The notes beneath the pieces are model-generated. The model was not told where the DNA came from and did not search any database. It saw only the letters and a program-made list of their open reading frames with translations. From the NCBI GenBank assembly GCA_008933995.1, contig WARS01000065.1:2670612-2734611 (forward strand): 64,000 nt of DNA, written 5' to 3'. A program made the translations under genes and the position numbers. This stretch comes from Datnioides undecimradiatus. Its lineage: Eukaryota; Chordata; Actinopteri; Lobotiformes; Datnioididae. Positions 1-64,000 of the stretch are shown in pieces. How positions within the stretch are numbered: position 1 is the first letter of the stretch; each line of letters begins with the position of its first letter.

Positions 1-3000
1 CTCTATTATTAAAATAATCTCTTCATCCCTGCATTCCCCTAATAGGGACCCTTTTCCCTGTCATTTGGGCAGTCTGGTTTGTAATATGCTTGCTACCAGC
101 CGGCATCCCTGCCAGCTCCCTGTACCCGAACAGATTATCTCACCTCATTACACTGCTGGGTGATCACAGATTCACTCCCCTGAACAGATGGAAAACTTCA
201 GAGTTTCCCCCAAAGATGAAGACAAACCCATACATACATAAGCACCGGGGTTTGTGACAGTTCGCTGTATAACCGGGTCAGGCGGGCTCTGTATTTGTGT
301 GCTCTGTTAAAATTATTTATAGTCCAGAGGCAAGTGTGATTGAATAGGTATAATAGCGTGTGCCGACTGAGCCGTAAAAAGTTGTAAGTTAATCCTCAGC
401 GCCTTCTCAGACACTCGCTCCCGGGGTTCTGGGACGTAAGTAAGTGCAGGTGGTCTCACTTCTCAGCCTCTTTCGCCAGGCCTCACATCTGACAAATAAA
501 ATCCTACTGTGAGATGTCTCGAGAGCCGACTGAGGCCCGAGAGGTGTTGTCCCTGAAATGTTGTATTTGCCAGTAAATGTATTGGATGACTGTACTTTTG
601 GGATTGTTCCTTTAACGTGCGACACTGTAAATCCAGTGCACAAACAGTAAGTACCTGACAGCGTTCCAGTTGTGGCCAGCAAATCATTGTCTGATGAAGT
701 CATTATAGGTAGCAGAGGGTGCTGTAAACGTTTTGTGGCGATCCTAGTCCATACTGGACACAACGCAACTAGGTTTAAGCAGAACTCATGCAGCACTAAA
801 CAAAAAAAAAAGACTATAATTTACAGTACATAGCAAAAAAACCTGTAGTCCAGATGACTGACTGCATTTCTAAAAACGGACAAGTCTTCAAAAAATGCAA
901 TGATCTGACGATGACTCACCCAATGGTTACCAAATCTGTTTCCGAAATAAAAAAGTCCAGTGCCAGTTTCTTAAAAAGGAGACAGTAGTAAGTGATCTCA
1001 TGTGGTTTCTCATTTGGTATGCCCACCCGGGGGATGGCAGGGGACACGTCGCTATGAATATTCAGCAGCTCCCTCCATAACTCTGGGAACACTGCGTAAA
1101 TTGTACACAGCCCTCTGAGCCAAACAAACCAACCACTGCTGAAGCCATTACAGATCCCTGTGACTTAATCGTTACTCAGCCGCTGATCAACAGACAGCGA
1201 CCTGCGGTTGCACAGACAGAGGGAGAACAGGTCTCCTCAATCAAAACTCATCAGGAGAAATCCTCGTTCGCGGCTTGCGATCGGCATTTCGACATGGAAA
1301 AGTGATTAGCTTTGTTTTCACTCGCTTTCTTTTTCCACTGCCTGGGCTTTTGTGTCAGTTTCGCACGGGATCATGGGGGTCAGTTGTCAAGTGATGTTTA
1401 GCTGGATATCTCTTCCCTGTCCTCCAGACAGATTGAAAAAGTATTAGGATATGAGCAGAGGTGTTTTCAACTCTTTCAGCATTTTCAGAAAGACTATTTT
1501 GCCTCCTCTTGCCACTGAAAGTAGAGGAGTGGGTTGTTGTTTTTTTACTGTACATAAAGGTTAGTAAAGTCTATAACATGACAGCTGAGGCAAAAATCAT
1601 GTCTTCGCTTCTCATTTTTTATCTTTTCCTCATCTTTCTGCGGCTCTTCAAGGGCCCTTTGTGTCAAAACATCAACCCCAAACACCCGCCACTGTGTGTG
1701 TGCACACCATTTAGCACCAATCAAGCATAAAACACCATCCCGGAGGCTGCACTTGAGTGCCCACTAACGCCACCCGCTGACTGTACTCTCTGAGCTCCAA
1801 CTGTGTGCCATACAAAATTAAAATTCTGCAGAGAAAGAAACTGGTCTGCTTTGAAATCTGGTGAGAAGGAAGGGGAAATACTTCAAAATGATACAATGTT
1901 GGAAAATATCAAACCCACTTCAGGCTGCTTAGCATGCCTCTTGCACCACACTGGAGTCTCAAGCCAGGCAAGTTATAGCACAGCACATGAGCCCTTGCAA
2001 GAGTTCAGTCACGTAAGCAATGAGGTAAATAGAGCTGGCTGCATCTGTAGCTGTATTTGACAAGTCGTTTCCACCTCCATGCCTCGTCAGCTGAGATACC
2101 AGCGACGCAGGTTGAGGATGATCTGTCACATCGTATGAATTATGCAGCTGCGTTGCAGGGATTAGAGGCAATGTCGGGGTGAAGCAGAGGAGCCCGGGCG
2201 CCCTCAACCCTTCATCCTTCATCTGTTATGCACCGCAGCTCCACACCTGTTAATAAAACATATTCTAGCTGGACTTTGATCGCTCGCCCTACAGACATGA
2301 AGAAAGTGCAGGTTATCCGAAGTGAGACTGCAGTTAGAGTTAAAGGATGCTCTGATGTGGTTGTAAGTCACAGTTTTGATATGTTGCATGTTTTGAGTTT
2401 GAAACAGAAAAGCCCATTCACAGTTTCACATGAGGGCGCATGTGAAACAGTGCCCTCTGCGTGAGCTTCACACAAGCGCAGACGCACAAAGGATTTGGCA
2501 CCGACGAAGCCCGCTGAGAGCTGCAACTGGATCTATCCGACATGACAGCGTTTATTTGGGCTCATAAGGGCAGTGGTGCCTGAGGAGGTCCACTGTCACT
2601 GGATGTGACAACATTAAGAGTTTGACCTTTTAGATGTCAGTACTCTGCTCACGCTGTGCCCGTGAGCAGCAGCACTTGTCTGTCAGCAACTGACGAGAGC
2701 CAGCACTCGGGCCAACCGTGAGGTTTACTCACAGTGATTTGAAGCAGTCAATAGTGCACTTTGGCTGGCTGAGCAGACTGAATACTCACAGGGGGAAACA
2801 GACTGTCACTACCTTTGCATGGTTGCAGAAGTAGCAGAGTATAAATGTGATGCTCCCAATTTAAGAAAAAGCTTGACAGCTTTTTGATTGAGAGGAATTT
2901 TCCTCCAACTCATAACATCAAATGATGAGAAATGTAGACCTGCCACATTGTGGTTCTAATTGAATCAACAGAAGAAGTAAAAGAAATACTTTTCCAACTG

Positions 3001-3310
3001 GAACATTGTCCCCTAGTCAACATTTCATATCCATGACAAGAATTTTGTGGGTCAGAAATTTGCTTACATATAGCGCGGAGAAAAAAACCTGGCTCTAAGA
3101 TGTTTGGCTTTTTATGCCTACAATTTGGTTGAAGCTGTTTTAAATGTTTCGGCTTCTCAGGAATGATGAGGCCTTCCCCCGACTGAGATTGCGACTCACA
3201 ATCTTCTCCATGTTTGATTTGCATCTGGACACTGTACGCACACAGTCCTCTCACTCACAGCCAGTCACACTATCACTTTCAGTATCCTCCGTTTGTGGCA
3301 TCCCTGCATC

Positions 3311-3379
3311 CACAAGCACACAACAACAAGCGCACACCCACACGCACTAACACACACTCGCAAACGTATACACGCACAT
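3311..3379. repeat. Imperfect CA-rich low-complexity tract
   Basis: A run dominated by CACA and ACAC words with interruptions. It generates the Thr/His-rich spurious ORFs in this area. Confidence 0.7.
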
Positions 3380-4086
3380 TAAAGTCATTTTATGCTGGCT
3401 AATTGTGATACACTGTGGATATGGGAACCAGATGCCATTCCCAAGTCAGTTTTCCAGTGTGGTTTTCCTATCCCTGCCTAACCTCTGCGTCCAGATTCCC
3501 CCGACGAGCACCAGCCACTTGTGGTCGTCCGTTCCTGCCCATTCTGCTCTGATTACTCACATCCCTGTCCTCCATTAGTTTCCCGCCTTGAAAAAAAAAA
3601 GAAAAAAAGCTCCCCCCGGGGCCCACGATAATATGATTGAGGGTTCCCATGCAGAACTAACAGATGGAGGTGTGCATATAGATATATGTTTTTACTGGAT
3701 GCCTTTTACTCCATTCCAGGTTTGTTTGAAATTGAGAAGATTTCACTTCCAATGGTGCCCACATGCTTTTAGCTGCAAATGGCTAAATGTGCACTTTGCC
3801 GCTGCCTTGCCACTGTTTCCACTCTGGCATCGGTGCCGTTGATTAAATTTGTGTATCCAGATGGGGCGTTTCACCTTTGCTGGGTTGGGAGTTTATGGGA
3901 AATGTTGGGAGAGAATGAATGCTACATTATTTTTCCTCCATAGTGCAAAAAGAATCACTCCTAAAAACACCTCTTTGCCATTATGTGCTGGACGTGTTAA
4001 TTAGAGGACTTAAGAGGTGGGTGAGGTGGATATTGCTACCTTTGGGCACAGCCAAGCGTGCTGTTGTCCCTTAGCGCTAATCTTAC

Positions 4087-4205
4087 TGCTAAGCTAACTG
4101 GCTACTGGTTGTAGTTATTGTACAATCAGGAGAGTGGTATCAATCTTCTCATCGAGCTCTTAGCTCTCATCTTATTCTCCAAAATGTTGAATTATTCCTT
4201 TAGAT
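4087..4205 (-). repeat. Degenerate teleost interspersed repeat (GAGAGTGGTATCAATCTT family), copy 1
   Basis: Contains GCTAAGCTAACTGGCTACTG, then GAGAGTGGTATCAATCTTCT, then a segment ending in TTGAATTATTCCTTTA. I recognise this order from a very common non-coding repeat of percomorph fish genomes (probably a non-autonomous DNA transposon). Family name not certain. Orientation is given relative to copy 4. Confidence 0.55.
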
Positions 4206-6156
4206 CATTGAGGTTAAACTTAATTTAGGCTTTTGTGATGTCTTGGACTTCTTTTAGCTTTAATGGATGGCAAGCATGATGCACCGTTTTCATGAAGTGC
4301 ATAAGTCAGGGCTTAGTCCTTTCAAACCCTTTACTTTGGCCCCCTTCCCACTTTTGTGGTGAGCAGCACTCCTCACCTGCCCCCCCTCCTATTCACTTAC
4401 TCATTCCCTGTCAACACTTGATGCCTGGAGGATTGCTTTGCCTAACTTCCTGTGTACACACATGTTTATTAATATTGTGTAGCTGTGTGAGAAAACCGTA
4501 CGCCCGTAAAGAAGAGGTTGTAAAAGCGGTAGTTGTTGGCCTGTGCTCTCAGAGATGCCAGTGCTCCAGGGTGAGATGATTGAATCCATGTGGCCGGCAG
4601 TTCGGGCTACAGCAACTGCTGCCAGCCCTGTTGGCCCAGGTTCTACAGTGAGGATATGAGCTCCATTTGATGGATTGATTTCCTGGACCTCGATACATTT
4701 AACAGGTCACTGTGATGAAAACTAATACGACCGAGTCCAGCCGGAGGTTACAATGCACATCCACTGTTCATGAATTTCTGCATCGTGTTGGATTAGGTGG
4801 ATTGCTTCACAAGATTGTACCAGCAGCTTGCAGCCAAACCCACGAGAATTACTTTGCTCGTGTCAACAACGGCTAAAGCTATGGATGCGAGCCAGCCCCT
4901 CGCTCGCGTTGCACAGTCAGGCGAACACTGTCAAGCCTTCATCCATCATGTTTCGAGTAAATTATAGGAGAGTAGGAATGCGAAGAATGGCTAATCATTG
5001 TCTCGACTTCTATGTGAGACAGTGTGAAAGAAGGCTGGCAGGGGTTTGAGCTTTTGAGTTGGTGTAAACTGTGTAGGTTGTGTGTCAAAGTGGGTCGACC
5101 TATTTCACTTTGTTTATAACACGCCTTTGAAAGCGTGACCTTGCAATAACAATAGAAATACATATTTATGTATTTGACTCAATGATGTGTAATCACATTA
5201 TTAAAAACCATTTGTTGGCATTAAATCCGATACCAAAATCCCCTGCAAACTCAACAACATCTGAATACCAGCAGGGTGAAGATAGAATAATGTGATCTGC
5301 TTAAAAATTCCTCTCCTGACCTTGGAAGCAGTTGTTTGACAAAAGTAATTCAGATTTTGTGGTTTCTTGTGAAGTTTTTTTAAACAAACAGAATTATATC
5401 TTTTGCTTTCGATACATGGGCACTTTATTGTGCTTATTCGCAGGTCGGCATCGCCATCATTAGCATCAGCTTTATAGAATGAAACAGGCAGCAGGAATTC
5501 GAAATTGAAATTGAATACTGCTTTTGTTCCACACTGCTCGAAAACTTTACAATACATGAATGATCTTATGTTTAAAGATGGCACTTTAGATTGTTTTGTC
5601 ACATGAATTATGAGTATTTGATGGCCCAGACAAGCTAAACATATGGAAGTTAAATAAGAGTGGAGACAACATACCACCCTGCCAAATCCATCACTAAAAG
5701 AGTCAAATCCTTTATGTACCTCATATTACCTACACAATCTTACTGGAATAAAAACTCTAGATATTTAAATACATTATTGACATCAGTATAGGGACCCACA
5801 CGAGCACACAGACGGATAATATAAAACATAAACTCTTATTCTCTGTTTCTGCTTCTTCCAATACAATCAAAGACAGACCAACAGAGAACACATGAAGATC
5901 GAGTTGTGCAATATTTTCATGTCTTGATCAGCCTTGCAGGAGTCACATATGAAACGTACCTCAGTGCCAGGATCATTTTATTGAACATCACTTACTCTTT
6001 CCGTGTAACATGAAGTGAAGTAACTTACATTGTCAGATTTGAATGGCAATGTTCATGTTGCTTGTGGGTTTGGCACCAGTTTCCTTTGCCATTTTATATT
6101 TCCCTGACATTTCCATATTTCTCCCCCACTCTGTTTTAAAGGTGGCAGGGGTTTCC

Positions 6157-6158
<2 letters not shown>

Positions 6159-6190
<32 letters not shown>
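6159..6190. repeat. Poly(T) tract, 32 T
   Basis: Uninterrupted T run in the upstream col25a1 intron. It is not followed by an exon, so it is more likely a homopolymer repeat or a reverse-strand retroelement tail than a splice tract. Confidence 0.9.
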
Positions 6191-6195
<5 letters not shown>

Positions 6196-6992
6196 ACCAA
6201 CAGCTCATTCGGGCCATTGCAGGAGACAGTGGTCATGGTTTGGCTTAGAATGAGAAGCGAAACATGTATCTGGATAAAGAAAAGCTTAATCCTGATCCAG
6301 TGGTCCACCATAAACTCGACAATATCATGCACACAGGATGTTCTGTAACAAATCATCTCAGGATGGAAGTTTGACATGAGTTAGCCCAGCGTTAAGCAGC
6401 GGAAGATGTGAGGCTTACCATCAACGTGAAATGTGTCATTCTCAATCAGCGGCTAGTGCTTTGGCTTTGGGACAGTTGCATTCTGTTCATCGCCACACAT
6501 ATGAAAGATATATTTATCATGTGTGATTTTACTTACAAGGACTAATCATTAAAAAGGGTTCTGCGTAATACACAATTCCCTACCAAGTACAACATGCACA
6601 AGTAAAGGGAGACGATGTTTTATACAGTTAGTTGTATAGTTCTGTTAGAAATCTGTCAAAGGATAAACAATAACACCAGACTTCAATTAATGACTTGCTG
6701 AGCAGACATTAGACAGGAAGTAGTTGGAGGTTAAGCTGGTATGAACATCAGAAATTAGCCAGAGACTAGTTGGAAATTCCCTGTAAATGTATTAACTGCT
6801 TATTGGAAAACAGAAGAATATATTCATTAAGTGGTTTTGGGGGTAATTTTCTATCAATATTGAGGTAAATGTTGTGGTAAGCAAGTTGGAGAACATGTGC
6901 CAGGCTGTTTCTTGGGTTTGTGCAGTGACTAACAAAGGATTTTGGAAACGTTGCTACCTCACACAGTCTCCAGGCAGCCACTGCACCACTTT

Positions 6993-7118
6993 AGGATGGA
7001 GCCAGGTGAGCTGTTTCCCTCATGTTCAGTCCTTACACTAAGCTAAATTAACCAGTAGCATCATATTTACCTTGCACATATTAAAGTGGTGTTGATCCTT
7101 TCATCTAAATCTAAAGCA
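6993..7118 (-). repeat. Degenerate teleost interspersed repeat, copy 2
   Basis: Shows the same order of words as copy 1 but more complete at its left: GAGCCAGGTGAGCTGTTTCC, ACTAAGCTAAATTAACCAG, CATATTTACCTTGCACA, then a diverged GTGGTGTTGATC. Weak but collinear. Confidence 0.5.
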
Positions 7119-8551
7119 CAAACATGGATTGTCTTTCTAAAACGCTGAGGTAAGAACATGAGACCTAGCTTGTGGTTTTTGAGATATACTGCCCATGTAG
7201 CCATTCAATACCCACTGTAATGTGAATATAAATGTGTTGAAGGCACTATTGAGGGTTAATCATGTTCATGAAAGTGACTTGCTAACACACAGGGAGCAAG
7301 TTTGATCAAACAGAAGCGACCTGATGAGCCATGGAGCACCTGCTGGACAGCTGCTTTTGAAAAAGAGCCAGAGCAGAAGCAGTAAAAAGATGTGAAAAGC
7401 ATACACAGGTGCTGATTAGAAACCTTCCTGAGGCCAGGCTGAAACCACAAAACTGCAGCGACTGCTTGACAAATAGACACCTGCTGCAGTTCTACTGTAG
7501 TACAGTTCGCTCCTTTGAAATAGTCTTTGCAGGAGAGCTGTTTAATAGTCTCTATAAAAGACCCTCACTGTACTGGCTAAAACCCTTTGGAAAAGCTCCA
7601 GTGGGTGCTGTCTGTCCAAGTGATGTGCAAATGATGTGCTGTATAATGAGCAGGTGCAGACTGTGCAGTGAAATCATTTCCACATGCTTTTACAACCAGA
7701 TGGTAGCGTAAAATGAGCAAGGGTTTTGGGCGAGATATGGTAAGGTGGGTCAAAAGCAGCATTCCGCTCTTCAAGCAGACATTTAAATGCCGCAGAATTG
7801 TCGAAATAAATGGTGGAGTTCAGGAAGGGATACGTGAGTCGATCTGGCACGTGAGTGAACATGAAAAAGTTTTGGGGCCACTAACTTTGTGTGGGATATC
7901 TTCTGTTGATATCTAACACCTGTGATGGCATTTTCCTTTAATTAATATCCCTAGAAACAAAATATAAACATCCCCTATTATGGAAGCTCAACACGAATTT
8001 GATCAAGTTTCACTGTGTTGCTGTACAATCTGGATTCACTGAGATGCCAAATCATATAAAGCAGGGTTTTCATTTCTTTCCACAAACTTATGGTGCCCAG
8101 TTATTTAGTCCAGGATTTTGGTGTGCCAACTATTTATATTTTTCAGTGCCAGATACAATACATTACGCAGGCTTGTGCAAAAAGCTCCACTGGGTATATT
8201 TGTGGATTTCTTTGTTGCAGCTATTCATATGTTTGCAGTAACAGCTTGTCAATAGCCTTATATTGTCCAAACGCAATTTTCCTTCACAACAAAAAACCTG
8301 CACTGATTTTCTCTAGCTGCCTTCCATTTTAAGGAACATGCTGGAAACTTATTTAGCCCCTCTGGAAAGCCTCTACATGATTATAAAAGTAAAAGTCACA
8401 TTTGATTCCAATCCAATATCTTGCCTCCGTTACTTCTCCCCCAGGAAAATGCAATCGGAAATACTGTTTTCATAATGGTGCATTTTGTGTTTACAAGGGT
8501 GTTGTGGCTCTTTGTATGGCTAAGTCAAGTAAGCAGCAGGTCCAGCCTCTT

Positions 8552-8554
<3 letters not shown>

Positions 8555-8590
<36 letters not shown>
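8555..8590. repeat. (GT)18 microsatellite
   Basis: Perfect GT dinucleotide run of about 36 bp in the upstream intron, likely polymorphic in length. Confidence 0.95.
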
Positions 8591-8592
<2 letters not shown>

Positions 8593-10220
8593 TGAAGCTG
8601 CATTTTCTATCAGCATTTTGTCTGGCCTTGTTGAATAAGCAGGGCGATGCACAATCCCGCTGTACAGGTTCGCAACCTCTTGACCGAGGCAAATTGGGCC
8701 CAGCGCAGATCCAGTTGAGAGCACATGCACAACTATACATAAACGAAAAGCTACGGATAGTTAACTATGCATCAGAAATAATGTCTGTAGGCACTGAGCA
8801 GGCTACAACTCACTTCCCCCCAGAGCGGTGTGGAAGGAATTGGCAGAGGAAAACTGCTGGACTACCTTTGGAGCGTTGCAGTTTTAGACTGCGCAATGTG
8901 TGCCAGTGCAGTGGAAGCCTGTCTGTGTCTGCAAGCCTGCTATTCTGGGTCACTGGTCCATGGACTCCCAGGAAGAGACTCCAAAACATGGGTTTTCTAC
9001 TCATGTCATCAATCTATGGATTAGTGTCAGTGTAGTTTTCTCTGCGTGTCTGATACCTTTTGAAACAAATTGTGTTTGAGCTGTACTGCCCAAGAAAAGT
9101 AATCATAGTTGTGTGGATGACAGCTGAACAACATGTTCTTTTTACCTGAGAACATACAGGACATTTTCTGGCACTTAGAAAATCTCTGAGAATTTGAGAA
9201 GAAATGCGTAATCTTTCAAACTCTGACAAAGACTGCAGAACTTTCAGAGTGCTTCTGAAATGCTAACTAAAAGTGCTTTGATCAAATGTATTTGACAAGT
9301 AGTTTTTCATATGCAATACAGATAAGTATCACTATACATGGCACAGCAGTCTTTCTCAGTTTCTGCAGGGCCTTAAAATATAGTTGCTAAGCGGGTGGTC
9401 AGTTAGTCCCTCTTCTGACACTGATCTAAGAATTACATTTTTTTCCAAAGCTAGTTTTTCCTAAAGCACAGCCCCAGAGGAAGAAAGGAGAGCCCAGCAT
9501 GCCGGGCTCCATCCTTCAACTTGAATAGCAAAAGAGGGTGTCTTTGAGGAAAAGCTCATTAGGCTCCAGGGTACAGATGCACACCTCATCGTCGAATCCT
9601 CTGCTTCACCCGTGATCTTTTACAGAGCCCACCCAGGAGCCCATGCCTGCTGACTGACAGAAGTTGGATGCTAGAACTGCCTCACAAAAACTGCTGTGAA
9701 AAAGGAGGAAAAAAAGAAGTGTTCCTCTTGTTCAGGGCACATTTTTACAACGTGCTTGCCAATACTTGGTTGGAGATTGCTGGAGCCGATCCTCTAAGTA
9801 AACATGGACTTAATTTGGGCCTGTTTTTGGTTTTAATTGTATGTTTGTATAAGCCCTGCCGTCTACAATGCATAAGGTACCAGTTCCCACTGTGTGACAG
9901 GACATTTTAATCAAATGCTGAAACGCTGCAATGTCAAAAAGTACCCAGTGTTCATTTCATCAAAACTCAATTTGTTAATCTTTTGATTTTGCCTTCTCCC
10001 TCTAAGTTCACAGCGTTGGAGTCTTGTTAAACAGCTATGTTTGTTTATTGGCTGACAAGATTGGTCACCCTGGTTTTACAGTTGCTGGAATGTATTGTAT
10101 CTTACCAGTGTGCCATGGCACCAGAAGGAGTACACATAGCTAACATGCACTATGATTTGTCATTTTCTCCCCATTTATGTGAGAACTTACAACTATGCTT
10201 TTATTTTTTTATTTTTACAG

Positions 10221-10247
10221 GGCCCTCCTGGTCCAAAGGGTGAAAAG
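10221..10247 (+). CDS. col25a1: col25a1 exon: GPPGPKGEK (end of COL1)
   Basis: 27 bp, phase 0, acceptor TTTTTACAG, donor GTGAGT. Matches human GPPGPKGDK with one E/D change. First exon of the gene visible in the window. Confidence 0.9.
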
Positions 10248-13200
10248 GTGAGTGCTTTTATATGTTTTGTTTTAGCACGCTGTTCATCAACACAGATATT
10301 TTCAGACATTTTTTCTGAAACGCTTTTATTTAGTTGATTGCACCACTTTAATATCTGTAAGCTAGTGCTAGTTCAGTTTAGCTTGGCGCAAAGATCGGAA
10401 GCAGAGGGAAACGGCAAGTGGAGTTCACATAATCTGTCTAGTTAGAGTAGACCTTTCTCTTGCTTGCAGTCTTTTTGCTCAGCTCACTATTCACCAGCTC
10501 CAAATTTATATTTTTTGTACTGATATGAGAGTGGTATCAATCTTTTCACATAATTTTCAGGAAGTGGGTACAAAGATTTCTCAGCGTGCCAAATTATACT
10601 TTTAAGATAGATAAAATGTTAATCTTTAATATCCGGTCCTTCATACATTTTTGCAGGTTAAACAATAAAAACATCTTTATTTTTGCTCCACTCACACTTA
10701 ATTTGCCCATAAGGAGTGTCATTTTGCATTTCCAGCAATAATTTACATTCAAGTCATCCTGACCTAAACTCTGAGTCTGAATATTTAAATTCTCCTGTTG
10801 TTCACAAATCCACAGCACAGAACATTAATGACTGAAAGCCTGAGCCCGAGTCGGAGCCCTTAAATGCCTCGCTGAGCATTCCTCCATAAAACAGCAGTGG
10901 AGCATGCAAAATAACCACACTGTCTCTTTATACGTCTGCAGGACTCTGGGACAAATGTGTGCCCGTGCCTTTGCTTTGAAAGACTAAAACCACTAGATCC
11001 CTTGATTCACACCAAAGTTCATAAAGTCCCTGAATTCATTTGTAATGGAAACAAATGACTTTAAAGTGCATACATCTAAAATGCTACTGGGGAAGATGTG
11101 ATCTGTTTTACAGGCCAGCATTGAATACATTAAGTATTTATACATATTTAATATGAAGTGAGCAACAACTTGGGCATCGAGCCATCACATTTAAAGGATT
11201 ATTGTGCTGTAAAATGAAGTAGCGTGAGAGTGCTAACCAGAGATGAAGTCAAATACAGAGAGACAGTTGTCATCTGCATCAAGTCACAGTCTATGGTAAC
11301 TGATGATCTGTAGTTTTGTGGGGCGTGGAGTGACATTGATTACTGTAGCTGACCAACATCATGAATCAACAGGGTGATTCCTCATTTGGTGTCCCTTTCT
11401 TTAAAAAAAAAAAAAAAAAGCAAATAGAACCAATAAGCACGACCTCTTAAACCAGATTTAGATGACTGTCGCACATCCATTCTGACTATTGAGAATAACC
11501 GAGTCTTGCTGATTAGATGCGTGTTCATGCCTCTCATGTGAACCACTTCATTTGCAGTTTAATGAAATGAAAAACAACTGTGTGCATTCCTCCCACCCAA
11601 GACGAATACAGCATGCATCACTGTGGCCATTCACAACTGTTTTCCCATTAAATCCAGTTTTGGATCGACTGCTCTGTGAAAAATTACAAAAATTCCGAGA
11701 GCTGTTTTATTTGAAATTGCTCGGGCATTACATTGAAGTTTGTTTGAGCAAGATTCCCATCCATGTGTAATAAGTTGTTCGGCTCATTTTACTGCTGTGG
11801 CTAGATTGTAACACAGCCAACAGGAGAGTGGGGTGCGTCGAGTGAGATGGTTTAAGCATGTTCGGTTATCCGATTCTACAAAGATTAAGGTTATAATTCA
11901 GTGACCAACATTTGGTCGTCCTTCAGTTGCTCCAAACAAAAGTGTACTTTTGGTTCAGTTTCATACTAATGTGATAAAGCCACAGTCTTCTACACACAGG
12001 TTGATTCGAAACCAAACGTTTTCTCCTTCAGGAGCGAGCACCGTCCACAGAGATCTACCCCTCCAAAAAGGCAGTAAGCCAAAGATCTCTGGGGCATAAA
12101 ATCTGGCCTGGCAATGCAGTTCCCCCGCAGTCAGACACCCCCCCACCCACCCACCCACTCAACCCACCAAACCTCACACCACTGCTCTCTTTCTCTCTTT
12201 CTCTCATACCCAATTCATGTCAGTCCATGTTATCATAAGTGATTTTACTCACAACCGCAATGAATAGTTGAGGGTTCCTGTATTATTTTTCTTTATCAAT
12301 GTGTTCTGAGTTATGCCTCAGTGATTTCGGTGTGAGTCTCGGCGTATTATTAGCACTGTGCTTGTGTCTTTTTGTGTCTGTGTGTGTTCAGTGTGTGTTC
12401 AACCCTTGCATTTAAGAAAAATTCTTTTTCTTGCCTTCTGCAGGGGGATCAAGGCGACCAGGGACCACGGGTATGTGGTTTACTCCAACTTCTTGTGATT
12501 AGCTGATGAATGTGACTGTGTGTGTCTCCCCCAGCAGAATTGTGGGCAAAAGGTTTGAAATGCATGAAATTCCAGGGATAGTGTTCTTCCCATCTGGCCA
12601 AATACAACAAGCATTTCAAGAACTGCTTATTTCTACATCAAGAATGGGCAGGCAAATGTGGAAGATACCTCGGAAGGCACGGCATGGTATACTTTTTGAG
12701 ATGCAAGGACTGTTTTTTTTTCTTTTTTACCTCTTTCAAATTGAACATGAATACAATCTTTTGCACATCAGCAGAAGATATCTACTCAATCTCGGCCATA
12801 ATCAAAAGCCAACTAGCTCTGTCTCTATAATTATTCGTGATTCACTTCAATCCTCGACGTGACATGGCGTATTCAGAGCTTTAATCATTTCCAGCTCTGT
12901 AGCTTGACATTTCTATAAAAGTGCAGCTTCTAAATGATGATGATGTGAGTGCTTTTCCGTGCTTGACAGACTCTGAAATGAATTACTCTATCTCCACCTA
13001 GCAGCCAGTGCGCCCCCATTTTTCTCAAATAATGGTTAAAAAATGAGGTCTCTTTGAAAAAAAACAGACTGTGACTGCACCCGTCTGTTTAAAGTAGATC
13101 GCATTAACCTGGGGCACATGTGCACAGGCATGCACACGCTTTTCACTTCCTCTGCATCAGCTGTCGTCATCGAGAAGAGATCATGCGGAGTCGAAGTCGC

Positions 13201-16200
13201 TTTAAATGCCTCTAATTGATTTCTGAGAGGGCAGGGAGCATGTAGAGGCTAGAGCACAAGGACAAGAGAACACAACAACGCAGAGGTTTGTCTTGTCACC
13301 AGAACACCAGCTATCTCCCCAGTGCATCTGATCCCAATTCTGTATTGGCGCCCACCCAGACGTTCGTAGTTTGCCAGTTAACTTCATCAGCTCTCCTCCA
13401 GGCTGGTTCTCCACGTCAAAGCACCGCATTTCTTATGATTTAGAAGTCAATACAAATGACCTTCGCTGTGAAATTTGATTAGTGGTCTCAATGTGAAAAG
13501 TCTTATGTTACTGCTTGGCACTCCTCAAATGACAGCCAAGTTCACAGAGACTGTGGATCTTTGACAAGATTTGCAAATACATTTCCAGCTCTGTGATATC
13601 CTTAGTTAATTTTTAATGATTTAAAAAGTATTGAATAATCATAGACGTTGCAAAGGCTGAACCACTGAAAATCGACAGAAAGGAAATATCCTTGCTGTCT
13701 AGCTGAGTTGTCTGGAGAAAACTATTGCAGCTTGCAATGAATATCTTGGGTTTTGCCCCTAATTTGTATTCTTTTTAACCACGGAAATGGAGTCATCTGT
13801 CTCTCTCAGTTAAATGATTTACACTTCGTGGCTGACAGAGTTGTACCAGGGACCAGCCTTGCCCTATTTGTCTTGTAGAGTAAATAAATAAACTGTCCAC
13901 TCCAAGATAGCACTTCATTAACTTCATATTACAGCAAAATTGTCCACTAACAGGTACAAATGAACGTGCAGTCACAGTCACATATAAAGGACATGGGGCA
14001 TGAAAGCAGTCTAGGTCACCAGCAAATCATATTACGTCCCCAGAATGGCATATTGACTTTGCACATTAGATTAGCAGGTAAATGTAGTGGAACAATATAA
14101 GAGAGATTTCCTTAATAAATGAAGGCATAACAAGTGCTGCCTGACCTTGACTTTATTCATCTGGCTGGAAATGAAACTCATTTCATGCCCAGTATTGACT
14201 GTGTGCAGAGAGGCTATTAAACCCATATGGTAGTACATGTAAACAACAGAGTATGTCAGGAATATGTCCACTATGCATCACGGTCTGGCAGATTACATCG
14301 AATCTAAACAGTTTTAAATTTTGTTTGTGTTTGCATGTAGATACAATATGTGTATGCCTGCTAGGGTCAATTTAAAGGGTCAAGTCAAAACCCTTCAGCC
14401 TTTGTGGCCAAAGACAGTGTGAGAATTGCCACATGGTCGGCAGAATTTCCTCACAGACACACACTTCCTCTGCCTGTTCCCCACATGTCGGGGTCAGCCA
14501 TTTGTCGGCCCTAAAGGTCAAATGCCACATGCAAACACCAAAGGTTAACCAAGCAACAAATAATAAATTGGCCAGTTTTGACAAACAAATGTGTGGCCAC
14601 CATTCGAGCTCCACTGGTGGGATATAATTAACAAGACTTACTGGCTAAATGTATCACTGAGAGAGGTGTGTGGTCTTTTTGACGGATGGCACAAGCTACA
14701 GGTGTCAAGCAAAGGTTGGTGGATTTCCTGTCAGATGACAGTCAGAGGAAAAATCTGTGATTCCACAAAGAATCTGCTCTTGTTTGTCCAGTACTTTACT
14801 CCTCATATCTCGGGATTTGACCAATTTGCAGTGTCCTTCCAAAATAAAGAGGCCATGATTATGTAATTTCCAGGATTTGACTTTTCAGTCGTGAACAAAG
14901 ATGTGTGTTACAGTCTTCTGTTTGCACATGAAATCAGAAGCCCAAAACTGAATTTCACTTGAGATAAATTTGATGTATCGGATTGGTGCCAAATCTGAGG
15001 CTTCAAATGAATGTATTATTCCTCTCTTAAATGTATTGAAGCCATCTGTGCACAGAGCTGGTAATCCACTCCACATATAGATATTCAGAAAATGCCACAG
15101 CCCGCATTTGGTCGGGATGTTTTGTGTATTTGGTGTGGTCGGGGGAGATGCTGTTTCTGGCCAGTGTCCTATGACGGCTGTTGCTGATTGTCCTCGTATC
15201 TGGCTTTTTGTTTACTACACTTGCAGTCATCTTGCTTTAGGCAAATACATAGCAATAGAGCTCCTCACCAAATAACGAACATCCGTTTTGGAGGAGAAAA
15301 GCAAAACAAAGCAATCTGTGAACAGTTAGGATTCTCTGTCAACCGCCATGTCGTTATCATTCTCACACATAGACATGAGTGCACTGACAATGCAGGCTGA
15401 GCACTAACCCACACCTTGTCAAGTTTTCCTTCTCTGCATCTGATCTCCTGCAGAGAGAGATCAAACTACTGAGAATGGTTGGATAATTGTTTAGCTTTTT
15501 TTTACACATTATAAGTTCACATTGGTAATTGAGGCTGTTGACATGCTTTTGAACTTCTCTCCAGTGTCTCCCGCTAGCTTATATACGCAAAGTAAAAGTA
15601 AAAAGGCTCCAGCCCAGAAAACTGTCACATGTGGCAGCCTGCACATGCGCCACACCACATTTTCATGCCCAGGCTTGTTGTATTGGCCGTTCCAGCCTGA
15701 CCATAATTTGGTACTTGTTTTCCTCCTTTGTCTTAAAGGCAGTTGAGGTTGTAAATAACTTGAGAAATATTTGCTCTTCAGTCCCAGTTACACACAGCGT
15801 GGCTATTGTCTGCAGTGTAAGAGTATCCATTGCTCTGGTCTGCTGTAGGGCTGAATTAAACCAGCCTGTCTTGAAAGCCATATTCTTAATGAGCCATGCT
15901 TTTTGAATTATCTTTGGAAAACCAGAGGGATGGCACCAAAGTCATGTTTAGATAGACCAGATTTTATCTCAAACTTAAATATAGAGGAAGATTGATCTCT
16001 TGCAGGACATGTTTATGCGAGGGTGCCAGTCTTTGAGAAACACTTTCATCAGTTCATTCAGGTTAGTTCTTTATCTTTATGCTCCAGATTTTGCTGCACC
16101 ATAAATAACAGAATATGCATTCATTGTACAACTGATGGGATACAATGTTTGGATTTTCTTTTTAACACTAAGCAATAAAGCTAAACATATTTACACCTGA

Positions 16201-19200
16201 TTGGCTGTCCGACCCCCACCTTAGTAACTACGAGAACATCTTTTACACCTTATATACTTTTTTCTTATTTTCAAACCATAAGTCTCAATTTTCAATATAA
16301 GAGGGCAAAGGCTTTTAGGATGAGAATAAACTGATGGATTTGCTGGCCTTGCTGTGTTGGACTGGGATTGGCTGGGGTTACCAGAGTGTAAACTTTCCCA
16401 AATCCAATAAAGAGCAAGACAGAGTCACTTACATTAGGATAAACTTTGTTAGCATCCAGAATCTGCCTCAAAACAATGAGGAAATACTACACGGTGGATG
16501 TGCTATTCACGTATTGGGAGTGTAACCTTTAACCCTGCAAATTAATGTTAGTTACTGATGTTGCCCCTGACGTTGCAGGAAGGTTACTGCTGACTGTAGT
16601 AAGTGAGTTAGCAAAACATGCGTTAGAGCAAACAGTCAAGACATACACTTATACATTTGCACTTGTGTCTTTAGTTTGGAAAGGCTAGGATCCCTGCTGT
16701 ACGTAGTTATTGTGGAAGGTACGATTGGTCAATACTTCTCCAGGGGAGGGGTTGTGCAAATGGTCAAATCGAGTTTCAGTTGACATTTATATGGCTGTAA
16801 TGTGACTGTAAAAGACTCGTCACTATCAAAGACTTTGTTTGACAGGCATGCAAGACAATGCAATGAAATAAATATGTATATGTTTAAGTTCAATAGCCCC
16901 CAAAAGAGTGATTAATGATCCTGAATGAAACTTAATGGCATTTATTTGAGTATAACATGTTTAGCTGGTGGCATGTCAGTGTTTTTGGCTTCAGATCAAA
17001 GTTAGCATCTAACCATAAACCCATGTCTCCTTTTAACAAGAAGAAGGCCCACGCTTTCTTCTTTTATTCAGTTTTCATGAATGGATCACATCTTTCATGA
17101 CGATTGTTGACAGGGGAATTGGAAACCATTTGATTGAATTTCCAGTGAAGATCAGAATCTCTTGATGTTCCCTGAACTCTATGAATAATACAACTCCCCA
17201 ATATACCAACATGCTGCAACTCAAAGTCTGCTCTATGACAGTCATCTCAACAAATGCTCTGTCTGTATATTTGGAATTAAATGACAGGAACTGGTTATTT
17301 AGCTATGACATTGTCGGATACACCCGACACAGGATGGTCGTAGTGCCATTGTACACAATGTGTCATGACGGAGAGTAAACTTGGATTTGTTAAAAAGAGA
17401 GTGTTTTAAGATAAAAGTTTCTTTTTGTTTAGACTTGAATTGAAATGTCTGGTCCGCCAAACTAATTGTTTGCCATTTTAAATTGATGTTGGCTTCTGAC
17501 TGTTGCAAGAAAAACCCTAAAATACACGTTACAGTATTTCACAAAGGTCCGCTTACTTCATCATTTCGTAAGATTATTTAGATGTACGATGCTTATCTTC
17601 TTCCTCCTTTAACTGTTTTTGTTCACCCAGTGTTTGAATGTCACGCGTGTGTTGTGCCATGTTCTGCTGTTTGTCCCTTTAGGGATTGCCTGGTCTCCCT
17701 ACGCTGGCTGCTTTGCACAGCAATCAGATCCTGACTGTCAAGGTTTGTCAGTGGTGGTGCCGCCAAGCTGCTCAGTCCGACCTCTCCGCAGCACACACTT
17801 GGGAGTAAATGAATCACTGTCGGCTGCTTTTTCTCAAAGCCCGATGATAGACTAGGCACAGGAAAAAACCCATCTAATTAATCACAGCCAGTCAATCGTT
17901 ATCCTCTTTCCCTACGACTGCTACCAGTCTTTCACTTGAGATTTCTGCTGCGTGCTACATGCCATGTTCCCATTGAAAGCAAAGGTGGCCTTTTACAACC
18001 CCATAATATGTAGCTGACTGGAACAAGCATCCTGAAACCAAGACATGGTCTGGCTTGTGTCCATTGATGCTAAAATAAATGGAAGGAATTCCACAAGGAA
18101 TATGATGATGAACCAAAGTGGCAAAATGTTTTTTTTAAAGCTCAAGCCCATGGTTCACCACAAATCCTTCAATCCACCAATTTGGACTTGAGGATTGTTT
18201 CAGCAATGGATGAAGCCACTTAATACCAATGGACACGAACAGAATAAAGCGTGCACTGAAAGAAACAAGGTTGGAAATCAACCTCCCCTCAGAAGGTCAA
18301 GCTTGCTCAGTTTGGTGTGTGCAGCTCCTGTGGTCTGACTTAGCAGCAGGCACAATGAAGATGATGACAGCGCTTTCACAGAGAAGTAGAAATTCCCATT
18401 TTTCCGGGGACTGTTAGCCTGCTGTGCCGCCCTCGCACCCCTGAGGTGGTAATTATGGGCCCTGGCTCCAAAAAAAAAAAAAAAAAAGCCCAACCTTCTG
18501 AAGCAAACCACCTCCATGCCGGAAAAGTGTGGATTTCTCTCCCCATCTGTGAAGGTGCTGGACTGAGGTTCATGAACACAGGCCTTTCTAACAAAATCTG
18601 TTTCTTTTTGCATTTGCCTTCCTTCTCCTCCTTCTTCTTCTGGGACCTCATCCTCCTTCAACCTTCTCTCACCTCTGACCTACGACCTCTTGACCTCACA
18701 CACCTGCTCAGATGGTCTTCCCTAAGATCAATCATGGCTTTCTTTCCGCTGACCAGCAGCTCATAAAGCGGCGGCTCATTAAGGTAGTGGCTGTGTCCTC
18801 ACTCTTCTCTCTGTCCATCGTGCCAAGTCTCACCAAATCACTTCTCTCTGGGCATTCTGCAGTTTGCACGCAAGCCATCAGACAGACCTGTCATAAGCAC
18901 TCCTATAATCCTTCTGTTCTTGTCAAAGGGAAATTTCTTTATTTTATTAAGGTAACATGAATTACTGTCCTGGCATTACTTAAAGCACTTTCCCGGCAAG
19001 TTAGATTGCTGGATATTTTGTTAGAGTTTTGTATAATCCAGTACAGTATAATAATGGACCACACATTTTCAGTATATTTTCACTCTGATCATCATAGCTC
19101 TACAAATGCGAGTCAGTCAGTGCCTAATGCACAACCTCTATTCATCTCATGAAATCCATTTTAGGGATGCATGCATTTTACAGGATTACTGTTTCAACTA

Positions 19201-22200
19201 TAAATCAAGTACATTACAGCTCCGTCTTCTGTATGCTAGCTTTCAACCCCAAAATGCAAACTCTCCTCCATGTTATGAATGGAGGCAGCCCATAGCCACC
19301 CACAAGATCATTCTACTACTCTCTCTTCATGATCATTTAACTGCAGTGGCTCCGACTCAGTGGATCCAACAACATCACAGATTAATGATGTTTCAAATGT
19401 GTTATTTCACCACACAGGGAGATCAAGGGCAAGCAGGACCACCTGGGCCTCCAGGGCCACCAGGACCCCCGGGGCCAAGAGGGCCTCCAGGGGACACAGG
19501 GAAAGATGGGCCCCGAGGTGTACCTGGTCTGCCAGTGAGTATTTTGTTTCACCTACATTCTGAACAAGTTTGATTAAACTGAACTAAGAATTTTTCTTTG
19601 CAGTCACCATATTAACAAAACGGCGCCTCGTCAGTTTGATTCTGTGGATTTTACCTTTAAAACATTATGCATTTTTTCCATTAGGAGTAAAACAAGTTAA
19701 GCTCTTCTTCTGCTCATATTCAGTTTTCCTCTGATTCAACGCCAGGAGGGTTTATCCCAATGAAAACCTTTTCTAATGGTGACCTGACAAGCTACGTTGC
19801 AGTTCATTGCCCTCATGTCTTTAGCTAAACATGAATATGCTCCCCAGTGAATGCTTTGCTGTATAGATTTACGTTGACTTGCTTGTATTTCATTATAATG
19901 CAACATTTTCCATGTCTGTAAGCCTGTCACTGGCATCACACTAATTTATGTGAACTCTGCCTGTGAGAGAAAGAAGAAACAGAAAAGGCCTGTCAATTAT
20001 GTTCAGCCGTAAAACCTTCCGAGGGGCTCCAGCTGATCTTTATTACCTTGGCAGATTTCACAGTGGGAGTGCAAAAATATTAAGTGTTGTTTATCTGCTT
20101 CTTTCCAAGTTTTTGATGATTATTGTTTTCAGTTCTTCCAGTTGCAGTTGCATTCGTTGTTGCCTTTTTTCAAGAAATTAATTTTCTCTTGCTGGGGCAC
20201 TTTGTTTCTCTTGTGATTTACGATTTATTTTGTCTTGCCGTGGATCACTCAGAAGGAGGGTGGCAAAATGTGTCCTGTAAATGTTACAAAGAGGCAAAAA
20301 TGGAATAATGTTTGAGCATGGCTTTGGCATTGAAATCTAGACATGACATATGTCTCTTTTCTACCCTGTGAACTGCGGGAACATCCAAGAGCCAGGCCTG
20401 AACCGAAAGCAGAGACTTGAACAAGGTTGTTGGACAGAGACAGTGAAGGGTACAGGTGCCACAGCATGATAAATGCCTTCAAGCCAACTTGGTATATGAG
20501 CAGAACAATGCTGAGCTCTACTTGGCAATCCCGTCCGTATGCACGATAGCTGCCAAACACTAAAAGAAATGTGGAACTCAACTATAATGTGGAAAATGCT
20601 AGATATTTTCACCAGTGTATTAGACTTATTTCTATCAGAATACTGTTAATGATAGTTTTAAAACTCAATGCATATTAACGCCCTTTCAAAGACGTTTTTT
20701 CCCATTACTTGCTGTTTTGTATTTATGCTATAGGGTGATCCAGGGAAGCCTGGAGAAACTGGACCTACGGTAAGCACAAACCTTTCCTTTTGAAATCACA
20801 ATGTAGCTGAACTTTTTGGGAAACAAGCTGTGTTCAAGCCGTCTTTCAGTTAGATGAAAGCTCAAAAGCACTTCCTAACTAGGTTAACTTGAAGGTAAAA
20901 CAAGCAGCTTGTCATCCCAGCTTAGCTTAATATCTCATTATAAATAAACTCAGTTGTGCACAACCAAGAATCCAAAGATACCAAGGCTTTCCAATATGAT
21001 TCCACCCACAGGCAGGTTGTTCTGGTAAACAAGTTCTTTGGCTTCAGTTTTTGAGTACTTTGGTATTAGTCTTCACTTACTACCTTTACCCGACTTTGCT
21101 TTTGTTACAATGATAATGTTGTCGTTACAGTGTTTTAATTTGATTAAAACTATATTTTGCCATTTCGTTTTCCTTGACAAATTTAATTTGTGATGCAACC
21201 AACCAACTGTGGCCCGTCATCAAAGATACCCTACATTTACTTTAGTTCTTCTACATTATTTTAATTCTGTGCTTTTGGCTAGCAAAGAATGTCAGGATGC
21301 TGCTACTTGCAATGTTTTTCAACTGTGCATTGAATTCACAGGTTATTCATAAGGTGGTTTATGGGTACTATGGTGAATATTAATGACACATTTATGATAT
21401 CCTGCAAAAACGTTTGTTTTCTCTCACAAAACGCCTTATACAGTAGGGACAGGCTGTTCCAGTTAACAGCAACTGGATACTGCTTGTGGTGTTCAGCAAA
21501 TAAAGCATTTGATTAAAGTTTCCTCATAAAAAGCTACATCGAATAGATCAAGCCAAATTCTAGAGAAAGCAAGGACGGAAAACGTGACACGCGAAAACAT
21601 TTGGTGATGTCAGTTTTCACAAGTGCAGGGGAGAGTAAGTGAAGCTGACAGAGGAGGTGCTATCAAACGCTTTCATCTCTGATTCCATCTCCTCAGACCT
21701 TTTCCAGGGTGTGGAAAAAGTCGATGGGTTGGAAAGAAATGGACCGAGAAAATAAAGGATGGTTAGGCTTAAACGGCAAGAGAGACACATTAGCTAGAGA
21801 GCAACAGGAGTTAAAAACTAAACGTGTTAATCATTTTTAGGTCACTTAGTAGACTATTCTCCATCTGCTTGTGACTGGAGTTCTCTGTTTTTGTTGGCTT
21901 TAATTATATGTTTTCCCCGTTGACCCCCCTTCTGCACAAAGTCGTGTAAGCAGCGCTGTTCTGTTTCAACATTTTAAAGTGTCATGAATGTCAAAATTGC
22001 AATAGACTTCCCAGTGGTCCCAGGTGTATTCCCATAAGTCTCCAGTGCTTACACAACCACTCATGAGAGCAGCAGGAGCATTTCTCCAAAAGATGAATGG
22101 TGAATCCCATTCAAAATGAGTTTAGAGACCTCGCGCAGAGCTCTGTATAAAAGAAGCACTGCTCACTGTAATTCTTGAAATAAGGCATACTATTTCATGA

Positions 22201-25200
22201 GTGCATACACAGCATGACACTAATGTACTTTTAACAAGGAATAATGTCATCATTTGGAAATCAATCCCCCCTGTAAAGCAACATGAGATAAGCATGTCCC
22301 AGAGGTTGTAAAAAGATGTGACGTGACCAATCAAACACAGCACCATGGCTATTTCAGAGCTTCCGTTTCCAGCCAACATAGTTTTGTTGCTACTTTTCAG
22401 AGAAAATAAAAACAAAGATAATGAATTAGAGAGAAAAGTCTTCTTAAATAGTGGTTGGGCTGTTAAACCTCTGGAGAAGGAGTAAAAAGAAATTCTTCTT
22501 CCAGAAACAAAAGCAGTCCACACCCTTGCTTGGCCTTTGATAATCAATATAAATTAGTGAATAAGCTACTGTCAACAAGGCCAAAACCAATGGGCTCCAC
22601 TTTGTGCAGCAAGCTGAAAGAATAATCTTTCATCTGCACTTTCAGGTCTCCATAAGTCAACTCAAGGTAGGGGTCTTGTAGTCGGTCCTTAACCAACTTT
22701 TGCTTCTTTTACGGTACTCTAAGAACTAGCTCCCACTTGACACAGCTCAGTGTTTTTTGATGTAGATGCTATTGTTAAAGAGGCAAAAGTAGATTCCAGA
22801 GTTTTCCAGCAGCCTTCCAGGACATATGGTGCTGGTTAGAAGGATTAGGCTCTTGTGGAGCAGCAAGGAGGAGGGGGGAGGTGGGAAGAAGAAGAAGAAG
22901 GAAATATTTTCAGGACTCAATTCAAAATCATCAGTGCCATAAGGTCTCTCTGGGGTAAATTAAGAGGGTCTTCAGCTCTCTAAAGGTGGCTTGTAGCCTT
23001 GCACACAGTTTTCATTTAGGATTTTTTTTGTTTGTTTAAAAAAGACTAAATATGGAAACCAGTGGTGTATTGTATGCGGTGTTCCACTCATAACTAAAAA
23101 AACCTCCTCCATCTGCTTTTTGGTGTTATTTCAATTATGTTGCAGCAGTTCACTGCTCCCCTTCTACTTCCCATTCATTCCATAACTACCCACAATGCAC
23201 CAGTGACTCACCTTAGACATTTTTTAAACACACAATAGCCATGCATGTAGGGTTTTAATTAACTTAATATGCTTCTACAATGAGGACATACCTATAGTAT
23301 AATATTTTGGTGTCCTTGACTTCGTTTCCTTTTAATGTGAAGCCAAACATGAGGGCCAAAGATGTGAGTAAATGGTTTAGGACACGCTTGGTGGACTCAA
23401 ACAATGTTGTGGCAAATGTCAACATCAATGGGCAAAATTTTCTTCTTCTGTGGAACAAATCTGTTTGTTCTTAAAGGAAAATTCTTTCCTCTTTTTACAA
23501 CCTGGGTCTTATTATCTCCACCAGGCGTAAGTTTAATGTATCTGTCCGCAGCTAATCTTGCCTGCTCCGAGACCCATCAGCCTATTCATATGTACTGCTG
23601 CTCTTATGACGCCTGCTCTTATGCCCATTTTTTGTGCACATTTATGACTGTGTGCCCAAGGACCTCATGTGGTTGTGGTGATTCACAATTTTTGAAAATC
23701 TATTTTTACACCGCCATTCACTGCTGACAAACTCAGTCCTCTTAACTGGCCGTTAGAGGCCGCAAGTGATCACCAGATCAGTTCTTTTCAGTTTGCAGTC
23801 TTGTCCCTGCTTGAGACAACTAATGTGATGGCAATGTTAGTTTTGGAGGAGTTTTATGGCTTTACGTGGACATTGTTTCCATGGGTGTTGTCATATAATC
23901 AGTCTACCCTGGTTAGACCTTGATAATGTAACCTGCATGTGTTTCTCCCCTGAATTTAGCTTTTCTTATGCGTACAGAGTGAAAACATAGCCCGCCCAGC
24001 ACTCACATGCCCTCAGACCTAACCTTGTGGAGATCTGCATGCTGCTGAGTGCACACCTCTAGTTGTCACAGTGTTCATCAGTGTATCGACAGACAAGGAC
24101 GTAATCTTTTAGAAATACTGGGGTCATTAGGTTGTGTTTACTACCCAGGTATTAAAGATGGAAAGTAGCTTATAGCTGGTTTTTAAAAATCTGTTTCAAA
24201 GCCCTCCCAACAGTGCTGGGTATGTGATTCTGGTGGAGAGTACTGAACCCTAAGAATATTGCATTCATTTTTGTAGTTTTTAACCTAACTGGAAATAACA
24301 TTCAGATTAGAATATATCAGACTGTATTAAGATGAAGACAAAAATATATTAGTGTCAAAACCATTCCAAATATCTGTCATTTTTAATGGCTACTTCAGTT
24401 ATTTGTGTGGTCTACATTTGACATATTCTTGCAAGCTGCTTTTTTGTCTGCAGTAGCAGTAGCAGAAAAGCTGATTGAAAGGGCTTGCAAAATGAAAAGA
24501 CCTGTACACATGTTAAATAAAGCACACATGTCCACAATCTCTACAGTGATGGTGGTGAGCATAGTGTTATGCTAACCTGTAGTTATAACGGCCACACCTA
24601 AGACAGTAAGACCCAGATTGTCAAAGAAGTAATTTTTCTTTTGGTGTAATGTAAATAGCAGCATTACACTGCAAAGCTTTTATTTAAAGATCTCTCGAAC
24701 AAACAAACAATCTTTCTCTCCAACATGAAGCTTTGCAGTGCTTTAATCAGCCAAAACATTTTTCCTGTAAATGCTGAAGGAGAAATGCACACTGTGGAAG
24801 TTCTTCAAGTGTTGGAAGGTTCAACTGTGGACTGAGTGTGGGAATTGACCTGGCAACTGCTTCATTGTTTGTCATTTCCGAGACATGAATGAAAGCACCA
24901 AACATTCAGTGCTTTGTGTTTGTGCTCGGATGCCCAACTTCAATGGGCAGCCTGTTGATATTGTACATTTGTGGATTCTTTTCTTTTATGACTGTTAAAT
25001 GAGGCAGCTAAGGTGCAATAAGCTGAGCATGTGCTGTCATGATGAATACTTTCAGTTGACACACTTATCTGTTTTTTAAAGATGTTTGGATTATTCTCAA
25101 TTAAAATTTTCTAGTAATGTTGGGACCCAAAGTCCAGAACAAAAGACCTATGGCCAAGACTTCCTCAAGGGCTCTTGACTTTGTGAAAAATCTCCTTTTC

Positions 25201-28200
25201 AGCCAGTAGCTCTCAGTGCTCTCAGATGTAGCCAAGCTAATTAGTGCTCAGGCGAGTGGCACATGCTCTCACATACCTAGGGGGTCATAAAGATGTTTAC
25301 CAAACCCCACTGAGGATAGCTAACAAAGACTTTTAAAGGCAAGCAGAAGGAAAACCTTTTTCTTGGTCGGCTGGGATAATGAGAGTTGTTCATTGAGGTT
25401 TTTGTATAAGTGCAGATGGAATGCACTATAAATGGAGCTGCAACTGTGTGGGCCATTTCTGTAAATGTGAGAACTTGTTGCTGCAGGGACTTTTAACAGG
25501 CACGTTTTCAGCTTGGGTTACTTGGTGATTGCCTTGTTTCATCAACAAAAACGAAACAAGATATGGAAAAATCGAGTTTATTCTCAGAAAATTGATCATT
25601 ATTATCATCCTTTTCAGCTAAGCCAGGCAGCTGTTGGTGCTTTGGCCACAAGGCACAAGTTGGCCACCACCAAACTAACAAGCTTCTTCAGGAAAATTTG
25701 CACTGACAGTCGAACATTTCAACCTGAATTCATCCTCGCTGGCTACTCGCTGGCTACTCGCTGGAAAACAGGCGCACAATCCTTTGACTCATCAGGGGAC
25801 AAAATCTTAGATTTTGCCAGTTATACTGCATCAACATGAGTAAAGTTTTGGAAAGTTGTTGCTTCAGAGGGCTTGTGGGGCATAAGATCTGCCTGGCCTT
25901 GACCCAGCTAAGAGTGATGAGCCAAATAGCACCATTTACCGTAGATCCTGAGCCGACAGTGAGAGAAATTTTGGCCAACACGAGGTGTCATAACAGCCAA
26001 GCAGAAAGGTGTTGATGAACTGCTGTGGGCACTGCAATAGCTCAGAGTTTAGTTGGGCCAGCATGGAAGGAACTAACTTTCACCTTGGTTTTCTCATTTT
26101 AGTCATAAAGCAGTCTGGCTGTTTTTAGGCAGGCTCTGGTGGTGAAGGTTGAGAATCCAACATGGCCTCCAGTTTTACTGGGGTAAACATCAGGTTGAAA
26201 ATAGATGCTATACTCCCAGGCTCATCTATCACTGTGTTAAATCTCAGTTAGGGATGTAGTGCCCTTTTTTTTGCCCTGTCTAACTTATTAGCCTTGTAAG
26301 GCTTTCCAACTATAATGGCCCATTTAGGTAATGAACCTCTGCATGTTGGACTGCAGACTTAGAACACAGAGCAGCCAAACAAGACAAGTTTTTACAGTCG
26401 CTAAAACAAATAAAGAAAGAGATCAACATGAAAGATAAAACCATAAAAGTTTTTTTTTTTGTTATTCATGGTCTCATTAGAGATTCATGTTTATGGCGAA
26501 GCTCAGTGAAAAAGAGCCACAGAGTGAGTTGATTTTCCTTCTTTGTCGAAGAATAAAACAAGGGATTGATTGTGATTCGGTTCTGCCTGAAGGGTGTGTG
26601 CACACTGAATGAAATCCTACTACAAATCCTGCCAGTCTCTCTGCTGTGACCGTGTTGGCTGTGGAAATGATATTATTTCATCTGACATGGACTTGGTTTG
26701 TTCTGTGTGCCTCTCCCACTCTCACTGTCTCTGTACTCATTCATAGGGGCCTGAGGGGCCAGAGGGGCAGAAGGTAAGATCAGAAAATAACTTATTTTTC
26801 CTCTGACATTTCATTACTTTTCTTTTAGATTAAACAAAATGAGATTCTCTGGCTTACTTATCAACTGAATAGGATCAAAAACATATTTCAGACTGACAGG
26901 GTGGTTTCTCAGTCCCTCTCTGTTATAATCCCCCAGTTTATTCTTTTTCATTAACCTTTTAATGTAAAGGAAAAAAAGAATTTCTTTAGCAGGAGAATAA
27001 TATTTTGGATTTGATAGTAACTGTGCCCAAGTTGCACAAATGGCTTCAAAAAATGTTTACTTGGAGACAGGGTCGAAGTCGGGTAAGTAAATAGACAAGA
27101 GGAGAGTTGAGGCTTGAACAACATGAGGAGGGGAAGAAAAAAAAAGAGTGACAGAGTAGGAGAGAGACAGAGAACAGAGAACCCTGAGCTAAGTGCTGCG
27201 ATACAGGCTGTGGGTCCCTGGCGGTGCTGATGTGGGGAACAGATGTAAGCCATATCCAGCCATCAGGTAGCTGCCAGTGTTTGTTCAGTGTAACCCAATC
27301 AGACACTTCCTGTCTGCGCTGTCATCTGTCGGCAAGGCCTCCCGTCGGCGTAGGAGGGGGTGTGGAGGGGTCAATGATGACACACCGCCGTGTTAATGAC
27401 TCATAAGCCAGGCCTCGAGGCTACTCAATTAGATCTTCTGCTGGTGTGTAGTGCAGTGTTTAGCAGAGGGGCCACGTCAACTGTTATTCAAGTTTCATCA
27501 CCTTAGTGATTGATTTGATGTCATTACACGATTAAAGAAAGTAGAGTGTGAATCATGTATTTGTACTGAATATATTTTATTAATGTTCCCACCATAATGT
27601 TGGTCCACTCTCTGTTCTCCTTCAGCTCAAGTTATATTTTGGATATATTAGAAAAGTCCCCAAATCACTGACATCTTTTTTTCTTTGTTTTTCATTACTT
27701 CAAGTCTATACACTGTTTTTTCACATATCAATACAATTCTAATGTGGCCATGGTAACAATAAGTCACTTTTATTACAAAGAAGCATGCATAGCCAACATA
27801 AGCAAACAACAGTGCAAGGGAGTGGGAGTTCATTAAAATATGCTTGGTTACAAACTCAGAGTCTAAATCATCTGCTTTAAGCTGAAGGGGAACATGCAAA
27901 CATGAGCGCGGCAGTACATATGAAGTTTTTGTTTTTTAACTTTCTCTTAGTTTGAAACTTGCAGACAGAATTATTCTCAGTTTTGGCATCTGCCTGTATC
28001 TTCCATAACTTTGCGGATCTTTAAAATATGACATGCAGTATTTATCCTGGCCTGGATTTGTAAGATCAGCACACACAGAGGTGGGTGTCCATGCTGAAGC
28101 GGGTATGGGAACAATAGACAGGCCTGCTCAGAAGCCCCTACGTAGGTTTGACATTTCCTGCTGCTATGGTTTGGTTTATGACCAAATTAACATGCATTTG

Positions 28201-31200
28201 CTGTATTTTAAATTTGATAACTATAACTCTGCAGTGTCCAATGCGTTCACGTTGTTTGCAAGTGAAATACAGTGTTTTATTTGAATGTAATGACACCTAA
28301 AGGCCTTTCTGCTTGTCTTGCAGGGGTCGATCGGGCTTCCAGGTGTCCCAGGTGTTGATGGACAGAAGGTAAGGTTTCTAGTATGAAAAAAAATTCAAGC
28401 AATACATTAGTTTTCTTTTTATCCTTTTGGGAGATTTCATTTAGGGGGGTTATAATATTTTAAGACTCAGGTGGCTTGTTCAGATGGATAATTTTTAAAT
28501 TGCAGCAAACTTATGATTCTTAATTGTGAATTGTGCAACCTTTCTAAGTTTAGCCCAAACATGCTCCCTCACAAAATACAACACATGAAATGGCTCAGAA
28601 AGCCAGCCTCCACCCACACCTGAAAGTATTTTATCTTCAAAGGGCTCACTTTAACATACTTAGAGTTTTCATTAGTCTTTGTGGCCATGTGTTGCACTTC
28701 ATATTTGAAAAGTTCTGCCATGCATTCAGACAATTTCAAACCACTATCCTATTTGGGAGAAATCCCCTGGGCTGCATCTTCAAGTCTTAACCACAAAGTA
28801 GCGTTTCGAGCCGCCTGTGAATCTGCTCACACTCTCAGCTCATTTCTGCATTTGATTCTCAGAGCGAATAAAGGAGACACAGTGCAGGTGTTGCACAATG
28901 GGGGGAAACGTGGAATCATAAACACCAGAACAAATGACGGTACAAGTGATGAGAATGAATGGGGAGATGATATGAGAGGCACCATCCTTCAAATCTCAAA
29001 CATGCATTTACAAAGATATAAGCGGAGAGAGGCACGCATAGATGTAATAGGAACCAGAGTAAAGAAGTTTCATTTTGGAGTGAAAGCCATACTGACTCTG
29101 GAGACAGCAAAAGCTGAAGGCCTAATTCCATACTTGTGTAAGGAGTGGGGTTTGCCAGCACCCATGAAATAGAACTCCAATGCTGTGCAATGCAGTCATA
29201 AAACAGAATCTGTTATGGTATGTGACTGTCACTCATGCAGAAAGTTGGAGTCTAAAGCAGCAAAGGCTGCTCTGCCAGCAGTGGCAGGTTGACTGGCAGA
29301 CATCATATTGATCTGACATAGATATCCGCTAAAAGGGGAGGATCACTAACGCAAACCTTATCAGCCTCGGTTTAGGAGTTTTTTAATCAGACTCCATCAT
29401 CATTATGGCAATATATCATTGCCATTATGTCAATGAGTCCCATATGTAGACTGATAGATGACACAAGATTCCAGCATTTATGAAGAGTTTTACCACCAGT
29501 GTGTAGCTGAAAGGGACATTCTCCATGCACAGATGCTACATGGTGATATTCCCACAATGCCTCTGGAAAATAAAGCATTATGAGAAAAATGAAAATTGTA
29601 CGAAACTGGAAAAAAACCCCAGCAATATACAATAACCAAATTTTGCTTCCAGTATGGCAGGTAACAAACAGCCTATTGATGTGTATTGATGTGTAATTTT
29701 ATTTACATAATAGATCATTTTATTTTCTATTCTGGCTTCATGGATTAGCGTCATCCACTTAAAGCTATCTCTGTGGGTTGAGAAAGCTGCTGCTCTTCTA
29801 AAAGGCTAATGATGTGGTAGGTTTGCAAAGATCAGGAGGTTAATTGTTTCTGGCAACCGATGGATTGAGGTTGGTTTCTCAGTGAGCACCACAGTGAACA
29901 GGGCTTCAGACTCACGCTAACAACGGGCTGGCATTCATCACATGGACTTGGCTTTTCTTCTTCTTCTTCATGTTCAGAACCAAACCAGAGATAATTAAGC
30001 TTATAATCAGCTTGTTTATCCTCTCTACTTTCAGACTTAGTTTGCAGTTCAATATTTGATCTTTGAACTTTTTTGTAGAAGTTTATGGAATTTATTCAGC
30101 CCTAACGTGGAGAGTCCGTTTGTCTCAATATAATTAAAAACATTATCCATCCTATCAACTGCTCCATTATCAACTGCCCTGCAAATGCATAACACCTGTG
30201 CAATGATGACACAAAGTTAACCTCAGTTAAGGTTAGAGGTTATCTCTTTTTGGTTAAAAAAAAAAAAAAAGTATCTCTTGACCTGAAATCAGAGTTCCCA
30301 TTGCTGAATTAGCACACTGAATGCAGCCACTGTGTGTGTATGTTATGCTGTCCATAGGGGGATGTTGGCATCCCAGGACTGGACGGTATCCCCGGAGCCA
30401 AGGTCTGGTACGCACACATTCTGTGTGCTCTTATTCTTGTAAATTCACTGCGGTCATAATCTTTTTTTATTGTTTTAAAGTCATTTATAATTTTCCATCT
30501 CTTGCCATCAAAGAATCATCCTCCTGTTTTAAGTGTTGGACATTTTTGTTGCTATTTTTTCATCCCGATTTGTCTTCTTATACATATTTTAATTCATCTG
30601 ACTTTAGAAAACATATGTACAATACATGTACAATATATAAATTTGTGGTAGACCTTCTCACTTGTTATTTGTTTGAATATCGTATTTGCATGATCTATAT
30701 TTGCCACATCAGTAAGAACATGTTACCTTCAGCTATCAATACGTGTCATTAAATGTAGATGTACATAAAGGTTTTAATTAATTGAAATTTTGGTGAAACA
30801 ACACTGTTAGTTAGATTCTGGCCTGTTAATGTTGACAACTTTCAGTAACAACTGTGTAAGATTTTAAAAAAAATGCTGATAGCTCAGGGTCTGTCTGGGG
30901 AAAAAGCAGCCATAACACAAGAGGCTTTCCATAATCTAACATGAATTTAACCCCAGATACAATCTGACCCTTAGTGGCTGCAATAATTCCCCAACTGAAG
31001 CCAACTCCCCCTGAGCTTTTCTGTCTTTAACACTCTGCTTTCTTTCCCAACAGGGTGAAATGGGAGAGCGAGGTGAAAAGGTAACCCGCTAATTCAAGTC
31101 GGCAAACGTTATTGTTAGCATCAGTCATGATATCCCACCATGTGTTGGAACAGCCGTCACAATAAAATGACGGCAGCTCTGCTTTTACTTCACGCAGCTC

Positions 31201-34200
31201 CAGTTTGTTTTGTGGGGTTTTTTCGTTCAAAGGTGACTCCCTTCTGAGATCTGGCCATCAGTGAGTCAGTGATTCAATGAGTCACTACAATTGAACCCAA
31301 TTTCTCCAACAAGGCCTTGGAGGAGGCCACAAAACTGAACCCACACAATAGCCTCAGTGTGGGAAAAGCAGCCTTATTCTCTCCATTCCCTAATTCTAAC
31401 GATGCCTTGATCCGTTGTCATTGGACAGCAGCGGGTGGGAGGTGTGAACCGAGTCGCGACAGCTAGACAGGCTGGGGAGGGAGGTGATGACTCAGTGTTC
31501 TTCATCGACCACAAAACTTGTCGTCAGGCAGTTGTTCTGAGTCGCAGTTCTAAGTTTTTCTCCAAATCAGAGACTTATTCCCCAGCACACCTGGTTCCCT
31601 GTAATAATAAGGCTGCACAAGTACATTGCCAATCTCCTAGCAACCAGCACTTAAAGTGTCATGGGTGTCCTGTGGAGAATTAGCTGCATGTAAATAACAG
31701 CTCGATAGAAACTGCTTCTGAAGGTGATTGCGTTGTGAATTTAGTATATTTAGGCCTGAATGGTCTGATGAGGTGGATTGGTTTCTACATTATTTCATGG
31801 TTTAAATAAAGAAGAAAATATCAGAGAAAAAGTCAGAAAAAATAAACAATTGCTACGGCTGAATATGTTTCTGATCCTATTTCCAATCTGTTTAATCATA
31901 TTGAGTCCCTCTTGATGTGTCCTGCAACCCTCAGGTCACAGCTTTAAAATACTAAAAGTTCTTATTTTAAGAGGAGCCAGATCTGTTAACGTAAACTGCC
32001 TTTGTTCCTCAAGTAAAGAGCCAGCAGGCAAATGTAGGAAACAAGTTTTTTTTGTAGTCCTGACTCAAAGCTAGTAGCCCTTTACACTTCTAACTGAGGA
32101 ATGACAATGCACTGAAACAGATGGACGCTTGATGCCAGGCACAGTGCTTGGCGTAGTAAATTTTAATGTTCTCCTCAAGGACACAACCTTTGATTTCAAA
32201 TCCTTGGAACTGCTTTGCATTGTGTGACTCACAATCTATTAGGATATCATTTACCTAATATAAAATCATGTGGATTTATCAAAAGTGAAATGATGAGCTC
32301 TCTGCCAAAGACAGCAGTGGAATACGCTCCAAAGTACGGCGAGCTTTTATTTCGAGAGGAGCCAAATATGTTAACATAAATTGCTGTTTTTGGCTTTGGT
32401 TGGTCAATGAAGAGCCAGCAGGGAGATTCAAGACAACAATGCTAGTTTCTAACTGAAATAAAGGATTGTTTTAGAAGCACAGAGGTTTTTACAGTAGGCT
32501 CATTTTGTTGAACATATCATCACAAGGATGATATTCTCCATTAGGACAAAACTTGTCATTTTGAATTCTTGTGTTTGCTCTTATCTGACTCGAGAGTAAA
32601 AGGACAAAGGGTGTCATATGTACAGATTGTAAAGCCATTGAGGGCAATTGTCATCTGTGATTCTGGGCTATATGAATACAAATCGGCTTGACATGACTTG
32701 GAATGTCTGTGCAACATTTCATGGCAATCCATCAAATAATCACTGAGATATTTCAATCTTAACCACAAATGTTGTCCTCATGGAGGCGCTAGAGGACCCA
32801 CGGGGTCACGGGATCACCAAAGTCATTACGATCAATTGTGTGGGAACTGCCTGTGTTGAGATATTTCAGTCTGGACCACAGAAGTCGACTGACAGGCCAA
32901 CTGACACTGCTATCCACCGAGCCACAGTGCTCGTGTGCCTAAAAGCAGCAGTGACTTTCATTTCACTATTTCACTGAGATGGAAAGGTTGTGAATTTAAG
33001 ACTGATGTTCTACACAGTTGACTCCAGACATTTTGGACCTCCACAGTGCCTTACGTCACCTGAAATGTGCCATATTTGAACCATGTGTGATGACTCAGCT
33101 AGTGACCAAAGCGAATTAAACATGTACAGCAATGGTACAATGTACAGGGCTTCCAAGCATCCATTACACTGTTTTACAGGGTAGTCAATCACAGCAAAAG
33201 AAAAATTGTCAAAGTCCTACTGTGCATGTTTAAACAATCTGGCAATCTTGTTTAAGGCCTTTTGTAAATTTTAGCTTCTCAGCTATGTCATTTCTTCTGC
33301 CTTGACACATTCTTGAGATCAACAGACTGAATATGAGTAACTCTGTGATTTCATCACAGGGCGATATGGGTGAAGAAGGACCGAAAGGTGATATAGGAGA
33401 GAAGGTACGTAAATTCAACTTCACCTTTCATTCTCTTGGAACTTGCACAGAAGAACAGCGGGGTCTGGCTGTGGCCAGTAAACATGAAAAAAAGGTTAAT
33501 GTTAGCCATCTGAGAGGAGATCTGTGGAGAAGCAACTGAGGTCAAGTGCCATCAGCTGTAGTCAAGGCTGCAGAACAGCAATCACCCTGGCACTTGATGC
33601 ATCCTTTGTGCTTAATGTGGGCTTAATTACTATGCTATGCTGACGCTACATTTTCTGGTTGGATGGCTCCTGCATTAATTTGGGACCATTTATCATCAAG
33701 ACAGCTTGTCAAGTTTGGATCCATTTCCAACAAATGGCAGAGTGGAGCTTTGCTGGACAGACTTTTCAGAGCAAAAGTAATAGATTCATGTTTCTGTCCA
33801 AAAAAGCTTTTGTTTTCTGGGAAAGTTTTTTTTTTTGTGTGTGTGTTTTTTTGTTTTGTTTTAGTCCACTGACATCATGTCCAGAGGCAAATTATGCAGC
33901 CTATCCAGGACCTGGTGCCGCTTTTGCTGTCATTATATTGTTAAAGCAGCATTTATGAAAATAGGGCACAGCCTTATTTGTATTGGGCGACCTCTTGACA
34001 AAATTTGGGCCTCTTTACATTTCAGACACGAAGCAATTATGGATCAAAATAAATTGTTCTTTGAAAATGCCGATTCAGCTTCTCATCAGCCCATGTAAAA
34101 ATTGCTCACACTTCTGGGAAAAGATAAAGCTTCTTCCTGGAGTTGCCAAAAAGCGGTGAGACAGTTGCTAAGAACAGACAGCGGACACACAATACTGAGA

Positions 34201-37200
34201 TTTCCTTTTTTTTTAGACACAGGAGATGCCTCTTTTTGCTGGAAACACTGAGTTAGATATGAAAACAAAATATAACTGATAGACCAGCGTCGAAGTAGAA
34301 GCAGTGTGCTCAAAATGTCACTGCCAATTTATTGCTGTTCAGCAGAGAACAACTTTGATAACTTCTCATTTTATGGGTACTCTGGTTTTTAAAAGACTGC
34401 CGAACACGGCTGCCAAGAAAGACACCGTTTGAGGGAAACAGATGCAGGATATCATCTGTGGAAAATGAGTGAACAAAAAGGAAAGTGGAGGGCGATAAAA
34501 CTTTGCAGCTCGAGCACCGCTTTGATCTGGTCTACCTTAATGCAGTAAAAGCGAAAAAATGGATTTTGGCTGCAGGAGTTTAAAAAAAAAAGAAAGAAGA
34601 AAAAATGAGGAATGGAGTACCACAGGGATTCAGACTTCTGTAGCTATTCACCTGCCACTCATTCTGCAACAGCATATTCATGTAGTTTGCAATAAAAAGA
34701 GACAGAAAGTGGTGTAAACCCTGGAAACACAGATTTTTCATTAGTAGGGATGGGATTACCTCATCTTGTCCCATCGTCAGTGTCGCGATCTATAAGTGTT
34801 TTTAACATAGTGCACATATGGCAGGGATAATTACTTTTAAATCAAGATATAGCTCAGTATACATCCAGATGAGTTTACCATATGTCAGACAGCAAGGATT
34901 GATTTTTCAGCGCACGTGGGGGGAAAAAGTGTCTCCTGCGTGCTCATACACACTCACACGGAGTCTCCCGTCATCACTGTTGTGTGTGTGTGTGTGTGTG
35001 TGTGTCTGATCAATTACTATTCTCTGATATTGTTGCTGCACTGGTGGAAGAAGAAACCAGAGAGAAGAGAGGACAGAGGAGGGGAGTGGGGAACATCTTT
35101 AGTCTTCCATGTGGAAGATGCCAAAGTTAACAATACACAGCACGCACTGCGGGGAATATGCGGTAACACGGGGTGAGAGGTGAGGCGGAGAAAGCTTCGG
35201 TATGGCGAGCACGGAGACCTCAGGGAGTGCAGAGGGGCGAGGGGAACAGCGGTGCAAAGTGTCGGACCGCGCTTTGCATGACACAAAGCGAGACTGTTTT
35301 GATGGCGGGGGATCTGCGGAGTGTGAAAGGGACTAAATGACAGGATGTGCGCACTCTGGTGCAGGCACGCTCCTGCTTAGACACACATCTAAATGCACAC
35401 GTGCTTTACTCCACATCTTAAAAGACACAATCTGTTGCTCTCTGGATAGTGGTGCATCATATTTTAAGCTGGTCATATATTTTGGATTTAGGACTATAAA
35501 CCTTGTTTCTTAAAAGTGAACAGTATTTATGTACTTTGCTGCTCACTGCTCTTTATAGTATACATTTATGTAACGCATTACCTGCTGCGTTGCTTTCATA
35601 AGCCATCATTAACTCTGATGAGAAATGTTTCCAACAGCCTCTCCATGTCCATCTTTGGCCTCATTTAAAACAAATCATTACCACAGTTAAAAGCTTTAGT
35701 TCTAAACCATTTACCTCGGATGCATTCTGCCTAAGTATTTAACTAGCTGTGAAATTAACTGTGACTCTCTGCGTTGGAAACGTCGGGTTTCAGAGATAGG
35801 GGGGAAAAAAACTCAAGTAAACTCTTGAATTGTTTTTGGGAACTTCCAGGCCCTTGGCTCCGGCCGGTGTGGCACAGCGGTTGGTATAAGTTTTGAATCC
35901 TGAGATCCGGTCCAAGCTCTTGTGAACTGGCCGCGTTTCAACTACTGGCAGGGCCTCTCTGCCCTGGGAGCCAATCATCATCTGTGTTGCCTCACATATA
36001 TTCTAACTCAGTGACTGAGGTCGATATTCAGCTGAGGCCGCTAAATTTGGTCATCTTTACTAATGGCTATAATATGAAGTGGGAGTCATGTTTTGAGGGC
36101 TGTGGTGACATTTAATGGTTACATTTGTCACAACTCTGTCTCGGCTTCACTGCTCGCTGATTAATCCTCTCCATCTCATTCGCTCTCGCTAGGCAAACAG
36201 CTGGAAAATGGCCTGATTTACTAAGTATACGTTATGAGATCTTCATGCTATTATCTTTAAATGGCAATATGCAGTGACAGTTCTGGGAGCCTATAATGAA
36301 GTGGGGCTGTGGTGACAGCTCTCCATCCTGCTCTGCTCTGCGGTTAAATCACAGGCTGTTGCCTCGCCATGGTAATTGGCCCAATTGGGACATTTCGGCA
36401 CTCTGTGCCACACCTCAGCTTACCTCCCAACTCCACCACTTTTTCCATCTCATAGTACTTCATTTGGATTAGATTAAACTCGTGAAAAGTCTCACTTGGT
36501 TCTTGGGCTTGGTGTTACTTGTGTTAGGTCCGTCCTGACAGAAAGCGTCAGCGGGGTTTATGAGTTCAGCAGGAGGGGAGTGAGGTGTTAATTGCTTGTG
36601 TAGCATCCTCTGACACTTGTTTTCACATGTCATAGTTGCTTCTTGATTAAAAGTGTGTGAACTGTGCTGCAACTTATTATTTTTTACCATATGAGCTCCT
36701 GATGGTCTCATGCTGCTGAGATTAATAATAGAGAAAAAGTTAACAATGCGTCCATCTAGTCCATAGCTTATGACTTCGATTATGACTTTAACAGGGTGAG
36801 ATCTTTTGTACTCTCCTTTTTGTAAGAGGTAACAATTAAGTACAGATGTCCGGCATTCTTACATACCCATCCCTGCCAAAAAGCAACAGGTGAAAACCAG
36901 TTCTCGCTTTGATCTTTGTTTTGTTGAAACAATTATTCAGTCAGGACACAAAAAAGTCAGAATAATTGGCCTCTATATAAAGTTTCCTTTTTTTATTATA
37001 ATTTTTAGGTCAACCACAGCATGACATCCATGTTGTTTCTTAGGTATTTGACCAAAAACATTTTCACTTCATCATGCCACGTCATTTGTCTTCTATAATG
37101 AAATGTGACGAGCCCGTTTACACAGCTAACTGTAAAAGTTCATTCTCTTAGATCTCCTGTACCCTCATATAAAATATAGAAGAATGAAGCCATATAAAAA

Positions 37201-40200
37201 TAGGAGTGATAAGTTTTCAGATAGGGATAGAGGCACCCTTCGGTATGCAACAAAGCCCAGCTGTAAACAGTAACCCAGTTTATTGTCTGCAAAAAAAAAA
37301 AAAAATTGCCGCAATTAAACATGCCTTGTGTGCTATGCATCGTAATGACTCCCATAAAAAGCTGAGGGTGAGAAGCATTCCTTCAGCAACTTCTGAGCAC
37401 AAGGCGTATGTGTAGAGAAACCACAGAGTCCACACCAGAGCTAAAGACCCAGTCTCTTTCTCCCCGCTCGCTTTTCCCACCAACCGCCCATAATTACGCT
37501 TATTGGCCCCTTGTTTTATGTATGTTTTTACTGTACAGTGCAGAAGTAACGCAGTGTATAGGAAAGGGCCTGGTTTCTGGATGTCTGGATGACTTTGTTG
37601 GAAAAGTGTGATATGAGTAGCTCTGTCTCATTCTAGTTCAATACCTAACCTGTGAGCTGGAATCCTTAGGAAAGTATATCTGTTGAGCCCCTTGTGGATT
37701 TCTTCCATATAATGTTGGATTTCATTTTGTTATCAATGTACAGCCGCCCTCTGTGTAAAGTGTAAAAGCAACAAATTCATTCCCAGCATTCTAGGTATAG
37801 AAATGCTGTGTCACGGTTTCAGGGAGGAGGTACATCCAATCTGAGGGCTACTTGGAAAAGCAGACAATCTGCCTTTTAAAGTATCTAATCTTGCCCGGGA
37901 GCAGTTGCATAATTATGTTCTGTATTATTCAGGAAAAAATTGGCTTCTGTAATTGCACAATAATATTTGTTTCTGTTGTGACCTGACAGAAACTCACACA
38001 GAGCCTTGTAATAAGCACTTTTGGACAGCTTTCCTTGTTGTGCCTTAATCATTTCTGTTTTACCTTTTTCTCAGGGAGATGCAGGCTCCTCTGCAGCAGG
38101 CATCAAGGTGAGAGCTAAGCTAACGACTTTTCTATATATTTGATTGGCGTCAGGAATCGCTTTCATCTGCTGTTCTTAGGTTCAACTTACGATAAGTGTT
38201 GACTCTTGTCAGTAAATGAAATAGGTTGGCATCACACCGGTCAACCAGATGTTTCCATAGAGATCATTTGTTGATGATTTTCTCTTACTGATTCCTCCCG
38301 GTGTAAGCGTGAACCTACCCAACTAAAGCAACTTGCTTATTCATTACCCATTTAAAGTGTAACAGCAATGCGATGACATATTTGTCCTGATACTTGATCT
38401 ATGAGCTGTTTAACAGTAATATAAACTTTACATCTTGACAAAATGTCAGTACCACAAATTACTTACATGATGCACAAACATAACCCAATCCACCCAAGAA
38501 GCGAAATGAAACGTCTTTGCATGTATTACAGGGTGAACCAGGAGAGCCTGGACGAAGTGGACAGAAGGTAAAGATTGTACTTTGCCACACTTTGCTCTTT
38601 GATACACGGTAGCTAGGTTGTAGTAAATAAATAGAAATAGATTCAGCAGTGAAGTAGTCTAGTTTTAATCATACGGACCAACTATATTATGTTGCATATA
38701 TAATTTTTGTTTACTGTTGGTATCTGTAGATACAATGGTATCTGTATTGATAAGTGACAATGGAAATGAAATATTCAATTATGCAGCAACAGTATACTCA
38801 GTAGCTATCTGAATATGTTCCTTTATTTTTCATTACTATGAATACACACATCTTAACAAGTTTAAATGCAGATGGTGAAGCTCTGGTCTGTTGTGCAAGA
38901 TTAAATAGTTTGGAGAGGAGCATTCCTAACTCAGCTGAATCTCACTGTTCAAAGTATACAGGGTGGTTGCACATGGGGGGTCCTCACTTAGCAGAACCAA
39001 CTCAGTGCTCCAACTCATTTTACATTTACTTTGGCTCGATACTTGTTTTGAGCCGGTATAAGGTCCCAGATATCATTCTATCATACTGGATATACTCAGT
39101 CTTTTGTTTTTTTGTAACCTGCACTTGTCAGAGTCTAAAACCACCAGGTCATGCCATTACTACGCTCTGCACCAGCCCAGCTACACAAGATTTTGTTGTT
39201 AATGATGTTTGTTGGTATGACCTCTCTCCCCCAGCCAGTTTTCAACACGCTTTCCAGGCCAACAAAGGAAAATCGGAAGAATATTGTTAAAGAAACAGAT
39301 GAGAAACTAATAAAACAAGCATGCAGCAGAAGAGGAGCTATTTTCCTTCAAAATAAAACCCATTACTTGTCCCTTGACCAGACTGCTGCCGAGATTGCAC
39401 CAGTGCTCCTTCTAATTACACATTTTAATCCCAAGAGCTGCACCCCATTAATTTCCCCTCTCTCCTCTCTGTTTGGACAAACTGGTTCCTGACAGACAGA
39501 AGGGCTTTTAGCAAATGTCTTTTTTTTCCCTGCTGTGCTGCAAAGAAAACACTCGTGGCCTAACTCTTTTTTTTTTTTTAATGCTTTATCTTATCTCTCA
39601 TTTTGCAGCCACTCTGCTTGTGCTGACACACTTACAAGTTGTATTTCTCATCAAAAAGAGAAGCGATCACAAGATTGAGCTGACGTTCCCCATTAAATAT
39701 TGCCGTTGGAGGGCAATCAAGTGTTGGTGAAGTAGTAGTCCGCAAGAAAGACTTTTATTCATTAGTTTTACAATGCTTTCATTAGCCACAATGGAAATTT
39801 ACAGCCCTTTCTCTGATCCCCTGAGCGCCATTACAGTTGATCATTCTCGTGCGGTGCTAATCATTTCTTTTCATATGCCATAAATACAATGGTCTTAATA
39901 GAGCGTTAAATTATCCAGACACAGAAATTTTGTTTTGAAAGTCTCACAGAGGCGTCACAAGGGACTCGACCTCTGATTTTTCCACCGTTGAATCAAATGA
40001 CTGTGCGTTACTCAAGCTTGCATGTAATGGGAGTCTGCAGCTCTCAACTTGACAATGACCCGACCTTGGTTACGGAGAAATAGGCCAACTCTCGACTTCC
40101 AACACTGCCAAACTCTAACGACCTTGAAGCCACGGCAACTCTCTCAAACAGCTTTTGCAACTTTAATCCAAAGTATCTGACAGTTGTTCCTTCCAGAAAC

Positions 40201-43200
40201 CAGAACTTTTCACACCTGCCCAAACCAATAAAATCATAAAAATAAAACTCCAATGCACTTCGTGAAGAGTTGAGTGTTATAACAAGCACTAATCACGCCG
40301 TCAAGCCATGGCTGCATGAGTTGGTTTGAAAGTGCATGTGCAGTACCTTCTGCTAGTGCTTACCGCAAGCAAATGACAGTCAACATACACTCACTGAGAG
40401 CAGGCCACTTTTCAGAATTACAGCAGCTTGATAGCCAGAGAAAACACAAATAGAAAATAAAGTGTCGAGCTAATAGAACCCCAAAGAGCCTACAAATGAG
40501 GCTTGACTCAGCTTAGCTTGGCTTGGCTGTAACATGTCACACTCTTCCTGTGTAGGGAGAGCCAGGACTTCCAGGGCTGCCTGGACTCCCAGGGATAAAG
40601 GTAAATGCTTCGCTGTTTTTGTCCCCAGTCATTCCCCCGCTGTTGTCCCTGTCCATCCCCGTCAGCCCGTCTGTAGCAGAGTTCAGAGTGAAACTCAGCG
40701 GACCTATCGTCATCCCTCATGTATGACAAATTAAGGTCTCACAGTCTTTGCTTTCCTGCTGAGTAGGGTTTGTACTTACTTGCTCCTGCTTGAGTGGCAG
40801 AAGCACAGTAATGCCGGTACACTCAGTGCGGCAAAATGTAGAGCTCAGACAAACTGACAGAACCAAATAGTCGATGCCTTTGATCTGAAACACGCCAGAA
40901 TTCAGCTAGAAAACGGTCTCATTATGGTTTGTGAATAGCGCAGAGGTCTATGAATTAATGATTGGAACAACTTCAGTCTGCTTCCTCGAAGTGGCATCAA
41001 GAGACTCGGTGTAAACTGTGACAACACTACTGCTCATTAAGGAGAGGAAGTTTGAAATTTCTGAAAGAATACTTTTATTATTTCAGTTAAGGTGCTCTCT
41101 TTTTTTTACTGTATCATCAAAGATGAACAGCAGCTGGTGAACTTAATGCACAAAAGGCACATAATTCACTGCCATCTTATGCTTGAAGAATAACAACCAC
41201 CTCAATGTATCTCATGGTCATTAGCTTGAAATATAACACGTGAATGCAAGGAATGCTCACACGGGCATGATGAGATGATGCTTGTTTCTGCTTTGATTTT
41301 GTTTTTCTCCTTTTGTGTGCTTGTAATGTGCCAGTCTTGTAAAAAGCCTTTTCATTTTACATTTTATATACTCCTGTTTTTACTTAAGAGGCCTGAACGC
41401 TTGATGGATTCTAACAATATTTTGCTAACGTAGCACTCGCTGGTTCCGAGCTCGGCTTGTACTTTGTTCTGCTCTGCATTCTTGGCTGTTTATCCAATCC
41501 AAGTCTAAAAGTTTGAGAAGCAAGCGTCCATTACCCCTCCAAAGCCTTCCAGTGTGCCCAAACTACTGTAGGAGGGAACTCTGGTTGCAGATGGTGAATT
41601 AATACATTCCAACTGAGTTATTTCACAATCAAATGTAATGTAAATCAAATCAAAGTGTCACACCTCATACTGGAAGCTCACTACTCCACAAGTGAATGTG
41701 CAAATGCACAAAAAAAAGCTTCTTCATAAGTGGCAGAGGACCTGGTTTTTGCACACACTTAAGCAGAACGCTTGTGTGTGCTCTGATGAGTTCCTAACAA
41801 GGTCAGTCGTTACGTCTATTAAGGCTCATAAGTAGGAGTCGTTAATGGCTGTGAAACCAGTGGCTAAATTAGCAGGCTACTGATAATTTGCGTCTGTGTG
41901 TATGCGTGTGATTTATGCATGTCCCAGAGTTGCGTGTTTGCGCGCATGTGAATGTGCGCGAGGAGTAAGCGCATGCCTGTCATTTTGAATATGTTTGGCC
42001 ATGCATCCTGTGTATGTGTTTGGCGCTCATTAGCAGCGGGTGGAGGTAGTGCTACATCAGAAATGCTCTGTTGAAAAATGAGTAATATTTGGGGTTTTTT
42101 TCTTTTTCTTTGTCAGGGTGAGCCTGGATTCCTTGGTCCCCAGGGAGAGCCAGGGCTTCCAGGACTCCCAGGAACTAAGGTGAGGCCACTTCAGCTTTTC
42201 ACAGTAGTCTTGTTTGTCTCAGTGTGAGAGCACACCTACACTTCTCTGCACACCTACACTAAGTGACAGAGTGCATATTTCATACCTCTGACAATGAGTT
42301 ACAACAGCTATGGCAGATTTTTATCACATCCCGTCACTGTGATTGCCATTGAAATCAGTAATTCCTTTGAGTTTACGGTCCAGTTATCCATTAGTATCAC
42401 TTTACCAGCGTGATTAAGCCTCCGTTTCTTCAAAATGTCACCTGGAAGTGGTCAGAATGAGCTAATCCTCGCAGCTCCCTTTGAGTCGTGACATTATCAC
42501 ACCGTGGAGCCAGCAGTGATAATCCAGACACACTAGAATTAATGTTCGCATTGTCCTTTCGCATCAAGCTTTTTCCAAATCATTGATAATCAAGGACATT
42601 AGACTTCCATTGTCCTCTGGTATATCTCAGCTGCTTAGTCAGATGTCAGGAGCTAGCCAGCAAAGGAGAAGCACAGCAGCAAACAGATCTTCTGATGTTT
42701 TTGCCTTGTGTTCAGGTCTGCCTACGGGTTTGAGACGACTGGGGTTCCACCTCATTTTTCGGGTGTACTGCTGAAGTCATTTTCAGATTAAGAGTCTGTA
42801 GGTTTATTTTCAAGTCTGTGTCATTAAGATATCATTATTAGGCAGTTATATGAAGAGAAAACCAAACCCTAAATGGCTCAACACTGCTGAATAATGGTTG
42901 TGTCCCACTTGGTTTTAAGTATCAGCATTAAGTAGTAGAGATTGTGGGCTCTGACTTATACCACATCCCCCTCTATTGGCCATTTTAAGCCACTTCACAT
43001 TAACAGATGATGCACACAACTATACAACAAAACAACATATAAAGCTGAAAGACAAATATGACAAGATGCAAATGTATTTTGGGGGATTTTGTTCAAAATA
43101 ACATTTTAACCTTCCTGAGGGTCACAGTCTACGAGGAAGGCAGATTGTCCTGACTCAGCTTAAATATCTATGATTCACTATGTAAATCTGTTGAGTAAGC

Positions 43201-46200
43201 AAACTCATGAGAGGAGCGTGGAGCTTTATAGGAGGCATCATCCATGTCAATACTGCTTAACATTAAGGAAATTGAAGCTTCGTGCTTGATGTTGCTGACA
43301 ATGAAAGAAGGGGAAACTGACTCGTGATCAGCAGTTCTCGATGACGCTTATTAAATCCAGGTTGCAGGAGAACAGCAGTAACCTACTTTGTCATTAAGCA
43401 GTTTGTTTTTTTGCCGTGTAGGGCGAGAGAGGTGACCACGGGCCACCAGGGAAGGGTGAGAAAGGAGAAATTGGACCCGTCGGACCAAAGGTCAGTTATT
43501 CAAGTGCATGTGCGCAAACACAAATGGCATGGATGCAACAAACTGGAGCATTTAGCAGTACGGCCGTTCACAAATGTCTTTTGAACCGTTATTTATAGAT
43601 TTCTGCTGCCACCTAGAGCCTCACAGATTAAAGCACATATGATAAATTCCCAGAGTTTTAAAAGACTAAAAAAGTAGAATGCATCCCTTCAGCTCATCAA
43701 ATGTTCATTGATGTTAACAAAGAGAGCTGGCAAAACCATTATAGCCATGTAATAAGGTCAAGGCTTTCCCTGGAGTATGTATAAAGCGAACCAAATATAA
43801 GTGCATTTAACGTTGTTTATGTCTGGCACTGATCCAGCAGGTAGCTTAAGCTCCAGTCTAAACGTAGGTCAGATCAGATCTGTTTCACATCCTATTAGAA
43901 ACCCCCAGATGTGAAAGCCCTGCTTTATCAGTGCCAGAGTTCAAATAAACACTTCCTGCACAGCCTGGCAGTTATGGCATATTAAAAGCTGGTTATTTAA
44001 GTGCAGCTGACTGAGTTGCTCTCTTGGGAGGAGTTAAATAGGTTGATGATATTTCCTTTGCGAAATATGTATCACACGTGTAATGATTTTTATATGATGA
44101 ATTTGGATTGAACCCATAAAGAGAGTTTGTTTTAGGTTTTTCGTCAATTTATGTTCATATCTCAAGTACTCTCAAGTCCCTCATATCATATCATGACTCT
44201 TGTCCTCATCTTTGTTTTCTTATGTATGGCAGGGTTCACAAGGAGAGTCTGGTACCCCTGGTCCTAAAGGGTCAAAGGTGAGCATGGCCGATATGTTTTC
44301 TTTAAATCTGGTGAACACAGCATCTTAATTAGTTCATCCTCTAATTAGGTTTTGCAGGTGATGCAGATCTTGGATTTCCTCCTTCCGATGTTCTGTTTTT
44401 TCAGTCACATATGTTGTGAGACCAGTTACAAGACCTTGTTGAACCGTAATGATGAGACTTATGTGATATTTGACTTCAAACCATTGATACTGAGATTATT
44501 TGCAATTCTTTGATTTTATTATTTTTTTTTTTGTTCTGTTTTCTTTTGTGTTTGTCTCGTCACATTAGGGGGAAACTGGAGACAAAGGAGACTTGGGACC
44601 TATTGGCCCGAGGGTGAGCAAGCATATCACAGAAGATAAATGCCTCTATTCACAGCCCAATCGAGTGGTTTCATGATGCTGCATGCTGTGTACCATTTAA
44701 AACTTGAATTCCCCATTATCATGCTACATTACAGACAGTTATTTCATATATTTATATTCAGTCAAAGTGTAACTACACATTGGTTACCACCAGGTGGCAG
44801 CAGTCAGACCTATAGAAGTATTCAAAATAGAAGCACACTGATGCTGGTCTGATGTATAAATCAGGTGTGTAGGATTAAGGAACGTGCACAAAATGTGTCT
44901 CTGAATGTCAAATATGTGCAGGGACCCCCGGGGCAGAAAGGAGACCAAGGAGCCACTGAGATCATTGACTACAATGGAAACATTCAGGAGGCTTTACAGG
45001 TCAGACAAATCTTAGCTCATTTGCCTCATTCTTGTTGCCTCAAAACCTGCATCTGCAAGAGAAGATGGCACAGTAAAACATATATGTCACATTGCAGCTC
45101 TGTTTCTAATGAGTTTTTGTAAATACATAAATGCAATAAATACATTTTTGCAGGAAGACGTGAGGTGTGGAGATAGAGAGTTTGAGTATTTGCCCCTGAT
45201 TACAGCTCTAGCTGTTGTTCTTCTTATATGATGAAAGAACCATGCAGCATCATCAGATTAACATTACTCAGGTTATTGGCTCACACCTCCTCTTTAATAA
45301 ATGACTAATTTTGAGGGTGTATCTGTGTAGAAATGTGCTGACACAAAGGTTTCTTTACTGTATGACTTCTGCAATCATATCTCTCACCTCTTCCCCATTT
45401 CCACTCCTTTGGCCTACTGCAGAAGATTACCACTATTACAGTAACGGTAATTAGGCTCTGTGTATTCTGTGTACTGTCTCGCCAAATGATTCATTTTTAT
45501 CCTTGCATGGACCCAACCCAGCCCCTCCCTTGGTTTGCACGCCCTTGTTGTATTTGTGCTCCCTCACCCAGCAACATGTTTGCTTAACAGCGATTGAAAC
45601 AGTGTTCAGTGTTTATGCCTCTGTGTGACTGACGCTACAAGCTGCCTGCATTGCTGGTTGTCTGCCTGAATGTCAGTGAATCACCCTTTTTAAAACAACC
45701 TCGTGAAATTATATTTCAAAGTATGGTCTTACAAATCTCTCTCGATCCCTCAGACTCTCACCAAGCATCATATTGACTCATATGATAAGACCCTAAGATC
45801 AATCCTGCTTTATCAGTCAATCTTCTGGTCTAACCTTGAAAGACGGTCTCCGGTCAAAATCTATTTTTAAGCACATCTTAATTTCTTTCTTTTCTTTTTT
45901 TTTTTTTTTACTTTATTACATATTCCTTAATTGTTGTGTTTAATTAATGTCTAATCAAATTTCCCTGCAGCAAATCTGGAGCCAGGTAGTATTCCAAGAT
46001 AGAAAAACTGTGCAAATTGTTGAGAAAGTGGAAGGAAGTAGGTTCATGTCAGTGATCGCCGATTCCCCGTCACCAGCCAAGTATTGTATTTTAGTACACA
46101 ACCTAACTAAGCTAAATATAACGACGTTTATCATTAACCTTCCATGCTTTTTTTCATTTTTATAATGATTAAGAGTGTTTTTAGAGTGATTAAAGCAACA

Positions 46201-49200
46201 TTATGTATTGTGTTGATTAGCATGAAAGGAAATCAGCTTGTTTATCGACACAAAAACAGTTTAAAACTGCAATAAAACTGAAAAGAAATCATCCTCATAC
46301 AACAAAACTCAACTTCTATTTGGACTGTGCCAGTGAGCGTGGCAGGAAATTAGCATGCCTAGCATCACACATACTTTAAGTGAGATCTTTCACCCAGCAG
46401 CTACCACTCTGACTGCAGCATTTAGCAAATAATTGCTGAATCTTGACGCGAATACACAGTGTGTATTCCATCTTTCTGAAAATGATTCAGTTAAATTCAA
46501 ATTGAATGAAATTTCTTGTTTTAATTCCAGTTTGATTATTATTGGAATATCATACATTAATCATTAAAGTTATTTATCCGTGTCCTCTTGCTAACAAGTT
46601 TTTGACTTTGGCATGTGTCTTTCAGTTGAGCATCATAACTGAATGCTAACGTTTTTGTGCTGTTTGCAAGTCATTTCATCGTGACGTTCACATCCATTGT
46701 TGAAGGAATGTGGTTATTCAAACCGTAAGATGATGCTGAAATATGAAGGTATATTTCCTCAAATCGATTTAAACCTCCTCCTGTGTCTCTGTTTGTGTTC
46801 AGGGTCCTCCTGGACCTCCTGGGCCAGTGGGACCACAGGGTATGAAGGTAAAATCTATTTTCTTTCCTGACACTGCCCATCTACGACATTATATGTTTCC
46901 ATACAAGTGCACATCTCACGTGACTTTCTTCAGTGAGCAGAATTTATTACTGTCCTGCAAGAGCAGAACACATTTAATCCCAGATGTATCAAACGCTGAC
47001 GTGTCTGTATCACTTCTTTCAAGGGTGACCGTGGTATGCCTGGTCTCCCAGGACTGGATGGTGAAAGAGTGAGTTCAATATAAATAACTGTGTATAGATT
47101 AGCTCAATTGTGAAATACCTATACATACACCCATACACACTGTTAAAATACAGTAGTTGCTCTTTAATCCTCTCTGGTTACATTTTGGCCCCTCTTGTCT
47201 CAGGGATACAAAGGTTCCAAAGGAGACATGGGGATGCCCGGAGCTTCAGGGGAGAAAGGGACAACTGGTTTACCTGGCCTACCTGTAAGAATCCAATATA
47301 TACTCTTAATATAGTCTATGACAAAGCATCTGATTCGTGGTCATGATAGCTCTTCAACCATCTTAGAAGGTTGAATTCACTTGTCTCATGATGCTTTTGT
47401 CATTTAGGGTGTCAATGGGGCAAAAGGGGACAAGGGAGATTCTGGTTTGCCTGGTCCTCAAGGTCCTTCAGTAAGTCACATTGCGACTCTTAATAAACAC
47501 ACTCAAGTACCAACTGTACATTAAAGGTTCTGTCCAGAGCAATTTCACATTGTGAATGTGAAATTTCTTTCTAAATGTAATCTAGCGATAAAATATCTTT
47601 GTTTGATATTTGCAGATCAGCGGTCCACCAGGACCACCAGGGCCCCATGGACCCCCAGGACCCATGGTGAGTGTTTCTAAAAGGTCTCATTCGTGCACAA
47701 TGCAGTTTGTTACACAGAACCATGTGCGAAGTCCTCAGTGGAAACTGTTCATAAAAAGTGCAGGCACTTTAGAAAATACTTATTGGTAATTGGATGAGCC
47801 ATCTGTCTGTCACTATCAAGCACTAACTCCAACCAGTCAGATCAATGAACTGCAAAATACTTGCTGAAGTCCATCTGTAGAGTCTGTCATTGCCATTTTT
47901 GTTCCTCTTTCAATGAAGAAAGTATCTCCAGTCTCCAGTATCCTACGCTTTAGAGGCATCTATGCTAACCTCTTTTGCGTTAGCTGCAGTTGCTGTTTTC
48001 AAAAACCCTTCTCATTGTTGTCACGCCTAAGTCACGCCTGTAGCTGCCAGTAGTTCTACTGAAGTCTATCTGAGCTTTAAATCTTTGACCATCCCAGATC
48101 TTAATTTATCTACAAGTACATTTAATACATGCCATTCATGACCATACTCACACAATGCTGAATCTGACTGATTGTATAATAACATGCTACAGACAGTTAT
48201 GTCGGTGTACCAGTTTGTCCTCTGTCTAAGTACAAAGCAGTGTGTGTTTGTACTAAGTCACCAAGGAACAATGCTCAAATAAACACAGGCCTGAAGACTT
48301 GGCGTCCTGGACCGTGTGACATATCAGCATGTTTGTTTTGTTCTACTTGTCCCATCCTCTTCTTGAGCAACACCCTTTTAACTGTCATTTGCACAGAAAT
48401 TAGAAGAAAACATTAGAGGCGGCAGTATTTATAAACTGCTTAGTTATTTTTATGAAAAAGAAATAAAGGTGGTTGTTAATGAAAATCAGAGATGAAACTC
48501 ATATTGTTTTCTTATTTTCAGGGCCCTCATGGCTTCCCTGGACCAAAAGTAAGTCCCAACAAGAAAATGAAAGTGCACCTCACATGTGTGATAACAACTC
48601 ATAATCCTGACTGTAGTAACAGAAACAGGCACTTTTTAATAGTTAATTTAATAGTTAGTCAATAGTGCAGTGAGAATCAAATATAATTGTAATACTTATT
48701 GTATAACAGTCAACAGTTATTAAATGTGCTTTATAAATATAACTGGTTGTGCAGATGACGGTGCATTCAATTATGTTTTGAGTCTTGAAATTGGTTTTTT
48801 TTTTCAGGGGGAACCTGGTTTGCATGGTGTGAAGGGTATCCGTGGGGAACCAGGACACAAAGGGGACCGTGGACCACTGGGTCTCCCTGTGAGTAGCACT
48901 GTGCACCACCTGATATCTCCACCCACGAAGCCCTGTCCTTTATTTCCTCCACAGAAATCTCTCATTTTTATTTCTGATTTCATGTTGTGCATTGATGCAC
49001 ACATTTGTTTGTGCGTAGGTCTGTGTTGGTGTGTGTGTGTGTGTGTGTAGATGGGTGTGTGTCTATATGGCCTTCTCCATTTTCTGTCCTCATTTTCCAT
49101 TTGCCCGTGCTGACTATTTTGCGACCTGCCTGTAACACACAGTGTAATTTAGTTGTTGTAAACCCTGCCATCAACCTGTCCTAATAACAGTGTTCATCTG

Positions 49201-52200
49201 GTACTAATCCCGCCTTGTTCATGTCACTCATACCTCCATAACCACACAGGGAGCCTCCGGCTTGGACGGCAAGCCCGGAATTAGGGTGAGTGTCATGTGA
49301 CCAAGAGGCTTCGCCACCCAACTTCTGCCTACTTTTCTCCCTCTCACCCTCCATACAGCCCCCCCGCCCCTTTTTCCCTCAAATTCTTCACCACCGTCAC
49401 CCCAGTTTACTGTATTTCATTGTGACTGAAAAAGGTAATCTAAGCTTTTATTTTATGTTTACATCTTAAGCCAAGATTCATTAGTTAAAGTAAGCCACAC
49501 TTAACTGAACCCTCAGGATAGCGACCATACAGACAGCTGTTATAGCAGGCACCTCAAGGCTCTCGTTGTGTCCCGTGTTGCATTAACTCAGCATTAACAC
49601 ACACTCATACATTAACTGTGTCGGCAGTGTTGTAAATGTCTGCTGTGGCCAATGCACGTGGACCAGCAGCAGCTCTGTGTGCTGGTTTGTAGGTGAAACC
49701 AGATGGGAATATTGTACAAATGTGGATGCTAGACACGATTTTTGCTTTCCATCAGTTTATTGCTCGGAAGATCACACTTTACTTTGAAATACCTGCTGGA
49801 GGCAAATGATTTTAACTCACTGTGACAACACTACTCTTTGCAGGGCACGGATGGGCCTCCGGGTCCAGCTGGTCCAGCTGGGCCGAAGGGTGACATAGTA
49901 AGGATGACATTTAAATTCTATTTAAATGGAGTGTGTTCTGTAGGATTTATGTGACTGTAACGCTGACTCCTTTGTATTTGTAGGGTGAGAGAGGGCCACA
50001 GGGCGAACCAGGGCCAAGGGGACCTTATGGACTTCCTGTAAGCATGATGATATTATGTTGTAACCTTTTATTTATCCAGGTGTGTGTCAAGATAGGTTGG
50101 CAGCGCTGTTGTGTAGGGTTGTGCATATGCACTTATGACCAGTTGATGAAAATTGATTGAATATTGATATAATTACACTGAATCATATCAGTGTTTGCTC
50201 TTTTTATTTTTACTCATGTATTGAACAAGATATGATCTGTACATACGTATGTCCGTTGAGTACATACTGATGATGCAGCTAATGTTCTTTGTTTTCAGGG
50301 AGCTGCTGGAACACCAGGCTTGGATGTAAGTCTCATAAACTTTGCTCAGTTTCCTCTCTGTCAGCAATGTGACATGACTTCAAACGGCATCAGCTAAAAA
50401 ACTAGGAAGGAGGAAAAATCATAAAGAAGGGTCAGGCACCTCAGAGCAGAATCAACTGCACTGACAAATCAAAACCAAGGTTGTGATATTTGAAATAAAG
50501 CATCAGGAGAGAGCTCATTAAATAATTAGTAGAGCAATGCTTGATATATACAAGCAATCATACACGTGCATACTTATTTATTATTATTATTATTATTATT
50601 ATTTATCAACACCATCTCACAAGTATCAAAAGTACATTTCCGACCCTATAAGCAACATTATGTCAAAGAGTACTATCCCATAAGTGAGCAACTAGGCACA
50701 AGTTAAAGGTGACCAATGAATGACAGCGTTCTAAGTTTCAATGCTATAATCCAATTATTTGCTCAGTCTGAGTGAATAAAAACATTATGATTACAGTGTC
50801 CCAGTATGAGTCCTCTCACTTCTGTGTGCTTAATATTCAACATATGTATACACAGATAAGAGCAACATCTTGGTTAATTACAATATTTATAAATACCAAA
50901 TATGGCGGCAGTAAGACTTTCTTTAAGACTGCATTTCTTGTCACACATCGCTCCACTGTCTTTTTGTCTCTCATTTATTTTTACTTTTCACCCTCTTTCA
51001 GCTTCTTTTTCTTCTTGTTTTTTTCTTTTATTAGTTCGATCCCAATGTGTCCTCTTCAGCTCTGTCAGGACGGGTCTCTTACTTTTGCACAGTACAGAGT
51101 AATTAAGTAGAGTTGTACTTTTACAGGGGTTGCCAGGCTTAAGGGGAGAGAAGGGCGACGTTGGTGAAAGAGGAGAAAAGGTAGATGTAGAGAGGACATA
51201 ACTTCTTGTCAACCCCTTAACATTATAGAGGACTGATGTCAATGGACAGTGACAGGAAATATGCTGTAGAGGTGTTTTATGTAGCTCCTTTAATGCTAAG
51301 TTTAGTTTTCTACTCATTCCAAATGTAAAGATATTGTCTGTGGTTGTTGGGAGGAATAGAGCGGTTGAATTTAATATTGTCTTCCTAACGAACTATCGAT
51401 AGTGTTACAGATGTACTTAACATGCTCATTTAAGTTTGTTTTGTAGCGCTGTAACTCATTTAAGAGACGAACCAGCAGACCAGCTCAGTGATTGGATAAC
51501 AACTCCATACAGCGTAAAGTTGCCTTTGCGTAAAATATCATCTTGGGTCCAGCTTTTGTTCTCCACTTTTGAATGATTTATCATCTCATTCCTCAAAATC
51601 ACAAGCCCAATCTCATTCTGAGGCATCAACAAAGTGATCTCAACACGTTAGACCAAACAAGTCCATTGACAACAGGCTGTCAAAATTCACGTTTGTTTGA
51701 ATTTCCATGCATGAGCATACACCTGAAACATTTCACGTCCATGAGTTCTTGAGCCTGTTAACAACTTCTTTCTGCTTGTTTGAACAGTACTTCATACATT
51801 TCAGTGCTTATTTTGTATGTTTCCACACTTACTAACACAAGTAATGTGTTTCTTAGATGTTTTATGTCTTTGAGAAACTGTATCCCATTCCTTGGCACGT
51901 AGAGATAAACATGGGTCTCTGTACATACCGACTGTTTTCCAACACAGAGTAGACGCTAGTGCTGCTTTTCATGCAGGTATTTAGCAACACTGGAATACAA
52001 CATTTGGAATATTATTGATTACAAACCAAAAATTACACATTTCATCTTCTTAGGGACTGGAGATGTACCTGTGATATTACATTTGTCAACTTGTTACATA
52101 ATTGCAAGGTTCTTTATAACATCAGATAACTCCATAGATATTATCACGATAACTCGAATTTAGACTGTTTTATTCTGCATTTTGTTATTCTCTCATGCAT

Positions 52201-55047
52201 GCACTGAATGAAATACAATGGCTCCTAACCCAGATCTGAAGGGATACAGTTTGAACGTTTTCAGTGTGTTGTAGATTTAATTCTGTCTCGCTGGAGGTTT
52301 TTTTCCCTGCTACTCTTTCTCATCCTTCGTGCCCTTGACACACCCTTTTGGCGATCAGCTGTTTTTTACTCCTTCCTCCTGTACTATTCCCTATTCACTT
52401 TTTTGTCCTCCTCCTGTCCTGAGGAATGTTTTTTGGAGTACCCAGTACTGTCTGATATCCCCTCCTATCTAACATTGATCATGTCTCTTTCTCCTTTTGT
52501 GGGCTACAGCATCCCTTTTAATCACTCCCCTCCTAATAGCAGTGCTGTCCCAAATGTTCAAAAACTGATGTTAACTTGACCAAATCGTTGTATCCACAGG
52601 GGGAGAAGGGAAAGAAGGGCAAAAAAGGGCCTAAGGGCGAGAAAGGAGAACAGGGTGCCCCTGGATTAGATGCACCCTGCCCATTGGTATGTCCGAACTG
52701 TGAGCTGGAAAACCCCTCCCAGCCGTGTAGAGCAGTCGTCCCAAACAAGGATGAGCGCCCTGTGGCTAAACCGATACCCATCTTCCACCACACCATAGCA
52801 ACCTGAAACACAGAGTCTATTACTCTTCTCGAACTATGCAGTCCAGATGCAAAAACATGCCATTAAATGCTGAAAACATATCATTTTTGACTGGATCGTG
52901 GTATCATACAGCTCACAGGGCAGCTCCTCCCTCACCCCGTCCCCTTGTGTCCGTCATAGTGGACGGAGGCAGGGGTTAAGGGTCATCCACCTCTCTCCCA
53001 GTAACACTCCTAGGTCATCTTTGCAAACAGGGTTTCCGGGGATTTAAGGGTGAAAAGGGGGAACCAGGGCAGCCAGGTCTGGACGGGCTGGATGCCCCAT
53101 GCCAATTGGTACAGTATTTCTCTTTTTCCTCCACCTCTTAACCATGCATGCCGCTCACCTTCAGTCATTACTGAAAGCAAACCATGCATGACTCGAGAGC
53201 TTGACGATCATGAACACGCCTTATTTAAATCTATATTTTCCATTCATGGGTTTTAGGGAAAAAAAAACAACACACACAAGCATATACTTTACTAACTTCC
53301 TGACCGCAAGCAGCCTCTTTTAGATAATACACATGATTACAAGTGAAATATACAGAATAAACCTGTGATTATTGGTGTAATTGATACTTAAATCTATCCC
53401 TCTAACTGAATCCTTCCACTTCCCTGATTAAACTGGAAAAAAAAGTTCTGCTTAAATCCTGTTTCCTCTCAGCTGATTCCTCCATGGACCCAGTTACCTA
53501 TTTAACCTGATGCTAACACAGACTCCTCTACTGATGCCCATGCTACCAGCACATAGACCCCTCCTCTACTCTGTTAACTCCCCCTTTTTCCCTTCCTGTA
53601 TTTGTACCAATTGGGCCAGACGGTGACACAAAGAGAAAACCAGTAGAATTAGAAAATGAAGAGTTTTTATTTTCATGCTTTTTCTGAATATGATAGGCAT
53701 CAAAGTTTTAACACTGTGGGTGGACGTGTTAGTGTTTAAAGTCTAGAACTTTAAAAGGCCACAGTGATTGTGCAATCATAGTGTATGTATGTAGCAAAAT
53801 GAAATAAGGTAAGAAACCATCCATGCATCACTTTTGTCATCTCATCAAATCACATCTACATTCATTGACTTGAGCCAGGTACAACATCTTTATTGTTTAG
53901 AAACTTCTCGGTTGTAATAAAATCAGAGAGTAGATTCATCAACATACTGATGTGCATGAGCCACTGTACATTTTGCTGTGTATGACCTGCATGAATGAGA
54001 ATACACTTGCGGTTGTCTTTAGATGTAATATTTCATATGAATTTACCGTAACACCTAGAGGTAGAAAGGAACTTAATTTCACATCGAGTGCAGTGATTTG
54101 CAGAAATGGAATTTGTGATGGAAATGCTTGTCACAAGTCAGCAGCTCCAGCTGAAACAAATCTATATCAGTTCTGAGGCCTCAATACCCAGGCAGAAGTT
54201 TGCTATCCCCATGTAAAAAACAAATTCAAAACAAAGTAAAATTCATGTGTTTCATCGAAGCTCTCGGATGAAAACTTCTCCATTTGCTTCTGATTTGATG
54301 CAGAGCTTGATTTCACTCAGTTTGGCCGTTTGCCTGTGTCAAAACTTTCCATGATGTAACTGTGGTGTAGGCAGGATGGGAGATTTTGTCTCTATCTCCA
54401 ACATGCGATTTCAGCTTATTAATTGGAATGCGTTCTTGCCACGAATACCTAAAAGTCTGACATATGTCTTGTGTTCTTGTGAGTTACAGTTGACATTTAT
54501 CACACTTTGGTCCACTGTGTAAGCTGCATCTGTTCATGACAAACCCCCCATTCCAGTTTCAGTCCTCATAGTTTTTTTTTTTTCCCTTCCCTGCTACTCT
54601 CCTCTAAACAGGGCCCAGATGGATTACCAATGCCTGGGTGCTGGCAGAAGGTAAGACAAGTATATGTTTGAGTAACATGACAGGTTTCAGAAGCGCACCT
54701 ACACATTTACACAATGAACAAAATATAAGGGCCAATACTTTGAAGCTATAGTAAAGGGACTACTTGTACCTTTAGAGACTGGAAAGGGGAATCAAAATCA
54801 TAGTTTGGACTGTGAATCAGTTACTCTTTCCTGTGAAATGAGTATTGAGAGGGTTCCTAATATTTTGTTCCCTCCTTGTCAGTTCATTTTTTCACATGTG
54901 GGTCTCTGCTTCCTTATGTTTGCATGGGTTTTTCTGTCAAATGAGTCATAACAAGTGTGTCAAACCAGACTGTCAAGTCATGAAACAATGTAAAAAAAAC
55001 ACGTCCATGTTCATGTCCTTCTCTCTCCTGTGTTTTTCTTGCAGTGA
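10221..55047 (+). CDS. col25a1: Collagen type XXV alpha 1 chain (CLAC-P homologue), 3' part of a multi-exon gene
   Basis: Type II transmembrane collagen of the MACIT group (with XIII and XXIII). In mammals it acts at the cell surface or is shed by furin, is needed for motor axon entry into muscle, and its ectodomain binds amyloid-beta fibrils. Seen here: 33 coding exons plus a terminal exon, all GT-AG, all phase 0, lengths 24-117 bp, mostly multiples of 9 encoding Gly-X-Y triplets. Order: end of COL1, NC2 linker (18712), long COL2, NC3 linker (44922-45446), COL3, then NC4 with DAPC and PMPGCWQK cysteines. With the 53031 version of the C-terminal exon the window encodes 547 residues; the human protein from the same point is about 508 by recall. 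The difference matches the two extra exons at 48808 and 49250. The exons for cytoplasmic, transmembrane and furin-site segments were looked for in 1-10220 and not found. COL13A1 and COL23A1 are excluded by the NC2, TEIIDYNGN and PMPGCWQK segments, which match type XXV. Confidence 0.95.
10355..10590. repeat. Two oppositely oriented fragments of the same teleost repeat, copy 3
   Basis: The left part (about 10370-10425) reads TTTAGCTTGGCGCAAAGATC then GGAAGCAGAGGGAAAC, the strand opposite to copies 1 and 2. The right part (about 10490-10550) ends in GAGAGTGGTATCAATCTT, the same strand as copies 1 and 2. Confidence 0.5.
11403..11419. repeat. Poly(A) tract, 17 A
   Basis: Homopolymer run in an intron, directly visible. 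Confidence 0.9.
12139..12158. repeat. CCCA-type short tandem repeat
   Basis: CCCCCCACCCACCCACCCAC, followed at 12186-12206 by a CT-rich stretch. Simple repeat only. Confidence 0.8.
12444..12470 (+). CDS. col25a1: col25a1 exon: GDQGDQGPR (last Gly-X-Y of COL1)
   Basis: 27 bp, phase 0, acceptor CTTCTGCAG, donor GTATGT. Human GEQGDQGPR differs at one residue. Confidence 0.9.
17683..17742 (+). CDS. Candidate col25a1 cassette exon [20 protein letters not shown]
   Basis: A 60-bp open segment, a multiple of 3 and phase 0, preceded by a good pyrimidine tract and TTTAG and followed by GTTTGT (acceptable donor with G at +5). It starts with two Gly-X-Y triplets, as all neighbours do, then leaves the collagen pattern, so it would extend the NC2 linker. 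It sits between the exons encoding GDQGDQGPR and [10 protein letters not shown] know no counterpart in the human reference protein. It could be an alternative exon, a fish-specific exon or a chance pseudo-exon. Confidence 0.45.
18470..18487. repeat. Poly(A) tract, 18 A
   Basis: Homopolymer run about 225 bp upstream of the NC2 exon. Confidence 0.9.
18712..18783 (+). CDS. col25a1: col25a1 exon: NC2 linker with basic LIKRRLIK motif
   Basis: 72 bp, phase 0, acceptor CTGCTCAG, donor GTAGTG. Encodes 24 residues starting [10 protein letters not shown] and ending LIKRRLIK, identical to the human segment as I recall it. No Gly-X-Y pattern, so it separates COL1 from COL2. The basic cluster corresponds to human residues 181-188, reported as the amyloid-beta-interacting region. 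The leading ATG is internal, not a start codon. Confidence 0.93.
18784..19417 (+). other. col25a1 intron
   Basis: 634 bp. No additional exon, repeat or motif recognised. Confidence 0.75.
19418..19534 (+). CDS. col25a1: col25a1 exon: long proline-rich COL2 start
   Basis: 117 bp, 39 residues, phase 0, acceptor CACACAG, donor GTGAGT. Starts [15 protein letters not shown] and ends [15 protein letters not shown]. The longest coding exon here. It has one GPP triplet more than human by recall. Confidence 0.95.
19535..20733 (+). other. col25a1 intron
   Basis: 1.2 kb. No further exon or recognisable element. Confidence 0.75.
20734..20769 (+). CDS. col25a1: col25a1 exon: [12 protein letters not shown]
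   Basis: 36 bp, phase 0, acceptor GCTATAG, donor GTAAGC. Corresponds to human GEPGKPGEQGLM. Confidence 0.9.
20803..20940 (+). repeat. Degenerate teleost interspersed repeat, copy 4 (opposite orientation to copies 1-2)
   Basis: Contains TGAACTTTTTGGGAAA, CTTTCAGTTAGATGAAAGC and CAGCTTAGCTTAATAT, collinear with the complement of copies 1 and 2. Heavily diverged. Confidence 0.4.
22866..22903. repeat. Purine-rich GGA/GAA tract
   Basis: All-purine stretch apart from a single T, ending in five GAA/AAG units. Low-complexity sequence. Confidence 0.75.
26747..26773 (+). CDS. col25a1: col25a1 exon: GPEGPEGQK
   Basis: 27 bp, phase 0, acceptor TTCATAG, donor GTAAGA. Equivalent to human GPLGPPGQK. Confidence 0.9.
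26774..28323 (+). other. col25a1 intron
   Basis: About 1.55 kb. AT-rich, no additional exon recognised. Confidence 0.75.
28324..28368 (+). CDS. col25a1: col25a1 exon: [15 protein letters not shown]
   Basis: 45 bp, phase 0, acceptor CTTGCAG, donor GTAAGG. Human GSIGAPGIPGMNGQK aligns without gaps. Confidence 0.92.
28369..30357 (+). other. col25a1 intron
   Basis: About 2 kb. The 163-codon ORF inside it (28681-29172) has no domain or collagen pattern and crosses no splice signals; I treat it as chance. A 15-A run lies at 30256-30270. Confidence 0.7.
30358..30402 (+). CDS. col25a1: col25a1 exon: [15 protein letters not shown]
   Basis: 45 bp, phase 0, acceptor TCCATAG, donor GTCTGG. The donor is weaker than its neighbours (C at +3, G at +5 kept), so this exon may be skipped at some rate. 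Equivalent to part of human GEPGLPGAVGQNGIPGPK. Confidence 0.85.
30403..31053 (+). other. col25a1 intron
   Basis: 651 bp, very AT-rich, no feature seen. Confidence 0.75.
31054..31080 (+). CDS. col25a1: col25a1 exon: GEMGERGEK
   Basis: 27 bp, phase 0, acceptor CCAACAG, donor GTAACC. Equivalent to human GEPGEQGEK. Confidence 0.9.
31959..32030 (+). repeat. Diverged direct repeat, unit A
   Basis: Shares GAGGAGCCA(G/A)AT, GTTAAC(G/A)TAAA and AAAGAGCCAGCAGG words, in order, with unit B about 380 bp downstream. Probably two copies of one mobile element. Confidence 0.6.
32343..32424 (+). repeat. Diverged direct repeat, unit B
   Basis: Partner of the unit at 31959. Similarity appears to continue weakly past the end (TTTCTAACTGAAAT versus CTTCTAACTGAGGAAT). 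Confidence 0.6.
32690..32945 (+). repeat. Teleost interspersed repeat remnant (TTTCATGGCAATCCATC family)
   Basis: Contains TTTCATGGCAATCCATC, TGAGATATTTCA twice, CATGGAGGCGCTAGAGGA, GGATCACCAAAGTCATTA and AGTCTGGACCACAGAAGT. I know this word set as a very common dispersed fish repeat. Family name not assigned. It encodes nothing. Confidence 0.65.
33360..33404 (+). CDS. col25a1: col25a1 exon: [15 protein letters not shown]
   Basis: 45 bp, phase 0, acceptor ATCACAG, donor GTACGT. Human GDAGENGPKGDTGEK aligns without gaps. Confidence 0.93.
34981..35005. repeat. (TG)12 microsatellite
   Basis: Perfect dinucleotide run, directly visible. Confidence 0.95.
35130..35330. other. GC- and CpG-enriched intronic patch
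   Basis: Unusually many CG dinucleotides (ATGCGGTAACACGG, GGTATGGCGAGCACGG, GTCGGACCGCG) inside otherwise AT-rich intron. No splice-flanked ORF. May be an intragenic CpG island, an enhancer or a foreign insertion. Confidence 0.35.
35862..35966 (+). repeat. Possible tRNA-derived SINE head plus hairpin
   Basis: TGGCACAGCGG fits a Pol III A box and GTTTTGAATCC is close to a B box, but the spacing (about 20 nt) is shorter than in a tRNA. A perfect 6-bp inverted repeat CAGGGC/GCCCTG with a 6-nt loop lies at 35949-35966. Family unknown. Confidence 0.3.
37291..37305. repeat. Poly(A) tract, 15 A
   Basis: Homopolymer run, directly visible. Confidence 0.9.
38075..38107 (+). CDS. col25a1: col25a1 exon: [11 protein letters not shown] (collagen interruption)
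   Basis: 33 bp, phase 0, acceptor TTCTCAG, donor GTGAGA. 11 residues, so it breaks the triplet register (GSS-AA-GIK). Human [11 protein letters not shown] shares the same interruption, which supports gene identity. Confidence 0.95.
38108..38531 (+). other. col25a1 intron
   Basis: 424 bp, nothing recognised. Confidence 0.75.
38532..38567 (+). CDS. col25a1: col25a1 exon: [12 protein letters not shown]
   Basis: 36 bp, phase 0, acceptor TATTACAG, donor GTAAAG. Human GEPGESGRPGQK. Confidence 0.92.
38568..40555 (+). other. col25a1 intron
   Basis: About 2 kb. The 150-codon ORF at 38838-39290 has no domain and is treated as chance. No other element seen. Confidence 0.75.
40556..40600 (+). CDS. col25a1: col25a1 exon: [15 protein letters not shown]
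   Basis: 45 bp, phase 0, acceptor TGTGTAG, donor GTAAAT. Identical to the human peptide as recalled. Confidence 0.95.
40601..42116 (+). other. col25a1 intron
   Basis: About 1.5 kb, no exon or repeat recognised. Confidence 0.75.
42117..42179 (+). CDS. col25a1: col25a1 exon: 21-residue Gly-X-Y block ending GLPGTK
   Basis: 63 bp, phase 0, acceptor TTGTCAG, donor [18 protein letters not shown] then GLPGLPGTK. One residue (L for I) differs from human. Confidence 0.95.
42180..43421 (+). other. col25a1 intron
   Basis: 1.2 kb, nothing recognised. Confidence 0.75.
43422..43490 (+). CDS. col25a1: col25a1 exon: [11 protein letters not shown] / [12 protein letters not shown] with a G-X imperfection
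   Basis: 69 bp, 23 residues, phase 0, acceptor CCGTGTAG, donor GTCAGT. The GPP-GK-GEK step lacks one residue of a triplet. Human GPPGRGERG has the same break, so it is a conserved helix interruption. Confidence 0.94.
43491..44232 (+). other. col25a1 intron
   Basis: 742 bp. Holds a reverse-strand CTCF-like motif (43606-43619). Nothing else. Confidence 0.7.
43606..43619 (-). promoter_or_regulatory. CTCF-like motif (weak)
   Basis: The reverse complement reads GCTCTAGGTGGCAG, close to the vertebrate CTCF core. Motif only, no occupancy evidence. Confidence 0.25.
44233..44277 (+). CDS. col25a1: col25a1 exon: [15 protein letters not shown]
   Basis: 45 bp, phase 0, acceptor TATGGCAG, donor GTGAGC. 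Human GKQGESGTRGPKGSK. Confidence 0.94.
44569..44613 (+). CDS. col25a1: col25a1 exon: [15 protein letters not shown]
   Basis: 45 bp, phase 0, acceptor CACATTAG after a long T-rich tract, donor GTGAGC. Human GDRGEKGDSGAQGPR. Confidence 0.93.
44614..44921 (+). other. col25a1 intron
   Basis: 308 bp, with the CTCF-like motif described at 44787 and nothing else. Confidence 0.7.
44787..44800 (+). promoter_or_regulatory. CTCF-like motif
   Basis: CCACCAGGTGGCAG agrees well with the vertebrate CTCF core consensus. Located in an intron, divergent to the weaker site at 43606. Motif match only. Confidence 0.35.
44922..44999 (+). CDS. col25a1: col25a1 exon: end of COL2 and NC3 linker (TEIIDYNGN)
   Basis: 78 bp, 26 residues, phase 0, acceptor ATGTGCAG, donor [17 protein letters not shown] followed by [15 protein letters not shown]. 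The non-collagen part matches human [15 protein letters not shown] and is a diagnostic type XXV segment. Confidence 0.96.
45000..45422 (+). other. col25a1 intron
   Basis: 423 bp, nothing recognised beyond the pyrimidine-rich acceptor region of the next exon. Confidence 0.75.
45423..45446 (+). CDS. col25a1: col25a1 micro-exon: KITTITVT (NC3)
   Basis: 24 bp, phase 0, acceptor CTACTGCAG, donor GTAATT. Human has RITTLTVT at this place. Too short for ORF-based detection and the smallest coding exon here. Confidence 0.92.
45447..46802 (+). other. col25a1 intron
   Basis: About 1.36 kb. Includes a 15-T run (45895-45909) and, downstream of it, a 15-nt splice-flanked segment (45971-45985) discussed under findings. 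Confidence 0.7.
45895..45909. repeat. Poly(T) tract, 15 T
   Basis: Homopolymer run, directly visible. Confidence 0.9.
46803..46847 (+). CDS. col25a1: col25a1 exon: [15 protein letters not shown] (start of COL3)
   Basis: 45 bp, phase 0, acceptor TGTTCAG, donor GTAAAA. Human [15 protein letters not shown]. Confidence 0.94.
47024..47068 (+). CDS. col25a1: col25a1 exon: [15 protein letters not shown]
   Basis: 45 bp, phase 0, acceptor CTTTCAAG, donor GTGAGT. Human GEQGSPGIPGMDGEQ. Confidence 0.92.
47204..47284 (+). CDS. col25a1: col25a1 exon: [13 protein letters not shown] ... GLPGLP
   Basis: 81 bp, 27 residues, phase 0, acceptor TGTCTCAG, donor GTAAGA. Human [13 protein letters not shown] block aligns without gaps. 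Confidence 0.95.
47408..47470 (+). CDS. col25a1: col25a1 exon: [18 protein letters not shown] + GPS
   Basis: 63 bp, 21 residues, phase 0, acceptor TCATTTAG, donor GTAAGT. Human GANGMKGEKGDSGMPGPQ followed by GPS. Confidence 0.95.
47541..47565. repeat. Perfect inverted repeat in a short intron
   Basis: AATTTCACATT, GTG, then AATGTGAAATT: an 11-nt stem with a 3-nt loop, about 50 nt upstream of the next exon. May fold in the pre-mRNA. Confidence 0.7.
47616..47666 (+). CDS. col25a1: col25a1 exon: [17 protein letters not shown] (triplet interruption)
   Basis: 51 bp, 17 residues, phase 0, acceptor TTTGCAG, donor GTGAGT. Begins with Ile-Ser rather than Gly, giving the GPS-IS-GPP break also present in human (GPSIIGPPG). 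Confidence 0.95.
47667..48521 (+). other. col25a1 intron
   Basis: 855 bp, nothing recognised. Confidence 0.75.
48522..48548 (+). CDS. col25a1: col25a1 exon: GPHGFPGPK
   Basis: 27 bp, phase 0, acceptor ATTTTCAG, donor GTAAGT. Human GPHGLPGPK. Confidence 0.93.
48808..48888 (+). CDS. col25a1: col25a1 exon: [16 protein letters not shown] ... GPLGLP (not in recalled human reference isoform)
   Basis: 81 bp, 27 residues, phase 0, acceptor TTTTTCAG, donor GTGAGT. Clean Gly-X-Y block with strong splice sites, hence a real exon. The recalled human protein goes straight from GPHGLPGPK to GTDGPMGP, so this exon may be alternative or lost from that isoform. Confidence 0.92.
48889..49249 (+). other. col25a1 intron
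   Basis: 361 bp, with a (GT)10 run at 49029-49048 and nothing else. Confidence 0.75.
49029..49048. repeat. (GT)10 microsatellite
   Basis: Dinucleotide run, directly visible. Confidence 0.9.
49250..49285 (+). CDS. col25a1: col25a1 exon: [12 protein letters not shown] (not in recalled human reference isoform)
   Basis: 36 bp, phase 0, acceptor ACCACACAG, donor GTGAGT. With the exon at 48808 it accounts for the 39-residue excess over the human sequence. Confidence 0.9.
49286..49843 (+). other. col25a1 intron
   Basis: 558 bp, nothing recognised apart from a short C-rich patch near 49355. Confidence 0.75.
49844..49897 (+). CDS. col25a1: col25a1 exon: [18 protein letters not shown]
   Basis: 54 bp, phase 0, acceptor TTTGCAG, donor GTAAGG. 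Human GTDGPMGPHGPAGPK. Confidence 0.94.
49984..50037 (+). CDS. col25a1: col25a1 exon: [18 protein letters not shown]
   Basis: 54 bp, phase 0, acceptor TTTGTAG, donor GTAAGC. The [12 protein letters not shown] end is identical to human. Confidence 0.95.
50299..50325 (+). CDS. col25a1: col25a1 exon: GAAGTPGLD
   Basis: 27 bp, phase 0, acceptor TGTTTTCAG, donor GTAAGT. Corresponds to human GKDGEPGLD. Confidence 0.9.
50326..51126 (+). other. col25a1 intron
   Basis: 801 bp, AT-rich, with a TTA trinucleotide repeat at 50578-50604. No exon. Confidence 0.75.
50578..50604. repeat. (TTA)n microsatellite, about 9 units
   Basis: Trinucleotide run, directly visible. Confidence 0.85.
51127..51180 (+). 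CDS. col25a1: col25a1 exon: [18 protein letters not shown]
   Basis: 54 bp, phase 0, acceptor TTTTACAG, donor GTAGAT (A at +5, weak). Human GFPGPRGEKGDLGEKGEK. The weak donor precedes the two alternative-looking C-terminal exons. Confidence 0.93.
51181..52599 (+). other. col25a1 intron
   Basis: 1.4 kb, nothing recognised. Confidence 0.75.
52600..52686 (+). CDS. col25a1: col25a1 alternative C-terminal exon, type XIII-like ([11 protein letters not shown])
   Basis: 87 bp, 29 residues, phase 0, acceptor ATCCACAG, donor GTATGT (strong). Lys-rich Gly-X-Y block starting [13 protein letters not shown] and ending [11 protein letters not shown]. That end matches the COL13A1 ending as I recall it ([11 protein letters not shown]) better than the human type XXV one. 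It ends at the same position as the next exon (DAPC-X-L), so the two look mutually exclusive. If the donor is not used, the frame stays open to a TGA at 52804-52806. Confidence 0.85.
52687..52806 (+). CDS. Candidate read-through extension: alternative C-terminus of col25a1
   Basis: 40 positions continuing in frame after [20 protein letters not shown] first, then a basic/proline stretch ending HHTIAT and TGA. A variant poly(A) signal ATTAAA lies at 52862-52867. The cysteine-rich start and the ATTAAA are suggestive, but 40 open codons occur by chance often enough that this stays unproven. Confidence 0.3.
53031..53108 (+). CDS. col25a1: col25a1 C-terminal exon, standard type XXV form ([11 protein letters not shown])
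   Basis: 78 bp, 26 residues, phase 0, acceptor GCAAACAG, donor [22 protein letters not shown] then [10 protein letters not shown]. Human differs at one residue (V for F). The DAPC cysteine probably takes part in C-terminal disulfide bonding of the trimer. Confidence 0.95.
53109..54611 (+). other. col25a1 intron
   Basis: 1.5 kb, no third alternative C-terminal exon found. A T-rich tract (54572-54583) belongs to the next acceptor. Confidence 0.75.
54612..54650 (+). CDS. col25a1: col25a1 last coding exon: [13 protein letters not shown] (NC4)
   Basis: 39 bp, phase 0, acceptor CTAAACAG, donor GTAAGA. Identical to the human C-terminus as recalled. It is followed by an intron, with the stop codon in the next exon. 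Confidence 0.96.
54651..55044 (+). other. col25a1 final intron
   Basis: 394 bp. Ends in TTTTTCTTGCAG. If retained, the reading frame would continue beyond WQK. Confidence 0.8.
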
Positions 55048-56071
55048 TCACTCTAACCTGAAACGCATGGAGTTTGTAAATAATGCTTCTTTTATGGTAT
55101 TTATAGTTTTTTTAATGGATAAAAAAGTCTAAAAGAAAAGAAGTCTATGTGTACGATGATACGAAAAAGAGTTAACCGTCCCGAGTGTCACGCCCCAAGC
55201 TGCTTCTACTCACATCACCGTGTGGAAAAAGAAACCCATGTGTGTCTGCTCTCTCACACCCACATCGTGGTGGAGTTCAGATCCTTGGCTGGCAGCAGAA
55301 CTTGTTTCTGTAGTCTTTGCATGGCTCGGACTGGAGCGTCGCAGCTTGGCCAGATTCACAGGGGTTGAAAAGCAGACGTGAAAAGGAGCAGGAGGAGGAA
55401 GTGGAGGAGGGGGATCTGGACTGGCTCTCTAACACCAAACGCTAGGTGTTTTGTGTTGTTTCGTCTCAACAAGCTCACCACCCATCCATGCAGCACCATT
55501 TTCTAAAAGACTAAAAAAAAAAAAAGAGACTGTGCCAAACAGAACATTGCACCCCGACCCTGCAAAAGCATGAGTAGTATACTGAAACTATATTTATATG
55601 TATTGTACATACATTGTCACTGTTTTGTGGTAACGTCATGGCTTCTGCAGAAAAGAAAAAAACAACACTAACATAAACAAAACAACCCCTGAGCTCTGAA
55701 TTAGTAATTTTTGCTTTCCTTTAATCTTCCCAAGGGAGTCACGCCATGGCTGGTAGCCTGAAAATCCCCAGAAAGTAAAGCTGTTGGTTATTGTTGCTTT
55801 ATTGTGGTGATGCCTGCACAGAGGGTATGATATCAGCAGGTTTTCACTGTTGCACTCTCGTGGCTCAGCATCAACACCCTCATCATCATCATCACCAGTG
55901 TGGTACCTCCCAGCCACACATCTCCGGAAAAGAGGGGAGAACTTAGCAGACTCTCTGCACTGATGGGAAAACAAATCAGGCTCACGTGGATTTGAGATTG
56001 GACAGGCCTGCTCGGAGAACCCCCTCTGAGCACGGGAATGGATTTTGCAGGAGAGTCGCCAAGAGTCTCAT

Positions 56072-56089
56072 TGATCTCCATGGAGATCA
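56072..56089. repeat. 18-bp perfect palindrome in the 3' UTR
   Basis: TGATCTCCATGGAGATCA is its own reverse complement. Confidence 0.8.
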
Positions 56090-57737
56090 GCTGGAGCGTC
56101 TGCCTCTCCTGACAGGCAACGCCTCAAGGTCTACTGAGAGCGTTAACAGAATGCAAACATGTTTTATTTTCTTTATTTTGTTTTTTTGCTCTCATTCTTT
56201 AACATTGTTTGTATTTTATGTATAATAGCCTTTGGTGCCTCAAGCTTTTATTCATTCCTTTATCAGAAATGTACAACTGTATATCTTATTTTGAATTATT
56301 GGAATGGTGTTTGTTTCAGAAGGGTAAGCTCTGTTTGTTTAGAAAAAGAGAAAGTTGTGCTGAAAAGACACACATTGCGCACTGTTTTTCATATAAATTG
56401 TTTTTACAGGATGCTGAAGAGGCTTGTAGGTCACAGATTAACTGCAGCACGCAGTAAGATTGCATCCGTGACCATACAGCCTCTGATCTTACTCACGGTT
56501 TTGAAGAAGCTCATCATTTGTGCAGAACGTGTCCAGCATTGCTTCCTCTGGACTTGTTGTATCAGATGTTAATTGTACAGTGTTGTCAATTCACTGCATG
56601 TACACAATTTATTACTTATGGATCTCTTAAATATTGAGACTAAGCATTGATTTGGGCAAGTGTATCAGAAACACAAATCTTTGTTTCAGGGTTGGCGTTC
56701 AGATTTAGGACACTAACAGTAACAGAATAATCTCGGTTCCATTACACAGCTCTTTCACACATCTCATGTATTGTCTTAAACATATGGAAAACATGTGTTA
56801 CAGTCAGAAAAGCTCATTTCAACAGTTTTAATTAATTGGTAATCTTCCACTAAGACACAACAGTCTAACTGGTGGCCAGTTATGTCACATTCCATATTAG
56901 ATGAAGTAAATTGTGGAGCAGTAGGTCGCCGTAGCTTTTTCAACTTTTTATGTTTCTTCTATTCAGATTGCCTTCTGACATAGTGGGTGCTATGCAAGGT
57001 GATACTCAGTACTTCTTTTCTTCAACGTTAGAAATATGCATGAATGATTTACTGTAACGGCCGATGTGAAAAAACCAACATTTTGTTGTGACGTAACAGC
57101 AACCACAGGTGGATCGAAGACTTGTTCCCATATAGTTTCTGTCTGATTGTACAGTTCATCTCACTGTTATAAAGAATGGATGCACATCTGTATAGATTAT
57201 AATGGTGCTATCTGATAGTAGGTCAACAACAGCTCAGTTGATGCGCTCTACCAGTGGCAAGAACTACACAACAGGTTTCTTTATTGTTGTTGGGGTTTTA
57301 TGTTTGTAACAATTTTTTTGTGCATATATTTGTGTATTTGTCTCAGTATTTTAAGTGGTACATTATTTATTTTTCTATCATTTCTTAAATGAAGGCATTT
57401 TGGTTCTAAACAGCATTCCTTTCAGTCGCTTTGGCTTTGAGATGATTTGCGCTGCGCCTCTTGATATTATGAAGAGTTTTGGATCATGCTAAGGCATCAC
57501 AGGACAGTTATGCAAAAGGTGCAGTGGGAGGGAAGGTGGACATTTACAAATTACAGACCAGTGCATATTCACTGTGCATTTAGTTCAGCTTTTAGGCCTT
57601 ACAATGGAATACATCTGCTTTTTTTTCATTTTGTGTGTCAAAAAGCTAATGATGACAACAAAGTACTGATGGCCTGAATGCTGACAGGCCCAGCCAATGC
57701 AACTGCTTAACAGTTAAATATCACAGCTTTTTCTCAC

Positions 57738-57811
57738 GCTTTCTCTTCTTTCTCTCTCTCTTTCTCTCTTGCTGTCTCTCTCTCCCCCTCTCTCTCCGTC
57801 TTTCTCTCTTT
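57738..57811. repeat. CT-rich (pyrimidine) tract
   Basis: Mostly TCTC and TTTCTC words with few purines, inside the 3' UTR. A possible binding region for polypyrimidine-binding proteins. Confidence 0.8.
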
Positions 57812-58635
57812 ACATTGAATGTAGTTTGATATATGTATAGTGGATTATTAATGTACTGTTAAAATGTGTGCTCATTTGACAAGAAGTGCAATTTATACTT
57901 TGGTTAATGTGTGTAGCATCAAATGCAGCTGAAATATCACAGCATTGTGATTTCTATAGCATTTGCTCAGTTGTGCTACCCTGTATACCACTACCTGGAT
58001 AGAAAATGTTTATTTACCAGAAGACAAAGAAACAAATGTAAACATGGACCTGTCATTCAATATCACTTTTTGATTGGTTTAAATATTTATAATACTGTCC
58101 CTTAACTCATGTTTTAACATGTTATTTCCATTACTTAATATTTACTACGTTTTTGCATTGTTTTTGTTTTGATTTCCAGTCTTTGTTACAGTATTTGTTC
58201 TCACAAATTGCTGTATCTTTAGCATGTGCAGCTAATTTTTTTATTGATTTTTTTTTATTTGATTGATTTTCTTTTGTTTGTTTGATTGTTGTGTTTCCTT
58301 GTAAAAGTGTCAGATCTGCTATTAGCAGATGTGCCAAAACGTTTCAAACATTTATTTCCATAGCAGTATTAGCAGAGCTGGTGAGAGGCTCCAAACTGAA
58401 TCACTGATCAGCCACATTTGTGTGTATTTATCATTTTCATAGATGTTCTGAGTCAAGTTTCCTCTGAGTTGCATAAACCTACACTTTACTTAAGCTCTCA
58501 GATTATCAGTGCTGGGGTTGGATAATTGACAAAGTCACCCTCTGTTAAAAGATACAGGTTCCTTAGAACTCTTATACATCCATACCTTGCAATGCACCAC
58601 AGCCTTATTGATATAAGTGTTTTTCAAGAGTCCAG

Positions 58636-58641
58636 AATAAA
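58636..58641 (+). terminator. Possible proximal poly(A) signal AATAAA
   Basis: Canonical hexamer about 220 bp before the stronger one. Could give a slightly shorter 3' UTR. Confidence 0.4.
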
Positions 58642-58859
58642 ATGCAGCCTTGGTACAAGAGTAAACCTTCAAAGCAAAATACACACTGTGGCTTTTTTAA
58701 GTTGAAACTTTTTTTTAGGTATATGTTCGGTTTCTGTTTAGCATTTGTATTACAGTACTCATTCTTTTTACCCACTTGACTGACGTTTCTTTAAAGACCC
58801 TTGTGTTCACACACTACTATATTTCAAGATGACATTTCATGACTGTACTGTTGGAGCCA

Positions 58860-58865
58860 AATAAA
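58860..58865 (+). terminator. Likely col25a1 poly(A) signal AATAAA
   Basis: Canonical hexamer followed at about 30-45 bp by a GT-rich GTGCTTTTGTGGGTCT downstream element, and then by intergenic DNA before the next promoter. Confidence 0.65.
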
Positions 58866-59199
58866 CACAGTCTTTCAAATACATCAAATATGTAGTGCTT
58901 TTGTGGGTCTTCTGAGTCCACCATATCAAAGTCAGTGTCTGATCACTGAATTTGACGTTGTCCGTCTCAACAACTGCAGCCTATGACCACACAATACATT
59001 TTATGCACCTAAAGCTTGTGCTTCTAACTTGAGTATCTGTGTATCGCAAATACAACAAAAGCAATCTGTGAATGGAATTAATGCAAGAGTTTTAATGTGA
59101 CTGCTTTGTAAATGCTTTTCTATGCGGTTTTAATGTCGTGCACTATTTTTTTATTTTGTCTTATACAGCGGTAATCATAGCGAAATAAACTTAATGCGT

Positions 59200-59350
59200 A
59201 CAAGTACATTTTACTCTAGATTGTAATGGAGTAGGGGAATGGGGAATATGTTTACCTTTTTAAAAAATGTGGTAGTGTAAAGCGCACAATACCTGCCTCA
59301 AGTAGAAAGTAGTGTAAAATGGAAACACTCAAGTAAATTACGCGATAATA
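59200..59350. repeat. Remnant of a teleost interspersed repeat (ATGGAAACACTCAAGTAAAT words)
   Basis: TTTTACTCTAGATTGTAATG, AAGTAGTGTAAAATGG and AAACACTCAAGTAAATTACG recall a dispersed fish repeat with the same words in the same order. Degenerate, family name not assigned. Confidence 0.45.
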
Positions 59351-59496
59351 CTCGTAATCACGTTACACCTCGAAAATACACAGTGCACTTTTCAAACAGC
59401 TGAGGAGTTGAAACAGCCTGCATGCACGTTCGCGACGTAAAACAGGTGTCTTGCTTCTGTACGCGCGACATGTGAACGCCGTCAGCTGTGAAATTC

Positions 59497-59510
59497 CGGC
59501 TAGGTGGCAG
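59497..59510 (+). promoter_or_regulatory. CTCF-like motif near the etnppl promoter
   Basis: CGGCTAGGTGGCAG, about 90 bp upstream of the TATA box and between the two genes. Motif match only. Confidence 0.35.
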
Positions 59511-59587
59511 CACGAGAGAGTCGCGCGAGCTGCTCCTCTGTGTTCAGCTGTTATTCCTCAATGTGTATCCCAGTGCACGCGCGTGTG

Positions 59588-59594
59588 TATAAAG
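59588..59594 (+). promoter_or_regulatory. TATA box of etnppl (TATAAAG)
   Basis: A good TATA motif in CpG-rich surroundings (many CGCG words at 59430-59590), 96 bp upstream of the start codon. It places the transcription start at about 59613-59622. Confidence 0.6.
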
Positions 59595-59683
59595 CCAGGT
59601 CGTCTCTGCTGGAGCTGATGTAGCAAATCTTCAAGTCAGCGGGGAGGAAGGAGTGCATCGTCCGCCGGCTGGACAGCATCAGG

Positions 59684-62645
<2,962 letters not shown>

Positions 62646-64000
62646 GTGAGTGCTTTCTCTCTCCCTGTCTGCTTTGCCTACACTATTAAAACACCATGAC
62701 TCAGCTTGCACCACTGGGCTTTGGCAGGCTGCTGAGTAGTCACTCCTGTGTGAGCTCAGGGATGCATATGTGTGTGCTGATGTGTGTTGAGGAGACAGGG
62801 GCGTGAAACACAAGTCCTTTCACTATAAATTCATCAAGACGTAACCAAAGGGCTTTTAAAAAGGAGCGCTTCAAACAAGTCAAACTACTGGATGCTCCAA
62901 ATTCATGTGGACTACCTGCACACTCACAGTGCTAGCATACAGAGCGCCTTTGGAATGAGGCAGAGCAGGATAGTTACGACCTACTTTCACAGCTCCAGTA
63001 TTCAGATAAATGGTGGATGCTTGTGAAATTAGTTTGTTTTTTGATGTTGGATGTGTGATGAACCTGTGAGGAACCATGTCTGACAATATCTGTCTACAAT
63101 TAAAGGTATAACTGTTACATTGGTGCTCTGGTGATGATGTCATCAGGGTTCTTTTGAGGCAGGTTGACACTTTGGATTTGAGCTCAGTATCTCCTCTGAT
63201 GTCCTGAATAAATTCAACATCATTTATATTTTATTTTATTGAATATCAGTTTGTTGAGAGGTGTTTTGCGGTTTTACTTGGATATGAATGAGATTCCCAG
63301 AGAACTAATGCTTGTCCTCTCTGTCTTCACAATCTTTTTATCATCTGTTATCAGACCACTTGAAATGGAGTTTGTAAGGCACAAGCATTTAAGCAACAAG
63401 ACAACATACTATTTAGATGCATTCTGGGCGTTGTAGGATACAATGTTTTTGAGTCATACTAGAGCCTAAAAATCAAATGTCCCCAAACCTTTTATGGAAA
63501 AGCAATACAAAATACAAATCGAGATTTTAAGCGTGTCTTTGAATTTGTCTATTTTATTTTGAAAACAGCACAACTTTGAAGATGTTCAGTTAAGCTCAAC
63601 CATTTCATCCAGGCCAAAAATCTACATCCACTGTGTTTATTACATTGTGTCATGTGATTCAGTGTGCTCTGCTCTGTTCCTTGATCACCGTGGTGTAGTT
63701 TGATATGGCAGTTTGTGGAATCCAAAGCTCTAATGTTACCTGCCAAAGGTGGGGCAGGTAAGTCTGTTAGTCTGTGTTGCCAGCTTGAATATTTTATTCA
63801 TGATCATAGACACCAAAGAAATCAAGCTGTAAACAGCTCAGGTAAACACAAAGATAACAGAATTCCTGCTTTTAGAAATATAGGACAGCAGCTTACAGAC
63901 TACTAACACAATTTAGCACATATACTCTTGATATAATCTGGTGGTAAACCTGCATGCACTTAAATGTTAAATGTAAATTTAAAAAAGATAGATTACTGAG
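62646..64000 (+). other. etnppl intron 5 (incomplete)
   Basis: The expected next peptide (PxPDTYRG-like) is not found, so the rest of the gene lies beyond the window. No other element recognised. Confidence 0.7.

Follow-up and report, generated by a model that had tools for sequence, protein, structure and literature searches.

Two neighbouring exons near the 3' end of a collagen gene in the window (the whole 64,000-nt stretch of DNA analysed) raise the question of whether they are alternative versions of one helix-ending exon and, if so, whether their use is mutually exclusive and how old the pair is. The gene is the fish col25a1, which encodes a membrane collagen found in nerve and muscle. 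ETNPPL lies next to it on the downstream side, and the human gene has the same neighbour.

Two helix-ending exons in col25a1

Both exons lie on the forward strand, exon A at 52600..52686 (87 nt, 29 residues, donor GTATGT) and exon B at 53031..53108 (78 nt, 26 residues, donor GTACAG). The first-pass annotation had described them as a tandem pair 344 bp apart, and its coordinates hold, as do the phase (0 for each exon) and the borders (AG before, GT after). The two exons share an 18-residue upstream partner at 51127..51180 (+, donor GTAGAT) and precede the terminal helix-end exon of 13 residues at 54612..54650 (+). Either can be joined to this terminal exon in frame, as had also been claimed. 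A TGA stop codon at 55046..55048 (+) forms the first bases of the last exon, as read from the sequence with its splicing predicted.

Both A and B close with LDAPC-x-L adjoining the conserved tail. The LDAPC of either exon supplies the first of two conserved C-terminal cysteines; the second, in the GCWQK of the terminal exon, lies at equal spacing from A and from B. The LDAPC codon pattern matched twice on the two strands of the window against 0.02 matches expected, and none of 100 shuffled windows reached two. When the pattern was extended by the following GT, the animal's own genome (581 Mb) contained seven exact matches, four of which are A and B of col25a1 and their two counterparts in col13a1, while the remaining three lack a preceding Gly-X-Y; a reversed control pattern matched four times. 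A and B are real coding exons.

The two exons differ in charge. Exon A, with a lysine-rich Gly-X-Y stretch before LDAPC, has 7 K+R and 4 D+E, a net charge of +3 for each chain when residues are counted, versus 3 and 4 in exon B (net −1), where the corresponding stretch is given as 21 residues. The charge change claimed earlier is thus borne out, and it is kept in col25a1 and col13a1 alike.

The pair in related collagens

All paralogue comparisons were made inside the single genome of Datnioides undecimradiatus. Its col13a1 has an A + B pair with the same order and lengths as in col25a1 (A13 at G000:C13:967697-967783, B13 at G000:C13:968404-968481), and its col23a1 has an A-type exon only (G000:C467:1257474-1257560). 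Because col13a1 and col25a1 each contain both exons, the earlier labelling of A as type XIII-like and B as type XXV-like is not supported. Residue identity was 23/29 between A25 and A13 and 23/26 between B25 and B13, versus 16/26 in each of the four A-B pairs that these two genes allow. Between genes, dN/dS was approximately 0.05 for A and 0.04 for B near synonymous saturation, which implies purifying selection on both; neutral simulations gave equally few residue changes and no stop in 1 of 20000 runs for A and in 0 of 20000 for B. Both exons are therefore constrained coding sequence, and the pair is common to the two genes.

Types XXIII and XXV are sisters in the published MACIT tree. Given this tree, the pair in XIII and XXV and the lone A in XXIII place the origin of the pair before the vertebrate genome duplications, with B lost in XXIII. 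The ancestral MACIT exon duplication suggested by the first-pass annotation is supported by these data: it would have arisen in a single MACIT gene before the split into XIII, XXIII and XXV, the pair then being kept in XIII and XXV. Since a related collagen gene of this fish has both versions too, the probable splicing choice looks very old.

Splicing of A and B

Donors of A and B pair weakly with U1 in both col25a1 and col13a1 (−4.1 to −4.8), and the lone A donor of col23a1 pairs strongly (−8.6). Weak donors are not diagnostic: pairing weaker than that of A was seen in 2 of the 28 other exons of col25a1 and in 2 of the 12 other exons examined in col13a1. When only the six intron bases are scored, the A donor does not stand out, since 7 of those 28 col25a1 exons score lower. 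Two RBFOX-type TGCATG motifs lie 37 and 77 nt past exon B, at 53145..53150 and 53185..53190 (+). Counted from the end of B, the GCATG core occurs at +38 and +78 in col25a1 and at +35, +110 and +118 in col13a1, and none was found within 400 nt downstream of A in either gene. This enrichment is weak once corrected, and another word upstream of B scored a lower p. Together, the donor strengths in the three genes and the GCATG sites shared downstream of B make regulated alternative use of A and B likely.

Nothing in frame or intron length imposes mutual exclusion: both exon lengths are multiples of three, so that every combination keeps the frame, and the 344-nt intron is of a length that can be spliced, far exceeding the shortest one in the gene model (86 nt). 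A weak test for pairing capable of enforcing exclusion gave no clear signal. Exclusivity would need regulation, or selection against a protein with both exons. The same properties would suit independent cassette exons, with transcripts containing both, one or neither and no true switch, and many single in-frame exons of human COL25A1 are indeed skipped in fibroblasts (PMC12669723). Including both would interrupt the helix with APCPL and bring in an additional cysteine, changes that a collagen with an interrupted helix might accommodate. However, because both exons end in LDAPC-x-L by the conserved tail, A plus B repeats the motif, and omission of both removes the first of the conserved cysteines. 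A list of human genes that have mutually exclusive exons includes COL13A1, the exons being unspecified (PMC5740500). We consider independent cassettes rather unlikely.

Exon A might instead be an alternative last exon, its donor ignored and a 39-codon read-through running to a stop, with cleavage after ATTAAA at 52862. The 3' deletion in human COL25A1, covering six, three and two exons in three variants, suggests differing 3' structures in shorter variants (PMC12669723). Against this, the A13 read-through in col13a1 spans only 3 codons, 6 of 29 other exons in the gene model read through for at least 39, ATTAAA is present 44 times in the window, and the TTG|GTATGT donor is identical in col25a1 and col13a1, leaving this quite improbable. 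That A is a decaying relic or recent local copy is contradicted by its col13a1 counterpart, by A25 being nearer A13 than B25 and by the strong constraint between paralogues, and we give it almost no credence.

The best explanation, to which we assign a probability of about 0.7, is that the exon ending the collagen XXV triple helix exists in two ancient, homologous forms, A and B, which are alternatively spliced. One of the two would be present in most mRNAs. Exon B, with the poorer splice signals, may be raised in RBFOX-rich cells (muscle, neurons) via the downstream GCATG sites, with A used in other cells. The choice would alter charge, and hence ligand or glycosaminoglycan binding, beside a two-cysteine end that itself stays unchanged.

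The exon counts of the human 3' deletion do not fit a simple exchange of A for B, and the text reporting them does not give alternative exon sequences (PMC12669723). On the supporting side, human COL25A1 exon 36 is alternatively spliced in fibroblasts, and some exons are unique to isoform 3 (PMC12669723).

The col25a1 gene and its paralogues

The window carries a collagen gene of many small phase-0 Gly-X-Y exons on the + strand (10221-54650), the C-terminus of which has two spaced cysteines and a W(H/N/Q)K-type end (LDAPC..GCWQK). ETNPPL (ethanolamine-phosphate phospho-lyase), which we take to be the gene formerly named AGXT2L1, lies downstream on the same strand; part of it was identified at 60654-60892 (+), where the frame matches residues 58-112 of 6tor (E 8.5e-25). 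Because of the CWQK end and of ETNPPL as neighbour, the gene is col25a1. In the text available, W(H/N/Q)K is given as the vertebrate end of the MACIT collagens (types XIII, XXIII and XXV) and AGXT2L1 is placed near COL25A1 in pufferfish (PMC4678570), and a human subject is described in whom COL25A1 exons 33-38 were deleted together with the neighbouring ETNPPL (PMC12669723).

As read from the sequence with presumed splicing, the 3' part of the gene comprises an exon at 51127-51180, exon A (52600-52686), exon B (53031-53108), a terminal exon of 13 residues (54612-54650) and a last exon that opens with TGA at 55046, all on the + strand. Further upstream, exon 44922-44999 (+, 26 residues) opens a non-collagenous stretch and was not picked up by glycine scans.

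We searched the genome of the same fish (581 Mb, 497 contigs) for exact matches to the terminal-exon pattern, a search that diverged copies escape. Three were found (none with the reversed control): CWQK in the window, CWNK at C13:970865 and CWHK at C467:1258523, C13 and C467 being contigs of this genome. We assume that the variable letter marks each MACIT type, and the names col13a1 (CWNK) and col23a1 (CWHK) follow from this assignment. In all three genes the CW(Q/N/H)K codons directly adjoin a GT donor (54650-55048; G000:C13:970893; G000:C467:1258551), which suggests that a further, last exon holds the stop codon.

Regions of 19.4 kb around the C13 match and 19.5 kb around the C467 match were inspected. 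col13a1 has counterparts of both exons, A13 (C13:967697-967783; 87 nt, 29 residues) and B13 (C13:968404-968481; 78 nt, 26 residues), and the labels of the first-pass annotation, which had called A XIII-like and B XXV-like, are therefore wrong. col23a1 has a single such exon (C467:1257474-1257560; 87 nt, GDRGAVGKRGLKGQKGEQGPPGLDQPCPV), which both its length and its sequence place with the A type. A B-type exon was not found in the stretch inspected: against the 19.5 kb, tblastn with B as query hit the A-type exon and some dispersed collagen segments, and no B-like reading was seen in the three frames of the 919 nt that follow that exon. Genome-wide, LDAPC with GT occurs at seven places, namely the four exons of both pairs and three places without collagen.

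Similarity, constraint and ancestry of the pair

The pair itself was correctly observed in the first-pass annotation. A and B are neighbours, both in phase 0, and the window has two matches to the LDAPC codons where 0.02 would be expected. The two exons are homologous: tblastn gives E 9.6e-6, whereas composition brings other collagen exons in the window to 0.004. Their last 24 nt have six nucleotide differences and a single residue change, and conservation as good arose in 0.66% of simulations in which six differences were placed neutrally. Chance similarity is ruled out by the LDAPC counts in the window and in the genome together with the neutral simulations.

Residue identity is 23/29 between the A exons of col25a1 and col13a1 and 23/26 between their B exons; each of the four A-B pairs of these genes reaches 16/26. 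Without shared glycines the values are 15/21, 16/19 and 9/19, respectively. Between col25a1 and col13a1, synonymous sites are nearly saturated (pS 0.70 for A, 0.68 for B), and the dN/dS values are 0.05 (A) and 0.04 (B). When as many differences were placed neutrally, a stop-free sequence as conserved as the real one arose in 1/20000 simulations for A and 0/20000 for B. Therefore, each exon is constrained as a unit and has a matching exon of its own in the second gene. These relationships, together with the constraint between paralogues, rule out that A is a relic or a recent local copy.

The read-through of A (52687-52867, +) is open for 39 codons that include three Cys, and then has ATTAAA at 52862. 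It is unlikely that A serves as an alternative last exon, because this read-through is absent from col13a1; for the same reason its openness is probably due to chance. The A ending scores 21.5 bits with the Pfam collagen repeat, below the cut-off of 27.2, and its best phmmer match among solved structures is a designed collagen peptide (E 0.0019); the 30 distinct sequences matched up to an E of 10 include no MACIT collagen. In prokaryote and viral collections the pattern matched 15 times, in 14 genome contigs and one viral sequence, and no match is preceded by Gly-X-Y within 20 residues. There were no Rfam or tRNA matches.

The published MACIT tree groups XXIII with XXV and leaves XIII outside this sister pair; in the text available, its authors also raise unequal rates as a possible cause (PMC4678570). 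If this tree holds, the short sequences of this one genome suggest that the exon pair was present before the earlier of the two genome duplications and that XXIII lost B. The ancestral duplication proposed in the first-pass annotation thus gains, from the A13 and B13 counterparts and from constraint, more support than the window sequence alone allowed.

Splice signals and the choice between A and B

The splice signals of A and B appear compatible with alternative use, with reservations. With a 9-base donor matrix from 26 other col25a1 exons, both donors score under all 26. On the six intron bases only, A is ordinary (7/28 lower) and B is low (2/28 lower). U1 pairing in col25a1 is -4.8 for A and -4.1 for B, the weakest of 30; the corresponding values in col13a1 are -4.8 and -4.7, and the lone A-type exon of col23a1 has -8.6. 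Pairing weaker than that of A occurs in 2/28 other exons of col25a1 and 2/12 other exons examined in col13a1. Acceptors of A and B are average. A yUnAy branch point at -60 to -15 is present for both A exons and absent for both B exons, and is also absent from several other exons of the col25a1 model. Elsewhere in the gene, exon 30358-30402 (+, 15 residues) has an unusual donor, AAG/GTCTGG, the intron part of which ranks in the bottom two of 28; the exon is possibly decaying or otherwise spliced.

RBFOX proteins bind GCATG and favour the exon upstream of it. TGCATG lies 37 and 77 nt downstream of B in col25a1, and GCATG lies downstream of B13 in col13a1 at +35, +110 and +118; within 400 nt downstream of A there is none in either gene. 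Two or more GCATG occur in 0.9% of the 120-nt stretches in the window and in 1.6% of those in the col13a1 region, and at least two in the 120 nt downstream are found for 2/31 exons of col25a1 (B and 43422-43490) and 1/14 examined in col13a1 (B13). GCATG ranks first of 1,024 five-letter words downstream of both B exons (uncorrected p 1.2e-4). CCGTC, the top word upstream of B, has a lower p (3.5e-5), so that the corrected significance of GCATG is weak. Exon 43422-43490 (+, 23 residues), with two GCATG within 120 nt downstream, has a triplet one residue short (GK) in the helix.

For mutually exclusive use, which the first-pass annotation had called likely, protein logic is the only basis. Exons of 87 and 78 nt both keep the frame, and the A-B intron measures 344 nt, compared with 86 nt for the shortest intron of the model. 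A distant branch point enforcing exclusion is ruled out for B by an AG-free zone of 15 nt. Among RNA duplexes between the three introns, two of three comparisons fell within the shuffles and the third, which paired the A-B intron with the one upstream of A (-140.7; best shuffle -137.3), was slightly stronger than all six, a weak test with six mononucleotide shuffles each that settles little because the predicted duplexes spanned most of the sequences. Of six inverted repeats listed in 51181-54611, one touches exon A and one lies just past the B donor.

A candidate splice switch and known systems

The best explanation of the A/B pair appears to be a candidate splice switch. Either exon would give the same cysteine spacing and the same frame, and the choice would alter the closing triplets of the helix. 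In each chain, K+R and D+E number 7 and 4 for A in col25a1, 6 and 4 for A in col13a1, and 3 and 4 for B in both genes; by these counts col25a1 homotrimers with A or B would be 12 charges apart. The basic stretch of A may bind glycosaminoglycans. Our fullest reading, which we put at roughly three in ten, is that a switch predating the two vertebrate genome duplications still works in XIII and XXV and was lost in XXIII, with RBFOX selecting B in muscle and neurons and A used elsewhere, and that a basic, glycosaminoglycan-binding helix end would thereby be swapped for a weakly acidic one next to the two-cysteine C-terminus, which is unexplained and unusually well conserved, so that receptor binding would be tuned where nerve meets muscle.

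The last 34 MACIT residues are reported as very conserved and of unknown role in the text available (PMC4678570). If two of the three MACIT genes keep the same alternative ends, the role of the tail can be approached by comparing two natural isoforms, and variant reading and expression constructs should include both A and B. Variants of COL25A1 cause cranial dysinnervation and arthrogryposis (PMC12669723), and those of COL13A1 congenital myasthenic syndrome (PMC7848082).

Collagen XXV splicing was described as inadequately documented in 2015 (PMC4678570). The passages available report exon 29 skipping in mouse Col25a1 (PMC4890022) and a change in how COL13A1 is spliced in smooth muscle, the exon being unnamed (PMC9343278). 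The A/B pair is undescribed in the titles and abstracts of the literature searched and in the main-text passages available; both exons are likely already in some gene annotation databases. Human COL25A1 exon 36 is alternatively spliced in fibroblasts (PMC12669723). B would be this exon only by counting back from the stop exon, because numbering based on exon lengths and on the exons reported to encode Gly382, Gly400 and Gly497 does not fit everywhere and exon 44922-44999 shifts part of it.

Human COL25A1 isoforms of 654, 642 and 645 aa are listed, and isoform 3 (NM_001256074.3), the predominant one in fibroblasts, includes exons that the others lack (PMC12669723). The increase from 642 to 645 residues matches the difference in length between A and B (29 minus 26), but this arithmetic may be coincidence. 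The available human text gives no exon sequence, and its exon counts for the 3' deletion conflict with a simple swap of A for B. COL13A1, the paralogous gene that in this fish has the same A/B pair, is among the human genes with mutually exclusive exons, although the passage names the gene only, without saying which exons (PMC5740500). Tandem homologous mutually exclusive exons are enriched in brain and skeletal muscle genes (PMC9741552), and COL25A1 is unmentioned in the main text available of three papers on them (PMC9741552, PMC4465641, PMC5740500). A and B, which are candidates for exclusive use and are three residues apart in length, resemble the exons described in these papers in being neighbouring, homologous, coding, of the same phase, open, constrained and old.
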